From positions 1 through 46,507 of the forward strand of contig JBBEBG010000026.1 in assembly GCA_040882465.1 (NCBI GenBank): a stretch of 46,507 bases of DNA. Reading direction: 5' to 3'. The notes under the pieces were generated by a model. It saw only the letters and a list, made by a program, of their open reading frames with translations, had not been told where the DNA came from and did not search any database. How positions within the stretch are numbered: the first letter of the stretch is position 1; each line of letters begins with the position of its first letter. Origin of the DNA: Gemmatimonadota bacterium (lineage in GTDB: Bacteria; Gemmatimonadota; Gemmatimonadetes; Longimicrobiales; Gaopeijiaceae). The position numbers and the translations under genes are program-made. Of the stretch, positions 1 through 46,507 are shown one piece after another.

Positions 1-54
1 GGGGGTGGGGTCATGCTCGTGAGAACCCTGGGGTCATCCTCGTGAGAAGTGACA
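1..54. mobile_element. Probable terminal end of an IS21-like insertion sequence, cut by window edge
   Basis: Two 19-base direct repeats with one mismatch lie at 7-25 and 30-48 (GGGGTCATGCTCGTGAGAA and GGGGTCATCCTCGTGAGAA). On the minus strand the block begins TGTCACTTCTC at position 54 and contains ATGACCCC twice. IS21-family ends are known to start with TG and to carry several internal repeats, often with a TGACCCC core. The call rests on this resemblance. No istA/istB gene is in the window, so the element body would lie to the left. Confidence 0.45.
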
Positions 55-106
55 GAGCTACGCGACCGCCATCGAACTCAGGCCCTGAATGACCTTCCGT
101 CTAGCT

Positions 107-179
107 ACCTAACCAGCGCGTGAACCTGGCGATGTGAGCATCTGGGAAACACCTTAAGAGCTTCGTACGCAGGTTATGC
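107..179 (+). other. Candidate attC recombination site 1 (degenerate)
   Basis: An R''-like ACCTAAC at 107-113 and an R'-like GTTATGC at 173-179 bound 73 bases. The inner arms (GCGCGTGAACCT near the left, AGCTTCGTACGC near the right) are only about two-thirds complementary. It would close a cassette whose left part is cut by the IS-like end, and it sits just upstream of the methyltransferase gene, where a cassette junction is expected. This is weaker than the sites at 1045, 2641 and 3430. Confidence 0.5.
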
Positions 180-217
180 GCAAAGACGTTACGCCGAAGC
201 GAAGTCGGGAGGGCGTC

Positions 218-1050
218 ATGAGTGATGCGCTGGAGGCAGCGAAGCTGAAAGCGGAGAAGACCTACAACGCTGCCGTAGACAAGTTCGACGCTGAGCCGTT
301 GGCTTTCTGGGACCGATATGGCCGTCGGACAGTCGAACGCCTGAAGCTACGAAGCGGTGTCACTTCCTGGACGTGTGTTGCGGAACGGGCGCATCTGCAA
401 TGCCCGCTGCGCAAGGCGTGGGTTCAGACGGGTCAGTCATTGCGGTGGATCTCGCCGAGGAGTTACTGAAGCTCGGCCGCGCAAAGGCGCAAGCGGCTGG
501 GCTGGGAAGCTTAGAGTTTCGACGCGCGGATATGACGGCTCTGGGCTTTCCGGATCGGCACTTCGACGCGGTTATCTGCGTATTCGGTATCTTCTTCGTA
601 CCAGACATGGAGGCGGAGGTCGCAGAGCTGTGGCGGATGGTGCGGCCGGGCGGGCAACTGGCGATTACGACATGGGGACCGAATATTTTTGCGCCCGCGT
701 ACGAGGTCTGGCTATCCACCGTACGTCGGGTGCGTCCCGATCTCTACTCGGCATTCAACCCGTGGGACCGGATTACGACGCCGGACTCAGTCCGCAAGCT
801 GTTCGTCGACGCGGGCGTTCGCCACGCCGAGGTCGTCGCCGAGGAGGGCTATCAGGTTCTACGCACGCCCGAGGACTTCTGGACCATCGCACTGGGCAGC
901 GGCCTGCGATGGACGATCGATCAGATGGGCACCGACGCAGCGCGCGGCGTTAAGCAAGAGACTCTCAACACGCTGTCCGCGAGGGGCGTCGAACGCGTGG
1001 AAACGAATGTCATCTACGCAGTCGCACGGAAAGGATCGGGCTCGGTCTAA
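218..1050 (+). CDS. Class I SAM-dependent methyltransferase, frameshifted cassette gene
   Basis: A UbiE-type Rossmann methyltransferase of unknown substrate. The start at ATG 218 follows a good ribosome site (GGGAGGG, 208-214). The frame from 218 gives the N-terminal helical part (AEPLAFWDRYGRRTVERLK) up to about 357. The rest reads in another frame from about 360 and contains motif I (LDVCCGTGASAMPAA), the acidic motif (VIAVD) and motif IV (FDAVICVFGIFF), ending at TAA 1050. One missing base near 355-362 would restore a continuous protein of about 277 residues with motif I complete. Either the gene is inactivated or this is an assembly error. The stop codon lies inside the R'' box of the following attC site, as is common for integron cassettes. 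Confidence 0.75.
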
Positions 1051-1102
1051 CACTGGCTTGCACCGGACGGCCTTCGGCCGCCGGTGAAGCCAAACGCTAG
1101 CC
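1045..1102 (+). other. attC site 2 (integron cassette recombination site)
   Basis: R'' GTCTAAC (1045-1051) is followed by L'' GGCTTGCACCGG, a short loop, L' CCGGTGAAGCC and R' GCTAGCC (1096-1102). L'' and L' are perfectly complementary except for one unpaired G in L'', the extrahelical base that orients attC folding. The 58-base length and layout match the short attC class carried by aadA-type cassettes. R' differs from the consensus GTTRRRY at its second base. The central stem is GGACGGCC / GGCCGCC around TTC. Confidence 0.85.
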
Positions 1103-1107
1103 GGCAC

Positions 1108-1776
1108 ATGAAAAGGGGGTCGGTGGAGCCGGCAATTCCCTCCGAGCTGTCTCAGGTCGTGCGAGCCGTGGACTGTCTCATACATCTGCGCCCTCATCTC
1201 CAAATGGACCTTGTCGCAGTGACGGGTGGCCTAGCGATCCACCTCCATCTGGAAAGGGAAGGCATTCTATCTCCTCGTCCAGTGCTGGACCTCGATCTCG
1301 TGGCGGTACGCCCCGACGCCGTTGCCCCGTCCGTGGTGTCGGACTTCTTGGTGAGTCATTACCATCTCCCTACTCAGAAAAAGCCCAAGTTCCTGATCCA
1401 GTTGGTAGACCCCACCTCACGTTGCCGAGTTGACGTGTTCCCGGATATGCACGGCAGCCTCACGCGCGCCGTCCCGGAGTCCTTCGGCGGCATCACGATC
1501 TGCGTTGTCCAAGCCGCCGACATCCTTGACCACAAGCTCCAGACCCTAAGGACCGCCAGTCGGGAGCGGCCGGTCGATCCCAAACACCATGAGCACGCGG
1601 TTGCGTTGGGCCGACTGCTCGGGCGGGACGTGCCGAGCGTTCCCGGCCAGGATCTCTCAATCGACCAGTACAGCTCAGAGTTGGAACAACGTTGTCGCCG
1701 CTGCGACGAGAGCCGCTCGACCGCGTTTCCACTGGCATCGAAGCAGGAGATCTTCGAGGTGTTGGGGTACGTGTAG
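1108..1776 (+). CDS. Nucleotidyltransferase-fold protein (AbiEii-like), cassette gene
   Basis: A 222-residue protein with the signature of the minimal nucleotidyltransferase fold: a GG pair at residues 40-41 (AVTGGLAIHL), an Arg soon after, the acidic DLDLV strand at 61-65, and a third acidic strand (CRVDVFPD) around 115. These place it near the AbiEii/MNT group, whose members transfer nucleotides to tRNA or proteins as toxins or defence factors. No AbiEi-type antitoxin partner is adjacent. An in-frame GTG at 1084 would start inside the attC site, so ATG 1108, 6 bases after R', is preferred. The gene fills one cassette (about 1097-1907). Substrate and toxicity cannot be read from the sequence. 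Confidence 0.65.
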   Translation: MKRGSVEPAIPSELSQVVRAVDCLIHLRPHLQMDLVAVTGGLAIHLHLEREGILSPRPVLDLDLVAVRPDAVAPSVVSDFLVSHYHLPTQKKPKFLIQLVDPTSRCRVDVFPDMHGSLTRAVPESFGGITICVVQAADILDHKLQTLRTASRERPVDPKHHEHAVALGRLLGRDVPSVPGQDLSIDQYSSELEQRCRRCDESRSTAFPLASKQEIFEVLGYV

Positions 1777-1796
1777 GGTGACCGGTAACCAGTGCT

Positions 1797-1913
1797 TTCT
1801 AACCAGGATTTACTCCTGCAGGCGATACGCGAAGCTCAGGGGCCATGTGTCTTGCAACACATGCCCCCGGGCAGGCATGATTCTCCCGCAGTAGAAACCC
1901 AAAGTCGTTATGC
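1797..1913 (+). other. Candidate attC site 3 (long form)
   Basis: R''-like TTCTAAC (1797-1803) and R'-like GTTATGC (1907-1913) bound 117 bases. In the middle, a strong stem forms between GGGGCCATGTGT (about 1839-1850) and ACACATGCCCC (about 1856-1866) with one extra C on the left arm. The outer arms are only partly complementary. Long attC sites with extended stems are known, for example the Vibrio repeats. Its position, 20 bases after the stop of one cassette gene and 69 bases before the next start, supports the call. R' is identical to that of candidate site 1. Confidence 0.55.
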
Positions 1914-1982
1914 CGGGCGCCGTGAGGGGACAGCTCCCAGGGCTAAGGCATTTGGCATCAATGCGGTTTCGAGAGGTGGTCC

Positions 1983-2657
1983 ATGCCGAGAGCGGTCGGG
2001 GAGATCGGGTTCTGGTCCGGTGTTGCCGCGGGTGCGTTTGCCCTCGCTTACGACATTGTGCAGATCCTGCAGGTGATGGGTGTCCTCCGATTTCCGCTCG
2101 ACGACGTTCTGATTTACGGCACATCCCTCTGCATTGTGGTCCCGTTCATTCTCGAGATGCTGGCTTTCCACCACCTAAGCCCGAGGGATCGGCAATTCTG
2201 GACGCATGCGGCCCTGATCTTCGCCATCGTCTACGCAGTCTTTGTCACGGCTAACTACGTAGTTCAACTCGCGACGGTAATCCCGGCGAGGTTGGCCGGG
2301 ACGTCAGAGGCGATCCGAGTCCTGGAGCAAGCACCGCATTCGCTCTTCTGGGATTACGATGCGATCGGTTACATCGCGATGGGGTTGGCGACGCTGCTGG
2401 CCCTTCCTGCCTTGGGCAACACCGGGTTTGAGCGGTGGGTGCGGAGATCCTTCATCGCTCACGCTCTCGTCACGATTCCGATCAGCGTCGTGTACTTCTA
2501 CCCCACGTACTCGCAGAACTTGCTATTCCTGGGTTTTCCATGGGCGCTTACGGCACCGCTCTTCATGCTGTTGCTCGCGATCCTGTTGAGGAAGAAGGGG
2601 AATGATGGTGGCGTGGAGGCGCCAAGTAGCGCGGGGGCCTGCCTAACGGGCGCGTGA
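1983..2657 (+). CDS. Six-helix membrane protein of unknown function, cassette gene
   Basis: A 224-residue hydrophobic protein with about six predicted transmembrane helices (roughly residues 9-28, 42-62, 75-100, 126-146, 155-173 and 180-203) and a short charged C-terminal tail starting LLRKKGND. No catalytic or transport motif is recognised. Its even spread of helices recalls small integral proteins of the DUF4386/DUF998 kind, but this is only a shape comparison. It is the single gene of its cassette, and its last codons run into the attC site at 2641-2730. Confidence 0.65.
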   Translation: MPRAVGEIGFWSGVAAGAFALAYDIVQILQVMGVLRFPLDDVLIYGTSLCIVVPFILEMLAFHHLSPRDRQFWTHAALIFAIVYAVFVTANYVVQLATVIPARLAGTSEAIRVLEQAPHSLFWDYDAIGYIAMGLATLLALPALGNTGFERWVRRSFIAHALVTIPISVVYFYPTYSQNLLFLGFPWALTAPLFMLLLAILLRKKGNDGGVEAPSSAGACLTGA

Positions 2658-2730
2658 AGCTGGCGCGGTCGCCATTCCGGTGGGAATCTTCAACCCATCT
2701 TCGCGCAGCTTACGCGCCGAAACGCTATGT
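2641..2730 (+). other. attC site 4 (integron cassette recombination site)
   Basis: R'' GCCTAAC (2641-2647), L'' GGCGCGTGAAGCTGGCGC, L' GCGCAGCTTACGCGCC and R' GCTATGT (2724-2730). The long arms pair over 16 bases with two unpaired G residues in L'', again the attC asymmetry. The R'' box lies within the last codons of the membrane-protein gene. R' again has C at the second position, like the site at 1096, so both may share a local variant. Confidence 0.8.
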
Positions 2731-2760
2731 GCATGTAGAACCGCAGGGGGGACGAAGACC

Positions 2761-3417
2761 ATGAGAAAGCTGGTTGTGGGAACCTTCCTGACTCTGGACG
2801 GCGTCATGCAGGCGCCCGGCGGCCCTAACGAGGACCGCGAAGGCGGCTTCCGGCACGGCGGCTGGTTAGTTCCCTATTTTGACGAGAAGTTTGGCGAAAT
2901 CATGACTGAGTGGACCAAGCGAGCCGGTGCTTTCCTTCTCGGCCGCAAGACCTATGAGATCTTCGCGGGTTCTTGGCCCAAGTCCACCGACCCGGCGGAC
3001 GAGATCGCTGGGGCCCTCAACACGCGACCGAAGTTCGTTGCTTCGCGCACGCTCGATAAAGTTACCTGGAACAATTCCCACCTGCTCAAAGGCGACGTAG
3101 CCGAGGAGGTAGCAAAGCTCAAGGCACAGGAAGGTGGCGAGATTCAGGTCCACGGCAGCAGCGACCTCCTTCAAACCCTGCTCAAGCACAATCTGATCGA
3201 CACGCTTCGTATTTGGCACTTCCCTGTTGTTGTCGGCACCGGCAAGCGCCTCTTCGGCGACGGCACAATCCCAGGCAGCTTCCGGCTTTTCGACACACAG
3301 CAGACCGCTGCCGGTGCTGTCCTGCACGTGTACGAGCGTACTGGCGGCCTCAAGTACGGCGAAGTAGAAGTCGGCCAGGAGACCGTGATCTTCGATTCGG
3401 ATACGGCACATAAGTAA
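2761..3417 (+). CDS. Dihydrofolate reductase / RibD C-terminal domain family protein, cassette gene
   Basis: A 218-residue protein starting MRKLVVGTFLTLDGVMQAPG, the typical opening of the YyaP/YwjB group of RibD C-terminal-domain reductases. FLLGRKTYEIFAGSWP (about 60-75), IQVHGSSDLLQTLL and FPVVVGTGKRLF are the expected NADPH-binding fold segments. The natural substrate of this group is usually unknown, and homologues are frequent integron cassette cargo. DHFR-type cassettes (dfr) give trimethoprim resistance, but this one lacks the DfrA/DfrB pattern, so no resistance is claimed. ATG 2761 is preceded by a purine-rich GGGGGGACGAAG ribosome site. The cassette runs from about 2725 to 3472. Confidence 0.85.
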   Translation: MRKLVVGTFLTLDGVMQAPGGPNEDREGGFRHGGWLVPYFDEKFGEIMTEWTKRAGAFLLGRKTYEIFAGSWPKSTDPADEIAGALNTRPKFVASRTLDKVTWNNSHLLKGDVAEEVAKLKAQEGGEIQVHGSSDLLQTLLKHNLIDTLRIWHFPVVVGTGKRLFGDGTIPGSFRLFDTQQTAAGAVLHVYERTGGLKYGEVEVGQETVIFDSDTAHK

Positions 3418-3429
3418 CGCATCACCAGC

Positions 3430-3478
3430 GCCCAACTGTCGGTTGCAGCGGACGGGCCGCTGAACCGAGGCGTTAGAC
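3430..3478 (+). other. attC site 5 (integron cassette recombination site)
   Basis: R'' GCCCAAC (3430-3436), L'' TCGGTTGCAGCGG, L' CCGCTGAACCGA and R' GTTAGAC (3472-3478), total 49 bases. R' matches the GTTRRRY consensus exactly. The arms pair perfectly over 12 bases apart from one unpaired G in L''. It begins 12 bases after the stop of the reductase gene. This is the cleanest attC in the window. Confidence 0.9.
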
Positions 3479-3532
3479 GGCGGGGAGAAGGGCCGGGATC
3501 GACCGGGGCAGTTTCTTTCCTGGAGTCAAGCG

Positions 3533-3871
3533 ATGCGACTCGATCCTATTCTCCGATCCCGCGCATACATAAAAGTTGAGCGACCTCCCGAGTTGTGGAA
3601 GGCCGGCACCGAGGACTCTCGGTTCCTGCCGCTGCTGGGCGAGGCCATCGCGGCCGCTCTCGCCAGCGGCGCTCCACTCCGCGAGCTCACTCGGCACGCG
3701 TCAGACAGCGTGGTGGAGTTCCCCGAGGACGGCGATGATTTGGTGGCCCCTCAGCCCGCAGAGTACGTCGCCATCACGGTTCGCGCGCCGACCGATCTCG
3801 GACCAGACGACAAGTGGCATCCCACGTCACCCTGCCGACGCGGCCTCCTCTTTACCCAGTTCGGAGAGTAA
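3533..3871 (+). CDS. Hypothetical protein, probable last cassette gene
   Basis: A 112-residue protein with no recognised domain. The middle is acidic (VVEFPEDGDDLVAP) and is followed by a beta-like stretch (EYVAITVRAPTDLGPDD). ATG 3533 has a GGAG ribosome site nine bases upstream and lies 55 bases after the R' box of attC site 5, the usual position for a cassette gene. No attC was found after it, so it may be the terminal cassette or the site may have decayed. The C-terminus could be altered by a frameshift, since the last 20 residues look less structured. Confidence 0.45.
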   Translation: MRLDPILRSRAYIKVERPPELWKAGTEDSRFLPLLGEAIAAALASGAPLRELTRHASDSVVEFPEDGDDLVAPQPAEYVAITVRAPTDLGPDDKWHPTSPCRRGLLFTQFGE

Positions 3872-3948
3872 CTCGCCGTTCAGCCGACCTACGCGCGGAG
3901 CCTCGTGCCCGCCTCTGGATTCACCACTAGCCCAACCGGGAACACGTC

Positions 3949-4297
3949 ATGGACGAGAAAGAGCTCTTCACCAAGTTCTGGACTGACGAAGCGAAGGCCA
4001 CGCGAAACGTGCTCGCGCGAATTCCTGAGGGATCCGCCACAGATGCCCGCGACCATGCGCGAGATTCTTCAGGCGTATGAAGAACAGGGAGCCACCCTGG
4101 CAAGCCGGTGGCACGCGCTGCCGTCCGAGCGCTGGAACGGCATGCTCGAATTCTTCGGAAGCCAACGACCCGCGGCACCCATGGCATGGAGCTTCCTCTT
4201 CGATATCGTTCACCACCGTGGTCAGATCACGACGTACCCGCGCCCAATGGGATCCACGGTGCCGCAGATCTACGGGCCCAGCGCTGACGAGCCCTAA
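3949..4297 (+). pseudogene. DinB-family protein remnant (internal deletion and frameshift)
   Basis: ATG 3949 opens a frame reading MDEKELFTKFWTDEAKATRN, typical of the start of DinB four-helix-bundle proteins, and runs to about 4030. The family's C-terminal half (TMREILQAYEEQ, then FLFDIVHHRGQITTY) follows in a different frame up to TAA 4297. About 40-50 residues expected between these parts, including the first metal-binding His, are missing. The gene is therefore deleted and out of frame. The surviving HHRGQ motif supplies the second metal-ligand region of the fold. A second DinB-like gene follows at 4352. Confidence 0.65.
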
Positions 4298-4351
4298 CCA
4301 CGAGTCACGCTTCGATGGCGTCTCGCTCTCTTCCCGAATGGACCCGCAGTC

Positions 4352-4831
4352 ATGCTTTCGGATGACCTGAACCGCAGCCTCCCGTCACTCCTCAGTGAGC
4401 TTGTGAACGGCGCTCCAGAAGCGGGTTCCTTTGTGCTCAATCGAGGTGATCGGGGATTGTTGGCGTCCCTGGATGGATTGTCTGCTGCCGCGGCGTCCGC
4501 GTCACGCGGTGGCGGTGCCACCATCGCGGCGCACGTTGATCACCTCCGCTATGGACTGTCCCTGATGAATCGATGGGCAGCGGGCGAAAACCCGTTCCCC
4601 GATGCGGACTGGTCCTTATCCTGGAAAACAGTGTCGGTGTCTGAAGAAGAATGGCTCGACCTGCGTGCGGGATTGCGCGACGAGGCGGAAAGATGGCATT
4701 TGGCGCTCCAATCCCAGCGCCAGGTCCGTGGCGTCGAGTTGGACGGTGTGGTGGGAAGCATCGCTCACCTGGCTTACCACCTGGGAGCGATCCGCCAGAT
4801 CGATGCCACGCTACGAGGCCCCAAGGAATGA
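4352..4831 (+). CDS. DinB-like four-helix-bundle protein
   Basis: A 159-residue protein with two characteristic histidine segments: AAHVDHLRYGLSLMNRW (about residues 52-69) and HLAYHLGAIRQI (about 140-151). In DinB-like proteins these His residues bind a divalent metal in a four-helix bundle. Some relatives are thiol-dependent S-transferases, but most have no known reaction. It is the normal length for the family. It lies 54 bases after a decayed DinB gene of a different subtype, so the pair is not a simple tandem duplication. Whether it belongs to the cassette array or to the adjacent core genome is unclear. Confidence 0.7.
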   Translation: MLSDDLNRSLPSLLSELVNGAPEAGSFVLNRGDRGLLASLDGLSAAAASASRGGGATIAAHVDHLRYGLSLMNRWAAGENPFPDADWSLSWKTVSVSEEEWLDLRAGLRDEAERWHLALQSQRQVRGVELDGVVGSIAHLAYHLGAIRQIDATLRGPKE

Positions 4832-4844
4832 CGACACTCCTTGG
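4821..4844 (+). terminator. Possible terminator hairpin
   Basis: CCAAGGA (4821-4827) pairs with TCCTTGG (4838-4844) across a ten-base loop that contains the stop codon of the DinB-like gene. No T-tract follows, so rho-independent termination is doubtful. Confidence 0.25.
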
Positions 4845-4879
4845 CCCGTTGGGATGCATCGTGCCGACGGAATGAAGCG

Positions 4880-5398
4880 ATGGATGTTCTAAACAGCGTG
4901 GCGCTTGGAATCTGCCTCAGTGCTGCCTGTGGGTTTCGCGTTTTTGCGCCGCTTCTGGTTCTGAGCGCCGCGGGGCTCTCGGGCCACTTCACACCGGCTG
5001 AGAACCTTGCGTGGATCTCATCGTGGCCCGCACTCACCCTCTTCGGGACGGCCACCTTCGTCGAGATTTTCGCGTACTACATTCCTTGGGCAGACAACGC
5101 CCTGGACGCGATCGCAACACCCGCGGCCTTGATCGCCGGTGCTCTCGCTGCCGCCTCCGTCTTCGGCGATCTCCCACCCGCTTTACAGTGGTTCTTGGCT
5201 GCCGTGGCGGGCGGCGGTTCAGCTGGCCTGGTGCAAGCCGGCACGGTCATCCTGAGAGGCACATCATCGGTCGCGACCGGAGGCACCGGCAATTTCGCGG
5301 TGGCATCTCTCGAGAACACCCTCTCGCTCGTAACGGCCGTCCTCGCCCTGATTATGCCCTTGATCATGGTGGTGGTGCTTGCAGCGAGCGGCCTCTAG
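4880..5398 (+). CDS. DUF4126 family membrane protein
   Basis: A 172-residue protein. The opening VALGICLSAACGFRVFAPLL is the recognisable N-terminal signature of DUF4126 proteins, which have four or five transmembrane helices and no known function. Hydrophobic spans lie at about residues 4-34, 49-69, 77-95, 107-123 and 145-170. ATG 4880 (MDVLNS) is chosen because the signature begins just after it. An upstream in-frame ATG at 4841 would add an unconserved charged peptide and start inside the hairpin. The gene faces the tRNA-Lys gene convergently. Confidence 0.75.
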   Translation: MDVLNSVALGICLSAACGFRVFAPLLVLSAAGLSGHFTPAENLAWISSWPALTLFGTATFVEIFAYYIPWADNALDAIATPAALIAGALAAASVFGDLPPALQWFLAAVAGGGSAGLVQAGTVILRGTSSVATGGTGNFAVASLENTLSLVTAVLALIMPLIMVVVLAASGL

Positions 5399-5469
5399 GC
5401 CTGGCGGTATGTGCTGAGGCAACGGATGAAGCCCAGGCCCGTGGAGGACTGAGGGGCCACCTGTGGGAG

Positions 5470-5542
5470 TGCGCCGCCTAGGAATCGAACCTAGAACCTA
5501 CGGATTAAGAGTCCGTTGCTCTGCCAGTTGAGCTAGCGGCGC
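5470..5542 (-). tRNA. tRNA-Lys (anticodon CUU)
   Basis: Read on the minus strand, a complete 73-base cloverleaf is present: acceptor GCGCCGC pairing with GCGGCGC, D-arm GCTC/GAGC, anticodon stem ACGGA/TCCGT with loop CTCTTAA (anticodon CTT), T-arm CTAGG/CCTAG with TTCGATT loop, and discriminator A. The 3' CCA is not encoded. It marks the junction between the accessory segment to the left and core metabolic genes to the right. Confidence 0.95.
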
Positions 5543-5609
5543 GGACTTCCGAGGCCTTGGCCCCGGAGCGGTTGAAGCTACCGACCCGACTCCACGCGTC
5601 AACCCCCGA

Positions 5610-6794
5610 TCAGAAGGCCGAGAGCCCGGTTACCGTCTGGCCGAGAATCAGGCCATGCACGTCATGCGTTCCCTCATAGGTATACACGGACTCGAGGTTC
5701 GCCATGTGACGCATCGCCGCGTATTCGACGAGGATCCCGTTCGCTCCGAGGAGCCGGCGGGCCTCACGCGCGACGTTGCACGCCATGTCCACATTGGCCC
5801 GCTTGGCGAGCGACACCTGCTGCGGCGTCATCGTCTTTCTGTCCTTGAGGCGGCCCAGTTGAAGGGTGAGGAGCTGGCCCTGCGTGATCCCCGTGAGCAT
5901 GTCTGCCAGCCGCACCTGTTGGATCTGCTTTCCACCGATCGGTCCGTCGAAGGCGACGCGTTCCACCGAATACCGCCGCGCCTCCTCGTAACACGCCATC
6001 GCCGCCCCCACCGCGCCCCAGGCGATCCCGTAACGAGCCTGCGTCAGGCACATGAGGGGACTCTTGAGCCCGGACGTTCCGGGAAGGAGCGCCGAGGCGG
6101 GAACCTCGACGTCTTCCAAGTGAAGCTCGCTCGTGTCCGAAGCGAGAAGGGAGAGCTTCCCCTTTTGATCGCGCGCGGTGAATCCCGGCGTGTTCGTTGG
6201 AACGAGAAATCCGCGGATCCCCGACGCATCCCCGGCATCCCCGGTCTGCGCCCAAACGAGGGCCACGTCGGCCATCGAGCCGTTCGTGATCCACATCTTC
6301 GTCCCGTTCAGCAGCCATCCCCCCATCGTCTGCTTCGCGGTCGTGATCATCCCGGCAGGATTGGAGCCGTAGTCGGGCTCGGTGAGCCCGAAGCAGCCGA
6401 TCTTTTCGCCGGAGGCGAGCCTGGGTAGCCACTCGGTGCGATGCGCGTCGCTCCCGAAGGCGAAGATCGGGTACATGACGAGGGCGCCCTGCACCGAAGC
6501 GAAAGAGCGGATCCCCGAATCGCCTCGCTCGAGCTCCTGCATGATAAGCCCGTACGCGACGTTGTTCAGTCCCGCGCAGCCGTGATCTTCTGGAAGATTC
6601 GCGCCGAGGATTCCGAGCTCGCCCATCTCGGGAATGAGCTCCTTCGGAAAGTACCTCCCAGCATAGGCTTCACGAATGACGGGGAGAACGCGCGATTCCA
6701 CCCAGTCGCGGATCGTGTCCCGCACCATCCGCTCTTCTTCGGAGAGGAGGGAATCCACGTCATAGAAGTCCACGCCCTCGTAAGCCGACGCCAT
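5610..6794 (-). CDS. gcdH: Glutaryl-CoA dehydrogenase
   Basis: A 394-residue FAD-dependent acyl-CoA dehydrogenase. Glutaryl-CoA dehydrogenases oxidise and decarboxylate glutaryl-CoA to crotonyl-CoA in lysine, tryptophan and aromatic-compound breakdown. The glutarate-binding region reads GIRSFASVQGALVM, where the Arg corresponds to the conserved substrate-binding Arg. The FAD region CFGLTEPDYGSNPAGM and the C-terminal YEGTHDVHGLILG with catalytic Glu at about residue 374 follow. Along its length it resembles the human GCDH pattern, including KLSLLASDTSELHLEDVEVP and QLGRLKDR. The start ATG 6794 gives the family's normal length without a transit peptide. A small zinc-ribbon membrane protein gene ends 6 bases upstream. 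Confidence 0.92.
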   Translation of the reverse strand: MASAYEGVDFYDVDSLLSEEERMVRDTIRDWVESRVLPVIREAYAGRYFPKELIPEMGELGILGANLPEDHGCAGLNNVAYGLIMQELERGDSGIRSFASVQGALVMYPIFAFGSDAHRTEWLPRLASGEKIGCFGLTEPDYGSNPAGMITTAKQTMGGWLLNGTKMWITNGSMADVALVWAQTGDAGDASGIRGFLVPTNTPGFTARDQKGKLSLLASDTSELHLEDVEVPASALLPGTSGLKSPLMCLTQARYGIAWGAVGAAMACYEEARRYSVERVAFDGPIGGKQIQQVRLADMLTGITQGQLLTLQLGRLKDRKTMTPQQVSLAKRANVDMACNVAREARRLLGANGILVEYAAMRHMANLESVYTYEGTHDVHGLILGQTVTGLSAF

Positions 6795-6800
6795 GAATGA

Positions 6801-7163
6801 TCACTCCTTGGGGGTGGGGGGCACGGCCTCCGCGGCCGGGTGGTTGCGGGCGCGGTCGAGTCCATAGAGCAACTCGCGCGTGACTCGCGCTCCGAGGTAG
6901 AAGGCGATGAGGAGAGTCGCCGCCCATGCGGCGGGGATCAGGGAAAGATCCGGCTGAATCACGAACCAGATGTACAGCGCGAGAAGCAGAGTGAACACCC
7001 CACCGGCAATCCATCCCCGCGTCGCCGCACGCCGCCGAGCCTTCGTGACGCACTCGTCGCACCAGAGGAGCCGGTCGAGGTTCCGCGCGGGCCTCGGCTG
7101 GAGACACCGGACGCAGGTGAAGTCCTCGAGGGAGTCGCGACTGCGATCGGACGGGCGGTTCAT
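6801..7163 (-). CDS. Zinc-ribbon two-helix membrane protein of unknown function
   Basis: A 120-residue protein. The N-terminal part contains CVRCLQPRP and LLWCDECVTKAR, two CxxC pairs that should form a zinc ribbon (about residues 16-42). Two transmembrane helices follow (about 51-70 and 75-93), then a cytoplasmic tail. No enzyme motif is seen. It lies between the isocitrate dehydrogenase and glutaryl-CoA dehydrogenase genes with gaps of 10 and 6 bases, so the three are probably cotranscribed. The role is unknown. Confidence 0.65.
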   Translation of the reverse strand: MNRPSDRSRDSLEDFTCVRCLQPRPARNLDRLLWCDECVTKARRRAATRGWIAGGVFTLLLALYIWFVIQPDLSLIPAAWAATLLIAFYLGARVTRELLYGLDRARNHPAAEAVPPTPKE

Positions 7164-7173
7164 GGGCGACCGC

Positions 7174-8190
7174 TCATGAGAGATTCCGGGTCACCGCCGC
7201 CGTGAAGGGAGCCGTCCCGAGTGGGCCCCCTACGTCCCCCGTGCGGAGGGCGGGGTCGGCGAGAGTCTGCCGAAGCGCACCCCGGATACGCTTTGCGGGC
7301 TCCGGCTGCCCCACGTGGTCGAGCATCATGGCGCCTGCAAGCATGAGGGCCGTCGGATTCGCGATCCCCCGCCCCGCGATGTCGGGCGCCGAACCGTGCA
7401 CCGCTTCGAACATCGCCGCGTCTTCTCCGATGTTTCCCGCAGGAGCCATCCCGAGCCCCCCGACAAGCCCGGCCATGAGATCGCTCAGAATGTCCCCGAA
7501 CATGTTCTCCATCACGAGGACGTCGAAGCCGTAAGGATTCTTGACGAGGTGCATGGCCGTCGCGTCGATGATCCGATCCTCGAACGCCACCCGTCCCTCA
7601 TACTCTGCGGCGATCTGGCGTCCGACGTCCAGAAAAAGTCCCTGCGTGTATTTCAGAATGTTCGCCTTGTGCGCGAGCGTGACCTTCCTGCGGCCGTTTT
7701 TTACGGCGTATTCGAAAGCATATCGGACAATTCGCTCCGACCCGAAGCGTGTGATGATCATCACCGACTCGGCCGCGGCGCGCGCGTCCCCGCCGAGGCC
7801 GATGTAGTGCTCCACCCCCACGTAAAGCCCCTCGGTATTTTCACGAATGAGGACGAGATCAATGTCTTCGTACCTCTGGCCCGGGACGAGGGTGAGCGCC
7901 GGACGGACATTCGCGTAGAGGTCGAATTCCTTTCGGATCGCGACGTTGATCGAGCGAAACCCGGAGCCGAGCGGCGTGGTGAGAGGACCCTTCAGGGCCA
8001 CCCCGTTCCTCCGGATCGAGTCGAGTGTGGCCGCAGGGAGAGGATCCTGGACCGCCTCGAGGGCGGCGATCCCGGCCAGCTGGACTTCGAAGTCGAGATC
8101 CGCTCCCGCCTCCCGCAGAAGCTGGAGCGTGGCGTTCATCACTTCGGGCCCGATCCCATCCCCCGGGATCACGGTGATCGTTTTTGGCAT
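7174..8190 (-). CDS. NAD-type isocitrate dehydrogenase (isopropylmalate dehydrogenase superfamily)
   Basis: A 338-residue beta-decarboxylating dehydrogenase starting MPKTITVIPGDGIGPEV. The substrate loop GPLTTPLGSGFRSINVAIRK and the segment DLYANVRPALTLVPG are typical of isocitrate rather than isopropylmalate enzymes. RENTEGLYVGVEH, KANILKYTQGLF and the GDILSDLMAGLVGGLGMAP metal/cofactor region complete the fold. The expected reaction is isocitrate to 2-oxoglutarate with reduction of NAD in the TCA cycle. Homoisocitrate or tartrate dehydrogenase activity cannot be excluded from motifs alone. The length is normal for the short dimeric class. Confidence 0.85.
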   Translation of the reverse strand: MPKTITVIPGDGIGPEVMNATLQLLREAGADLDFEVQLAGIAALEAVQDPLPAATLDSIRRNGVALKGPLTTPLGSGFRSINVAIRKEFDLYANVRPALTLVPGQRYEDIDLVLIRENTEGLYVGVEHYIGLGGDARAAAESVMIITRFGSERIVRYAFEYAVKNGRRKVTLAHKANILKYTQGLFLDVGRQIAAEYEGRVAFEDRIIDATAMHLVKNPYGFDVLVMENMFGDILSDLMAGLVGGLGMAPAGNIGEDAAMFEAVHGSAPDIAGRGIANPTALMLAGAMMLDHVGQPEPAKRIRGALRQTLADPALRTGDVGGPLGTAPFTAAVTRNLS

Positions 8191-8262
8191 CGGGCCCCGG
8201 TGCGTCTCCGCGGAGCAGGGGTGAAATTCACCCGGAAGGGCTCCGCAACGCGAATGGTGAGG

Positions 8263-8793
8263 CTACGGAGCTCCGGGAACGTACTCCGGATTATACTGAA
8301 AATCCGTATGGTCCTCACCCCAGCTCACCAGATCCCGCATGTACCCGGGGCTCTGCGTTCCCTGGGTCCTCGCGCGCCCCGCCACGTTAAGGGCGCGGTC
8401 CCACCCAACGGAGTTGAGGGTGGAGCGCTCCAGGAGCGCCTGTCCCACCATCGCCCCATTGTGATAGTTCACGATGACGCGCACGCCGCCGAGCCCAGCG
8501 TGCGTCTCGAAGGCATCCCGTGTCGCCGGAGAGAAGAGAAAGACATGGGGAGCCGCGCGCGCCCAGAGCTCGCCGCCCATGCGGAACTGTTCACGGTCGA
8601 TCGTCACGCTGATCTGGGCCACGTTCCCCCTCATCTCGACTTCGAGATCACCTTCGAAGGTATAATGCGAAGCGACCTCCTCCGCCGAGGGCGGGTCGGG
8701 AGACGCGTCCTCCGGTAAGCACCCCAGGGCGGGAAAGAGCACCGCCGCACCGGTCAGCGCGAATCCCCGCGCAAGAGTGGATGGCATGGTCAT
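8263..8793 (-). CDS. Putative lipoprotein, unknown function
   Basis: A 176-residue protein with a signal peptide and lipobox-like ALGC at about residue 25 (LTGAAVLFPALGCLPEDAS), suggesting lipid anchoring in an outer or inner membrane leaflet. The mature part contains beta-strand-like segments (GNVAQISVTIDREQFRM, VRVIVNYHNGAMV). No known domain is recognised. The start ATG 8793 overlaps the stop of the upstream lipoprotein gene (ATGA), indicating translational coupling. It is the last gene of the PPIase-MsrB-lipoprotein operon. Confidence 0.65.
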   Translation of the reverse strand: MTMPSTLARGFALTGAAVLFPALGCLPEDASPDPPSAEEVASHYTFEGDLEVEMRGNVAQISVTIDREQFRMGGELWARAAPHVFLFSPATRDAFETHAGLGGVRVIVNYHNGAMVGQALLERSTLNSVGWDRALNVAGRARTQGTQSPGYMRDLVSWGEDHTDFQYNPEYVPGAP

Positions 8794-9374
8794 CCCGATA
8801 CCCGCCGGGCCAGCACCTCGGCCGCCGAAGCCGAGGTGGCGAGCGCTCCCGGGCTCCCCGGAGCCCCTTCCACCACTCCGTACCAGACGACGCTCCCGGT
8901 TCGAACGTCGAGGAGCGCGGCGGACAGCTCGATCGCTTCGGCGGCCCCCTCCATGCGCGCCTTCGCCTCGACTGGCAATAGGGCCCAGGAGGCCCCCACA
9001 AGCGCCCCGAGTCTGTAGAGGTCCCCGAAAAGCGGATCGCCCACGCGGAGAAGCTCCCCCGCGAGGAAGGGCCGGACCGGGAGCTGGTCTATCAGGATTC
9101 CCGTACCGGGGCTCCGCGCGAGGACCTGCCGGATCGCCTCGGGCGCCACCCAATCCGTGCCCCCGGGACGCTGGCGGAGGGCGTACTCGAGCTCCCGATC
9201 GAAATCGGAGTGCCCCCCGGTCCTCAGCTGAAGCGGGAGGAGGAGAACCCGGGCGCCCCGCAGCTCCGGCATCCCTCCCCGCTCGTATCCGGGGGATGGC
9301 GGCGCCGACGACCGTCCCGCGCACGCGGAAAGGAGGAGGAGCAAGAGGGCGGCCACCGCGAGGTCCCGGCGCAT
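8790..9374 (-). CDS. Putative lipoprotein, unknown function
   Basis: A 194-residue protein. The signal peptide ends in the lipobox LLSAC (MRRDLAVAALLLLLLSACAG). The mature part has RGARVLLLPLQ, FDRELEYALRQ, a middle region suggesting a nucleotide-free alpha/beta fold, and a C-terminal ALLDVRTGSVVWYGVVEG. This pattern recalls CsgG/GNA1162-like periplasmic lipoproteins, which also have a 'D..tG.v.W.g.v' strand late in the chain. That comparison is by eye only. ATG 9374 abuts the msrB stop codon directly, and its own stop overlaps the next lipoprotein start. Confidence 0.65.
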   Translation of the reverse strand: MRRDLAVAALLLLLLSACAGRSSAPPSPGYERGGMPELRGARVLLLPLQLRTGGHSDFDRELEYALRQRPGGTDWVAPEAIRQVLARSPGTGILIDQLPVRPFLAGELLRVGDPLFGDLYRLGALVGASWALLPVEAKARMEGAAEAIELSAALLDVRTGSVVWYGVVEGAPGSPGALATSASAAEVLARRVSG

Positions 9375-9788
9375 CTACTTCGATTCCGGATCGTGCCGAA
9401 GGGCCGCCGAGTTGATGCAGTAACGAAGTCCCGTCGGTGCCGGCCCATCCGCGAAGACATGCCCGAGGTGTGCGTCGCAGGCCGCGCAGAGGACCTCCGT
9501 GCGGCGCGCGAACAGCGAGTGGTCTTCCTCTTCCTTGATTCCTTGGGGATCCACGGCGCTGTGGAAGGAGGGCCACCCCGTCCCGGAGTCGTATTTGGTC
9601 TCGGAGGAAAAGAGGGGAGCATCGCAGCAAACGCACCGGAACATCCCCGGTTCCTTGTTGTCCCAATATTCCCCCGTGAAGGCGCGCTCCGTCCCCTTTT
9701 TGCGCGTCACTTCGTACTGCTCGGAGGTGAGCTTCTCCCGCCACTCCGCGTCGCTCTTTTCGACTTTCGCCGGGCCCTTCGCACTCAT
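9375..9788 (-). CDS. msrB: Peptide-methionine (R)-S-oxide reductase MsrB
   Basis: A 137-residue MsrB that reduces the R epimer of methionine sulfoxide in proteins. Two zinc CxxC pairs are present (Cys52/Cys55 in FRCVCC, Cys101/Cys104 in [11 protein letters not shown]), with the catalytic Cys124 in [19 protein letters not shown] is the substrate-binding signature. The start ATG 9788 follows GGAGG at suitable spacing and overlaps the PPIase stop codon. No signal peptide is visible, so it should be cytoplasmic. Its coupling to two lipoprotein genes and a PPIase suggests a protein-quality theme, which is inference. Confidence 0.95.
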
Positions 9789-10258
9789 GAGGGTGCCTCC
9801 ACCGAGACTTTCTCTATGACGATCTGGGTGACCGGGCGGTCTCCCCGGTCCGTCTTTGTGGCTCCGATCTCCCGGATGACCTCCATTCCCCCTACGACGC
9901 TCCCGAAGACGGCGTGTTTTCCGTCGAGCCACCCGGTGGCCGCGAGGGTGATGAAAAACTGCGATCCGCCCGTGTTCGGCCCCGCGTTGGCCATCGAAAG
10001 GACGCCCGCTCCGCCGTGACGGAGCTCAGGGTGAATTTCGTCCTTGATTTTGTACCCCGGCCCCCCCCTTCCCGTCCCTTCCGGGCATCCGCCCTGAATC
10101 ATGAACCCTTCGATGACCCGGTGGAAGATGGTTCCGTCGTAAAACCCCTTCTCCACAAGAGAGAGGAAGTTCGTAGTCGTCCCCGGCGCCTGAGCTTCGA
10201 AGAGCTCCACGCGAAAGTCGCCCTGGGTCGTCTGGAAATGGACCACGCGGTTCGCCAT
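9785..10258 (-). CDS. Cyclophilin-type peptidyl-prolyl cis-trans isomerase
   Basis: A 157-residue single-domain cyclophilin. [40 protein letters not shown] and [10 protein letters not shown] are the classic active-site segments, including the catalytic Arg of FHRV. It catalyses proline isomerisation during protein folding. Starting at ATG 10258 ([10 protein letters not shown]) gives a cytoplasmic protein of normal length with no signal peptide. A longer in-frame extension upstream is unconserved. It is the first gene of the four-gene operon and is divergent from phoB. Confidence 0.93.
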
Positions 10259-10347
10259 GGGTATCCGATGTCGTGAGGAGAAGAGGCGGCCCGACGGCCG
10301 GGGTCGGAGTTTTACCGCGAGCGGCCCTCTCGGTTCCAGAACGAGGA

Positions 10348-10354
10348 CGTTACG
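10348..10354 (+). promoter_or_regulatory. Candidate Pho-box half site upstream of phoB
   Basis: CGTTACG lies about 47 bases upstream of the phoB start. The same heptamer recurs upstream of the porin, pstS and the TonB receptor. Only a weak partner (CAGAACG) lies one 11-bp turn upstream. A TATATT hexamer at about 10388-10393 could act as a -10 box. Confidence 0.35.
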
Positions 10355-10400
10355 AGCCGATCCTCGCACCGCACTTCGAAGAAGGGATATATTCGGCGCC

Positions 10401-11093
10401 ATGAGCGACCACATCCTCGTCGTGGACGATGAGCCGGACATCTCCGCCCTCGTGGCGTATCACCTGGCGCGGGAGTCTTACCGGGTTCGTACGGTGTCGG
10501 ACGGACAGGAGGCACTGGAGGCGGTGGAGCGGGAACGCCCCGACCTCATCGTGCTGGATCTCATGCTCCCGGGAATGCCGGGGCTCGATGTCCTGCGCGA
10601 GCTGCGTCGCCGCCCCGAGCTTGAAAACATTCCGGTCATTCTCCTCACTGCCCGGCGAGAGGAAGACGATCGAGTCGAGGGGCTCCGGCTGGGAGCGGAT
10701 GACTACCTCTCGAAGCCCTTTTCTCCCCAGGAGCTCGTTCTCCGGGTCGGTGCGGTGCTCCGGCGGGTCCGCCAGCATCCGCCCGGGAGCCCCGGCGGCC
10801 AGCTCCTCCGGGGCGGTCCGGTCACCATAGATACCGGGGCGGCGCAGGTCGAAGTGAATGGCAAGCCTCTCGTTCTCACGCCGACCGAATACAGGCTCCT
10901 GCTCGTCCTCGTGGAGCGTCGCGGAAGAGTTCAGTCGCGGAGGCAGCTCCTCGAAGCCGTGTGGGAGACGACGGCGCGGATCACCACGCGAACCGTGGAC
11001 ATGCATGTGCAGCGCCTTCGGGCCAAGCTCGGCGAGGCGTCCGACTGGCTGGAGACGGTCCGGGGCTTCGGGTATCGCTTCAGGTCGGAATAG
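10401..11093 (+). CDS. phoB: Phosphate regulon response regulator PhoB (OmpR/PhoB family)
   Basis: A 230-residue two-domain regulator. The receiver domain has the acidic pair at residues 9-10, phospho-acceptor Asp53 (VLDLMLPGMPG), Thr83 and Lys105 (SKPFSP). The C-terminal winged helix (about 130-228) ends with RTVDMHVQRLRAKLGE and VRGFGYRF, the DNA-recognition region of PhoB. It is expected to activate phosphate-starvation genes when phosphorylated by PhoR. The start ATG 10401 is preceded by a weak GGGATAT context. The stop lies 3 bases before phoR. Assignment as PhoB rests on the adjacent phoR-pst genes. Confidence 0.9.
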   Translation: MSDHILVVDDEPDISALVAYHLARESYRVRTVSDGQEALEAVERERPDLIVLDLMLPGMPGLDVLRELRRRPELENIPVILLTARREEDDRVEGLRLGADDYLSKPFSPQELVLRVGAVLRRVRQHPPGSPGGQLLRGGPVTIDTGAAQVEVNGKPLVLTPTEYRLLLVLVERRGRVQSRRQLLEAVWETTARITTRTVDMHVQRLRAKLGEASDWLETVRGFGYRFRSE

Positions 11094-11096
11094 CCC

Positions 11097-12869
11097 ATGC
11101 GGCTTCGGGCCCACCACAAGCTCTTCCTCAGTTACGCGCTACTGGTCGCGGGAGTCGTTGTCGCCCTGATCCTCGGCGTGGACGCGGCCCTTCGCGAGCC
11201 CCTCCTCGAACAGGCGGGCGACGAGCTCGAACGCGAGCTGGCCCTCGGCCGCGAGCTGTACGCACAAAATGCCGGAGCCGAACCGGACTCCCTGGCCCGG
11301 TACCTCGGACGGGTCACCGGTCACCGCGTCTCGATCATCGCACCGAACGGTGCCCTCGTCGCCGACTCCCGGCTGGATGCCGGTGAGTTGGCCGAAGCCG
11401 AGAGCCATCTGGACCGCCCGGAGGTCATCGCCGCCTTCGCCGAAGCCACGGGGCGGGCCGTTCGTCTTAGCACAACGACGGACGCCGAGATCCTCTACGC
11501 CGCGACCCTCACCTCCGACGGCATTGTCCTGCGATTCGGGGTCGGGATCGACGAGATCGAGACCGCCGTGGCGCGGGCCCGCCGTCAGATCATCCAGGCC
11601 GGGATCCTCGCCCTCCTCGTCGCCGCAGCCTTTTCCTTTGCGTTCAGCATCTGGTTTACGCGCCCCCTTCGCCGGCTTCGCGACATCGCCGCGTCCATGG
11701 GGGGCGAGGCCATCGGTGCGCGACTCCGTGGGTCGCGCGAAGACGAGTTGGGAGAGCTTGGTTCGGCGCTCCAGGGCCTCGCGGAAGAGCTCCAGCAGAG
11801 GCTCGCCCAGCTCGAGGGCGAACGGGAGGAGATGAACGCCCTCATCGATTCGATGGCGGAGGGTGTGCTGGCCATCGGCCCGGACGGAGCCCTCCGGCGC
11901 GCCAATCCAGCCGCCCGGGTGATGTTCGACCTCGGACGCGAGGTCGGCGGGATCCCGCCCGAGGCGATCGCTCGCCGCAAACCTTTTCTCGAGCTCGTGA
12001 GCCGGGTCCTCGACGGCACCTCGGTTCCTCCCACCGAGCTCACCCACGACGAAAAATACCTTGTGGCCACGGCCCAGCCGCTCCCACGCGGAGGAGCGGT
12101 CCTCGTCTTCCTCGATACCTCGGAGCTCCGCCGTCTGGAGGGGGTCCGGCGCGACTTCGTGGCGAACGCCTCTCACGAGCTGAAAACACCCCTCACCGTG
12201 ATCCGAGGGCACGCGGAGACCCTCCTCGACGAGGACCTCCCACCGGCGCTTCGAGCCCAGTTCGGGGACAGTCTCCGCGCGAACGTGGACCGGCTCCAAT
12301 CCATTCTCGACGATCTTCTCGACCTGTCCAGGATCGAGTCGGGAGGTTGGAAATTGACGCCGGAATCCCTCGACCTGAGGGAGACCATCGAGGAAAGCTG
12401 GCGGTCCTTCGCCTCGGCTGCCTCAGAGCGCCGCGTCGCGTTCGGGATGACCCTCGGTGCGGGTGCGGAGGAAGTCGAGGCCGACCCCGAAGCCCTCCAT
12501 CAAATTTTCACGAATCTCTTCAGCAACGCGCTGCGGTACACGCCGGCGGGGGGTCGGATCGATGTCGTGGCCACTCCCATGCACGAAGGCGGCGTGCAGA
12601 TCGAGGTCCGGGACACGGGAAGCGGGATTCCCGCTCCGCACCTGAGCCGGATCTTCGAACGGTTCTATCGTGTGGATCCGGCCCGCTCGCGGTCCGAAGG
12701 GGGAACCGGCCTCGGCCTTTCGATCGTCCGGCACCTGATCGAGCGGCATGGGGGGCGCGTCGAAGCCGAGAGCGAAGTCGGGCGCGGCACGACGATCCGA
12801 TTCTCCCTCCCACCCGAGCAGTCACCTATCGCATCCCCGCAGGATCCCGCCTCGACCCCCACTTTGTAA
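11097..12869 (+). CDS. phoR: Phosphate regulon sensor histidine kinase PhoR
   Basis: A 590-residue membrane kinase. Transmembrane helices lie at about residues 13-31 and 163-187, enclosing a periplasmic domain of about 130 residues. HAMP (about 188-240), a coiled stretch and a PAS domain (about 250-340) follow. The HisKA box FVANASHELKTP contains phospho-His360, and the HATPase domain shows NLFSNALRYTP (about 472-482), DTGSGIP and GGTGLGLSIV. It phosphorylates PhoB. The extracytoplasmic domain is larger than in E. coli PhoR and resembles Gram-positive and actinobacterial-style PhoR kinases with a real sensing loop. How it couples to PstSCAB/PhoU is not visible. Confidence 0.9.
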   Translation: MRLRAHHKLFLSYALLVAGVVVALILGVDAALREPLLEQAGDELERELALGRELYAQNAGAEPDSLARYLGRVTGHRVSIIAPNGALVADSRLDAGELAEAESHLDRPEVIAAFAEATGRAVRLSTTTDAEILYAATLTSDGIVLRFGVGIDEIETAVARARRQIIQAGILALLVAAAFSFAFSIWFTRPLRRLRDIAASMGGEAIGARLRGSREDELGELGSALQGLAEELQQRLAQLEGEREEMNALIDSMAEGVLAIGPDGALRRANPAARVMFDLGREVGGIPPEAIARRKPFLELVSRVLDGTSVPPTELTHDEKYLVATAQPLPRGGAVLVFLDTSELRRLEGVRRDFVANASHELKTPLTVIRGHAETLLDEDLPPALRAQFGDSLRANVDRLQSILDDLLDLSRIESGGWKLTPESLDLRETIEESWRSFASAASERRVAFGMTLGAGAEEVEADPEALHQIFTNLFSNALRYTPAGGRIDVVATPMHEGGVQIEVRDTGSGIPAPHLSRIFERFYRVDPARSRSEGGTGLGLSIVRHLIERHGGRVEAESEVGRGTTIRFSLPPEQSPIASPQDPASTPTL

Positions 12870-12893
12870 CGGCACCGTTACAAAGGCGTTACG
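12865..12893 (+). promoter_or_regulatory. Candidate Pho box and palindrome upstream of the porin gene
   Basis: CGTTACA (12876-12882) and CGTTACG (12887-12893) are direct heptamers separated by four bases, exactly the 11-bp layout of a PhoB box. A perfect 8-base inverted repeat (TGTAACGG / CCGTTACA, 12865-12882) overlaps the first heptamer and the phoR stop codon. A further CGTCACT lies at 12908-12914. Confidence 0.55.
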
Positions 12894-13017
12894 CTTCGGC
12901 GACCACCCGTCACTAAGGTGAAACATCGCCGGAGGACAGTCCCCCGAAGGACCGCGGATCCCGGCGGTCGGGGAAAGGCCGGGACCCCACCCAGAGTCTC
13001 TACATGGCGAGGTGACG

Positions 13018-14061
13018 ATGACGCGTGCGTTGCGAGGGTCGGGAGTGGGTTTAGCCTGTGCCCTATCCGTTCTGGGGGCGGCCACCCCGGCGGAGGCGCT
13101 GCAGGAACCGGAAGATCCCCCTTTTACGATGTCGCCCGGCGCGCGTGTTCAGGTCCGTTACACGGGGACCGAACCCGAAGGGCCGGAAGACGGGACGAAC
13201 ACTTTCCGCGTTCAGCGGGCCCGGCTCTCCCTCTCGGGGGAAGCATACGAGCGATTCAGCTACGGAATCCAGGCCGATCTCTCCGGTTCGGGCGGGACCC
13301 TCCTCGACGCGTACATCCGCTTGGCTGCGACCGACGCACTCACCGTCTGGTTCGGCCAGGGAAAGGCCTATTTCGGGCGCCAGTGGTTGAATTCCTCTGC
13401 CAATCTCCAGTTCGTGGACCGCACGATCGTACACAGTCGCTTTAATGCGGACCGCCAGCAGGGCGTCGCTCTCCTCGGGCGGGCCGCCGAGAACCGAGTC
13501 GAGGTGAACCTGGGTCTTTACAACGGTGAAGGAATCGGACGGTCCGTAAACTCGGACAACCGCTTCATGACCGTGGGACGAATCGTGTTCACGCCGTGGG
13601 GTTCTTACTCACCCGTGGAGAGCGCGCACGACTACCCCGAGGACCCACGCCTCGCCATTGGCGTCGCCGGGCTGCGAAACACCACCGGCGGGGAGGAGGA
13701 AGAAGAGGTCCAGATCACCCGGTTCAATACGGAGATCGCCTTCAAGCTGCGAGGTTTCAGCGCCACGGCCGAAGTCTTCGGGGAGTGGGTGGATCCCGTG
13801 GGAGGGGTGGAGGAGACCGCGAGCGGGTGGTACGTCCAGGGCGGGATCCTCTTCCCGGGCCTCCACCACGAGGTGGCGGCGCGCGTGGCGGGAGTCCAAC
13901 CCGACGCCCCGAACGCCGACCGGACCGAGCTCGGGCTCGCTTACAGCTATTACATCCGCGCCCACAACGCCAAGATCCAGGCCGACATCCGGAACATCCA
14001 CGAAGACGGGACCGATTTGGACACTCGTGAGCTCCGCGTTCAGTTTCAGCTCGCCCTGTAA
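13018..14061 (+). CDS. Phosphate-selective porin O/P family outer-membrane porin
   Basis: A 347-residue outer-membrane beta-barrel with a signal peptide cut near TPAEALQ. The segments GARVQVRYTGTEPEG, FRVQRARLSLSGEAYERFSYGIQADL and LTVWFGQGKAYFGRQWLNSS match the OprO/OprP-type pattern of an N-terminal strand followed by an inward loop. The chain ends in a strand with a C-terminal leucine rather than the usual Phe. It should admit phosphate or other anions. GTG 13012 is also in frame, but ATG 13018 has GCGAGG at better spacing. It sits between phoR and pstS with a Pho-box-like pair upstream, so phosphate control is likely. Confidence 0.8.
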   Translation: MTRALRGSGVGLACALSVLGAATPAEALQEPEDPPFTMSPGARVQVRYTGTEPEGPEDGTNTFRVQRARLSLSGEAYERFSYGIQADLSGSGGTLLDAYIRLAATDALTVWFGQGKAYFGRQWLNSSANLQFVDRTIVHSRFNADRQQGVALLGRAAENRVEVNLGLYNGEGIGRSVNSDNRFMTVGRIVFTPWGSYSPVESAHDYPEDPRLAIGVAGLRNTTGGEEEEEVQITRFNTEIAFKLRGFSATAEVFGEWVDPVGGVEETASGWYVQGGILFPGLHHEVAARVAGVQPDAPNADRTELGLAYSYYIRAHNAKIQADIRNIHEDGTDLDTRELRVQFQLAL

Positions 14062-14088
14062 GCGGCCCCGTTGAACGGGAAATCCGAT

Positions 14089-14117
14089 CGTTACGAGAGG
14101 AAGATGCGTTCGTTACC
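14089..14117 (+). promoter_or_regulatory. Candidate Pho box upstream of pstS
   Basis: CGTTACG (14089-14095) and CGTTACC (14111-14117) are direct repeats 22 bases apart, two turns of an 11-bp register. The middle heptamer at 14100 is not conserved. They lie 67-95 bases upstream of the pstS start. Confidence 0.45.
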
Positions 14118-14183
14118 TGAACCTGATCGAACCCACCAACTTTAGATGCACTTTAGAGAGCTTGAAACCACGGGAGAGGGTCA

Positions 14184-15281
14184 ATGAACCGAGCGAACGG
14201 ACGTATCATGCGGTCCCTGTTAGGCGTGGTTTTCCTCTTGGGAGTCGCGGGGTGTGGAGGCGGGAGCGGCACGGAGGGACGAGCGCCGACGCTCACGGGC
14301 GCGGGTGCCACCTTCCCGATGCCCCTCATCACCCTCTGGAGCAGCGAATACGAGACGGCCACGGGCGGCCGGGTGAACTACAATTCGATCGGCTCCGGCG
14401 GCGGGATCCGCGCGCACACCGACAAGACGGTGGACTTCGGTGCCTCCGAGGCACCGCTCACGGCGGAGCAGTTCGCGACGGCGGCCGGCACGTTGACGCT
14501 CCCCTTCACGATCGGGACCGTGACCGTCGCCTACAACCTTCCCGGAAACCCTGAGCTCCGGCTCACCCCGGACGTTCTGGCTGACATCTATCTCGGCCGA
14601 GTCACGCGGTGGAACGACCCGCGGCTCCTCGAGGTCAACCCGGGCGCCACTCTCCCCGACGAAGCCATCGTGGTCGTGCACCGATCCGACGGCTCCGGGA
14701 CGACCTACGTCTTCACGGATTACCTGAGCAAGGTGAGCCCCGCCTGGAGCGAATCGGTGGGATTCGCGACCTCGGTCGCCTGGCCTCTCGGAATTGGAGG
14801 AAATGGGAACGAGGGTGTGGCGGGCGCGATCCAGAACAACCCTCACTCGCTCGGCTACATCGAGCTCTCCTACGCGAGCAGCCTCGGCCTCCCGACCGCC
14901 GCGATCCGCAATCAGGCGGGGAACTTCATCAAGCCCTCGCTCGAAGCCGGAACCGCCGCCGCGGCCTCGGCGGTAAACATCCTTCCCGCCGGCCATGAGG
15001 CCTGGAGCGAGGTGTCTTTCACGGATGCGGTGGGGCCCGATTCCTATCCGATTTCCTCCTTTTCATACTTCCTGGTCTACGAGGACCTCGGGGTCATGGG
15101 AAACCAGATGACTCCGGCGCGAGCCGAGGCGATCGTCCGCTGGCTGGAGTGGGCGGTGACCGAGGGACAGGCGTACAATAATGACGTGAACAACGCCACT
15201 CTCCCCGAAAACGTACGGGCGCTCAATCTCGAGACGCTCGACCGGATCCACCTGAATGGCGAACGCGTGAGAAGCTGGTGA
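14184..15281 (+). CDS. pstS: Phosphate ABC transporter substrate-binding lipoprotein PstS
   Basis: A 365-residue phosphate-binding protein with lipobox GVAGC (MRSLLGVVFLLGVAGCGGG), so it is membrane-anchored. The phosphate-binding segments are GAGATFPMPL (N-lobe), SIGSGGGI, DFGASEAPL and VVHRSDGSGTTYVF. The C-lobe contains WPLGIGGNGNEGVAG and NPHSLGYIELSYA. It captures orthophosphate for PstCAB. ATG 14184 has a GGGAGAGGG ribosome site. A downstream ATG at 14208 (MRSLL) is also possible and gives a tidier signal peptide. Its stop overlaps the pstC start. Confidence 0.95.
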   Translation: MNRANGRIMRSLLGVVFLLGVAGCGGGSGTEGRAPTLTGAGATFPMPLITLWSSEYETATGGRVNYNSIGSGGGIRAHTDKTVDFGASEAPLTAEQFATAAGTLTLPFTIGTVTVAYNLPGNPELRLTPDVLADIYLGRVTRWNDPRLLEVNPGATLPDEAIVVVHRSDGSGTTYVFTDYLSKVSPAWSESVGFATSVAWPLGIGGNGNEGVAGAIQNNPHSLGYIELSYASSLGLPTAAIRNQAGNFIKPSLEAGTAAAASAVNILPAGHEAWSEVSFTDAVGPDSYPISSFSYFLVYEDLGVMGNQMTPARAEAIVRWLEWAVTEGQAYNNDVNNATLPENVRALNLETLDRIHLNGERVRSW

Positions 15282-16204
15282 CGGAAGCGGGAGGCGGAGG
15301 GTTCCGCAGGCATTGGTTCCGTTATGTGACGGGTGCCCTCGCGGCGCTCGTCGTTCTCGTGACGATCCTCATCGTTTTCCGACTCGTGCTGGATTCGCGT
15401 CCCACCTGGAGCGAGTGGGGACTTGCCTTCGTCACGCGAACGGAGTGGGATCCGGTCCGGGGGGACTTCGGAGCGCTTCCCTTCATCGTGGGCACGCTTC
15501 TCACGAGCCTGATGGCGCTGGTCATTGCACTCCCGATCAGCCTCGGCATCGCGATCCTCCTGTCCGAATACGCGCCGCGGCAGCTCCGCGACCCGCTGAT
15601 CTTCGTGGTCGAGCTCCTCGCGGCGGTCCCGTCCGTCGTTTTCGGCCTCTGGGGGATCTTCGTCCTAGCCCCCCTCGTCCAGCAGCATGTCGTGCCCCTC
15701 ATCGCCTCGAGCCCACTCGGCTTCTTCCCCTTCTTCGGGGAACCCGGCCCGGGCTACAACCTGTTCACCGCCAGCCTGATCCTCGCGATCATGATCATCC
15801 CGATCATCGCCTCCCTCAGCCGCGAGGTCCTGATGGCCGTCCCCCGCGAGCAAAAGGAGGGCGCTCTCGCCCTCGGCGCGACCCGGTGGGAAGCGGTGCG
15901 CCACGTGGTCCTCGCCTATGGGCGACCGGGGATCTTCAGCGCCGCCGTGCTCGGGCTCGGGCGTGCGCTGGGCGAGACGATGGCCACGACGATGACGATC
16001 GGGAACAGTCTCGGATTGACCTTCGACTACTTCCAGCCCGGGAACTCGATGACGGCCATCATCGCGAACGAGCTCCGCGAAGCCGCATCGCGCCTGCACG
16101 TGAGCTCGCTCGTCGCGATCGGCCTCATCCTCTTCGCCGTCTCGTTCCTCTTGAACACGATGGGACGGTTGATCCTCATGCGGGTTCAGGCGAGAGGCGT
16201 ATGA
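15278..16204 (+). CDS. pstC: Phosphate ABC transporter permease PstC
   Basis: A 308-residue permease with six transmembrane helices (about residues 12-34, 70-97, 112-136, 160-183, 225-250 and 272-298). The EAA-type coupling loop contains REQKEGALALGATRWEAVRHVVL, and AVPSVVFGLWG and ALGETMATTMTIGNS are typical PstC segments. It pairs with PstA to form the phosphate channel. GTG 15278 overlaps the pstS stop (GTGA), and its own stop overlaps pstA, so translation is coupled along the operon. Confidence 0.95.
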   Translation: MTEAGGGGFRRHWFRYVTGALAALVVLVTILIVFRLVLDSRPTWSEWGLAFVTRTEWDPVRGDFGALPFIVGTLLTSLMALVIALPISLGIAILLSEYAPRQLRDPLIFVVELLAAVPSVVFGLWGIFVLAPLVQQHVVPLIASSPLGFFPFFGEPGPGYNLFTASLILAIMIIPIIASLSREVLMAVPREQKEGALALGATRWEAVRHVVLAYGRPGIFSAAVLGLGRALGETMATTMTIGNSLGLTFDYFQPGNSMTAIIANELREAASRLHVSSLVAIGLILFAVSFLLNTMGRLILMRVQARGV

Positions 16205-17088
16205 GCTCGCACCCCATTGCCGCGGCCGAGTCCATGCCGACGCGCCTGCGGCTCCGACTCCTTCGGGACCACATCCTCGTCGCCCTCTGTATCGCGGCCC
16301 TCCTCTGCGCCGTGGTCCCTCTCGTGTGGGTCCTCTGGGAAGTCATCGCTGTCGGCGCCGCGCATATCTCGTTCGAATTCCTGACGGCCCTTCCCGCTCC
16401 CCCGACGGTCGGAGGCGGGGGCTGGGGCAACGCGATTGTGGGATCGGTCGTCGTCGTGGGGATGGCCATGCTGATTGGCGTCCCCGTGGGAGTCGGGACC
16501 GGGATTTACATGAGCGAGTTCGGAAACAACGCCCTCGGAAGAAGTGCGCGTTTCCTTTCCGAAGTGATGGCGGGGATTCCCTCAATCATCGCCGGCATTG
16601 TCGCATACGGTCTCATCGTGGTGACCATGGGACGGTTCAGCGCCATGTCGGGCGGTGTCGCGCTCGCGGTCCTCTTTATCCCGGTGGTCGCGATCACGAC
16701 GCAGGAAGCGCTCCGGCTCGTCCCGGTGGACCAGCGCGAAGCCTCCTTCGCCCTCGGGGTCGCCGACGCCCCGACGACGCTTCGCGTCGTTCTCCCGGCC
16801 GCGATGGGAAATGTCCTGACCGGGATCATGCTCGCGACCGCGCGGATCGCCGGCGAAACGGCCCCCCTCCTCTTTACGGCATTCAACAGCCGCTACTGGA
16901 TGGAAGGGCTCGACCAGCCGACGGCCACGATGCCGGTGAACATCTATTCGTATGCGATCAGCCCGTTCGAGCACTGGCACGAGCAGGCCTGGGCCGGCGC
17001 CCTCGTTCTTGTGGCGATGGTGTTGCTCACGAACGTGGTGGCCCGGACATTGTGGGCGCGCCGTGCCCGCTTCATTGCCGGCCGCTGA
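16201..17088 (+). CDS. pstA: Phosphate ABC transporter permease PstA
   Basis: A 295-residue permease. Six transmembrane segments are seen after a short cytoplasmic N-terminus. [36 protein letters not shown] (EAA coupling loop) and [17 protein letters not shown] are the PstA hallmarks. The late loop [14 protein letters not shown] is also typical. ATG 16201 overlaps the pstC stop (ATGA). With PstC it forms the membrane channel energised by PstB. Confidence 0.95.
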
Positions 17089-17116
17089 TCCGCCGGAAAA
17101 AAGGGAGAATCGAGCC

Positions 17117-17875
17117 GTGGCCGAGGCCATCACCACACGTTCGCTGAGCGTCTCCTTCGGGGGACGCCCGGCAGTGAACAACGTGGATATGAGCATCGCG
17201 GCGAGAAACGTCACCGCCATCATCGGTCCGAGCGGATGTGGGAAGACGACCTTCCTGCGCTCGATCAACCGGATGCATGACTACGCCCCCACTGCCCGCG
17301 TCACGGGGAGCGTTTTTCTCGGAGACCAGGACATCTACGCGAACGGGATGGATCCGGTGCAACTCCGGACCAAGGTCGGGATGGTCTTCCAGCGGCCGAA
17401 TCCATTCCCCACGATGAGCATCCGAGACAACATTCTCTTCGCACCGAAGCGGCACGGAATCGTGAAGGGCCCCGAGATGGACGCGATGGTCGAGCGAGTC
17501 CTTCGGCATGCGGCTCTTTGGGACGAGGTGAAGGACCGCCTCCACCACAGCGCGACGAGCCTCTCCGGGGGGCAACAGCAGCGCCTCTGCATCGCTCGGG
17601 CGCTCGCAGTTCGTCCCCAGGTGCTCCTCATGGACGAGCCGGCGAGCGCCCTCGATCCGACCGCGACGCAGAAAATCGAAGACCTGATCTACGAGCTGAA
17701 GCAGGACTACACGATCGTGATCGTGACGCATAACATGCAGCAGGCGGCGCGTGTCTCCGACTTCACGGCCTTTTTCTACCTCGGCGAGCTCGTGGAATTC
17801 GGGGAGACGAATTCCCTCTTTACGAATCCACGCGAGGAGCGGACCGAAGCCTACATCACGGGGAGATTTGGATGA
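17117..17875 (+). CDS. pstB: Phosphate ABC transporter ATPase PstB
   Basis: A 252-residue ATPase. Walker [10 protein letters not shown] is at residues 37-45, the Q-loop [13 protein letters not shown] follows (the NPFP segment is diagnostic of PstB), the signature LSGGQQQR is at 149-156, Walker B LLMDEP is at 170-175, and the switch His lies in VTHNMQQA. The start GTG 17117 has GGGAG nine bases upstream. Its length matches the family. Its stop overlaps phoU (ATGA). Confidence 0.96.
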
Positions 17876-18603
17876 GCCCTACCAGCGGCGCCCGCCACCT
17901 TTCCGACGACCTCGAGACCCTCAAGGCCCGGCTCCTGGAGATGTCGGTCATGGTCGAGGACCTCCTTCGCATCGCGGTGGAGTCCCTCGCCGAACGCGAC
18001 GAGGTCAAGGCGCGCAGCGTGGAAGAGGGAGACCGGTCGGTGGACGCGATCGAGCTCGAGCTCGACGAGGCCTCGATCAATATGCTCGCGCTCCATCAGC
18101 CTGTGGCTCGGGACCTTCGCCTGATCACGATGGCGATGCGGATCTCGAGCGACCTCGAGCGGATCGGGGATCACGCGGTCAATGTCGCTCAGGCGGTGAA
18201 ACATGTCGGGAAATATCCAACCCTTGGGCGATTTCCCGAGCTCGGCGAAATGGCGCGCCTGACGCGCCAGATGCTGACGGACGCCCTGGACGCCTTCACG
18301 CGGGGAGACGCGGCCCTCGCCAGAGACGTGCGCCGCCGTGACGACCGGGTGGATGCGCTTCAGGATTCGCTGATCCGGATCCTCCTCACGCACATGATGG
18401 AAGATCCCCGCCGAATCGGTTCCGCGATCTCGCTCCTCCTGGTGAGTCGCAACCTCGAACGGGTGGCCGATCTCGCGACGAACATCTCCGAGGACGTCGT
18501 CTTCATGGTGGAGGGGCGCTTCATTAAACACGGGGGACCGGCCGCCGCCGGAAAAGACGCGGCAGATCAGAGCCCACCCGTGGCGGAAGGTCCGGTAAGC
18601 TGA
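17872..18603 (+). CDS. phoU: Phosphate signalling complex protein PhoU
   Basis: A 243-residue protein with two three-helix PhoU repeats. The metal-binding motifs are [23 protein letters not shown] with [15 protein letters not shown] in the first repeat and [17 protein letters not shown] in the second. PhoU links the Pst transporter to PhoR and prevents Pho activation when phosphate is ample. Its ATG overlaps the pstB stop. A basic and polar C-terminal tail after residue 220 is unconserved. It is the last gene of the operon, tail-to-tail with a second PhoB-like regulator. Confidence 0.95.
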
Positions 18604-18652
18604 CGGGACGCCGGACGCGAAACCGCCGTATAGGCCCGAGCGGCCTCACGGC

Positions 18653-19426
18653 TCAGTCGGGAAGCGCGGCCCCGGGCACCCTCAGGCGGTAACCGAACCC
18701 CCGGACGGTTTCGACGCAGTTCCCCATCTCGCCCAGCTTGGCCCGGAGTCGGTGGATGTGCATGTCCACCGTTCTCGTCTGAAGGCGTTCCGCCACGGTC
18801 GAATTCACATCCCAAACCCGCTCGAGGAGCCGACGCCGACTCTGCGTTCGTCCGCGTCCCTCCATCAGGGTGCGGAGGAGACGAAACTCGGTCGGAGTGA
18901 GGTCGAGCCCCTCGCCGTGTATCGTGACGCCGTGGGCCACGTCGTCGAGGACCAGCGGTCCTATCCCCAGGAGCCGCCCGCCCGACTCGCCCCCCCCCAG
19001 CTCCGACCTCCGCAGAATGGAACGCACCCGGAGCACCAGCTCGCGGGGGGAGAATGGCTTCGTGAGGTAGTCGTCGGCACCGAGCTCGAGCCCCTGGATC
19101 CGGTCTTCCTCTCCGCGTTTGGCGGTGAGGATGAGGACGGGGAGGAGGCGGGTGTTCAACTCGGTCCGGAGCGTGCGTAGGATCTCGTCCCCTGACATCC
19201 CAGGGAGCATGCGGTCGAGCACGACCAGGTCGGGAACTTCCCGGCCGATCGCCGCGAGCGCCTCCGCACCGGTCAGCGCCGTCTCTACGCGGAAACCCTC
19301 CCGGGTGAGCTGATAGGCGACGAGCGCGGCGATGTCGGGCTCGTCTTCCACGACGAGCACTCGCGCGGAGGAATGAACCCCGGAGCTTCTCGCTTCGGTC
19401 ACTGCCCTGGCGGTCACGTCGAACAT
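18653..19426 (-). CDS. Second PhoB-like response regulator (orphan)
   Basis: A 257-residue OmpR/PhoB-type regulator. The receiver has acidic residues near 28-31 (VVEDEPDIAAL), phospho-Asp71 (VVLDRMLPGMSG) and Lys123 (TKPFSP). The winged-helix domain ends with TRTVDMHIHRLRAKLGE and VRGFGYRL, close to the PhoB at 10401. No histidine kinase is adjacent, so it may share PhoR or be controlled otherwise. The N-terminal extension of about 20 residues is unusual. AGGAG abuts ATG 19426, so an in-frame GTG at 19417, with better spacing, may be the true start. It is divergent from the TonB receptor and convergent with phoU. Confidence 0.85.
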   Translation of the reverse strand: MFDVTARAVTEARSSGVHSSARVLVVEDEPDIAALVAYQLTREGFRVETALTGAEALAAIGREVPDLVVLDRMLPGMSGDEILRTLRTELNTRLLPVLILTAKRGEEDRIQGLELGADDYLTKPFSPRELVLRVRSILRRSELGGGESGGRLLGIGPLVLDDVAHGVTIHGEGLDLTPTEFRLLRTLMEGRGRTQSRRRLLERVWDVNSTVAERLQTRTVDMHIHRLRAKLGEMGNCVETVRGFGYRLRVPGAALPD

Positions 19427-19530
19427 CTCCTGGACTCCGTCTACGGTGCGGGGCGGAAGCAGGGATCCATCCCGGTTTCACCGGTGACGCCCCGTGTCAC
19501 CTGCCGCGTCATCGTACGGTAGGGCGCTCC

Positions 19531-19570
19531 CGTAACGGTGGCGGAAAGTCCAGGTCACAAGCTCGTAACT
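19531..19570 (-). promoter_or_regulatory. Candidate Pho box facing the second phoB-like gene
   Basis: Heptamers CGTAACG (19531), CGGAAAG (19542), GGTCACA (19553) and CGTAACT (19564) are in an 11-bp register. The outer two are reverse complements of the CGTTACn heptamer seen at the other sites. They lie about 105-145 bases upstream of the regulator start on the minus strand. Confidence 0.4.
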
Positions 19571-19597
19571 CACGCTCCGTGCCGGGTGTCACGGCAA

Positions 19598-19626
19598 CGT
19601 GATTCGGGCACTACACAACCGTTACA
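19598..19626 (+). promoter_or_regulatory. Candidate Pho box facing the TonB receptor gene
   Basis: CGTGATT (19598), CACTACA (19609) and CGTTACA (19620) are spaced exactly 11 bases apart. The last is identical to the heptamer at the porin gene, and the middle one matches it at five of seven bases. The box ends 108 bases before the receptor start. This divergent region of 308 bases also contains GTGTCAC (about 19586-19592) and CTGTGACAG (19642-19650). Confidence 0.45.
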
Positions 19627-19734
19627 CGAGCGCCCGTGGGACTGTGACAGTGCCCCCAGATCTTCCTTCCCTCGGCATGGAGGACTCCACGTCGGTCGCG
19701 TGGAGCAGCGAAGAAACCAGAGGGAGCCAGCCAA

Positions 19735-22482
19735 ATGAAGCTTTTCACGCGATTAGCCTCGATCACTTTCGCCCTGGCGCTGACGGTGACTCACGCCGCG
19801 GCAGTCCAAGCGCAACAAGAAGGCCCCGCTCGTGGCCGGATCATGGGACAGGTCAAGAGCCAAGAGACCGGCGCCTCGTTGTCCGGCGCGCAAATCCAGA
19901 TCGAGGGCTCACCGAGAGGGACGCTCTCGGGGATTGAAGGGCGGTATCAGATGGACGACCTCCCGGTCGGCCCCCTCTCTCTCCGGGTCACCTATCTCGG
20001 ATACGCCGCCAAGGTGATTTCCGGGGTCGAGATCGTGGCGGGCCAGACCGCTCGGCTCGACGTGACGCTCGAGCGGCAGGCGGTTGAGATGGCTGCGATC
20101 ACCGTGACGGCCCAGCAGGAGCGGGGGAGCTCGGTGACCCTGATCGGGGCGCAGCGGAGCGCCATCTCGCTGGTGAGCGCGATCTCCGCGGAGCAGATCG
20201 GCCGGTCCCCGGATGGGGACGCGGCCGCGGCGATGCAGCGGGTCAGCGGCGTGACGGTGCAGGACGGGAAGTTCGTGCAGGTTCGCGGAATGGGTCAGCG
20301 GTATACCACCAGCTCGCTCAACGGATTGCGAATTCCGAGTCCGGATCCCGAGCGGAAGACGGTCCCTCTCGATCTCTTCCCCTCCGGCCTGATTCAATCC
20401 ATCTCCACGAGCAAGACCTTCACGCCCGATCAGCCGGGCGACTTCTCGGGTGGATCCGTGGACATTCGGACACCCGACTTCCCCACGCGCCGCACGTATT
20501 CCCTCTCGATCGGAAGCGGATATCACCCGGACGTGGTGGGAAACACCCTCCTCGTGGCGCCGTCGGCCGGAACCGAATGGCTGGCGTCGGGCGCGAACGC
20601 GAGATCCCTCCCGGCCGCCGCGCGCAATTTCTCGGGCACGGAAACGAGGGGGCCCGAAGTCAACTCCATCGTCAACTCCTTCCGGAACGCATGGAGCGTC
20701 AGGGAAAAATCCGGACGGCTTCCGGCATCTCTTTCGGCTTCGATCGGCGGCTCGGGGGACTTCATGGGCCGGACGATCGGCTACCTGGGCTCGGCGAGTT
20801 ACTCGAACAGCCAGGAAGTGAAGCTCGAGCAACGCCGTGCTCGCTGGGCCGCAGGCGACTCGGAGGTGGACCGATACGACGGCGAAGCAAGCGCAGGCAC
20901 GGTGTCCATGGGCGCTCTCCTCAATCTCAGCCTCCTCTTCGGTTCCCACTCGCAGGTCCACCTGAACAACACGATGAGTCGGAGCGCCGACGACCAGGCG
21001 CGGCGCGAGATCGGTTTCGATGAGAACTCCGCCTCGACCGTTCAGGTCGAGCGGCTCTCCTACGTCGAGCGGACGGTGCGATCCCACCAGCTCCAGGGAG
21101 AGCACCAACTCGGGCTCCGACATCGCCTGGACTGGTTGGTCTCGAACTCCGCGGTGTCCAGGTCGGAGCCGGATCGCTCGGAATTCGTGACCTGGCTCGA
21201 CCCTGAACAGCCGATCTGGCTCAAGAACTTCGAGGGCGCGGTGCGCACCTTCGGTTCCCTCGACGAATCGGCCTTGGAGGGATCGGCGCGTTACGCGTTC
21301 ACGTTCGGAGGCAATCCGGGGCAGCCGAACCGAATCAACATAGGCGTCGGACACCGCCGGGTCGGGAGGGACGCGGAGAGCATCGGCTTTCGGATCCAGC
21401 CCTTCTTCTGGTCGCCGAGCGATGAGCGGTGGCAGATGGCGCCGGAAGAGATCTTCGACGGCCGCTTCGCTCAGGAAGGAGACTCGATTTTCATCCTCGC
21501 TCCGGAACAGGCGGGAGGGTCCTACGACGCGGACGATCGGCTCTATTCCGGCTTCCTGATGGGTGAGGTGAACGTCACGGAGCGACTCCGTCTGATCGGT
21601 GGAGTGCGCGTCGAGAATTACGAGCTGGACTTGAACGCCGTAAACGCGGTGGGAGTTTCCAGTGACGTCACGAGGAGCTACACGGACTTCCTGCCCGCCC
21701 TCTCCGCTCTCATCCAGCTCCCGGGTGAACAGCAAGTTCGGCTGTCGGCATCGCAAACGCTCGCTCGCCCCGAGTATCGCGAGCTCGCGCCGATCAACTA
21801 CCGGGAGGTGTTAGGTGGAGAACAGGTTCGCGGCGACGCGAATCTCGAGCGAACCCTCATCCGCAACCTGGACCTGCGGTGGGAGTGGTACCCGCGCGTC
21901 GGCGAGGTCATCTCGGTGGGTATCTTCGGGAAGTGGTTCGAGAACCCGATCGAGGAGCGATACATCGGGGGATCGGGCACGAGTACGCGAACCTTCGCGA
22001 ACGCCGAAAGCGCGGCGAACTTCGGGGTGGAGTTGGACGTCAATCGGAGCCTCGACTGGATTCATCCGGCTCTCGAGCCGCTCTCCGTGTTCGGCAACCT
22101 GACCCTGATGAAGAGTGAGGTGGACACGGGCCAGGAGGGCGAAGAGGCACGCGCCCTCGTCGGGCAGGCACCCTACGTGGTGAACTCGGGGCTCACCTAC
22201 TTCAATGCCCTTCGAGGCCTCAGCGCCACGGTCCTTTTCAACGTCGTGGGCGACCGAGTCCTGAACGCCCGTGCGGTAGGGGCAACCTACGAGGACGTGG
22301 TCGAGCGTCCTCGCCCTCTCGTGGACCTCTCGTTTCGGTTTCCGGTGATCGGAGCCGCCTCGGGAAAGCTGGACCTCAAGAACATCCTCGACTCCCCGTA
22401 TGAGGTCCTCCAGGGACCCATCGTACGAGACTATCACCGGAGTGGGCGCAGCGTCTCCTTCGGACTCTCGTGGCAGTGGTAA
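19735..22482 (+). CDS. TonB-dependent outer-membrane receptor with N-terminal regulatory-like domain
   Basis: A 915-residue receptor. A signal peptide (about 1-26) is followed by a CarboxypepD_reg-like beta-sandwich (about 36-115; GRIMGQVKSQETGASLSGA to LRVTYLGYAAK). A TonB-box-like AAITVTAQ precedes the plug (QRVSGVTVQDGKFVQVRGMGQRYT, about 165-260) and a 22-strand-type barrel ending in VSFGLSWQW, an aromatic C-terminus required for BAM assembly. It should import a scarce large substrate using TonB energy. No SusD partner follows; instead a beta-helix lipoprotein gene begins 49 bases downstream. ATG 19735 has GGGAG at good spacing. Position next to pst-phoU and a PhoB-like gene suggests a phosphorus-containing ligand (inference). 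Confidence 0.88.
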   Translation: MKLFTRLASITFALALTVTHAAAVQAQQEGPARGRIMGQVKSQETGASLSGAQIQIEGSPRGTLSGIEGRYQMDDLPVGPLSLRVTYLGYAAKVISGVEIVAGQTARLDVTLERQAVEMAAITVTAQQERGSSVTLIGAQRSAISLVSAISAEQIGRSPDGDAAAAMQRVSGVTVQDGKFVQVRGMGQRYTTSSLNGLRIPSPDPERKTVPLDLFPSGLIQSISTSKTFTPDQPGDFSGGSVDIRTPDFPTRRTYSLSIGSGYHPDVVGNTLLVAPSAGTEWLASGANARSLPAAARNFSGTETRGPEVNSIVNSFRNAWSVREKSGRLPASLSASIGGSGDFMGRTIGYLGSASYSNSQEVKLEQRRARWAAGDSEVDRYDGEASAGTVSMGALLNLSLLFGSHSQVHLNNTMSRSADDQARREIGFDENSASTVQVERLSYVERTVRSHQLQGEHQLGLRHRLDWLVSNSAVSRSEPDRSEFVTWLDPEQPIWLKNFEGAVRTFGSLDESALEGSARYAFTFGGNPGQPNRINIGVGHRRVGRDAESIGFRIQPFFWSPSDERWQMAPEEIFDGRFAQEGDSIFILAPEQAGGSYDADDRLYSGFLMGEVNVTERLRLIGGVRVENYELDLNAVNAVGVSSDVTRSYTDFLPALSALIQLPGEQQVRLSASQTLARPEYRELAPINYREVLGGEQVRGDANLERTLIRNLDLRWEWYPRVGEVISVGIFGKWFENPIEERYIGGSGTSTRTFANAESAANFGVELDVNRSLDWIHPALEPLSVFGNLTLMKSEVDTGQEGEEARALVGQAPYVVNSGLTYFNALRGLSATVLFNVVGDRVLNARAVGATYEDVVERPRPLVDLSFRFPVIGAASGKLDLKNILDSPYEVLQGPIVRDYHRSGRSVSFGLSWQW

Positions 22483-22531
22483 CGCGACGCATGACGCGGA
22501 CCGGAAAACTCAACCTCAGGAATGCGAGATC

Positions 22532-23983
22532 ATGAGAACCAGCGCAGGCAAGCTCGTCGGACTCTTGGCCCTCGTCACGCTTCTCGTGGCGTGCGACAGT
22601 AGCCACCCGGTGGACCCGGGACCGCCTTCTAATTGTGACCCGGGCGTCCTCTGCGAGAACGTCACCCAAAACCGCACCCTTCACGCCGACACCGTCTATA
22701 CGATCTCCGGATTCATCCAGGTCACGAACGGCGCCCAGCTGACGATCCAGGTCGGCACACGAATCGAGGGCGACTTCGATATACCCGGGTCTTCTCTATT
22801 CATCACGCGCGGATCACGGATCGTGGCCAACGGTACGGCCATGAACCCGATCGTCTTCACCTCGTCGCGCCCGGTTGGACAGCGGCGTCCGGGCGACTGG
22901 GGCGGTCTCATCCTCGTCGGGAATGGGATCATCAATCGGGGCAGCCCCTCCATCATCGAAGGCACCGGGACGAGCGAGGCGAATCCGGAACAGAATTATG
23001 CCGGGGGTACGGATAACAATGACAATTCCGGCACCCTCCGGTACGTCCGGGTCGAGTTCGCCGGTTTCCCGGCGGCCGAAAACCAGGAGCTGAACGCGCT
23101 CACGATGGCGGCGGTGGGAAGCGGCACGACGATCGAATTCGTGCAGGTTCTCCTCGGGCTGGACGACTCGTTCGAGTGGTTCGGAGGCGCCGTGAACGCA
23201 CGCAACCTCATCTCATACGAAGCCGGCGACGACCACTTCGACGCGTCCGAGGGCTACGCCGGGAACGTGCAGTACATGATCGCTTTCCAGTCCTTCCAGC
23301 CGGAACCGCGTGCGGGGATCGCCGGCGGGGTCGCGAGCGACCCGCAGGGATTTGAGAACGACGGGTGCGCGGCCGGGACCTGCAATGGTGGGAACAACAA
23401 CGAAAACGCTCAGCCCTTCACCGTGCCGGTATTTGCGAACTTCACCCTGATCGGTGCCCCGCTGGGAGCGTGGGAATCGAGCTCCGGAAATATCGGAATG
23501 ATGCTCCGCCGGGGAGTGGGCGGGCTCTACGTGAACGGTGTGGTGGCCCGTTACAGCCGCGCGGGAATCTCAATCCGGGGCGACAACACGAATCAGCGGC
23601 GGGTGGACAACCTCCTCGCCGTTCGAAACGTCTACCTGACGGAAGTGACCAGCACCTTCCAGGGCGGCCCAGCCCCCGGGTCGGGCACGGGCGCGCAGCA
23701 CTCCCTGGATCTGGGCGCCAACGCCATCGAAGCCGGGGTCGCGGCTTCACTGGGCCTTTTCATGGCCGTGCCCGCGAACACGGTGGGCGCCACGGCGGCG
23801 AACTTCGACTGGCGGCCGGCGGCTGGCTCTCCGATCGCGACGGGCGGGTTGAACAGCTTCGCCGGCCTTTCGGCGGCCCTCCAGGCAGCAGCCGCGGGCG
23901 TAGTGCCGACGACGTATCGCGGCGCCGCGGCACCCGGTGGTGACCAGTGGTGGGCCGGCTGGACCCATTACGCCCGCAACTGA
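22532..23983 (+). CDS. Beta-helix-type surface lipoprotein paired with the TonB receptor
   Basis: A 483-residue lipoprotein with lipobox TLLVAC (residues 16-21). The mature chain has repeated short strands typical of right-handed beta-helix folds: VTNGAQLTIQVGTRIEGD, SRIVANGTAMNPIVFTSS, GDWGGLILVGNG, LRYVRVEFAGF, GTTIEFVQV, DDSFEWFGGAVNARNL and GDDHFDASEGYAGNVQ. It ends with WWAGWTHYARN. Proteins with these GDWGGL / DDSFEWFGG / GDDHFD blocks are known beside TonB receptors in Bacteroidota and proteobacteria but lack a proven function. Acidic clusters could bind metal and a phosphorylated ligand. ATG 22532 (AGGA upstream) is chosen because the lipobox follows directly; the longer open frame upstream overlaps the receptor. 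Confidence 0.75.
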   Translation: MRTSAGKLVGLLALVTLLVACDSSHPVDPGPPSNCDPGVLCENVTQNRTLHADTVYTISGFIQVTNGAQLTIQVGTRIEGDFDIPGSSLFITRGSRIVANGTAMNPIVFTSSRPVGQRRPGDWGGLILVGNGIINRGSPSIIEGTGTSEANPEQNYAGGTDNNDNSGTLRYVRVEFAGFPAAENQELNALTMAAVGSGTTIEFVQVLLGLDDSFEWFGGAVNARNLISYEAGDDHFDASEGYAGNVQYMIAFQSFQPEPRAGIAGGVASDPQGFENDGCAAGTCNGGNNNENAQPFTVPVFANFTLIGAPLGAWESSSGNIGMMLRRGVGGLYVNGVVARYSRAGISIRGDNTNQRRVDNLLAVRNVYLTEVTSTFQGGPAPGSGTGAQHSLDLGANAIEAGVAASLGLFMAVPANTVGATAANFDWRPAAGSPIATGGLNSFAGLSAALQAAAAGVVPTTYRGAAAPGGDQWWAGWTHYARN

Positions 23984-23995
23984 CCGTTCAGAGCA

Positions 23996-24036
23996 CTCGG
24001 GGATCCCAGCCGCTTCGTGCGACCGGGATCCCCGAG
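23996..24036 (+). terminator. Strong hairpin after the beta-helix lipoprotein gene
   Basis: CTCGGGGATCCC (23996-24007) and GGGATCCCCGAG (24025-24036) form a perfect 12-bp stem with a 17-base loop, 12 bases after the stop codon. No T-tract follows on either strand, so it may act as a processing or 3'-protecting hairpin instead of a classical terminator. Confidence 0.5.
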
Positions 24037-24094
24037 AGGCTCACCTCTCCTATCCTGACGTCGGGAATCGACGCTCCCCTCGCTCCGCTTCGAG

Positions 24095-24748
24095 ATGCTT
24101 ACCCGTTCGTTCAAGCCTTCCGTGATCGTGATGACCGGGCTCGTCGCCTGCGTGACCGTCGCCTGCGACGTCCCCGAAGCCGGCTCGGCTACCTCCACGG
24201 ACCTCAGGCCCTGGTGGGAACAAGAGGGCCTTCCTCCTCCTTCGCACGTGGACAGTCTCTTCTCGATCGAGGAGGAGTTGCGCCGCTTTCGCATGGGACT
24301 GGGGGAGGTCGCCGAGCTCGCCGGAGGTGCCCCGTCTCGAGATGGTCTCGTGGACACGTTTATTGAAGCCCTCGAGTCCGCGAACGCCTTTAGGCTCGCT
24401 GGGCTTGTTATGACGCGTGCCGAGTTCGCATGGGTCTACTATCCACATAGTTGGAACACCCAGCCCCCTTACGACCTTCCTCCCGATCTTCTCTGGTCGC
24501 ACCAGCAGAACTACAGCTCCCGCGGTCTCTCCCGACTGCTCCAGAGATACGGCGGTCGAACGCTTCATTCCACGGGGCACCGATGTCCCGATGAAGACGG
24601 CGAGCCTCTGGGACCCGGAAGGATCTGGACCGGCTGCACCGTGATTGGAAAGCTTCCCACCGGCGAAGAGGTCGAGGAGCGCCTCTTCGGCGGCATCGTC
24701 GAGTTCGGCGGACGCTTCAAGCTCCTCTCCTTCGCGAACCAGCTGTAG
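24095..24748 (+). CDS. Putative lipoprotein, unknown function
   Basis: A 217-residue protein with a hydrophobic start and lipobox-like TVAC at about residue 24 (VACVTVACDVPEAG). The mature part has a predicted helical stretch (EEELRRFRMGLGEVAEL, LVDTFIEALESANAF) followed by an aromatic block (FAWVYYPHSWNTQPPYDLPPDLLW) and a Cys pair (HRCPDEDG and WTGCTV) that could form a disulfide. No family is recognised. It follows the receptor and beta-helix genes on the same strand after a strong hairpin, so it may be a third, separately controlled member of that locus. Confidence 0.65.
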   Translation: MLTRSFKPSVIVMTGLVACVTVACDVPEAGSATSTDLRPWWEQEGLPPPSHVDSLFSIEEELRRFRMGLGEVAELAGGAPSRDGLVDTFIEALESANAFRLAGLVMTRAEFAWVYYPHSWNTQPPYDLPPDLLWSHQQNYSSRGLSRLLQRYGGRTLHSTGHRCPDEDGEPLGPGRIWTGCTVIGKLPTGEEVEERLFGGIVEFGGRFKLLSFANQL

Positions 24749-24816
24749 CGGGCCCGAGCTGCCGCGGGCATCCTCCCCCACCGCGAGATCATTGCCGTCA
24801 GAGCCCTTTTTTGATT

Positions 24817-24837
24817 AGACTGGTCTTAGACTAGTCT
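24817..24837. promoter_or_regulatory. Doubled palindromic operator upstream of toxin-antitoxin genes
   Basis: AGACTGGTCT (24817-24826) and AGACTAGTCT (24828-24837) are near-identical palindromes centred 11 bases apart, 44 bases before the antitoxin start in an AT-rich patch. Such doubled sites usually bind antitoxin dimers for autoregulation, and Phd/YefM antitoxins are known to do this. Confidence 0.6.
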
Positions 24838-24880
24838 CTAATTTTCTTCCGACGCGGCCCTGCTTCCGGGATACGAGTCG

Positions 24881-25141
24881 ATGGAAGGTCTGACCAAGAG
24901 CGAAGTGGGTGCCTACGAGGCAAAGACGCGCCTCGCGGAGCTCCTCGATCGCGTGGAATCGGGAGAGCGGGTCACGATCACCCGGCACGGGCGTCCGGTC
25001 GCGCAGCTCATCCCCATCCCGGGTGGGGCGGAAGAAACGGTGGACGAGGCGGTGAAGGCGCTCCTCGCTTTCCGCGCGGGGCATTCGCTCGGACCCAACC
25101 TCTCCGTCGGCGACCTGATTCGAGAAGGGCGGAAGGGGTGA
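24881..25141 (+). CDS. Phd/YefM-family antitoxin
   Basis: An 86-residue antitoxin. The N-terminal DNA-binding domain reads VGAYEAKTRLAELLDRVESGE and ITRHGRPVAQLIPI, a standard Phd/YefM signature. The C-terminal tail (ALLAFRAGHSLGPNLSVGDLIREGRKG) should wrap the toxin. It is predicted to neutralise the downstream PIN-domain RNase and to repress the operon by binding the palindromes just upstream. Its stop overlaps the toxin's GTG start. Confidence 0.9.
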   Translation: MEGLTKSEVGAYEAKTRLAELLDRVESGERVTITRHGRPVAQLIPIPGGAEETVDEAVKALLAFRAGHSLGPNLSVGDLIREGRKG

Positions 25142-25581
25142 GCTTCGTCCTCGACGCGACGGTCGCCCTCGCGTGGTGTTTCGGACAGGAGACGGGGACC
25201 GGACCCGACGATGGCAGCTACGCGGGACGCGTGTTGGAGGCGCTCCGGACACAGAACGCGGTCGTGGCCCCGCTCTGGACACTGGAGGTGGCCAACGGAC
25301 TCCTCACCGCGGAGCGGCGCGGTCGGGTCCGGGCGGACGAAGCCATCCGGGCGACACGGCTCCTCCTCGCTCTCCCCCTCTCGCTGGAGCCGGTGGAGCG
25401 ATCCCGGGCCGGCGCGGCCATCTTCCGCCTGGCCCGGACCCGCGCGCTCAGCGCCTATGACGCCGCTTACCTGGAACTGGCGATCCGCCTCGGCCTACCG
25501 ATCGCGACGCTCGACCGGAACCTCCGGATCGCTGCGGGGACGGAGGGTGTGGAGCTCTTTCGGCCGGGCCGCAGCCGGTAG
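25138..25581 (+). CDS. VapC-like PIN-domain toxin
   Basis: A 147-residue PIN-domain ribonuclease. The four acidic metal-binding positions are present: Asp6 (FVLDATVAL), Glu50 (WTLEVANGL), Asp108 (SAYDAAYLELA) and Asp126 (IATLDRNLR). PIN toxins cleave tRNA or rRNA when freed from their antitoxin. GTG 25138 overlaps the antitoxin stop (GTGA). The loop after residue 15 (GQETGTGPDDGS) is longer than average. It ends 9 bases from the convergent pyrophosphorylase gene. Confidence 0.9.
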   Translation: MSFVLDATVALAWCFGQETGTGPDDGSYAGRVLEALRTQNAVVAPLWTLEVANGLLTAERRGRVRADEAIRATRLLLALPLSLEPVERSRAGAAIFRLARTRALSAYDAAYLELAIRLGLPIATLDRNLRIAAGTEGVELFRPGRSR

Positions 25582-25590
25582 ATGAGGAGG

Positions 25591-26592
25591 TCATCCTTCG
25601 CCCCGCACCTCGGAAAACGCCCCCACATTCACCTGGCCACGCATGCGGGCGACGAGGGAGCCCGGTCCGATCATCGAATTCTCCAGGCGACTTCCTCGCA
25701 CCACGGCGCCCTCCCCGACGATGCAGTGAGAAAGTGTCGAGTCTTCCACGACGGCGTCCGCCTCCACGGTGACGTTTGGACCGAGCGCCACCGTGCGGAG
25801 CTTCGCGCCGGCTTCGATCCGGACCGGCTCCATGATGTCGGTGTCCTCGAGAGAGGCGTCCGGAGAAATCCCGCCGCGAGTCGTGGCGAGAAGGTGATGA
25901 TTGGTTCCGAGGAGGGTCTCCATTTTTCCGCAATCGTACCACCCCCCGACCGCGGCCGTCCGGATCTTCGCGCCCTTGTCCACCATGTACTGGAACGCGT
26001 CGGTGAGGAACCACTCCCCCCCCGGCCCGGGCGGCGCATCAATCACGTGGTGAATCCCTTCGAAGAGGAGCTTCCAGTCGCGAATGTAGTAGAGGCCGAT
26101 GTTCGCGAGCTTCGAGACCGGCTCCGTCGGCTTCTCGATGATCTTCCGCATGGATCCGTCTTCCCCGGTGACGATCACGCCGAATCGCTGGTAGTCCTCA
26201 ACCTCTTTCGCCCAGATCACTCCAGCCCAATCCGAAGGCAGAGTCTTCGCCAGCGAGAGGTCGGCGTCGAAGAGGGTATCCACGAACACGATCAGGACCT
26301 CGTCGTCCGCAAAGGGCTCGGCGAGCCTGATCGCTCCCGCGGTCCCGTCCTGCACCTCCTGGAGGACGTAGTGCGCGACGATCCCCGGATACTCGCGGGC
26401 GATGTATTCCTCGATCACCTCGCGAAGGTAGCCGACGATGAACACGAATTCCTCGATCCCGAGGGCGATGAGGTCGTCCATGATGTAGCTCATCACGGGA
26501 CGCCCGCCCACCTTCACGAGGGGCTTCGGCGTGGTGAGGGTGTGGGGACGGAGCCGCGTGCCCTTCCCTGCGAGGGGGATGATCGCTTTCAT
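25591..26592 (-). CDS. Sugar-nucleotide pyrophosphorylase (NTP_transferase plus left-handed beta-helix)
   Basis: A 333-residue nucleotidyltransferase. AIIPLAGKGTRLRPHTLTTPKPL is the phosphate-binding loop shared by glucose-1-phosphate thymidylyl/uridylyl and mannose-1-phosphate guanylyltransferases. GGWYDCGKMETLL and a C-terminal hexapeptide-repeat stretch (ISPDASLEDTDIMEPVRIEAG through VGEGAVVRGSRLENSMIGPG) follow. The metal-binding GD motif normally in the middle reads FVDTLFDADL here, a conservative variation. It makes an NDP-sugar for cell-envelope polysaccharide; base specificity cannot be read. It is divergent from the SIMPL gene across 183 bases. Confidence 0.85.
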   Translation of the reverse strand: MKAIIPLAGKGTRLRPHTLTTPKPLVKVGGRPVMSYIMDDLIALGIEEFVFIVGYLREVIEEYIAREYPGIVAHYVLQEVQDGTAGAIRLAEPFADDEVLIVFVDTLFDADLSLAKTLPSDWAGVIWAKEVEDYQRFGVIVTGEDGSMRKIIEKPTEPVSKLANIGLYYIRDWKLLFEGIHHVIDAPPGPGGEWFLTDAFQYMVDKGAKIRTAAVGGWYDCGKMETLLGTNHHLLATTRGGISPDASLEDTDIMEPVRIEAGAKLRTVALGPNVTVEADAVVEDSTLSHCIVGEGAVVRGSRLENSMIGPGSLVARMRGQVNVGAFSEVRGEG

Positions 26593-26775
26593 GGCGGGAG
26601 GTCGGTCGGGAGAGGCGCCGAGGCGCGCGAGAAGGGCCGGTCAGCCGGCGGACGGAGAAGGATAGGACGCCCCGAATCGGCTTTCAACCCGGGGAACCGA
26701 TGGGGCACGCAACCGATACTAGGGAGCGGATGGACCAAGTCCCGAGTCCCTCCCCCCCGGACCACGGAGCGCCCC

Positions 26776-27522
26776 ATGAGCTCGCCATGCCCGCATCACT
26801 TCTCAGCTGCCCTCGTCCTCGTCGCCATGCTTTTCCTACCGGCACCCGCCACATCCCAACAGGAGGACGATGACGGCTCCCACTTGACCGTCACGGGAAT
26901 AGGCCAGATTGACGCTTCGCCGGATCGGGTTCGCATCTTTTTCGCGGTCGAGTCCGAGGGGGCGACGGCCCGGGAAGCGGGCGAAAAAAACGCGACTCTC
27001 ATGACGGCCGTGACGGCGGCGGTGCGGGAGGCCGGCTCGGGGCTCCCGGGCTTTCGCCTCGAGACCTCCGGGTACAATCTCTTCCCCCGGTACGGCCCGG
27101 CTCGAGCCAATCTCCCGCAGGAGATCGTGGGCTACGTGGCACGCAACACGGTCGCCGTCGCCGCGGACGACGTGGAAGGCGCGGGCCCCCTCATTGATGC
27201 CGCGCTGGGCGCGGGCGCCAACCGCGTCTCCGGGCTCCGCTTCGAGGTGAGTGAACCCGAGCCCCACCGGCACGCGGCGGTTCAGGAGGCCGTGGCCTCT
27301 GCACGGGCCGAGGCGGAGGTCATGGCCGCGGCGCTGGGGATGCGGCTCGGGCCTCCGGTGGACGTCCAGGGAGGCGCCGACACTTATTACCCGGTGCCGA
27401 TGATGGAAATGGCCGTACGCTCCATGGACATGGCGCAGGCGCCACCGACCCCGATCGAAGCCGGGGAGCAGACGGTGACCGCGCGAGTGACGATCCGTTT
27501 TCGGCTGGACCCCGTGCCTTGA
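26776..27522 (+). CDS. SIMPL-domain (DUF541) periplasmic protein
   Basis: A 248-residue protein with signal peptide (to about residue 27, ATSQQ). The SIMPL pattern is clear: LTVTGIGQIDASPDRVRIFFAVE, then FRLETSGYNLFPRYG and GYVARNTVAVAADDVEGAGPLIDAALGAGANRVSG. Members such as BP26 and YggE form cylindrical periplasmic or outer-membrane-associated oligomers, linked to oxidative stress in E. coli; the exact role is unknown. ATG 26776 fits the signal peptide, whereas the longer open frame upstream is antisense to the pyrophosphorylase. Its stop overlaps the next gene's TTG start. Confidence 0.85.
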   Translation: MSSPCPHHFSAALVLVAMLFLPAPATSQQEDDDGSHLTVTGIGQIDASPDRVRIFFAVESEGATAREAGEKNATLMTAVTAAVREAGSGLPGFRLETSGYNLFPRYGPARANLPQEIVGYVARNTVAVAADDVEGAGPLIDAALGAGANRVSGLRFEVSEPEPHRHAAVQEAVASARAEAEVMAAALGMRLGPPVDVQGGADTYYPVPMMEMAVRSMDMAQAPPTPIEAGEQTVTARVTIRFRLDPVP

Positions 27523-27938
27523 CGGCCCGCCGGCGCCCGGGGGAGCGAACCCGCCCGAACCATCCGAATCCGGAGCTTCGGGGGCGCCGGTACGCGATTC
27601 CCTTCGACAGGGTCTGGGCGGCCGCCCTGAAGCTGATCGAGGATGGAGGGCGGCGCTGGATGCTCCTGGAGGCGAACGACCAGGCCGGCTTCATCCGTGC
27701 CGAGGCCCAGACCCTCCTCTTTCGTTTCACCGACGACGTGCTCGTCCAGATCGGACTCGACGTGGACGCGCAGACCCGGGTGGACGTAACTTCCCGCTCC
27801 CGTAAGGGGAAGACCGACCTGGGGACGAATGGCCGCCGGATCCGCAAGTTCCTGCGCGCACTCGATCGGGCCCTCGACGCGCGGCCCGAGCTGGTTCTCC
27901 CTCCCGAGGACGGACTGCCGGTAACATTTCCCGAATGA
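27519..27938 (+). CDS. DUF1499-like protein
   Basis: A 139-residue protein with the DUF1499 core FIRAEAQTLLFRFTDDVLVQI and RVDVTSRSRKGKTDLGTNGRRIRKFL, implying a compact alpha/beta fold. The family has no known function and often sits near membrane proteins. The only good start is TTG 27519, which overlaps the SIMPL stop codon. The N-terminus is Arg/Pro-rich and lacks a signal peptide. The following symporter gene overlaps its stop. Confidence 0.7.
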   Translation: MTARRRPGERTRPNHPNPELRGRRYAIPFDRVWAAALKLIEDGGRRWMLLEANDQAGFIRAEAQTLLFRFTDDVLVQIGLDVDAQTRVDVTSRSRKGKTDLGTNGRRIRKFLRALDRALDARPELVLPPEDGLPVTFPE

Positions 27939-29233
27939 CGGGCTCGGCGACTTCCCCCCAACCGGAGCCCGGACCGATGGACCAAGAAGCACCAAGGCCC
28001 TGGTATCGTCGCCTGCATTGGCAGGTCCTGATCGCGATGGGCCTGGGCATCGCGGCGGGAGCGCTTTTCGGCCCGTCGCTCGCCGATCGGATCGGATGGA
28101 TCGGGGACCTCTTCATGCAACTCCTCCGCATGATCATCGTCCCCCTCGTATTGGCCTCGATCGTTTCGGGAGTCGCCTCGCTCGGCGGGGGGCGCGACCT
28201 CGGCCGCCTCTTCGGAAAGACGCTCGGCTACTACGTCTTTTCGAGCCTTCTCGCCATTCTGGTGGGCCTCGTCTTCGTGAACCTGATCCGTCCCGGGGTC
28301 GGGTCGGACCTCGCGGGACTCGCCGAAAACGAGCTTCCCGTCCTGGCCACACCGGGGTCGCCGGTGGAGCTCATCCTCGACGTCGTTCCGACGAATGTGA
28401 TCGCTGCGGCCGCAAACGCGGACATGCTGGCGCTCATCTTCTTCGCGATCGTCTTCGGGGTCGCGATCACCGCGCTCCCCGGGCGTTCGCGGACCGTGTT
28501 GACCGACCTCTTCGAGGCGCTCTTCGCCGCGATGATGCGGCTCACGGAGGGGATCATCCTCTTCCTCCCGATCGGCGTGTTCGCGCTGATCACCCGGATG
28601 GTCGCGAGCACCGGCTTCGAGGGATTCCGCGCGCTGGCGCTCTACATGGCCACCATCGCGACGGGGCTTACCTTCCACCTCTTCGTGAGTCTTCCGCTCC
28701 TCCTGATCCTCCTCGGCCGGATTTCGCCGAAGATCCACTTCGCGAACATGCGGGAGGCGCTCCTCGTCGCCTTTTCGACGAGCTCATCCGGCGCCACGCT
28801 CCCCGTCACGATGAATGTGGTGGAGACGAAAGTCGGAGTGTCCAACCGGGTTGGGGCCTTCGTCCTCCCGATGGGTGCGACCATAAACATGGACGGGACG
28901 GCGCTCTTCGAGTGCGTCGGCGCACTCTTCATCGCGCAGGTGCTCGGGTTCGACCTCACCATCGTCCAGCAGGCGATCGTGGTGATAACCGCCCTTCTCG
29001 CTTCCATCGGGGCTGCTGCCGTCCCCTCCGCCGGGCTGGTGGTGATCTTCATCGTCCTCGAGGCGATCAACCTCCGGGGTCCCGAGGTGAATCTCGTCGT
29101 GGGTGCGATGCTCGCGATCGATCGTCCCCTCGACATGTTCCGCACGGCGGTGAACGTCTTCAGCGACTCGTGCGGCGCCGCGATCATCGCCCGTTCCGAG
29201 GGGGAAGAGGGCGTGGACACGGAGATCCGGTAG
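27935..29233 (+). CDS. Dicarboxylate/amino-acid:cation symporter (DAACS family)
   Basis: A 432-residue GltP/DctA-type transporter. The two hallmark elements are the serine-rich hairpin FSTSSSGATLPVT and the TM7 motif PMGATINMDGTALFE. About eight transmembrane helices and the two re-entrant hairpins can be traced. It imports glutamate, aspartate or C4-dicarboxylates with Na+ or H+. ATG 27935 overlaps the DUF1499 stop (ATGA), so SIMPL, DUF1499 and symporter are translationally coupled. Substrate specificity is not resolved. Confidence 0.9.
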   Translation: MTGSATSPQPEPGPMDQEAPRPWYRRLHWQVLIAMGLGIAAGALFGPSLADRIGWIGDLFMQLLRMIIVPLVLASIVSGVASLGGGRDLGRLFGKTLGYYVFSSLLAILVGLVFVNLIRPGVGSDLAGLAENELPVLATPGSPVELILDVVPTNVIAAAANADMLALIFFAIVFGVAITALPGRSRTVLTDLFEALFAAMMRLTEGIILFLPIGVFALITRMVASTGFEGFRALALYMATIATGLTFHLFVSLPLLLILLGRISPKIHFANMREALLVAFSTSSSGATLPVTMNVVETKVGVSNRVGAFVLPMGATINMDGTALFECVGALFIAQVLGFDLTIVQQAIVVITALLASIGAAAVPSAGLVVIFIVLEAINLRGPEVNLVVGAMLAIDRPLDMFRTAVNVFSDSCGAAIIARSEGEEGVDTEIR

Positions 29234-29237
29234 CCCC

Positions 29238-30203
29238 GTGCGCTCGTCCGTCGTGGCGTTTCTCATCCTCGTGGCATCGGCCGCCGTGGGATGCGGGGGC
29301 AGTGACACATCCACGCCCGACTCCGCGGCCGCGGAAGGAAACGGTTCGGCTCCAGGCGACACGGGGTCCCCGCCCGTCGAGCAGATCTTCGACCGAGAGT
29401 TTCTCTTCGCCGGTGCCGCACCTGATTCCCTCGTCCACATCCCCTGGTTCTTCCAGGCACGGGTCCGGCCAGACGGCGTGCGCCGGGAGATTCACGCCTG
29501 GCTCGCGCGAGAAGGAGGGTGGGAGGCTTTAGCGCACGAAGAGAGTGGCGGCCCTTTCGCTCGAGCACCCTGGCGCATTCTCCCGGGCGAACATGTGCGG
29601 CTGACCGTCGGCGAAGGCGACCGGATCGATGCGATTCGGCTGCGCGATCCGGGCCGTGAGGTCGAGACGCGAATCGGCGAATTCATTACCGACTGGACCC
29701 GGCCAGGGTCCGATCCGGCGCGACTGTTCGCAGGCGAAGCGCTTTTTCCTTCCGGCCGCGTGCGAGGGTTCGTCCTCGAGGTGAATCGGAGGTGGGAATC
29801 CCCTGGTGAAGCGCCGGGCGACTGGGTCTTTCTCCACGGCGGAGGCCTCTTTCAACTTTTCCTCGAAGAGCTGGCCCCGCTCGGGAACCCCCGCTCGCCG
29901 GGAAACTACCGGGGATGGAGCCGAATTGCCTTCCAGAACGCGCTTTGGAACGAGATCGAAGTTTCGTGGGAGGAGTTTCGCCCCTTTGAGCCGGCGCGCC
30001 GGGACATCCCGCATGCCTGGGTCCTCAACACGGAAGGCGGCGAGGTCACCGGCCTTCTCCAGGCGGTGAGCTCGCATCTCACGGCCGGGGAGGGGGCGAG
30101 TCCAATCCTTCCCCTCTCGGGCTTCTTCGAAGTCCAGGGAGAGGTGACGGTTCGTGGCGAGATCTTTTCGGTGAACGGAGTCGTTCGCCACCGGCAGTAC
30201 TGA
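29238..30203 (+). CDS. Putative lipoprotein, unknown function
   Basis: A 321-residue protein with lipobox AAVGC near residue 19 (LILVASAAVGCGGS). A disordered Ser/Pro/Gly-rich linker follows (about 20-46). The mature region contains WFFQARVRPDGVRREIHAWL, RAPWRILPGEHVRLTV and a conserved-looking RIAFQNALWNEIEVSWEEF. No domain is recognised. It may contribute to surface or periplasmic functions with the symporter (5-base gap) and DUF445 genes, but this is context only. GTG 29238 is the start that keeps the signal peptide intact. Confidence 0.65.
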   Translation: MRSSVVAFLILVASAAVGCGGSDTSTPDSAAAEGNGSAPGDTGSPPVEQIFDREFLFAGAAPDSLVHIPWFFQARVRPDGVRREIHAWLAREGGWEALAHEESGGPFARAPWRILPGEHVRLTVGEGDRIDAIRLRDPGREVETRIGEFITDWTRPGSDPARLFAGEALFPSGRVRGFVLEVNRRWESPGEAPGDWVFLHGGGLFQLFLEELAPLGNPRSPGNYRGWSRIAFQNALWNEIEVSWEEFRPFEPARRDIPHAWVLNTEGGEVTGLLQAVSSHLTAGEGASPILPLSGFFEVQGEVTVRGEIFSVNGVVRHRQY

Positions 30204-30206
30204 GCA

Positions 30207-31775
30207 GTGCGCCCCGAGGTCGTTCAGGCACTCGTCACGATCCTCTTCGGCGCGCTCGCCGGTGGACTCACGAACACGGTCGCAGTATGGATGCTCTTTC
30301 ACCCGTACGATGCGCCGCGCATCGGACGGCTCCGCCTGAGCTTTCTCCACGGAGCCATCCCCAAGAATCAGGGGCGGCTCGCGGATGCGATCGGGCGTGT
30401 GGTGGGAAGTCGCCTCCTGACGCAGGAGGATCTCACGGGCATCCTCTCCAGTCCGGAGTTTCGAGAGGCTTTCGACCGACGCCTCCAGTCCTTTCTACAG
30501 GAGGTGCTGGAGCGCGACCGGGGTCCGCTCCGGGAAATTCTTCCCGCCGAGGCACGCGAGGAAGTGGACCGGCTCCTCGAGGACGCGGCAGGGCTCCTGG
30601 CCGGGCGCCTCGAAACCTGGCTCGACTCATCCGCCTTCGAAGCGTCGGTGGAGAGCCGTGTCGGGGAGTTACTGGTGCGGGTGGCCGACCATCCGGTTTC
30701 CGAGATCCTCACTCCGGCGCGGGAAGCCGCGCTAGCCACCACGGTGGACGAATGGCTCACGCTCGTCTCAGAACGGGAGGGGTTCCGCGCGGCGGTGGAT
30801 GACTACCTCGATCGGGCGATCGTGACCTTTCTTCGGGAGGATCGGACTTTCGAGGAAGTTCTTCCCGCGGGGCTCGTCGCATCTTTCGAAAAGGCGCTCG
30901 CCGGCTACCTCCCCCTCGCGGTCAAGAAGCTGGGCGGAATCCTGGAGGACCCCGAGGCGCGAGAGCGCCTGGAGACAACCGTACGCGATCTCTTCCAGCG
31001 GTTCCTCGGCGACCTGCGATTCCACCAGCGGCTGATGGCCCGGATCCTCGTAACCGAGGAGACGCTCGACCGAGTCCTCGCGACGCTCCAGGCGGAGGGG
31101 GCTCACCGCCTCTCGGAGATGCTCCGAGATCCCACGATCCAGGAGGCGATGGCCGCGAAGGTCAACGACGCGGTTCTCGAATTCCTCCGGCGCCCGGTGA
31201 CGGCGGTCCTCGGACATCCGGGCGACGAAAACGTGAGCAACGCGCGCGATACCGTCGCCTCCTGGGTGCTCGGCGCGGCACGCGACCCGGCGACGCGCGA
31301 CTTTCTCGTGGGAAAACTGCGCCAGGGGCTCGGAACGGCGGCGAGCGGAAGCTGGGGGGAGCTCCTTCGCCAGCTTCCCGAAGACCAGATTGCTCGGGGG
31401 CTCGTCGCCGCGGCGCGGAGCGAACCGGCCCGCCGGGCCTATCGGGAAGCCGTAACGCGGGCGCTCGTCGGTGTGCTCGACCGGCCGATCGGGCGGCCGG
31501 CCGACTGGCTCCCCCCCGGCTCCACGGAGCGGCTCCAGCGCGCCCTCTCGGAACCGCTCTGGGGATGGCTCCAAGGGCAGAGTCCGCACGTCGTGAAGAC
31601 CCTCGACGTGGGGCGGCGGGTGCAGGAAAAGGTGAGCGCCTACCCGATGGAGAAGCTGGAGGAGCTGGTTCGGCGCGTAACTGACCGGGAACTCCGATTG
31701 ATCGTCCGACTGGGGTACGTCCTCGGGGCGATCATCGGCGGAGCACTCGTCGCCGTGGATATGCTGCTGACCTGA
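30207..31775 (+). CDS. DUF445 family membrane-anchored protein
   Basis: A 522-residue protein of the DUF445 (YheB/YjiN) family. The N-terminal helix ILFGALAGGLTNTVAVWMLFHP, with TNTVA and the following LSFLHGAIPKNQGRLADAIGRVVG, is the family signature. A long helical, amphipathic body and a C-terminal transmembrane helix (LGYVLGAIIGGALVAVDMLL) complete it. Members have no established function, although some relate to sporulation or stress. The start GTG 30207 lies 3 bases after the lipoprotein stop. Confidence 0.82.
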   Translation: MRPEVVQALVTILFGALAGGLTNTVAVWMLFHPYDAPRIGRLRLSFLHGAIPKNQGRLADAIGRVVGSRLLTQEDLTGILSSPEFREAFDRRLQSFLQEVLERDRGPLREILPAEAREEVDRLLEDAAGLLAGRLETWLDSSAFEASVESRVGELLVRVADHPVSEILTPAREAALATTVDEWLTLVSEREGFRAAVDDYLDRAIVTFLREDRTFEEVLPAGLVASFEKALAGYLPLAVKKLGGILEDPEARERLETTVRDLFQRFLGDLRFHQRLMARILVTEETLDRVLATLQAEGAHRLSEMLRDPTIQEAMAAKVNDAVLEFLRRPVTAVLGHPGDENVSNARDTVASWVLGAARDPATRDFLVGKLRQGLGTAASGSWGELLRQLPEDQIARGLVAAARSEPARRAYREAVTRALVGVLDRPIGRPADWLPPGSTERLQRALSEPLWGWLQGQSPHVVKTLDVGRRVQEKVSAYPMEKLEELVRRVTDRELRLIVRLGYVLGAIIGGALVAVDMLLT

Positions 31776-31789
31776 GGGCTCGAAAGCCC
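31776..31789. terminator. Short hairpin between convergent genes
   Basis: GGGCT (31776-31780) and AGCCC (31785-31789) enclose a CGAA loop, exactly between the DUF445 stop and the stop of the opposite-strand small gene. It is symmetric and could stop both transcripts, but there is no T-tract. Confidence 0.3.
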
Positions 31790-31791
31790 GT

Positions 31792-32028
31792 TCAGCGAAG
31801 ATCGAAGGGGCGGCGGGCGCTCCCGCGTCGCCGCCGGTGGGATCCCCGCTCGACGTTTTTCTGCAGAAGATTCAGGAAGGTAAAGTGCCGCTTGACCGTC
31901 TGGTGCTCCCCTTCTTCGGACAGGCGCTCCTCGATCTCCTCGAGCGGTTGTTCGTACCGCCTCGGCATTCCCAGCCAGATTCCGTACGCGAGCGCCGCGA
32001 CCAGCGAGGCCCCGATGAGCCAATCCAT
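31792..32028 (-). CDS. Small single-helix membrane protein
   Basis: A 78-residue protein: one N-terminal transmembrane helix (WLIGASLVAALAYGIWLG), then an acidic amphipathic stretch (YEQPLEEIEERLSEEGEH) and a basic tail (RRRRGSARRPF). No family is recognised. It follows a second tiny membrane protein by 4 bases at the end of the ABC exporter operon. Coding is supported by the charge pattern and position only. Confidence 0.5.
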   Translation of the reverse strand: MDWLIGASLVAALAYGIWLGMPRRYEQPLEEIEERLSEEGEHQTVKRHFTFLNLLQKNVERGSHRRRRGSARRPFDLR

Positions 32029-32032
32029 CGTT

Positions 32033-32173
32033 TCAGTCCTTCCTGAATTTCTCCAGGAGAAAGACGCCGAGCCCGGCGCTGAGGAGAATCGGGATCAGAT
32101 TCGTCCCCACGGCGACCAGGGCAACGACGACCCAGAACACCAAGTGGATGAAATCATACCCTCCAGGAAGCAT
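32033..32173 (-). CDS. Very small membrane protein
   Basis: A 46-residue protein (start MLPGGYDFIHLVFWVVVALV) made almost entirely of one long or two short membrane helices with a basic end (LLEKFRKD). The longer frame extending upstream has no protein-like composition. It lies between the ABC permease and another small membrane protein. Possible accessory subunit of the exporter; no homolog is recognised. Confidence 0.45.
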   Translation of the reverse strand: MLPGGYDFIHLVFWVVVALVAVGTNLIPILLSAGLGVFLLEKFRKD

Positions 32174-32313
32174 TTCGGTCTCCGGATGTCGGGTGGGGCG
32201 GGCTCGGGTGCGACGCCTTGAGGCGCGGCGCGATGGTTCGCCTTTCGTTCGAGGAAATATGCCGCCCTCCCGCACCCCTGTCGAGGTCGAGGGGCCGTAC
32301 TCGGGAAGTCCCC

Positions 32314-34044
32314 CTAGGCGCCGTCGCCGACGAAGACTTCGCCCTCCCGGATGCGCTTCGCGCCCGCCTTCAGCGAGACCGCAACGACAAGCAGGGTGAG
32401 AACCACGGCGCCTCCCATTCCCGCGAGAAGGGGGAGGAGGCCGGCCTCCCGAACGTCGTCCCCACCCAGCCGCGCCTGGAGAAACCGGCTCATCGGCCAC
32501 GCCTCGAGGACAATCACGACCCCGAGATAGACCACCGCCGACATCATGAAAAGGAGACCGCCGAAGGAGGTGGGGATCTCCGCGGGGTTTTCAGTCTCGT
32601 GGTTCGGATAAAACGCACCGAGCGCGAGAGCCATCCCCGTGAAGGCGAAGGTGATCCCCATCATCGTCAACGTGGAGACGAGCATCAGGAAGGGAGCGAC
32701 CCCGAGAAAAAGGTTCGTCACCAGGATGAGGGGGAGAGCCACGAAAAGAAGTGGGATCGTGCCGACCCAATACTTCACCCAGAATAGCTTGGCCGCTTCG
32801 AGAGGCGAGGATCGGAGGAGCCAAGTCATCTTCCCCTCGAGAGACATCGCGGGAAAGACGAAGCGGGCGGCGACGGCGGCGACCACGAAGCCCGCGAGGC
32901 CGAGGTTCAGGAATGCGAGAAGATTCACGAGGAAAAAAGAGAGCTGGCCCGAGCTCATCACGGGGAGGACCCGAATGTTGTAGACGTAAACCACGACGAG
33001 GACCCCGAGGAGGATGAGCTGGGACCACTGCGTCGTGTCACGAACGAAGACGCGCACCTCCTTGAGAACGAGCTCGCGGGTGGGGAGGCCGAATCCGGCG
33101 AAGAGCCTCTCCCAAGGACCTTTACGCGCCCGCCCTTCCCGGCGCTCCGTACCCTCCTGCGCCCGTGAAAAGCCGTCCGGGTAAAACCGCAGGTGGAGCC
33201 AGGCGCCGACCACCACGAAAGCGGCGGAGGTTCCGAACAGAAGAAGAAGGGGAAAGACGTCGAAGCGACCGGTGAGCCAGGAGATGAGCGTCCCGGAGGC
33301 CCACTCGGAAGGGAGCCAGGGAGAGGTCGGGGTACGGAGCGTCGCCATGAAGTCCACGATGCTCCGAAATTCCTCGGGGCGGACCAGCCGCTCCGGGCGG
33401 ACGAGACGGATCAGGAGAACCACGGCGGCGACGGCGAAGATTCCGACGAGAGCGAGGAGATCACGAGCGCGACGCGCGGGAAAAGTGTTCACGAGAACGA
33501 GGGTCACCGCCGTTCCGGCCACCGCCGGGAGAACGAAATAGGGGATCGTAACGGCCGCCGTGAGGAGGTAGAATCCAGGCCCCGCCCCGTATATCGCCCC
33601 GTAGGCCGCGAAGAGCGGAACGACCATGAGCACCACCATCCAGGACGAGTTCACCGCTGTCTCGGTAAGCCGCGCGAGGTAGAGGTGGACGGGGTCCGCG
33701 GGCGAGGCGACGAGGAGCTCGAGGTCGCGTGCGAGGAAAAAAGTGGAGAGGGCGGCGATGACGTTCGAGAGGAGGAGGATCATCAGGAAAGTCAGAAGCG
33801 CCATCCCGAGGAGCTTCCCGGCGAGAAGCTCCCCGATCCCCTCCGCGCTCCGGAAGTAGATCAGGACCCGGAAGATGAGGGTGAAGGTGAGCCCCCAGAA
33901 GACGGCTGTCGCCCCTCCGAGGACAAGGAATTTCGTGAGGCGCCGCTCCCCCTGGAGCGCCTTGTTCACTTTTCCGAGGAGTTTGGGTCGGAGAAGGGAC
34001 GCAACCCCGACCCGGACCGCTCCATCCGCCACGGACGCGGTCAT
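32314..34044 (-). CDS. ABC exporter permease (two-module type)
   Basis: A 576-residue integral membrane protein with about twelve transmembrane helices in two sets separated by a basic cytoplasmic loop (RAQEGTERREGRARKG, about residue 300). It resembles the large 'putative ABC exporter' permeases that pair with a single ABC-2-type ATPase. FLARDLELLVASPADPVHLYLARL and FPAMSLEGKMTWLLRSSPLEAAKLF are characteristic repeats, one per half. Substrate is unknown. Its ATG overlaps the stop of the ATPase gene (ATGA), so the two are co-translated. Confidence 0.82.
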   Translation of the reverse strand: MTASVADGAVRVGVASLLRPKLLGKVNKALQGERRLTKFLVLGGATAVFWGLTFTLIFRVLIYFRSAEGIGELLAGKLLGMALLTFLMILLLSNVIAALSTFFLARDLELLVASPADPVHLYLARLTETAVNSSWMVVLMVVPLFAAYGAIYGAGPGFYLLTAAVTIPYFVLPAVAGTAVTLVLVNTFPARRARDLLALVGIFAVAAVVLLIRLVRPERLVRPEEFRSIVDFMATLRTPTSPWLPSEWASGTLISWLTGRFDVFPLLLLFGTSAAFVVVGAWLHLRFYPDGFSRAQEGTERREGRARKGPWERLFAGFGLPTRELVLKEVRVFVRDTTQWSQLILLGVLVVVYVYNIRVLPVMSSGQLSFFLVNLLAFLNLGLAGFVVAAVAARFVFPAMSLEGKMTWLLRSSPLEAAKLFWVKYWVGTIPLLFVALPLILVTNLFLGVAPFLMLVSTLTMMGITFAFTGMALALGAFYPNHETENPAEIPTSFGGLLFMMSAVVYLGVVIVLEAWPMSRFLQARLGGDDVREAGLLPLLAGMGGAVVLTLLVVAVSLKAGAKRIREGEVFVGDGA

Positions 34045-34829
34045 CTCCTCAACACGTCCTGGAGGTTTTGCACGAGGTCCGCGACCTCGTCCCCTCCGGT
34101 CACCTTGAGGAAGATCTCCTCGAGGTGGGCGCCTCCCGCGCCGGCCTGGGCGCGGAGCTCGTCCATCGTGCCCAGTGCGATCACCTTTCCGGCGGCGATG
34201 ATCGCGATCCGGTCGCAGAGCGCTTCCGCGACCTCCAGCGTGTGCGTGGAGAGGAAGACGGCCCCGCCCTTCTCGACGAAGCCGAGGAGGAGGTCTTTCA
34301 GGATCCGCGCGGAGCGGGGATCGAGCCCTACCATCGGTTCGTCCACGACGATGAGATCCGGATCGTGGAGCAGGGCCGAAGAGATGAGGAGCTTCTGCCG
34401 CATTCCATGGGAGTAGCTCTCGAGAAGCTCGTCCTTCCAGTCCCAGAGGGAAAAGAGGCGGAGATAGCGCTCGGCCCGCGCTTCGATCTCGGGACCCTCC
34501 ATCCCCCAGAGTCCCGCGACGAAACGAAGAAACTCGGCTCCGGAGAGCTTTTCGTAGAGGAAGGGGCGGTCCGGGATGTAACCGATCCGCCGCTTCGCCG
34601 ACCCAGGGGACTCGGCCAGGTCGTCGCCTCCCACCCGGATCGTACCCGCGGAGGGAACCAGCACTCCGGCGATCATCCGGATCATCGTGGTTTTCCCCGC
34701 ACCGTTTGGGCCGAGGAAGCCGAAGATCTCCCCGCGGTGGACGGCGAGGTCCACCCCGGCGACTGCGGTGAAGGAGCCGTAGCGCTTGACGACTTCCCGG
34801 AGCTCGAGGACGGCCGGAGACCCGCTCAT
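34041..34829 (-). CDS. ABC transporter ATP-binding protein
   Basis: A 262-residue ABC-2-type ATPase. Walker A GPNGAGKTT, signature SYSHGMRQK, Walker B LIVVDEPMVGLDP and switch STHTLEVAEAL are all present. The start MSGSPAVLELREVVKRYG at ATG 34829 overlaps the transglutaminase stop. The longer reading frame upstream is not conserved in character. It forms the exporter with the 576-residue permease directly downstream. Confidence 0.93.
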   Translation of the reverse strand: MSGSPAVLELREVVKRYGSFTAVAGVDLAVHRGEIFGFLGPNGAGKTTMIRMIAGVLVPSAGTIRVGGDDLAESPGSAKRRIGYIPDRPFLYEKLSGAEFLRFVAGLWGMEGPEIEARAERYLRLFSLWDWKDELLESYSHGMRQKLLISSALLHDPDLIVVDEPMVGLDPRSARILKDLLLGFVEKGGAVFLSTHTLEVAEALCDRIAIIAAGKVIALGTMDELRAQAGAGGAHLEEIFLKVTGGDEVADLVQNLQDVLRR

Positions 34830-36370
34830 GCGGGGGGAACGACCTCGATCGAGAGCGCGCCGATCAAGCGGGCGATCTCGACCTGTTGAGCGAGGCTTCC
34901 CGTCGTGAAGCGAAGATGCGTGGCATCGGCCGGAGTCTGACCGAAGGTTGGATCCACGGCGACCCAATCGCCCAGCCAGACCTCGGGCCAAGCGTGGTAA
35001 AAGAAACTCCCGTCGAGGTACACGAGCCCGGCGGCCACCCGCGCCGGAAGACCGAGCGATCGGGCGAGCGCCACGAAAAACACCGTGTGTTCATTGCAGT
35101 CGCCACGCCCGGACTCAAAGACCTGAAGTGCGCTCGGGAGGGTGAAGGAGACTTCCTTCTCGAGCGCCCGGAAGACGAACATGGTGAGCCTGTCCGCGGT
35201 CGTCCTGGGGTTCGCGGACCCTCCGCGGCCCGAGGTCACCTGCCGCGCGAGCCCGGCGATCCGTGGGTCTCCGCTCTGGATGAGTGGCTCGGGCTCCAGC
35301 GCCTCGCGGAGGTCCATCCGTGGGTAGGGGAGGGAATAACCCGGATCGATCGTGTCCCATCGCTCCCGGCGCACAATCAGGGTGTCCCCTCTGAGCTCCT
35401 GCCTTCCCCCATCGAGGTGAAAGCCCTGGAGCTCGACCCCCGAGAGAACGAAGCGCAACTCGTCGTGGTCGGTGGGAAAGTGCAGGACCACGTTGGAGGC
35501 GATCGCGGTCGCGAGGATGACGTCCCGATCGGAAGCGGCGGCCCCGTCGATAACGCGCCCGTCGTCGCGGGCCTGGAGCGCGAGCTCGTAGGGAGTCCGC
35601 TCGATCGAAAAGCCCATCGCCGCCGACGACTCGATCATTCGGCCATCCTCATCAATCCAGCTCTCGACGCTCACCCCGCCGAAGGTCTCACGAAGCCGCC
35701 AGGCCGTCACGGGCGAAGATTCTCCCGGCTCCCAGCGCCCGCTCGCGGGATCGAGAACGGCGGAATCTGGGAGCATCAGGACCACCTCTTCGAGCACCTC
35801 GACATCCACGGCCCGGAGGGAGACGGTGGAAGGATCAAAGACGGAAAGGCGGATCGTCCTCCCTTCCCGGAGCTCCCCCCCCTTTGCGAGGCGGATCGGA
35901 AGGGCCGATGCGAGGAGAGGTGCTTCGGGAATTCGGAAGTCGAGCCGTTCCGTGCCTCCCCCGCCATCGATCCGGACGTGGAGGAGAGAGTCCCCCTCGA
36001 CTTCTCCCGACGCGGCGAAGCTCCCCGCGTCAGAGTCGAGCGAGAAGGAAAACTCCTGCATCGTGAGGGTACGGCTCAGGACGACCCGGGACCTCGCCAC
36101 GATCCCGCCGGACTGGCCCAGTGCCTGAAGCTCGAGGTTCATCTGATCCTCGAGGAGGAACCCTTCCGGAACGGTGTCGAGCCGCGAGGAGGAAAGCCCG
36201 ATCGCCTGACTGCCCATCCGGAGCGAGTAGAAATGTGTTCCGGGCGCGAGGGTCAGGGTCGCTGCGGCGAGCCTGGCCAGCTCGGGCTCGAAGTACTCCC
36301 GCCGCACGTGCCAGGCGACGAGAAGCCCCCACGCGACCAGGATCCCGGTCGCGAGCGCCCTCCGGTTCAC
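34826..36370 (-). CDS. Transglutaminase-like (cysteine protease fold) membrane-anchored protein
   Basis: A 514-residue protein. An N-terminal membrane anchor (LATGILVAWGLLVAWHV) is followed by an unassigned beta-rich region and a C-terminal transglutaminase-like domain with the catalytic triad Cys425 (RGDCNEH), His459 (FFYHAWPEVW) and Asp473 (VAVDPTF). The domain faces the periplasm if the anchor is N-in. Bacterial members act as proteases or peptidases more often than as cross-linkers. GTG 36370 overlaps the macrodomain gene stop. Coupling with the ABC exporter suggests maturation or loading of an exported substrate (inference). Confidence 0.83.
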   Translation of the reverse strand: MNRRALATGILVAWGLLVAWHVRREYFEPELARLAAATLTLAPGTHFYSLRMGSQAIGLSSSRLDTVPEGFLLEDQMNLELQALGQSGGIVARSRVVLSRTLTMQEFSFSLDSDAGSFAASGEVEGDSLLHVRIDGGGGTERLDFRIPEAPLLASALPIRLAKGGELREGRTIRLSVFDPSTVSLRAVDVEVLEEVVLMLPDSAVLDPASGRWEPGESSPVTAWRLRETFGGVSVESWIDEDGRMIESSAAMGFSIERTPYELALQARDDGRVIDGAAASDRDVILATAIASNVVLHFPTDHDELRFVLSGVELQGFHLDGGRQELRGDTLIVRRERWDTIDPGYSLPYPRMDLREALEPEPLIQSGDPRIAGLARQVTSGRGGSANPRTTADRLTMFVFRALEKEVSFTLPSALQVFESGRGDCNEHTVFFVALARSLGLPARVAAGLVYLDGSFFYHAWPEVWLGDWVAVDPTFGQTPADATHLRFTTGSLAQQVEIARLIGALSIEVVPPA

Positions 36371-36885
36371 GGGACTTCAGGTGCGGGAAAGACTCGTGCC
36401 ACTTCCCTGGACAGCGCTTCTTCCCCGTAGGCGTTCATGGCGATGAAATAGAGCTCGTTAGGGAATTCCGCGGACGATGTGTGCTCCCGGACTACTGCAC
36501 AAAGGATGCCAGCCGCGACTTCGGCGTCGAGGTTGCCCGCTCCGGTGCCCAGCGGCGGGATCACAACTCGCGTCAGCTCCCATTCGGCGGCGTGACGAAG
36601 GCCGTTCCTGAGCGCCTTCCGGAGGCGCTCGCCCGAGACGGGCTCCTCGTGCGAACGGAGGACGAGATGGATCAGAAATGGAAAGAGTAGATTCCCTCCG
36701 GGGGTTACGAGGGCGCTCCCCACCGGGACCTCCCCGAAGGCCCGAAGGCGAGCGAGGACCGCCGGCCCCGCACCTGCGCCCACCCGCTCGTCCAGCGCAG
36801 TGCACGCTTCGAAGTCCGCCCCTACGGACCGGAAGAGCGCATCGGCCTCGACGGCCATCGGGTCGCCGAGGAGGACGCGGATCAC
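36367..36885 (-). CDS. Macrodomain protein (putative ADP-ribose binding)
   Basis: A 172-residue single macrodomain. VLLGDPMAVEADALFRSVG stands at the position of the usual 'GDIT...vDaiVN' motif, but the Asn-containing NAAN segment is not preserved. GSALVTPGGNLLFPFLIHLVL and VIPPLGTGAGNLDAEVAAGIL correspond to the phosphate-binding loops. Members bind or hydrolyse ADP-ribose derivatives. The altered first motif makes catalytic activity uncertain. GTG 36885 overlaps the TPR gene stop, and its own stop overlaps the transglutaminase start. Confidence 0.75.
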   Translation of the reverse strand: MIRVLLGDPMAVEADALFRSVGADFEACTALDERVGAGAGPAVLARLRAFGEVPVGSALVTPGGNLLFPFLIHLVLRSHEEPVSGERLRKALRNGLRHAAEWELTRVVIPPLGTGAGNLDAEVAAGILCAVVREHTSSAEFPNELYFIAMNAYGEEALSREVARVFPAPEVP

Positions 36886-37871
36886 CGGACCGAGAGCTCC
36901 CGTGCCCGCCGATACATCACCGCGGCCTCCTGATGGAGGTGCTTCTTGTCGTAGAGGACACCGAGAAGGAAGTAGATCCGGGGGTTGTCCGGGCGGATCT
37001 CCCGCGCGCGGTCGAGGACGGCGAGGGCCTCATCGACACGCCCCAGGCGGTTCAGCGCCTCACCCCGATAGAAGAGTGCCGTCGCATGCACCGGGTCGCG
37101 CTCGCAGACTCGCTGGAGCTCTCCCTCGGCCTGGAGGTAAAGCCCCCTCCGAAAGAAAAGGATCCCGAGGTTCGCGTGCGCGTCGATCGCCGTCGGGTCC
37201 GCGCGCAGGACGAGGCGGAGCTTGTGCTCCGCTTCGTCGTACTTGCCGAGCCCCGCGAGCGCGGCGCTCATGTTGGTGAGGAGCTCGGCATTTTCGGGGG
37301 CCGACTCCAGAGCGTTCCGGAACTGCACGACCGCAGCGTCGTGGTCGCCCGCGGCGTCCAGGAGGACTCCGAGGTTGTTCCGCGCCTTGAGGTTGCCGGG
37401 GTCCAGCGAGAGGGCGAGACGATATAGCGCCATGGCCCGGTCGGTCGCGTTGGTCCGGGCCGCGGCGGCGGCGGCGGCGAGAATCCCCTCCAGGTCGGAA
37501 GGCTCCTTCATCTCCTCCCGCGGCGTGGACTCGGTCCGGGCGCGCCGCGGCTTCCTTTGGGGCGACGTCGCCGAAGCCTCCACCTCTCCGAACTCGAAAA
37601 GCGCGGGCGTGCGGGCGGCCCGGGGAGCGGGAGCGGTGGAGGGAAGTACAGGAGAGGGGCCGGCCGGCCGGGGCGGGACGTCGGCGCCGGTCGGCGTGGG
37701 CACGGGGGGCTCCCGGGGACTCACCGGCGCCGCGGATTCCGCGGACGGCACCGACGGGACCGCGGGGGACGCGGGCTCCCCCGCCGGAGGGGTGGCCACC
37801 TGTTCGGCCTCCCCATCCCCCAGCGCGAGCTCGGGAGCTTCGTCGTCCCGAGAAGAGCGATTACGGACCAT
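36882..37871 (-). CDS. TPR-repeat protein with long proline-rich N-terminus
   Basis: A 329-residue protein. The first 120 residues are Pro/Ala/Ser-rich and probably disordered. Five or six tetratricopeptide repeats follow from about residue 128 (ATDRAMALYRLALSLDPGN, LKARNNLGVLLDAAGDHDAAVVQFRNALESAPEN and more). TPRs mediate protein contacts. No signal peptide is visible, so it is likely cytoplasmic. It opens the macrodomain-transglutaminase-ABC operon and may be an assembly factor; partners are not known. Confidence 0.82.
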   Translation of the reverse strand: MVRNRSSRDDEAPELALGDGEAEQVATPPAGEPASPAVPSVPSAESAAPVSPREPPVPTPTGADVPPRPAGPSPVLPSTAPAPRAARTPALFEFGEVEASATSPQRKPRRARTESTPREEMKEPSDLEGILAAAAAAARTNATDRAMALYRLALSLDPGNLKARNNLGVLLDAAGDHDAAVVQFRNALESAPENAELLTNMSAALAGLGKYDEAEHKLRLVLRADPTAIDAHANLGILFFRRGLYLQAEGELQRVCERDPVHATALFYRGEALNRLGRVDEALAVLDRAREIRPDNPRIYFLLGVLYDKKHLHQEAAVMYRRARELSVR

Positions 37872-37880
37872 CGGTTCGTC

Positions 37881-38207
37881 TCAGGATTCGGGCTCGGTGG
37901 ACCGGCCCACCCATTCCAGGTATTCCGGGTGACCCGCCACAACTGGGAGGGCCAGGATCTCCGGCACGTCGTACGGATGGAGCTCCGCGACCCTCCGCAG
38001 GAGCCGGGGAAGCACATCGTCCCCGGTCTTCAGGATGACGAGCTGCTCGGTCTCTTCCTTCGTTTTCCCTTGCCACCGGTAGATCGAAGTCACACCCGGA
38101 ACGACGTTTCCGCAAGCGACCAACCGTTCTTCGAGGAGCGCGCGGCAGAGCTGGGCGGCCACTTCTCCGTCCGGAACCGTCACCAAGACGACTCGCGCCT
38201 CCCTCAT
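37881..38207 (-). CDS. cutA: CutA-type divalent-cation tolerance protein
   Basis: A 108-residue CutA1 protein. ACGNVVPGVTSIYRWQGKTKEETEQLVILKT is the family core and VAELHPYDVPEILALPV the second conserved strand. CutA forms stable trimers and is linked to copper tolerance in E. coli, though the molecular role is debated. It ends 9 bases before the TPR gene and starts 15 bases after the acyl-CoA synthetase stop. Confidence 0.93.
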   Translation of the reverse strand: MREARVVLVTVPDGEVAAQLCRALLEERLVACGNVVPGVTSIYRWQGKTKEETEQLVILKTGDDVLPRLLRRVAELHPYDVPEILALPVVAGHPEYLEWVGRSTEPES

Positions 38208-38222
38208 TGGATCGCCGCCTCT

Positions 38223-40085
38223 TCACCAGGGGGTGAAAAAAGTCCCCGCCTCGGCCTCGTCCTCGTAAAGCGCGTCCACGACCTGTTGGTAACGCTTTTC
38301 GACGACTCGCCGCTTGACTTTCTGCGTCGGCGTCAGCGACCCATCCTCGATCGTGAAGGGAGTATCGAGCAAGACGACCTTCTTGGGACGTTCTACTCGG
38401 GACACGCCTGCGAGCTCTCGCTCCAATTCGCCTTCCAGGAGCGCATGCACCTTCGGCGAAGTGAGGAGCTCGCGGTGGTCCTTCGCGGCGATACCGTTCG
38501 CGCGGGCCCACTCCTCGAGGTTTGAAAACTCAGGCACGAGGAGCATCGAGATGAACTTGCGCCGGTCCCCCAGAAGGACGGCCTGATCCACGAAACGGTT
38601 CTGCTTGAGGACGTTTTCGATGGGCTGGGGCGCGATGTTTTTCCCTCCGGCCGTCACGATAATGTCCTTCTTGCGATCCGTGATCCGGAGGAAACCGTCG
38701 GCGTCGATCTCCCCGACGTCCCCCGTGAGGAACCAGCCGTCTTCGGTGATCGCCTCGCGTGTCGCCTCGGGATTTTCGAAGTACCCTTTCATGACCTGCG
38801 GGCCTCGCACCAGGATCTCACCGTCGGAGGCGATTCGGATCTCCGTCCCCGCGACCGGCTTTCCCACCGTACCGATGCGAAAGTTCGCGGGGAAGTCGAG
38901 CGCGCTGTTCACGTTCGTGACGGGACTGGTCTCGGTGAGCCCATACCCCTCGAGAATCAAGATTCCCGCGGAGAAGAAAAACTTGTTGATCTCGGGGGAG
39001 AGGGGGGCACCCCCACTCACGAAGAATTTCAGCTTTCCCCCGACCCCCGCGTAAACCTTTCCAAAGACGAGGCGCCGGGCGATGCCATAGGCGAACGAGG
39101 TGAATAACCCAGGCTCTCGCCCCGCGAGCCTGTCGTCCGCCCAACGGGCCCCGACCCTCCGCGCCCAGGAGACGAGGGCGCCCTGTATCCCCCCCGCGTC
39201 CGTGATTCGCGCGTAAACTTTCTCGTAGAGGCGGGGCACGGAGACGACGATCGTGGGACGGACGGCCTTCAGGTCCTCCGCGACCGCATCCAGTCCACGC
39301 CCGTAGGCGATCGCCGCCCCGGAGCTGAAGAGGAGATAATCCACCATCCTCTGGAAGACGTGCGAGAGAGGGAGGAAGGAGAGCGTCGAGTCTTCGTGGG
39401 TCACCGGAATCGCGCGGAGAGCGGCGAGCACGTTCGAGTGGAGATTGTTGTGGGTCAGCATGACCCCCTTCGGGTCCCCGGTGGTTCCGGACGTATAGAG
39501 AATCGTGGCCGTATCCTCGGGACGGGCGGAGCCGGCGTCCGCCCGGAACTCCTCTTCGGTGCTCCGTGTCCGCTCCCCCTCCCCACGCCCGAGGAACTCG
39601 CTCCACTCGATCGCGTCGCCGCGCGAGTTGGGGGGCGGAGTGAAGACCACGACCCCCTCGAGCGCCGGACACTTCGCCCGGATCTCCTCGATCTTCGCCA
39701 GCTGGTCCACATCCGACACGAAGATGAGGCGCGCACCGCAATTTGCGAGGATGTACGCGATCTGGTTCGGTGTGAGGCTCGCATAGATCGGGATATCGAT
39801 CACCCCGGCCGTGAGGCATCCGTAGTCCGCGAGTGCCCATTCGGGACGATTCGGCGAGAGGATGGCGGCCCGATCTCCCCGTTCGAGTCCGAGCGCCCGG
39901 AGCCCCGTCGCCACCTTCCAGACGGTCCTCAGCACCACGGTGTAGGAGATGTCCGTCCACCCGCTCCTCGTGTGGAACTGGAAGGCTGGAGCCTCCCCGA
40001 ACCGGTCCACGGCTCCGAAGAAGAGATCCACAAGGGTCCCCTTCGGAAGCTCCGCGGGATTGCTGGCTTCGTCGCGGGTTACCAT
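38223..40085 (-). CDS. Long-chain acyl-CoA synthetase (AMP-forming)
   Basis: A 620-residue adenylate-forming enzyme. The AMP-binding loop TILYTSGTTGDPKGVMLTHNN, the GYGLTETSPVT substrate/adenine motif, GWFLTGDVGEIDADGFLRITDRKKDI and the C-terminal catalytic-Lys region (TLTPTQKVKRRVVEKRY) are all clear. It activates long-chain fatty acids to acyl-CoA through an acyl-adenylate. The long type with an N-terminal domain resembles bacterial FadD15-like enzymes. It could feed beta-oxidation or lipid synthesis; glutaryl-CoA dehydrogenase elsewhere in the window is also CoA-linked. Confidence 0.92.
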   Translation of the reverse strand: MVTRDEASNPAELPKGTLVDLFFGAVDRFGEAPAFQFHTRSGWTDISYTVVLRTVWKVATGLRALGLERGDRAAILSPNRPEWALADYGCLTAGVIDIPIYASLTPNQIAYILANCGARLIFVSDVDQLAKIEEIRAKCPALEGVVVFTPPPNSRGDAIEWSEFLGRGEGERTRSTEEEFRADAGSARPEDTATILYTSGTTGDPKGVMLTHNNLHSNVLAALRAIPVTHEDSTLSFLPLSHVFQRMVDYLLFSSGAAIAYGRGLDAVAEDLKAVRPTIVVSVPRLYEKVYARITDAGGIQGALVSWARRVGARWADDRLAGREPGLFTSFAYGIARRLVFGKVYAGVGGKLKFFVSGGAPLSPEINKFFFSAGILILEGYGLTETSPVTNVNSALDFPANFRIGTVGKPVAGTEIRIASDGEILVRGPQVMKGYFENPEATREAITEDGWFLTGDVGEIDADGFLRITDRKKDIIVTAGGKNIAPQPIENVLKQNRFVDQAVLLGDRRKFISMLLVPEFSNLEEWARANGIAAKDHRELLTSPKVHALLEGELERELAGVSRVERPKKVVLLDTPFTIEDGSLTPTQKVKRRVVEKRYQQVVDALYEDEAEAGTFFTPW

Positions 40086-40191
40086 GGGGTGGGCTCCTCA
40101 CCTCTCGCGAAGGGGTCCCGGCGCAGATTCCCCGAGCGCCAGGGGTCGCGGAAGCCGCTCCGCGGCGCCCGCCGGGGGGCCGTCCCTCGGC

Positions 40192-40605
40192 CTACGCGAG
40201 GGAGGCCGAGATCCGCACGTCCATGTCGGAACGGAGTGTGTGGAAGACGCTGCAGTATTTGTCCCGAGAAAGCTGCACGGCGCGCTCGAGCTTCGGGAGG
40301 TCCTTCTCCGTCGGCCCTTTGACCTTGAAGGCGAGCTCGATCGAGATGAAGCGTCTCGGGGGCTCCGGAGCCCGATCCCCCGCCATCTCGACCACGATCT
40401 CTTCCACGGCGATCCGACTCTTTTCAAGGATCACCTTCACGTCGATGGCCATGCACCCGGCAATGCTCATCAGGAGTGTTTCCGTGGGCGACGGCCCCGC
40501 CTTCGATACGCTGTCCATCAGAATCGAACCGGAGGTCGGGGTCTTCCCCTCGAAGACGAGGTCGCGGCCGGTCCAACGCACCGTCGCTTTCCTCCGATCG
40601 CCCAT
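40192..40605 (-). CDS. OsmC-family protein
   Basis: A 137-residue OsmC/Ohr-fold protein. The redox pair is Cys51 (SIAGCMAIDVK) and Cys118 (SRDKYCSVFHTL). The N-terminal GRDLVFEGKTPT strand and the central PSPTETLLMSIAG helix fit the YhfA-like subgroup. Such proteins reduce organic hydroperoxides with thiol cofactors; this subgroup is less well defined. ATG 40605 gives the normal size, whereas a longer open frame upstream overlaps the TPR gene. Confidence 0.87.
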   Translation of the reverse strand: MGDRRKATVRWTGRDLVFEGKTPTSGSILMDSVSKAGPSPTETLLMSIAGCMAIDVKVILEKSRIAVEEIVVEMAGDRAPEPPRRFISIELAFKVKGPTEKDLPKLERAVQLSRDKYCSVFHTLRSDMDVRISASLA

Positions 40606-40612
40606 GGTGCCC

Positions 40613-41056
40613 TTACCTCCCCGGCTCCGGAAAGAGCGAGTCGGACTCCCCCCTGAGCTGGCCCAACGTGGCGCGGGCGTGCGCGACGTGCTCCCCTGCC
40701 TCCGGACCACGAGGAGGGTTGGCCAGAAAGGCTTCGAGGTGCTGGACCGCCTCCTTGTCCTCCCCGCGCCTGAGAAGGAGATACGCGAGGCCGTAATGGG
40801 CACCGGCCGCGCCGGGATCCTTCTGGAGGACATGGCGATAGGTCTTCGAGGCTTCTTCGGTCATGCCAATCCGCGTATAGGAGATCGCGATCTGCTGGAG
40901 GACCACGATGTCGCCGGGGGCCTCCTTCAGGGCGAGGCGGAACGAGGTCAGTGCCTCATGGAAACGCCCCTCCCGCAGGAGTGCGAGGCCTTCCTCGTAA
41001 TAGTCCACCTTCTCGGAGTCGTCCCCGCCTCCGAGGAGCTTATTCCACCAGGCCAT
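40613..41056 (-). CDS. Small TPR-repeat protein
   Basis: A 147-residue protein beginning MAWWNKLLGGGDDSEKVD, then three tetratricopeptide repeats (YYEEGLALLREGRFHEALTSFRLALKEAPGD, QQIAISYTRIGMTEEASKTYRHVLQKDPGA, HYGLAYLLLRRGEDKEAVQHLEAFL). It is cytoplasmic with no enzymatic motif. It starts 106 bases after the Trm112-like gene and ends 7 bases before the OsmC gene. An in-frame start further upstream adds an unlikely N-terminus. Confidence 0.78.
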   Translation of the reverse strand: MAWWNKLLGGGDDSEKVDYYEEGLALLREGRFHEALTSFRLALKEAPGDIVVLQQIAISYTRIGMTEEASKTYRHVLQKDPGAAGAHYGLAYLLLRRGEDKEAVQHLEAFLANPPRGPEAGEHVAHARATLGQLRGESDSLFPEPGR

Positions 41057-41162
41057 GGCGTCCGGAGCGATGGGGAGCTGATCCTGAGGCCGCTCGAAAC
41101 TAGTGGAGCGCCCTGGGGCCACGCAACGTAGGTGTCACGGGCCAGAACTTGCGGCTTGCCAA

Positions 41163-41801
41163 CTACTTCAGGGCTCCCACGAGGGCGCTTTTGTCCCCTG
41201 CGAGGACCTGGAGGCCGGCCCCCTCCATTGCACCCCTCCCCTCCGAGGGAGGATCGAGGAGGACGAGGCGGGAGCCGGGGGCCAGGACCCTCCCTCCTTC
41301 ATCGAGAACCTCCATCCCGGCGCGACCCTCCAGGACGACCCCCCGGAGCGAGCGGGTTCGGAACGGGAAGCGGGCACCGATTGCCATCCGGCTGACCCCT
41401 TCGAAGCCGGCGGAATCCTCCAATCGGGGGTGGGCCGCGAGAATCTCGAATCCGTCTCCCATCCCTGAGAGGGCTTCCGCGTTGCCGACGGAGCGCCCCG
41501 TCAGAAGGATGAACCCGGATCCGACGGTGAGTCCGAGGAGGGCGGCCAGGGCGAGGGCGGCCTCGGGGTCGGACGCGCTCTCCGGCGTCCCTCCCTCCGC
41601 GGCCACACCCCGCCCCCCACCTCCCGGAGCGGGGCGGAGGTCGCCGAACCCTTCCCGGACGGGATAACGCGCTTGGCAGTTTGCGCAACCGAAAAAGCCC
41701 TCGAGAACCCGTCGGTTTTCCAGGCGGTCAGCGACCAGGACGAGGCCAAAATCGGGCCCGCAGTGGGGACAGGCGAGCCGCTCCGTGACCAGAAGGTGCA
41801 T
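41163..41801 (-). CDS. Trm112-like zinc-ribbon protein with degenerate methyltransferase-like region
   Basis: A 212-residue protein. LACPHCGPDFGLVLVAD and FFGCANCQARYPVREGF (two CxxC pairs, residues about 10-53) match the Trm112/YcaR zinc ribbon that activates or accompanies methyltransferases. The remainder has Rossmann-like segments (ALALAALLGLTVGSGFILLTG, GVVLEGRAGMEVLDEGGRVLAPGSRLVLLDP) reminiscent of class I methyltransferases but without a clear GxGxG motif. ATG 41801 puts the ribbon at the N-terminus and avoids overlap with the upstream PTPS gene; a start at 41888 would add 29 residues. Fusion or remnant status is uncertain. Confidence 0.62.
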   Translation of the reverse strand: MHLLVTERLACPHCGPDFGLVLVADRLENRRVLEGFFGCANCQARYPVREGFGDLRPAPGGGGRGVAAEGGTPESASDPEAALALAALLGLTVGSGFILLTGRSVGNAEALSGMGDGFEILAAHPRLEDSAGFEGVSRMAIGARFPFRTRSLRGVVLEGRAGMEVLDEGGRVLAPGSRLVLLDPPSEGRGAMEGAGLQVLAGDKSALVGALK

Positions 41802-41829
41802 GCGGGCCGCGGCCTCCGGCGAGGCCTCC

Positions 41830-42249
41830 TCAGGTTCCGGTCGGATCGGGAGTGCGGGGAGCCGGAACCGGAGCCGAGGGAGCGCCAAACTGCGCCCACT
41901 GGGTCGGAGTCTCCCAGACGCGGGCGTAGAGGAGCCCTCCCGCGATCTCGCCGGGGAGCCTGGCTTTCAGCGATTCGTAGAAATATCGGGCCTGGTTTTC
42001 GGCGCTCGTCTCGACATCGCGAAATTGCGGGAGGTCGTTCAGGTTCTGGTGGTCGAGTCCTTCGGCGAGCTCGCGAAGGTGGCGCTTCAGCTCCACGAAG
42101 TCGAAGGCGATCCCGGCGCGGTTCAACGTCGGGGTCTGGAGCGCGACCTCCACGATGTAGCGATGTCCATGAAGGCGCTCGCACTTTCCTTTGTAGTTCC
42201 GGAGAAAGTGCGCCGAATCGTAATGGGCCTGCACGCTGACCGTATACAT
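41830..42249 (-). CDS. 6-pyruvoyl-tetrahydropterin synthase / QueD-family protein (first paralog)
   Basis: A 139-residue T-fold enzyme. The zinc ligands are His14, His28 and His30 (AHFLRNYKGKCERLHGH), and the catalytic Cys23 is two residues before the RLHGH motif as in QueD (6-carboxy-5,6,7,8-tetrahydropterin synthase). FDFVELKRHLRELAEGLDHQNLND is the other conserved block. A QueD role in queuosine synthesis is likely, since the Cys-x-RLHGH form differs from the second paralog at 43634. ATG 42249 is used. A C-terminal proline-rich tail is unconserved. Confidence 0.8.
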   Translation of the reverse strand: MYTVSVQAHYDSAHFLRNYKGKCERLHGHRYIVEVALQTPTLNRAGIAFDFVELKRHLRELAEGLDHQNLNDLPQFRDVETSAENQARYFYESLKARLPGEIAGGLLYARVWETPTQWAQFGAPSAPVPAPRTPDPTGT

Positions 42250-42307
42250 CGTCCGTCTTCGCTTTCGTGCTGGTGACGAGGATTCTCGGTCGGGGTCATT
42301 TCCCCGA

Positions 42308-43030
42308 TCAGGCTCGCTCGATCGGTAGGTAGGGGATCTGCACTTCGGGCGGCCGGGTCGCGACGAAGACGACGGCCTCGGCGACGTCCTCCGGACGCAA
42401 CATCTCGCTCCGGCTGGGAAGCTTCGGATTTTCGTCCGGATCGAGCGGATCCCAGATCGGAGTGTCCGTCGCGGCCGGTTCGAGGAGTGTTGCCCGAACG
42501 CCGCTTCCCTTGAGCTCCGCGAGGAGGACTTCGTGGAATCCCCGAAGCCCGAACTTCGAGGCGGCATACGCCGCGTTCCCGCGAAGTCCCTTTCGGCCCC
42601 CGACCGAACCGATCAGGACGAGGGTACCCCGCCCGGCCCGCAGAAGTCCCGGGAGAACTTCGCGCGCCGTCAAGATCGCCCCACGGAGGTTCACGTCGAG
42701 GTGGCGGTCGAGCTCCCCTACCGTGAGAGCATCCGCCCGCTCGAGCGAAAAAACCCCTGCGGAAGCCACCACGAGATCCGGCGGGCCCTCGGCGAGCTCC
42801 TCAAAGCGCGCCACCGATCGCCGGAGGGCCCCCGCGTCGGTCACGTCGCAGGGAAGCGCCCAACCCCCGATCTCCTCGACGAGAGCCGCGAGATCCGCCT
42901 CGCTCCGGCTCACGGCCCCGACGCGCACGCCGGACCGCGCGAGGGCGACGGCGACGGCTCGTCCTATCCCCTTGGACGCGCCCGTCACGAGCGCCGAGCT
43001 CCCCGCCAGGGCATCTTCTCGTCGCGACAC
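42308..43030 (-). CDS. Short-chain dehydrogenase/reductase (candidate sepiapterin-type reductase)
   Basis: A 240-residue classical SDR. The cofactor motif TGASKGIG (16-23) prefers NADP(H)-type binding. The catalytic residues are Asn114, Ser142, Tyr155 and Lys159 (YAASKFG). It sits between folE (6 bases) and the QueD-like gene in the pterin cluster. Sepiapterin reductase, the third enzyme of tetrahydrobiopterin synthesis, is also an SDR, so this is a candidate, but SDR substrates cannot be read from motifs. Confidence 0.82.
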   Translation of the reverse strand: MSRREDALAGSSALVTGASKGIGRAVAVALARSGVRVGAVSRSEADLAALVEEIGGWALPCDVTDAGALRRSVARFEELAEGPPDLVVASAGVFSLERADALTVGELDRHLDVNLRGAILTAREVLPGLLRAGRGTLVLIGSVGGRKGLRGNAAYAASKFGLRGFHEVLLAELKGSGVRATLLEPAATDTPIWDPLDPDENPKLPSRSEMLRPEDVAEAVVFVATRPPEVQIPYLPIERA

Positions 43031-43035
43031 GGTCG

Positions 43036-43647
43036 TCAGCTGAGCGGGTGGTGCTCGCTCTGGCAGAGGCGGAGAAACTCGTCCCGCGTCCGCGCATCGT
43101 TCAGAAAAGACCCCCGCATCGCCGAAGTGATCGTGTAGGAGTTTTGCTTCTGGACACCCCGCATCATCATGCAGAGGTGATAGGCCTCGATTACGACCCC
43201 TACGCCCTGCGGTTCCGCAACATCCCAGAGGCTTTGGGCGATCTCCTCGGTGAGGCGCTCCTGCACCTGGAGACGCCGCGAAAAGAGGTCCACCAAGCGC
43301 GCGGTCTTCGAGAGGCCGAGGATCCGGCCGTTCGGGATGTACGCGACATGCACCTTCCCGAAGAAGGGGAGCATGTGGTGCTCGCAGAGCGAATACATCT
43401 CGATGTCCTTCACGATCACCATGTTGTGATGGCGCTCCTCGAAGAGCGCATCCCCGATGACTCCCCGCGGTGACTGCTCGTATCCCTGCGTGAGGAAGCG
43501 GAGCGCTTCCTCCACCCGCTGGGGGGTCTTCAGGAGCCCGGGGCGTTCGGGATCGTCCCCGAGCTTCAGGATCACCTCGCGGATCAACTCCGCGATCGGG
43601 ACGTCGGCGAGCCTGTGCTCGGTGGAAACCACTTCAGTCGCCTTCAT
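43036..43647 (-). CDS. folE: GTP cyclohydrolase I
   Basis: A 203-residue FolE. The zinc-binding [27 protein letters not shown] and the substrate loop [19 protein letters not shown] are invariant family blocks, with the third zinc ligand later in [16 protein letters not shown]. It converts GTP to 7,8-dihydroneopterin triphosphate, the entry point for folate, tetrahydrobiopterin and, via QueD, queuosine. ATG 43647 overlaps the upstream PTPS stop by 14 bases. Confidence 0.96.
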
Positions 43648-44050
43648 ATTCGGCTCGGTTCCTCGGAGTCTCGCGCAGTGTGAGGCGCTTCAGAGCCACC
43701 CCCTCCGGAAGCTCCGGGAGGAGTCGGTTCCAGATCGCCACGACCAGATTTTCGCTCGTCGGATTGATCCCCTTCATCCAGGGAACATCCACGTTCAGGT
43801 TTCGGTGATCCAGATCCCGGATGACGTGCTCCTCCGCGATCCGCTTGAGCTCCTTCAGGTCCACGACGTACCCCGTCTCGGGATCCACCTCCCTCTCCAC
43901 CGTCACGTCGAGCTCGTAGTTGTGTCCGTGCCAGTTCGCGTGCGCACACTCGCCGAACACCTCGAGATTGCGCTCGTCGCTCCAGTCGTCCCGGCGGAGC
44001 CGGTGCGCGGCCGAAAAGTGCAGCGTTCGGGTCACCTGGACTCGAGGCAT
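43634..44050 (-). CDS. 6-pyruvoyl-tetrahydropterin synthase (eukaryotic-type paralog)
   Basis: A 138-residue PTPS. The zinc ligands are His16, His41 and His43, with catalytic Cys35 ([20 protein letters not shown]). This spacing of Cys and the HGHNY motif, plus [28 protein letters not shown], follows the human PTPS pattern rather than the QueD pattern. It should convert dihydroneopterin triphosphate to 6-pyruvoyl-tetrahydropterin. ATG 44050 gives the standard length. It is the first gene of the pterin operon, 127 bases after a terminator-like structure. Confidence 0.9.
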
Positions 44051-44176
44051 CCGGCCTCCGTCGGGGGAAGTCGGTGGAGAAGGGCCCGGCGATACCCCTG
44101 CCGGGCGCGATCGGTCCGGCGAACGAGGCCGCGCCGAGTGAACCGCCGGACCAGGCAGCAGGCCCCCACCCTCGAC

Positions 44177-44208
44177 AAAAAAGGCCGGCACCCTGTGGGA
44201 TGCCGGCC
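44177..44208 (-). terminator. Rho-independent terminator, minus strand
   Basis: On the minus strand GGCCGGCA (44208-44201) and TGCCGGCC (44190-44183) form an 8-bp perfect stem, with extra C-G pairs inside, and six T residues follow (44182-44177). This is a textbook intrinsic terminator, located 127 bases upstream of the PTPS start and downstream of a structured region, so it ends an RNA or an attenuated leader. Confidence 0.85.
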
Positions 44209-44370
44209 CAAGCCGTCTGCATCGGGGGGGTAAAATTGAAGCCCGGGTCGTACTTCTGGTGACCTCCCCTCGACTTCCGAAGTCCCCTTTCGGGGCGGGA
44301 CGTCCGTCTCGGGAGTCAGTCCCGGCTTCTAGTGCGTTGGCTCAATTCTCGAGCCCCCCGACACATCCGG
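44177..44370 (-). ncRNA. Structured RNA, about 194 nt (6S-like or leader RNA)
   Basis: Between a good promoter and a strong terminator lies a highly structured, non-coding minus-strand segment. The closing stem pairs GTCGGGGGG (44362-44354) with CCCCCCCGAT (44230-44221), followed by AATTGAGCC (44347-44339) with GGGCTTCAATT (from about 44243). Inside are a GNRA hairpin CCCCGAAAGGGG (44295-44284) and further hairpins. The length and the long closing stem with an unpaired middle resemble 6S RNA, the sigma-70 holoenzyme inhibitor. Alternatively it is a regulatory leader of the pterin operon. No long ORF fits. The exact start is inferred from the promoter. Confidence 0.55.
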
Positions 44371-44376
44371 ACCGGC

Positions 44377-44406
44377 AATATAGGGGGGTCGGGGGTGAAG
44401 CGTAAA
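44377..44406 (-). promoter_or_regulatory. Sigma-70-type promoter for the structured RNA
   Basis: On the minus strand, TTTACG (44406-44401) and TATATT (44382-44377) are separated by 18 bases. The -10 box is close to consensus and the -35 box keeps TT.AC. It lies just after the nfo stop codon, so it can start the RNA independently. Expected start is near 44370. Confidence 0.6.
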
Positions 44407-44425
44407 GGATGGAAAGCGGACCCGG

Positions 44426-45298
44426 TCATCCCGATCGCCGGAAGCTCCTGAGCAAGGCGAGATTTTCGAGGTCGAAGGTCACGAGGTCCTCGCTCTTCGG
44501 CGTCTCCAGGATCTTCGGGACGCCGGCGAAACGATCGTCCGTCATGAGGCGCCGAAATGGTCCCTCGCCCAGCGTCCCCTTCCCGATGTGCTCGTGCCGG
44601 TCCTTCCTGGACCCGAGCGGATGTTTCGAGTCGTTCATGTGAATCAGGCCGAGGCGAGGGAATCCGAGAACGGAGGCGAATTTGTCCCATACGCCGTCGA
44701 AGTCGTTCACGAGATCATAACCCGCGGCGTAGGCGTGGCAGGTGTCCACGCAGACGCCGACCCGCTTCCGTTGCTTCGCCGGAATCCCCGCGAGAATCGC
44801 CGCGAGTCCCTCGAAGCTCCCCCCGACCGAGGTCCCCGATCCCGCCGTCAGCTCGAGGAGAACACGCGTGGGCCCGTCCACCGCCTCCAATGCCCGGGTC
44901 ACCCCTTCAGCGTTCCGCGCCCACCCGCTCTCCATCTCCCTGTCGGTCGCGTTCCCCGGATGGGTCACGAGGAAGTCGAGCTCGAGCGCCGCGCAGCGGG
45001 CGAGCTCCTTTTGGAAGGACTCGCAACTCCGCTCCCAGAGCTGGGAATCGGGGCTCGAGAGGTTGATCAGGTAGGAGTCGTGCGAGCCGGCCACTTCAAT
45101 CGTCCACTGCGCGCGGGCGACGTGAAAGGCGGCGGCGCGCTCCTCCGCGATCTCGGGCTCCTGCCACCGGTTGGGTTGCTTCGTGAAGAGCTGGAGGTTG
45201 ACCGCCTGGATGTCCCGCGCCCGCTGGGGTGCGAGCTCGACGCCGCCCGCGGTGGAGATGTGCGCCCCTAGCTCGTCCACGACGACCGGTTTCGGCAT
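44426..45298 (-). CDS. nfo: Endonuclease IV (apurinic/apyrimidinic endonuclease)
   Basis: A 290-residue TIM-barrel AP endonuclease of the Nfo family. Metal-binding segments include LGAHISTAGG, FLVTHPGNA, VLLELTAGSGTSVGG, VGVCVDTCHAYAAGYD and LIHMNDSKHPLGSRKDRHEHIG. It cleaves DNA at abasic sites and oxidised bases in base excision repair. The catalytic Glu lies in LLELTAG. ATG 45298 (MPKPVVVDELGAHIS) has a short N-terminal extension of a few residues relative to E. coli. It is 3 bases from the fumarase stop. Confidence 0.95.
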   Translation of the reverse strand: MPKPVVVDELGAHISTAGGVELAPQRARDIQAVNLQLFTKQPNRWQEPEIAEERAAAFHVARAQWTIEVAGSHDSYLINLSSPDSQLWERSCESFQKELARCAALELDFLVTHPGNATDREMESGWARNAEGVTRALEAVDGPTRVLLELTAGSGTSVGGSFEGLAAILAGIPAKQRKRVGVCVDTCHAYAAGYDLVNDFDGVWDKFASVLGFPRLGLIHMNDSKHPLGSRKDRHEHIGKGTLGEGPFRRLMTDDRFAGVPKILETPKSEDLVTFDLENLALLRSFRRSG

Positions 45299-45301
45299 CG
45301 T

Positions 45302-46507
45302 TTATTCTCCCCGCCCGCCGGGGAAACCCGGCTCGGTCATCTCCCGCACGTTCAGGGCTTCGTCCACGGTCGCCGGATCGAGGAGCCCGAGCTCGAGCAC
45401 GACATCGCGTACCGACCGCCCCTCGCGCGCCGCCCGCTTCGCGACCTCCGCGGCCCGGTCGTACCCGATGTGGAGGTTCAGGGCGGTGGCGATCGCGGGA
45501 TTCCGCTCGAGGAGCTCCTTCGCACGGGCCTCGTTCGCCCTGATCCCGCGGACGCAGCGGGCCGTGAAGGCCCGGCACGCACCCGCGAGAAGGGCGGCAG
45601 ACTCGAGAAAGGTCTGTGCCATGACGGGCATCATGACGTTCAGCTCGAAGTTTCCGCGCCCGCCCGCCAAGGTGATGGTCGTCTGGTTTCCGGCGACCCG
45701 CACCGCCGCCATCATCAGCGCTTCCGCCAGCACGGGGTTCACTTTCCCCGGCATGATCGAGCTCCCCGGCTGGATCGCGGGAAGGAGGATCTCCCCGATC
45801 CCGGAAGTCGGGCCCGAGGCCATCCACCGGATGTCGTCGGCGATCTTGAGGAGGCTCGCGGCGACGGTGTTGAGGGCGCCATGTGCCTGGACGAGCCCGT
45901 CCCGGGCGCCCTGCGCCTCGAAGTGATTCACGGCTTCACGGAAGGTGAGCCCGGTCTGCTTCGAGATCCGCGCGATCGTCTCTTTCGCGAAGCCCGGAGC
46001 GGTATTGATCCCGGTTCCGGTTGCCGTTCCGCCGAGCGCCACCTCGGCGAGCTCCTCCGATCCGGCGCGGACCCGCGCGATCCCCAGCTCGACCTGGCGG
46101 GCGTAGCCGCCGAACTCCTGGCCGAGGCGGACCGGCGTCGCGTCCATGAGGTGGGTCCGACCCGACTTGAGCACATGGCCGAGCTCGGCGGCCTTCTCGA
46201 GGAGGGCGGCGTGGAGCTCCTCGAGCGCCGGGACGAGATCCTCCTCGAGAGTAAGGCGGGCCGCTAGGTGGATGGCGGTCGGAATCACGTCGTTCGACGA
46301 CTGCGCGAAGTTCACATGGTCGTTGGGGTGAACCTTCCCCGCCTTTCCGTCGAGCGCGAAGGTAGCGAGCCGCGCAATCACCTCGTTCGCGTTCATGTTG
46401 GACGAGGTCCCCGACCCCGTCTGGTAGACGTCCACCACGAACTCGGCGTCCCATTTCCCTTCCGCCACCTCGCGCGCGGCGGCGGCGCTCGCCGCCGCGC
46501 CCGGCCC
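45302..46507 (-). CDS. fumC: Class II fumarase, N-terminus beyond the window
   Basis: At least 400 residues of a class II fumarase/aspartase fold. Conserved segments are [45 protein letters not shown] and the signature [11 protein letters not shown]. It hydrates fumarate to malate in the TCA cycle. The frame stays open to the last base of the window (46507), so the true start is missing. FumC rather than aspartase is preferred because the [14 protein letters not shown] and [14 protein letters not shown] segments fit FumC. Gene order suggests cotranscription with nfo. Confidence 0.93.

Follow-up and report, generated by a model that had tools for sequence, protein, structure and literature searches.

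The phosphate-starvation island and its receptor–lipoprotein pair

The stretch of DNA analyzed here (hereafter the window; 46,507 nucleotides of the Gemmatimonadota contig JBBEBG010000026.1, assembly GCA_040882465.1) carries a complete phosphate-starvation island. Both its closest named relatives and the lipoprotein tree place the genome in Gemmatimonadota. Genes for a PhoB-like regulator, a PhoR-like kinase, a porin O/P family protein, PstS, PstC, PstA, PstB, PhoU, a second regulator, a TonB-dependent receptor, the lipoprotein under study and a third gene follow one another in that order (Table 1). The PstB domain begins near residue 60, and the true start of pstB may thus lie downstream of the one given. 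No cognate kinase was identified beside the second OmpR-type regulator of the island, which is divergent from the receptor. The lipoprotein gene, present as one copy in its own genome, is a complete open reading frame (ORF) encoding 483 aa from the ATG at 22532; an alternative upstream ATG at 22400, from the mechanical ORF call, overlaps the receptor gene.

Table 1. Coordinates of genes, sequence motifs and ladder residues in the window.
Feature	Position	Strand	Basis
PhoB-like response regulator	10257..11093	+	Pfam
PhoR-like histidine kinase	11097..12869	+	Pfam
Phosphate-selective porin O/P family	13012..14061	+	PF07396, 57.3 bits
PstS-type phosphate-binding protein	14184..15281	+	PF12849
PstC	15278..16204	+	TIGR02138, 313.9 bits
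PstA-like permease	16204..17088	+	Putative start; frame of ORF 15313-17088, BPD_transp_1 at residues 393-579
PstB	16952..17875	+	TIGR00972, 382.7 bits
PhoU	17872..18603	+	TIGR02135, 208.5 bits
OmpR-type response regulator, divergent from receptor	18653..19426	-	Pfam
Pho-box-like direct repeats, 11-bp register (GTAAC 19532, GTCAC 19554, GTAAC 19565)	19532..19569	+	Motif and spacing analysis
TonB-dependent receptor, 915 aa (CarboxypepD_reg, Plug, TonB barrel)	19735..22482	+	Pfam
Predicted beta-helix lipoprotein of ElpS/FI-FIII type	22532..23983	+	ORF, translation, model pLDDT 90.5
Predicted signal peptide and lipobox LVAC, predicted lipidated Cys21	22532..22594	+	Sequence, Cys21 conservation
Ladder rung a: E186, N188	23087..23095	+	Strand register, 123-domain alignment
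Ladder rung b: D211 D212 S F E215 (start of DDSFEWFGG)	23162..23176	+	Register, alignment
Ladder rung c: D233 D234 H F D237 (GDDHFDASEGY)	23228..23242	+	Register, alignment
Ladder rung d: E275 N D277	23354..23362	+	Register, alignment
Ladder rung e: R326 (conserved, all groups), R327	23507..23512	+	Alignments
Third gene, small predicted lipoprotein, 217 aa	24095..24748	+	Conserved in Gemmatimonadota loci

Receptor and lipoprotein form a near-obligate pair. Strong lipoprotein matches were found at 60 places in 53 of 150 Gemmatimonadota genomes, and 54 of these places were immediately preceded, in the same orientation, by a relative of the window receptor. All 53 genomes contained a receptor relative, and five further genomes had the receptor alone; this count leaves out three weak lipoprotein and 12 weak receptor rows (E 2e-36 to 4e-31). 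The named loci are the best 80 of 586 relatives confirmed in genome contigs, and in these the receptor adjoins the lipoprotein in 16 of 17 Gemmatimonadota loci, with too little upstream DNA in the remaining one, and in 56 of 63 Bacteroidota or other loci, where three of the seven exceptions had too short upstream DNA and four had no adjacent match. Moreover, the receptors of the Chryseobacterium (L023) and Sphingomonas (L113) loci found the window receptor as their sole match in the window genome, despite 17 Plug matches there. The functional link to the adjacent receptor that had been supposed in an initial annotation of the sequence is supported.

Proximity to phosphate genes is also frequent: PhoU lies within 20 kb of the lipoprotein in 19 of the 53 genomes versus about 0.4 by chance (a PhoU place was typed in 37 of the 53). 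Among the long loci within the best 80 of 586, Pst or PhoU genes were present in all nine from Gemmatimonadota and in 7/52 from Bacteroidota or other groups, every locus so counted having PhoU, PstC or PstS. An OmpR-type regulator occurred in 22 of these 52, based on a query that matches any OmpR-type regulator. The third gene was found in 15/17 named Gemmatimonadota loci and, among the loci examined (best 80 of 586), in Gemmatimonadota only. It had no Pfam family above cut-off, and its model (pLDDT 83.2) gave weak Foldseek matches to NTF2-like names only, the best at E 0.14 and none at E ≤0.001.

Pho boxes are direct repeats in an 11-bp register, and Pho-box-like repeats in this register precede the window receptor. 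The GTMAC motif was picked after viewing the window, and the spacing of identical 5-mers was counted as a version free of a chosen motif, in the 220 bp upstream of receptor genes at loci L019-L081, at viral loci of the ~400-aa class (see below) and in Gemmatimonadota. A spacing of 11 ranked first among distances 6–39 in all three groups, with 119 pairs against a mean of 32.9 in Bacteroidota or other (n = 48), 59 against 16.6 in viruses (n = 27) and 35 against 8.9 in Gemmatimonadota (n = 16). In this last group the pattern is less sharp, with scores of 35, 30 and 26 at distances 11, 12 and 23. The excess at distance 11 was absent from the receptor coding region. The repeated words TAACA and TAATA are common to viruses and Bacteroidota (e.g., L144 and L052), and those of Gemmatimonadota are mixed; the E. 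coli-type box CTGTCAT-N4-CTGTCAT, with up to three mismatches, occurred 0 times in the window. The Pho island and the repeats are indirect hints that the window gene may be induced by phosphate starvation.

Lipobox, beta-helix fold and acidic ladder

The predicted signal peptide ends in the lipobox L18-V19-A20-C21. C21 is without variation in 52 aligned full-length relatives, and lipidation at this residue is predicted. The +2 residue behind it is Asp. In E. coli, Asp at +2 specifies inner-membrane retention, a rule that fails in some phyla; if it held here, the protein would be retained in the inner membrane, which would count against the outer-membrane model developed below.

An AlphaFold2 model built on an alignment of 52 sequences (mean pLDDT 90.5, pTM 0.90) is a right-handed parallel beta-helix with ~24 short strands, in which strand assignment gives repeated coils of one long and one short strand each. 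In Foldseek the model hit tailspikes, Pel9A and polygalacturonases; the E-values were weak, the best being 3.8e-4. VIA-align gave a best Z of 22.5, with Z ≥8 for 394 of 507 chains; the 50 entries listed ranged from Z 22.5 to 18.3 at 6–14% identity, and tailspikes, NosD, alginate epimerases, Pel9A and GH28 enzymes were among the matches. Model and structural matches agree, and the right-handed beta-helix fold is hence secure, yet the fold does not pick out a function. PDB sequence searches with the protein and with the family profile returned no match, and Pfam and NCBIfam searches over 52 members found no enzyme family matching the beta-helix core. Pfam gave a weak Purple acid phosphatase N-terminal match in one member (E 0.0093), as well as Ig-like or fn3 domains in a few. 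Relatives at loci L040, L042, L111, L112 and L115 carry two or three beta-helix domains in tandem, and those at L040 and L042 have no lipobox at the called start.

Known beta-helix enzymes were considered as candidates. Pel9A (PL9) and GH28 enzymes share the right-handed fold and have acids at the start of equivalent strands, but the window protein lacks a sequence-level match to them. Its fold is similar to that of Pel9A in VIA-align (Z 21.4, rmsd 3.7, 313 aligned residues, 14% identity), and it has no Pfam match to this family. PL9 pectate lyases have a Ca2+ site with a catalytic Lys; a search via PF22842 was uninformative, with short N-terminal matches only, in 11/150 genomes. The GH28 motif set is NTD/DD/GHG/RIK, and a GH28 polygalacturonase was rejected, with no Pfam match in 52 members and with GHG and RIK missing from the window protein.

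Conservation is concentrated in an acidic ladder. Across 123 aligned beta-helix domains from 115 proteins (47 Gemmatimonadota, 66 Bacteroidota or other, 10 proteobacterial), nine acids (E186; D211, D212, E215; D233, D234, D237; E275, D277) are identical in every aligned cell, and the same nine are identical in 61/61 distinct viral rows. In the 123-domain alignment, R326 is kept in 119/120 aligned cells and N188 in 120/121, and N135, D164, Q247, N303 and N335 are also widely kept. The first family alignment had 13 invariant acids, nine of which lie on the five short strands of the ladder. The charged positions R118, D122, R173, E175 and R327 are also (near-)invariant in that alignment, but most of five proteobacterial proteins inspected have lost them (four of the five in the case of R327). 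Since each of five consecutive coils contributes ladder residues from its short strand, the strand register suggests that they would form one ladder along a single face of the beta-helix. The initial annotation had described a lipoprotein with repeated strand units and conserved Asp/Glu-rich motifs (D211-DSFEWFGG-219 and G232-DDHFDASEGY-242) on one face, and had proposed an AlphaFold-type model with a structural search. This description agrees with the invariant Cys21, with the placement of the model among right-handed beta-helices, with the constancy of the acids across three bacterial groups and with the strand register.

Published and phage-borne relatives

Relatives matching the family profile occupy published gene orders, and the window protein hence appears to be the gemmatimonadal member of the ElpS/FI-FIII family of phosphate-starvation lipoproteins, an assignment based on relatives that share those gene orders and not on the CC0170 and Fjoh_0546 sequences themselves. 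According to Le Blastier et al. (2010), ElpS (CC0170) is a Caulobacter crescentus lipoprotein that is specifically produced under phosphate starvation, surface-exposed and released, and its gene lies beside a TonB receptor gene and type II secretion (T2SS) genes in the order CC0170-CC0171-gsp (PMC2996285). This order recurs in Sphingomonas (L113, family profile E 6e-66) and Indioceanicola (L111, E 2e-178), where the relative comes first, then a TonB receptor, then T2SS genes. A 2024 Caulobacter study assigns the T2SS, along with several TonB receptors, to the PhoB regulon (PMC11208175). The window protein would thus resemble ElpS as a phosphate-starvation lipoprotein whose gene adjoins that of a TonB-dependent receptor; however, in the window the receptor precedes the lipoprotein, and Pst/PhoBR genes, with no T2SS genes found, stand beside it.

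In Flavobacterium johnsoniae, Lidbury et al. (2020) report strong Pi induction of FI, FII (Fjoh_0546) and FIII, which share 31–36% identity with the Caulobacter lipoprotein; members of the family rank among the most abundant Pi-starvation exoproteins (FI being 18.7% of the exoprotein). The gene for FII is directly behind that of a TonB-dependent transporter, and their phoBR operon includes an OprP-type porin as well (PMC8115612). The Chryseobacterium locus L023 has a histidine kinase and response regulator divergent from receptor and lipoprotein, like Fjoh_0543-0546, and an Alteromonas relative sits after phoB-phoR-pstS. Like FII, the window gene directly follows a receptor gene with phoBR and porin genes nearby, but its island adds pstSCAB-phoU and the third gemmatimonadal lipoprotein gene. 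SusCD/PusCD-type pairs, some of them Pi-induced (PMC8115612), follow the same principle of a surface lipoprotein with a TonB-dependent transporter. In contrast to these, the window lipoprotein is modeled as a beta-helix and not as the helical fold of SusD, and a SusD-like identity was rejected, with no SusD family match in 52 members. The initial annotation had also held that the family has no known function, which stands in part: it has been published as phosphate-starvation lipoproteins (PMC2996285, PMC8115612), yet its core matched nothing in Pfam, NCBIfam or PDB sequence.

The phage-borne receptor pair is the surprising part of the findings. An uncultured phage record of 634,780 bp (LR745206.1) encodes a relative and then a receptor, surrounded by NUDIX, NAMPT, Clp and RNA-ligase genes; a search for this lipoprotein's own viral relatives gave eight pattern matches, none confirmed. 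A scan of IMG/VR with the family alignment confirmed 203 viral-contig stretches encoding relatives. In the best 80 of these 203 (L136-L215) plus L116 (L116:7779-11619), an adjacent receptor was present at 52 of 81 loci, i.e., 42/49 in the ~400-aa class (five more without room) and 10/32 in the ~520-aa class (five without room). An alignment of 110 flank proteins from eight viral loci (L169, L149, L176, L141, L199, L210, L137, L205) included thymidylate synthase, endolysins, DNA polymerase, ribonucleotide reductase, dUTPase, tail fibre and a Thoeris inhibitor, as well as eight Plug domains. Terminase was detected in 16 of 40 whole records at E < 1e-36 (18 at E ≤0.001), a TonB plug in 31 and PhoH in 13. 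The receptor was adjacent in 14 of the 16 terminase-bearing records (33–221 kb); for the other 24 the terminase test does not establish a viral origin, and no record has a completeness rating of ≥90%. In two records (G164 and G167, behind L168 and L176), the terminase match spans several stop codons (4 TGA, 2 TAA), as with an intron or insert.

Within the large viral clade, median dN/dS was 0.164 over 40 usable of 120 pairs (80 saturated). The tree placed a 16-row virus-only clade among Bacteroidota (SH-aLRT 100), and the viral label needs five changes, at least two of them forced by well supported branches. A tree that held the viral rows together was 46.8 log units worse with a p-AU of 0.068, and single capture by phages is therefore not rejected. 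A second tree omitted eight long-branch rows and the remaining proteobacterial rows and kept only four Gemmatimonadota. The copy on a contig labelled Candidatus Planktophila (L043, Actinomycetota) branches within Bacteroidota, and a binning error is probable.

Pho boxes have this same 11-bp register, and host PhoB may therefore control the phage copies. The chances appear evenly balanced that Bacteroidota phages carry the full pair of receptor and ElpS-family lipoprotein behind Pho-box-like repeats so as to raise the phosphorus import of a starved host under host PhoB; the alternative from the same data is a receptor-level exclusion of rival phages. A literature search, in the portions of text accessible, found no work on a phage-borne receptor–lipoprotein pair.

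Proposed function and alternatives

It is probable that the protein is a phosphate-starvation surface lipoprotein that captures a phosphorus-containing ligand with its acidic/arginine face and then passes this ligand on to the receptor. In such a mechanism, an outer-membrane lipoprotein would be produced with the TonB-dependent receptor within the phosphate-starvation response; the nine ladder acids, capped by R326, would most likely bind the ligand, probably via bound divalent cations, and the receptor, once presented with the ligand, would import it into the periplasm by TonB-driven transport, from where PstSCAB would carry phosphate onward. We favor capture and delivery because this reading joins the near-obligate receptor pairing, the Pho context and the reported lack of phosphatase activity of ElpS itself, as assayed with pNPP (PMC2996285). 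A capture protein, one of the options in the initial annotation, is also the one that fits best; its other suggestion, a phosphodiesterase-like enzyme, is not supported, and neither is a phosphatase: no Pfam or NCBIfam enzyme family covers the core in 52 members, and ElpS showed no phosphatase activity of its own. Some of the Caulobacter results, as given in the same source, would by analogy argue against capture: expression of the receptor gene was constitutive, ElpS was still produced when that gene was deleted, no shift in intracellular phosphate was detected, and deletion of elpS did not alter phosphatase activity (PMC2996285).

The ladder could instead be a catalytic centre, that of a Ca2+-dependent lyase or hydrolase cutting a polyanionic, phosphorus-bearing or masking polymer before uptake. 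The fold is shared with polysaccharide lyases, epimerases and polygalacturonases (including Pel9A), strictly invariant acids with an arginine are the pattern that an active site would leave, and Lidbury et al. modeled FI-FIII as polygalacturonase-like (PMC8115612). Nonetheless, identity to solved beta-helices is low with no single enzyme family prominent, the searches for an enzyme family of the core were negative, and the pNPP result for ElpS also weighs against it. We lean towards capture over catalysis and regard a catalytic ladder as possible but rather unlikely.

A third explanation, that the protein is an accessory activator, stimulating or displaying phosphatases that are secreted while not itself binding the nutrient, draws on the finding that over-expression of ElpS, which has no such activity of its own, raised alkaline phosphatase activity in supernatants, but the unchanged activity after elpS deletion speaks against it (PMC2996285). 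The tight pairing, moreover, is with a receptor, and such a role is improbable. It is similarly doubtful that the acids merely hold Ca2+ that stiffens the helix while the ligand binds elsewhere, since metal ions do stabilize some beta-helices but nine of the 13 invariant acids lie on five short strands and a purely structural metal ladder has no need of the conserved Arg at its end.

The invariant ladder supplies ten residues for mutation and links the protein to a single receptor lineage, and the question of what the protein does thereby becomes testable. If the phage-borne pair works, receptor-level phosphorus uptake would join the phage repertoire.

Follow-up and report, generated by a model that had tools for sequence, protein, structure and literature searches.

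A very probable 6S RNA, divergent in sequence, upstream of pterin genes in a Gemmatimonadota bacterium

The minus-strand locus described here lies within a stretch of 46,507 nucleotides (the window) from a Gemmatimonadota bacterium. Judged from sequence, it is very probably ssrS, the gene of a divergent 6S RNA. We base this identity on homology to the Rfam 6S family (RF00013) established through relatives, on the rod-shaped fold and on the pRNA template. 6S RNA is widespread; it mimics an open promoter and in this way blocks RNA polymerase. The preliminary description of the locus had named 6S RNA as one of two readings, and this idea is supported by the same three lines, not by a direct Rfam match on the window.

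Locus organization

Read along the minus strand from 44406 to 44177, a promoter is followed by a structured RNA of about 190 nt and then by a terminator:

44377–44406, minus strand: sigma-70-like promoter TTTACG-18-TATATT, recognized by promoter search and by its conserved -10 hexamer
44177–44371, minus strand: 6S-like RNA as transcribed, with the start placed about 6–7 nt past the -10 box and the end at the T run
44177–44209, minus strand: intrinsic terminator, a GC-rich 12-pair hairpin plus U run, supported by folding, terminator search and conservation
43634–44050, minus strand: PTPS family gene (PF01242, 120.5 bits), the downstream neighbour outside the RNA, which follows the RNA in most loci

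The -10/-35 pair reported before is present at 44406–44377 and is the sole promoter-like match within 700 bp, where shuffled sequences lead one to expect 0.0. In an alignment of 56 loci the -10 hexamer reads TATATT in 34, with A2 in 56/56 and T6 in 54/56. Identity per column of the box is 77–100%, and the spacer upstream of it is mostly unconserved. The terminator is likewise there as described, its stem (44209–44182) running into a T run. Such terminators are by count not unusual (0.7 expected from shuffles); the GC-rich hairpin is kept 3' of the RNA in most relatives of the 56-sequence alignment. No conserved ORF was seen within the RNA locus, which agrees with the ORF-less RNA of about 194 nt proposed earlier, and the spacing of 127 bases to PTPS also holds, the start codon lying at 44050, downstream of 44177. 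The minus strand of the locus folds at -96.1 kcal/mol, whereas shuffled sequences average -76.4 (z -4.2). We regard the feature as going beyond chance because a plain DNA search, run on 98 related genomes, recovers the RNA from 65 of them at about one per genome, the -10 box is conserved and covariation is strong.

Comparative structure of the RNA

Comparative folding gives an unbranched rod with a closing stem, a central bubble and an apical stem. At its base, P1 (11 pairs) and P2 are separated by a small internal loop; the central bubble (15 + 13 nt) follows, and above it lie P3 and P4 with an internal loop between them:

44354–44364, minus strand: 5' arm of closing stem P1, partner 44229–44219; compensatory change in 10 of 11 pairs, 93% of cells paired
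44219–44229, minus strand: 3' arm of P1, supported by covariation
44339–44345, minus strand: 5' arm of P2, UUGAGCC, partner 44243–44236; 98.7% of cells paired; equivalent to CuGAgCC of RF00013
44236–44243, minus strand: 3' arm of P2, GGCUUCAA, supported by covariation; equivalent to GGuUCaA of RF00013
44324–44338, minus strand: 5' strand of the central bubble, with the predicted pRNA start at 44336; bubble size as in the RF00013 consensus
44245–44257, minus strand: 3' strand of the central bubble; a small hairpin is possible in some families (L054, L059, L061)
44306–44323, minus strand: 5' side of apical stem P3, GGGAC...CUCCCGAGAC; compensatory change in 10 of 15 pairs (helices 3 and 4)
44258–44274, minus strand: 3' side of P3, GUC...GGGAG-GUCACC, supported by covariation
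44284–44295, minus strand: terminal hairpin P4, CCCC-GAAA-GGGG; 94.6% of cells paired, loop unconserved

In alignment A1 (56 sequences), 24 of the 37 pairs show compensatory change with both sides altered. A total of 92.5% of its cells pair, in comparison to 85.8% in shuffles and 43–62% when the partner is slid. Covariation in relatives, to which the preliminary description had looked for a decision, is therefore strong and exceeds both controls. RNAalifold, run without an input structure, recovers the same rod independently, and in L054 and L061 P2 has an A-U pair swapped to G-C in a compensatory manner. Class-wide, compensatory change reaches 32 of 37 pairs, in an alignment which was fitted to the model and is thus biased towards its structure. 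The GC-rich closing stem noted earlier coincides with P1, and the GNRA hairpin with P4; the stem of the latter is conserved, but its GNRA loop is not.

Several other foldings were discarded. The multi-branched molecule obtained by single-sequence folding was replaced by the rod from the comparative data, while a hairpin in the 5' part (CGGGA-CUGAC-UCCCG) was dropped since its 3' half varies without compensation. A competing helix of GAAGCC(G)GG with CCCGGGCUUC fits most sequences and fails in L054 and L061, where P2 compensates instead. Separately, we observed that the bubble's 3' strand holds a small hairpin in L054, L058, L059 and L061, e.g., CCAGUCGU-UUG-ACGACUGG in L061. It resembles the hairpin reported opposite the bubble in B. 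subtilis 6S-1.

Distribution in Gemmatimonadota

We built a covariance model, R1, from 56 relatives of the window, none of the loci matched by RF00013 being included. It detects the RNA in 287 of 298 Gemmatimonadota genomes, nearly always once; in the genome of the window, the match at 44375–44216 (152 bits) is the sole copy. The 6S RNA thus appears to be near-universal in the phylum and to be missed by the standard model. Named records bearing the core motif belong to Gemmatimonadota with one exception, L168 (PBPM01000090.1), which is labelled Rhodospirillaceae. Its gene order, fumC-nfo-6S-PTPS-folE-SDR, is as in Gemmatimonadota, and the contig is probably a mislabelled bin.

In the sister family f3, a 6S-like copy (R1 matches L207, L210, L211 and L212, in G059, G075 and G063) stands immediately 5' of a tRNA gene, for which a CAT anticodon was read from the sequence. 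In G075 and G063 this copy is additional to the one preceding PTPS-folE, and the extra copy is probably a 6S-2 paralogue.

A literature search, the scope of which excludes the principal survey by Wehner et al. (2014), retrieved no work naming 6S together with Gemmatimonadetes or Gemmatimonas, so we make no claim of priority.

Gene context and the pterin neighbours

THF-II (folE motif), THF-I and preQ1 riboswitches are located upstream of folate or queuosine genes. The second reading of the preliminary description was an attenuating leader or riboswitch that matches neither the THF nor the preQ1 consensus. The mismatch was confirmed, no Rfam match to THF-I, THF-II or preQ1 being present in the window. 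A cis-acting leader governing PTPS-folE by termination versus read-through would agree with the order of promoter, structured RNA, terminator and gene, and PTPS or folE does stand next, in the same orientation, in 49 of the 60 loci that offer enough sequence; this arrangement recurs across families and in many relatives at class level. Yet these genes are absent downstream in 11/60. The next gene is reversed in L017 and L044/L049 and unrelated in L025, L027, L034/L037 and L036. In G004, whose genome is a single contig, about 15.5 kb separate folE from the RNA, and in G003, G017, G038 and G047 folE is found on another contig. No second RNA precedes the distant folE, as R1 matches once in each of these five genomes. 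The RNA also persists in the extra copies before a tRNA gene. Furthermore, Rfam riboswitch matches are lacking in the window, and we saw no covarying alternative pairing that could act as an antiterminator. Since the RNA occurs with unrelated or reversed neighbours, with folE far away and before tRNA genes, a pterin leader or riboswitch is unlikely, and we consider it highly improbable. The RNA is an autonomous gene not bound to folate or queuosine genes, with PTPS-folE as a syntenic neighbour and not an obligate target; the linkage between the two is old and strong, yet not obligatory. A folate gene, fau, is likewise found behind E. coli ssrS.

Several relatives (L022, L024, L028, L042, L046 and similar loci) have a post-RNA hairpin without a clear U run and a PTPS start close behind. 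From their sequences this suggests read-through or a different 3' end, and read-through of this kind is what a leader would call for. Under the 6S identification, it is conceivable, though rather unlikely, that where the terminator has lost its U run the 6S RNA would also read into PTPS-folE, giving a dicistronic transcript that would couple pterin/folate synthesis to the polymerase-sequestration switch.

As for the pterin genes themselves, two PTPS-family genes on the minus strand of the window (41830–42300 and 43634–44050) lie on either side of folE and an SDR gene. With 90.7 bits the second PTPS-family gene passes the QueD cut-off of 89.25, and the first falls short of it. A biopterin-like cofactor could be the joint product of FolE, PTPS and an SDR.

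Relation to known 6S RNAs

At gathering thresholds Rfam finds one tRNA and nothing else in the whole window, and RF00013 gives no match there up to E = 10. Lax thresholds yield chance matches at the locus, the best reaching 16.7 bits where the cut-off is 50, and neither 6S nor a riboswitch among them. Nor was a 6S RNA found with RF00013 anywhere in the genome of the window, and eight relatives searched up to E = 1 gave 0 matches. Over the 298 genomes of the phylum, three RF00013 matches exceeded the model's cut-off and a number of others scored lower. The Rfam/Infernal scan for 6S suggested in the preliminary description was therefore negative on the window, but positive in the relatives L068 and L069, which score 56.6 and 53.3 bits (cut-off 46.4); L070 and L071 follow with 42.3 and 40.5 bits. 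At the same places R1 scores 58.0 bits for L068 (E 2e-11), 33.3 for L069 (E 9e-6), 36.5 for L070 and 75.2 for L071.

In total, R1 matches coincide in position with 29 of the 30 RF00013 loci; therefore both models describe one RNA. In all RF00013 loci except L067, the landmarks TTTTTTGAGCC, CATGCC and GGGCTTCAAAA recur in identical or closely similar form, and many of these loci are positioned upstream of PTPS-folE. The RF00013 alignments put CuGAgCC, the GGG/CCC pair at the top of the bubble, GcAaGCC/GGGAAgCc and GGuUCaA at matching positions. Sub-threshold RF00013 matches at the R1 position also occur in the window's own order (L203, L205, L212). We conclude that RF00013 misses the lineage as a whole, and that this failure is a matter of database threshold, not a biological feature. 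The R1 model fills an annotation gap (287/298 genomes, versus 3/298 called by RF00013), and its alignment could extend RF00013.

The window RNA shares with 6S/SsrS of RF00013 its length, the unbranched rod in which a central bubble separates the closing stem from the apical stem, the UGAGCC and GG(C)UUCAA sequences beside the bubble, bubble strands of 15 + 13 nt that fit the consensus, GG at positions 4/5 of the pRNA template, a promoter of its own and a near-universal, usually single-copy presence in the lineage. It differs in falling below RF00013 detection, in its short, GC-rich closing stem and in the PTPS-folE neighbour.

R1 did not match E. coli ssrS. The phylum-wide model R2, applied without filters to 2.2 kb of E. 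coli sequence, placed its top score within ssrS, on the right strand and in the right register, at an insignificant 8.6 bits (E 0.096). The best RF00013 score of the phylum, 62.5 bits, belongs to L067 (G326), which R1 does not match and whose genome has a separate R1 match; it may be contamination from another phylum.

pRNA template and proposed mechanism

The pRNA is predicted to begin GUUGGCUCA. Its template position, 44336, is the third base past GCC and the counterpart of U44 of E. coli 6S RNA, position 44 being the E. coli pRNA start. The E. coli pRNA begins AUCGGCUCA, identical to the window prediction at 7 of 9 positions. GG occupies pRNA positions 4/5 in 56/56 sequences, and GG at these positions is a hallmark of proven pRNAs (PMC8414754). 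The base just before the start is the expected A in 41/56 and G in 15/56, including the window.

This template bears on whether the RNA might instead be of the Ms1 type known from Actinobacteria, i.e., 6S-like in shape, binding core polymerase and not serving as a pRNA template. Ms1 has a 6S-related structure and core polymerase as its binding partner, and its discovery came through synteny after similarity searches had failed (PMC9130861; PMC4191392). Shape and elusiveness to similarity search are common to both RNAs. In contrast to Ms1, the window RNA has a pRNA template with its conserved GG, and the relatives that link it to 6S score with RF00013 itself, which makes an Ms1-type RNA very unlikely. 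An unrelated structured sRNA with a convergent rod shape would explain why the window has no direct Rfam match, but is exceedingly improbable given that R1 and RF00013 reciprocally overlap on the same loci and that landmark sequences match on either side of the bubble.

The known biology of 6S RNA comprises promoter mimicry, sequestration of the polymerase and its release by pRNA synthesis (PMC12005410). By analogy, the rod of the window's 6S RNA would mimic melted promoter DNA and would occupy the housekeeping sigma-70 RNA polymerase holoenzyme as cells slow. On outgrowth, the polymerase would take the bubble as template and make a short predicted pRNA, 5'-GUUGGCUCAAUUCUC, starting opposite 44336; this pRNA would open the closing stem and the enzyme would be released. 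The pRNA prediction is ready for testing. Its first base is G, like that of the B. subtilis 6S-1 pRNA, whereas the E. coli pRNA starts with A.
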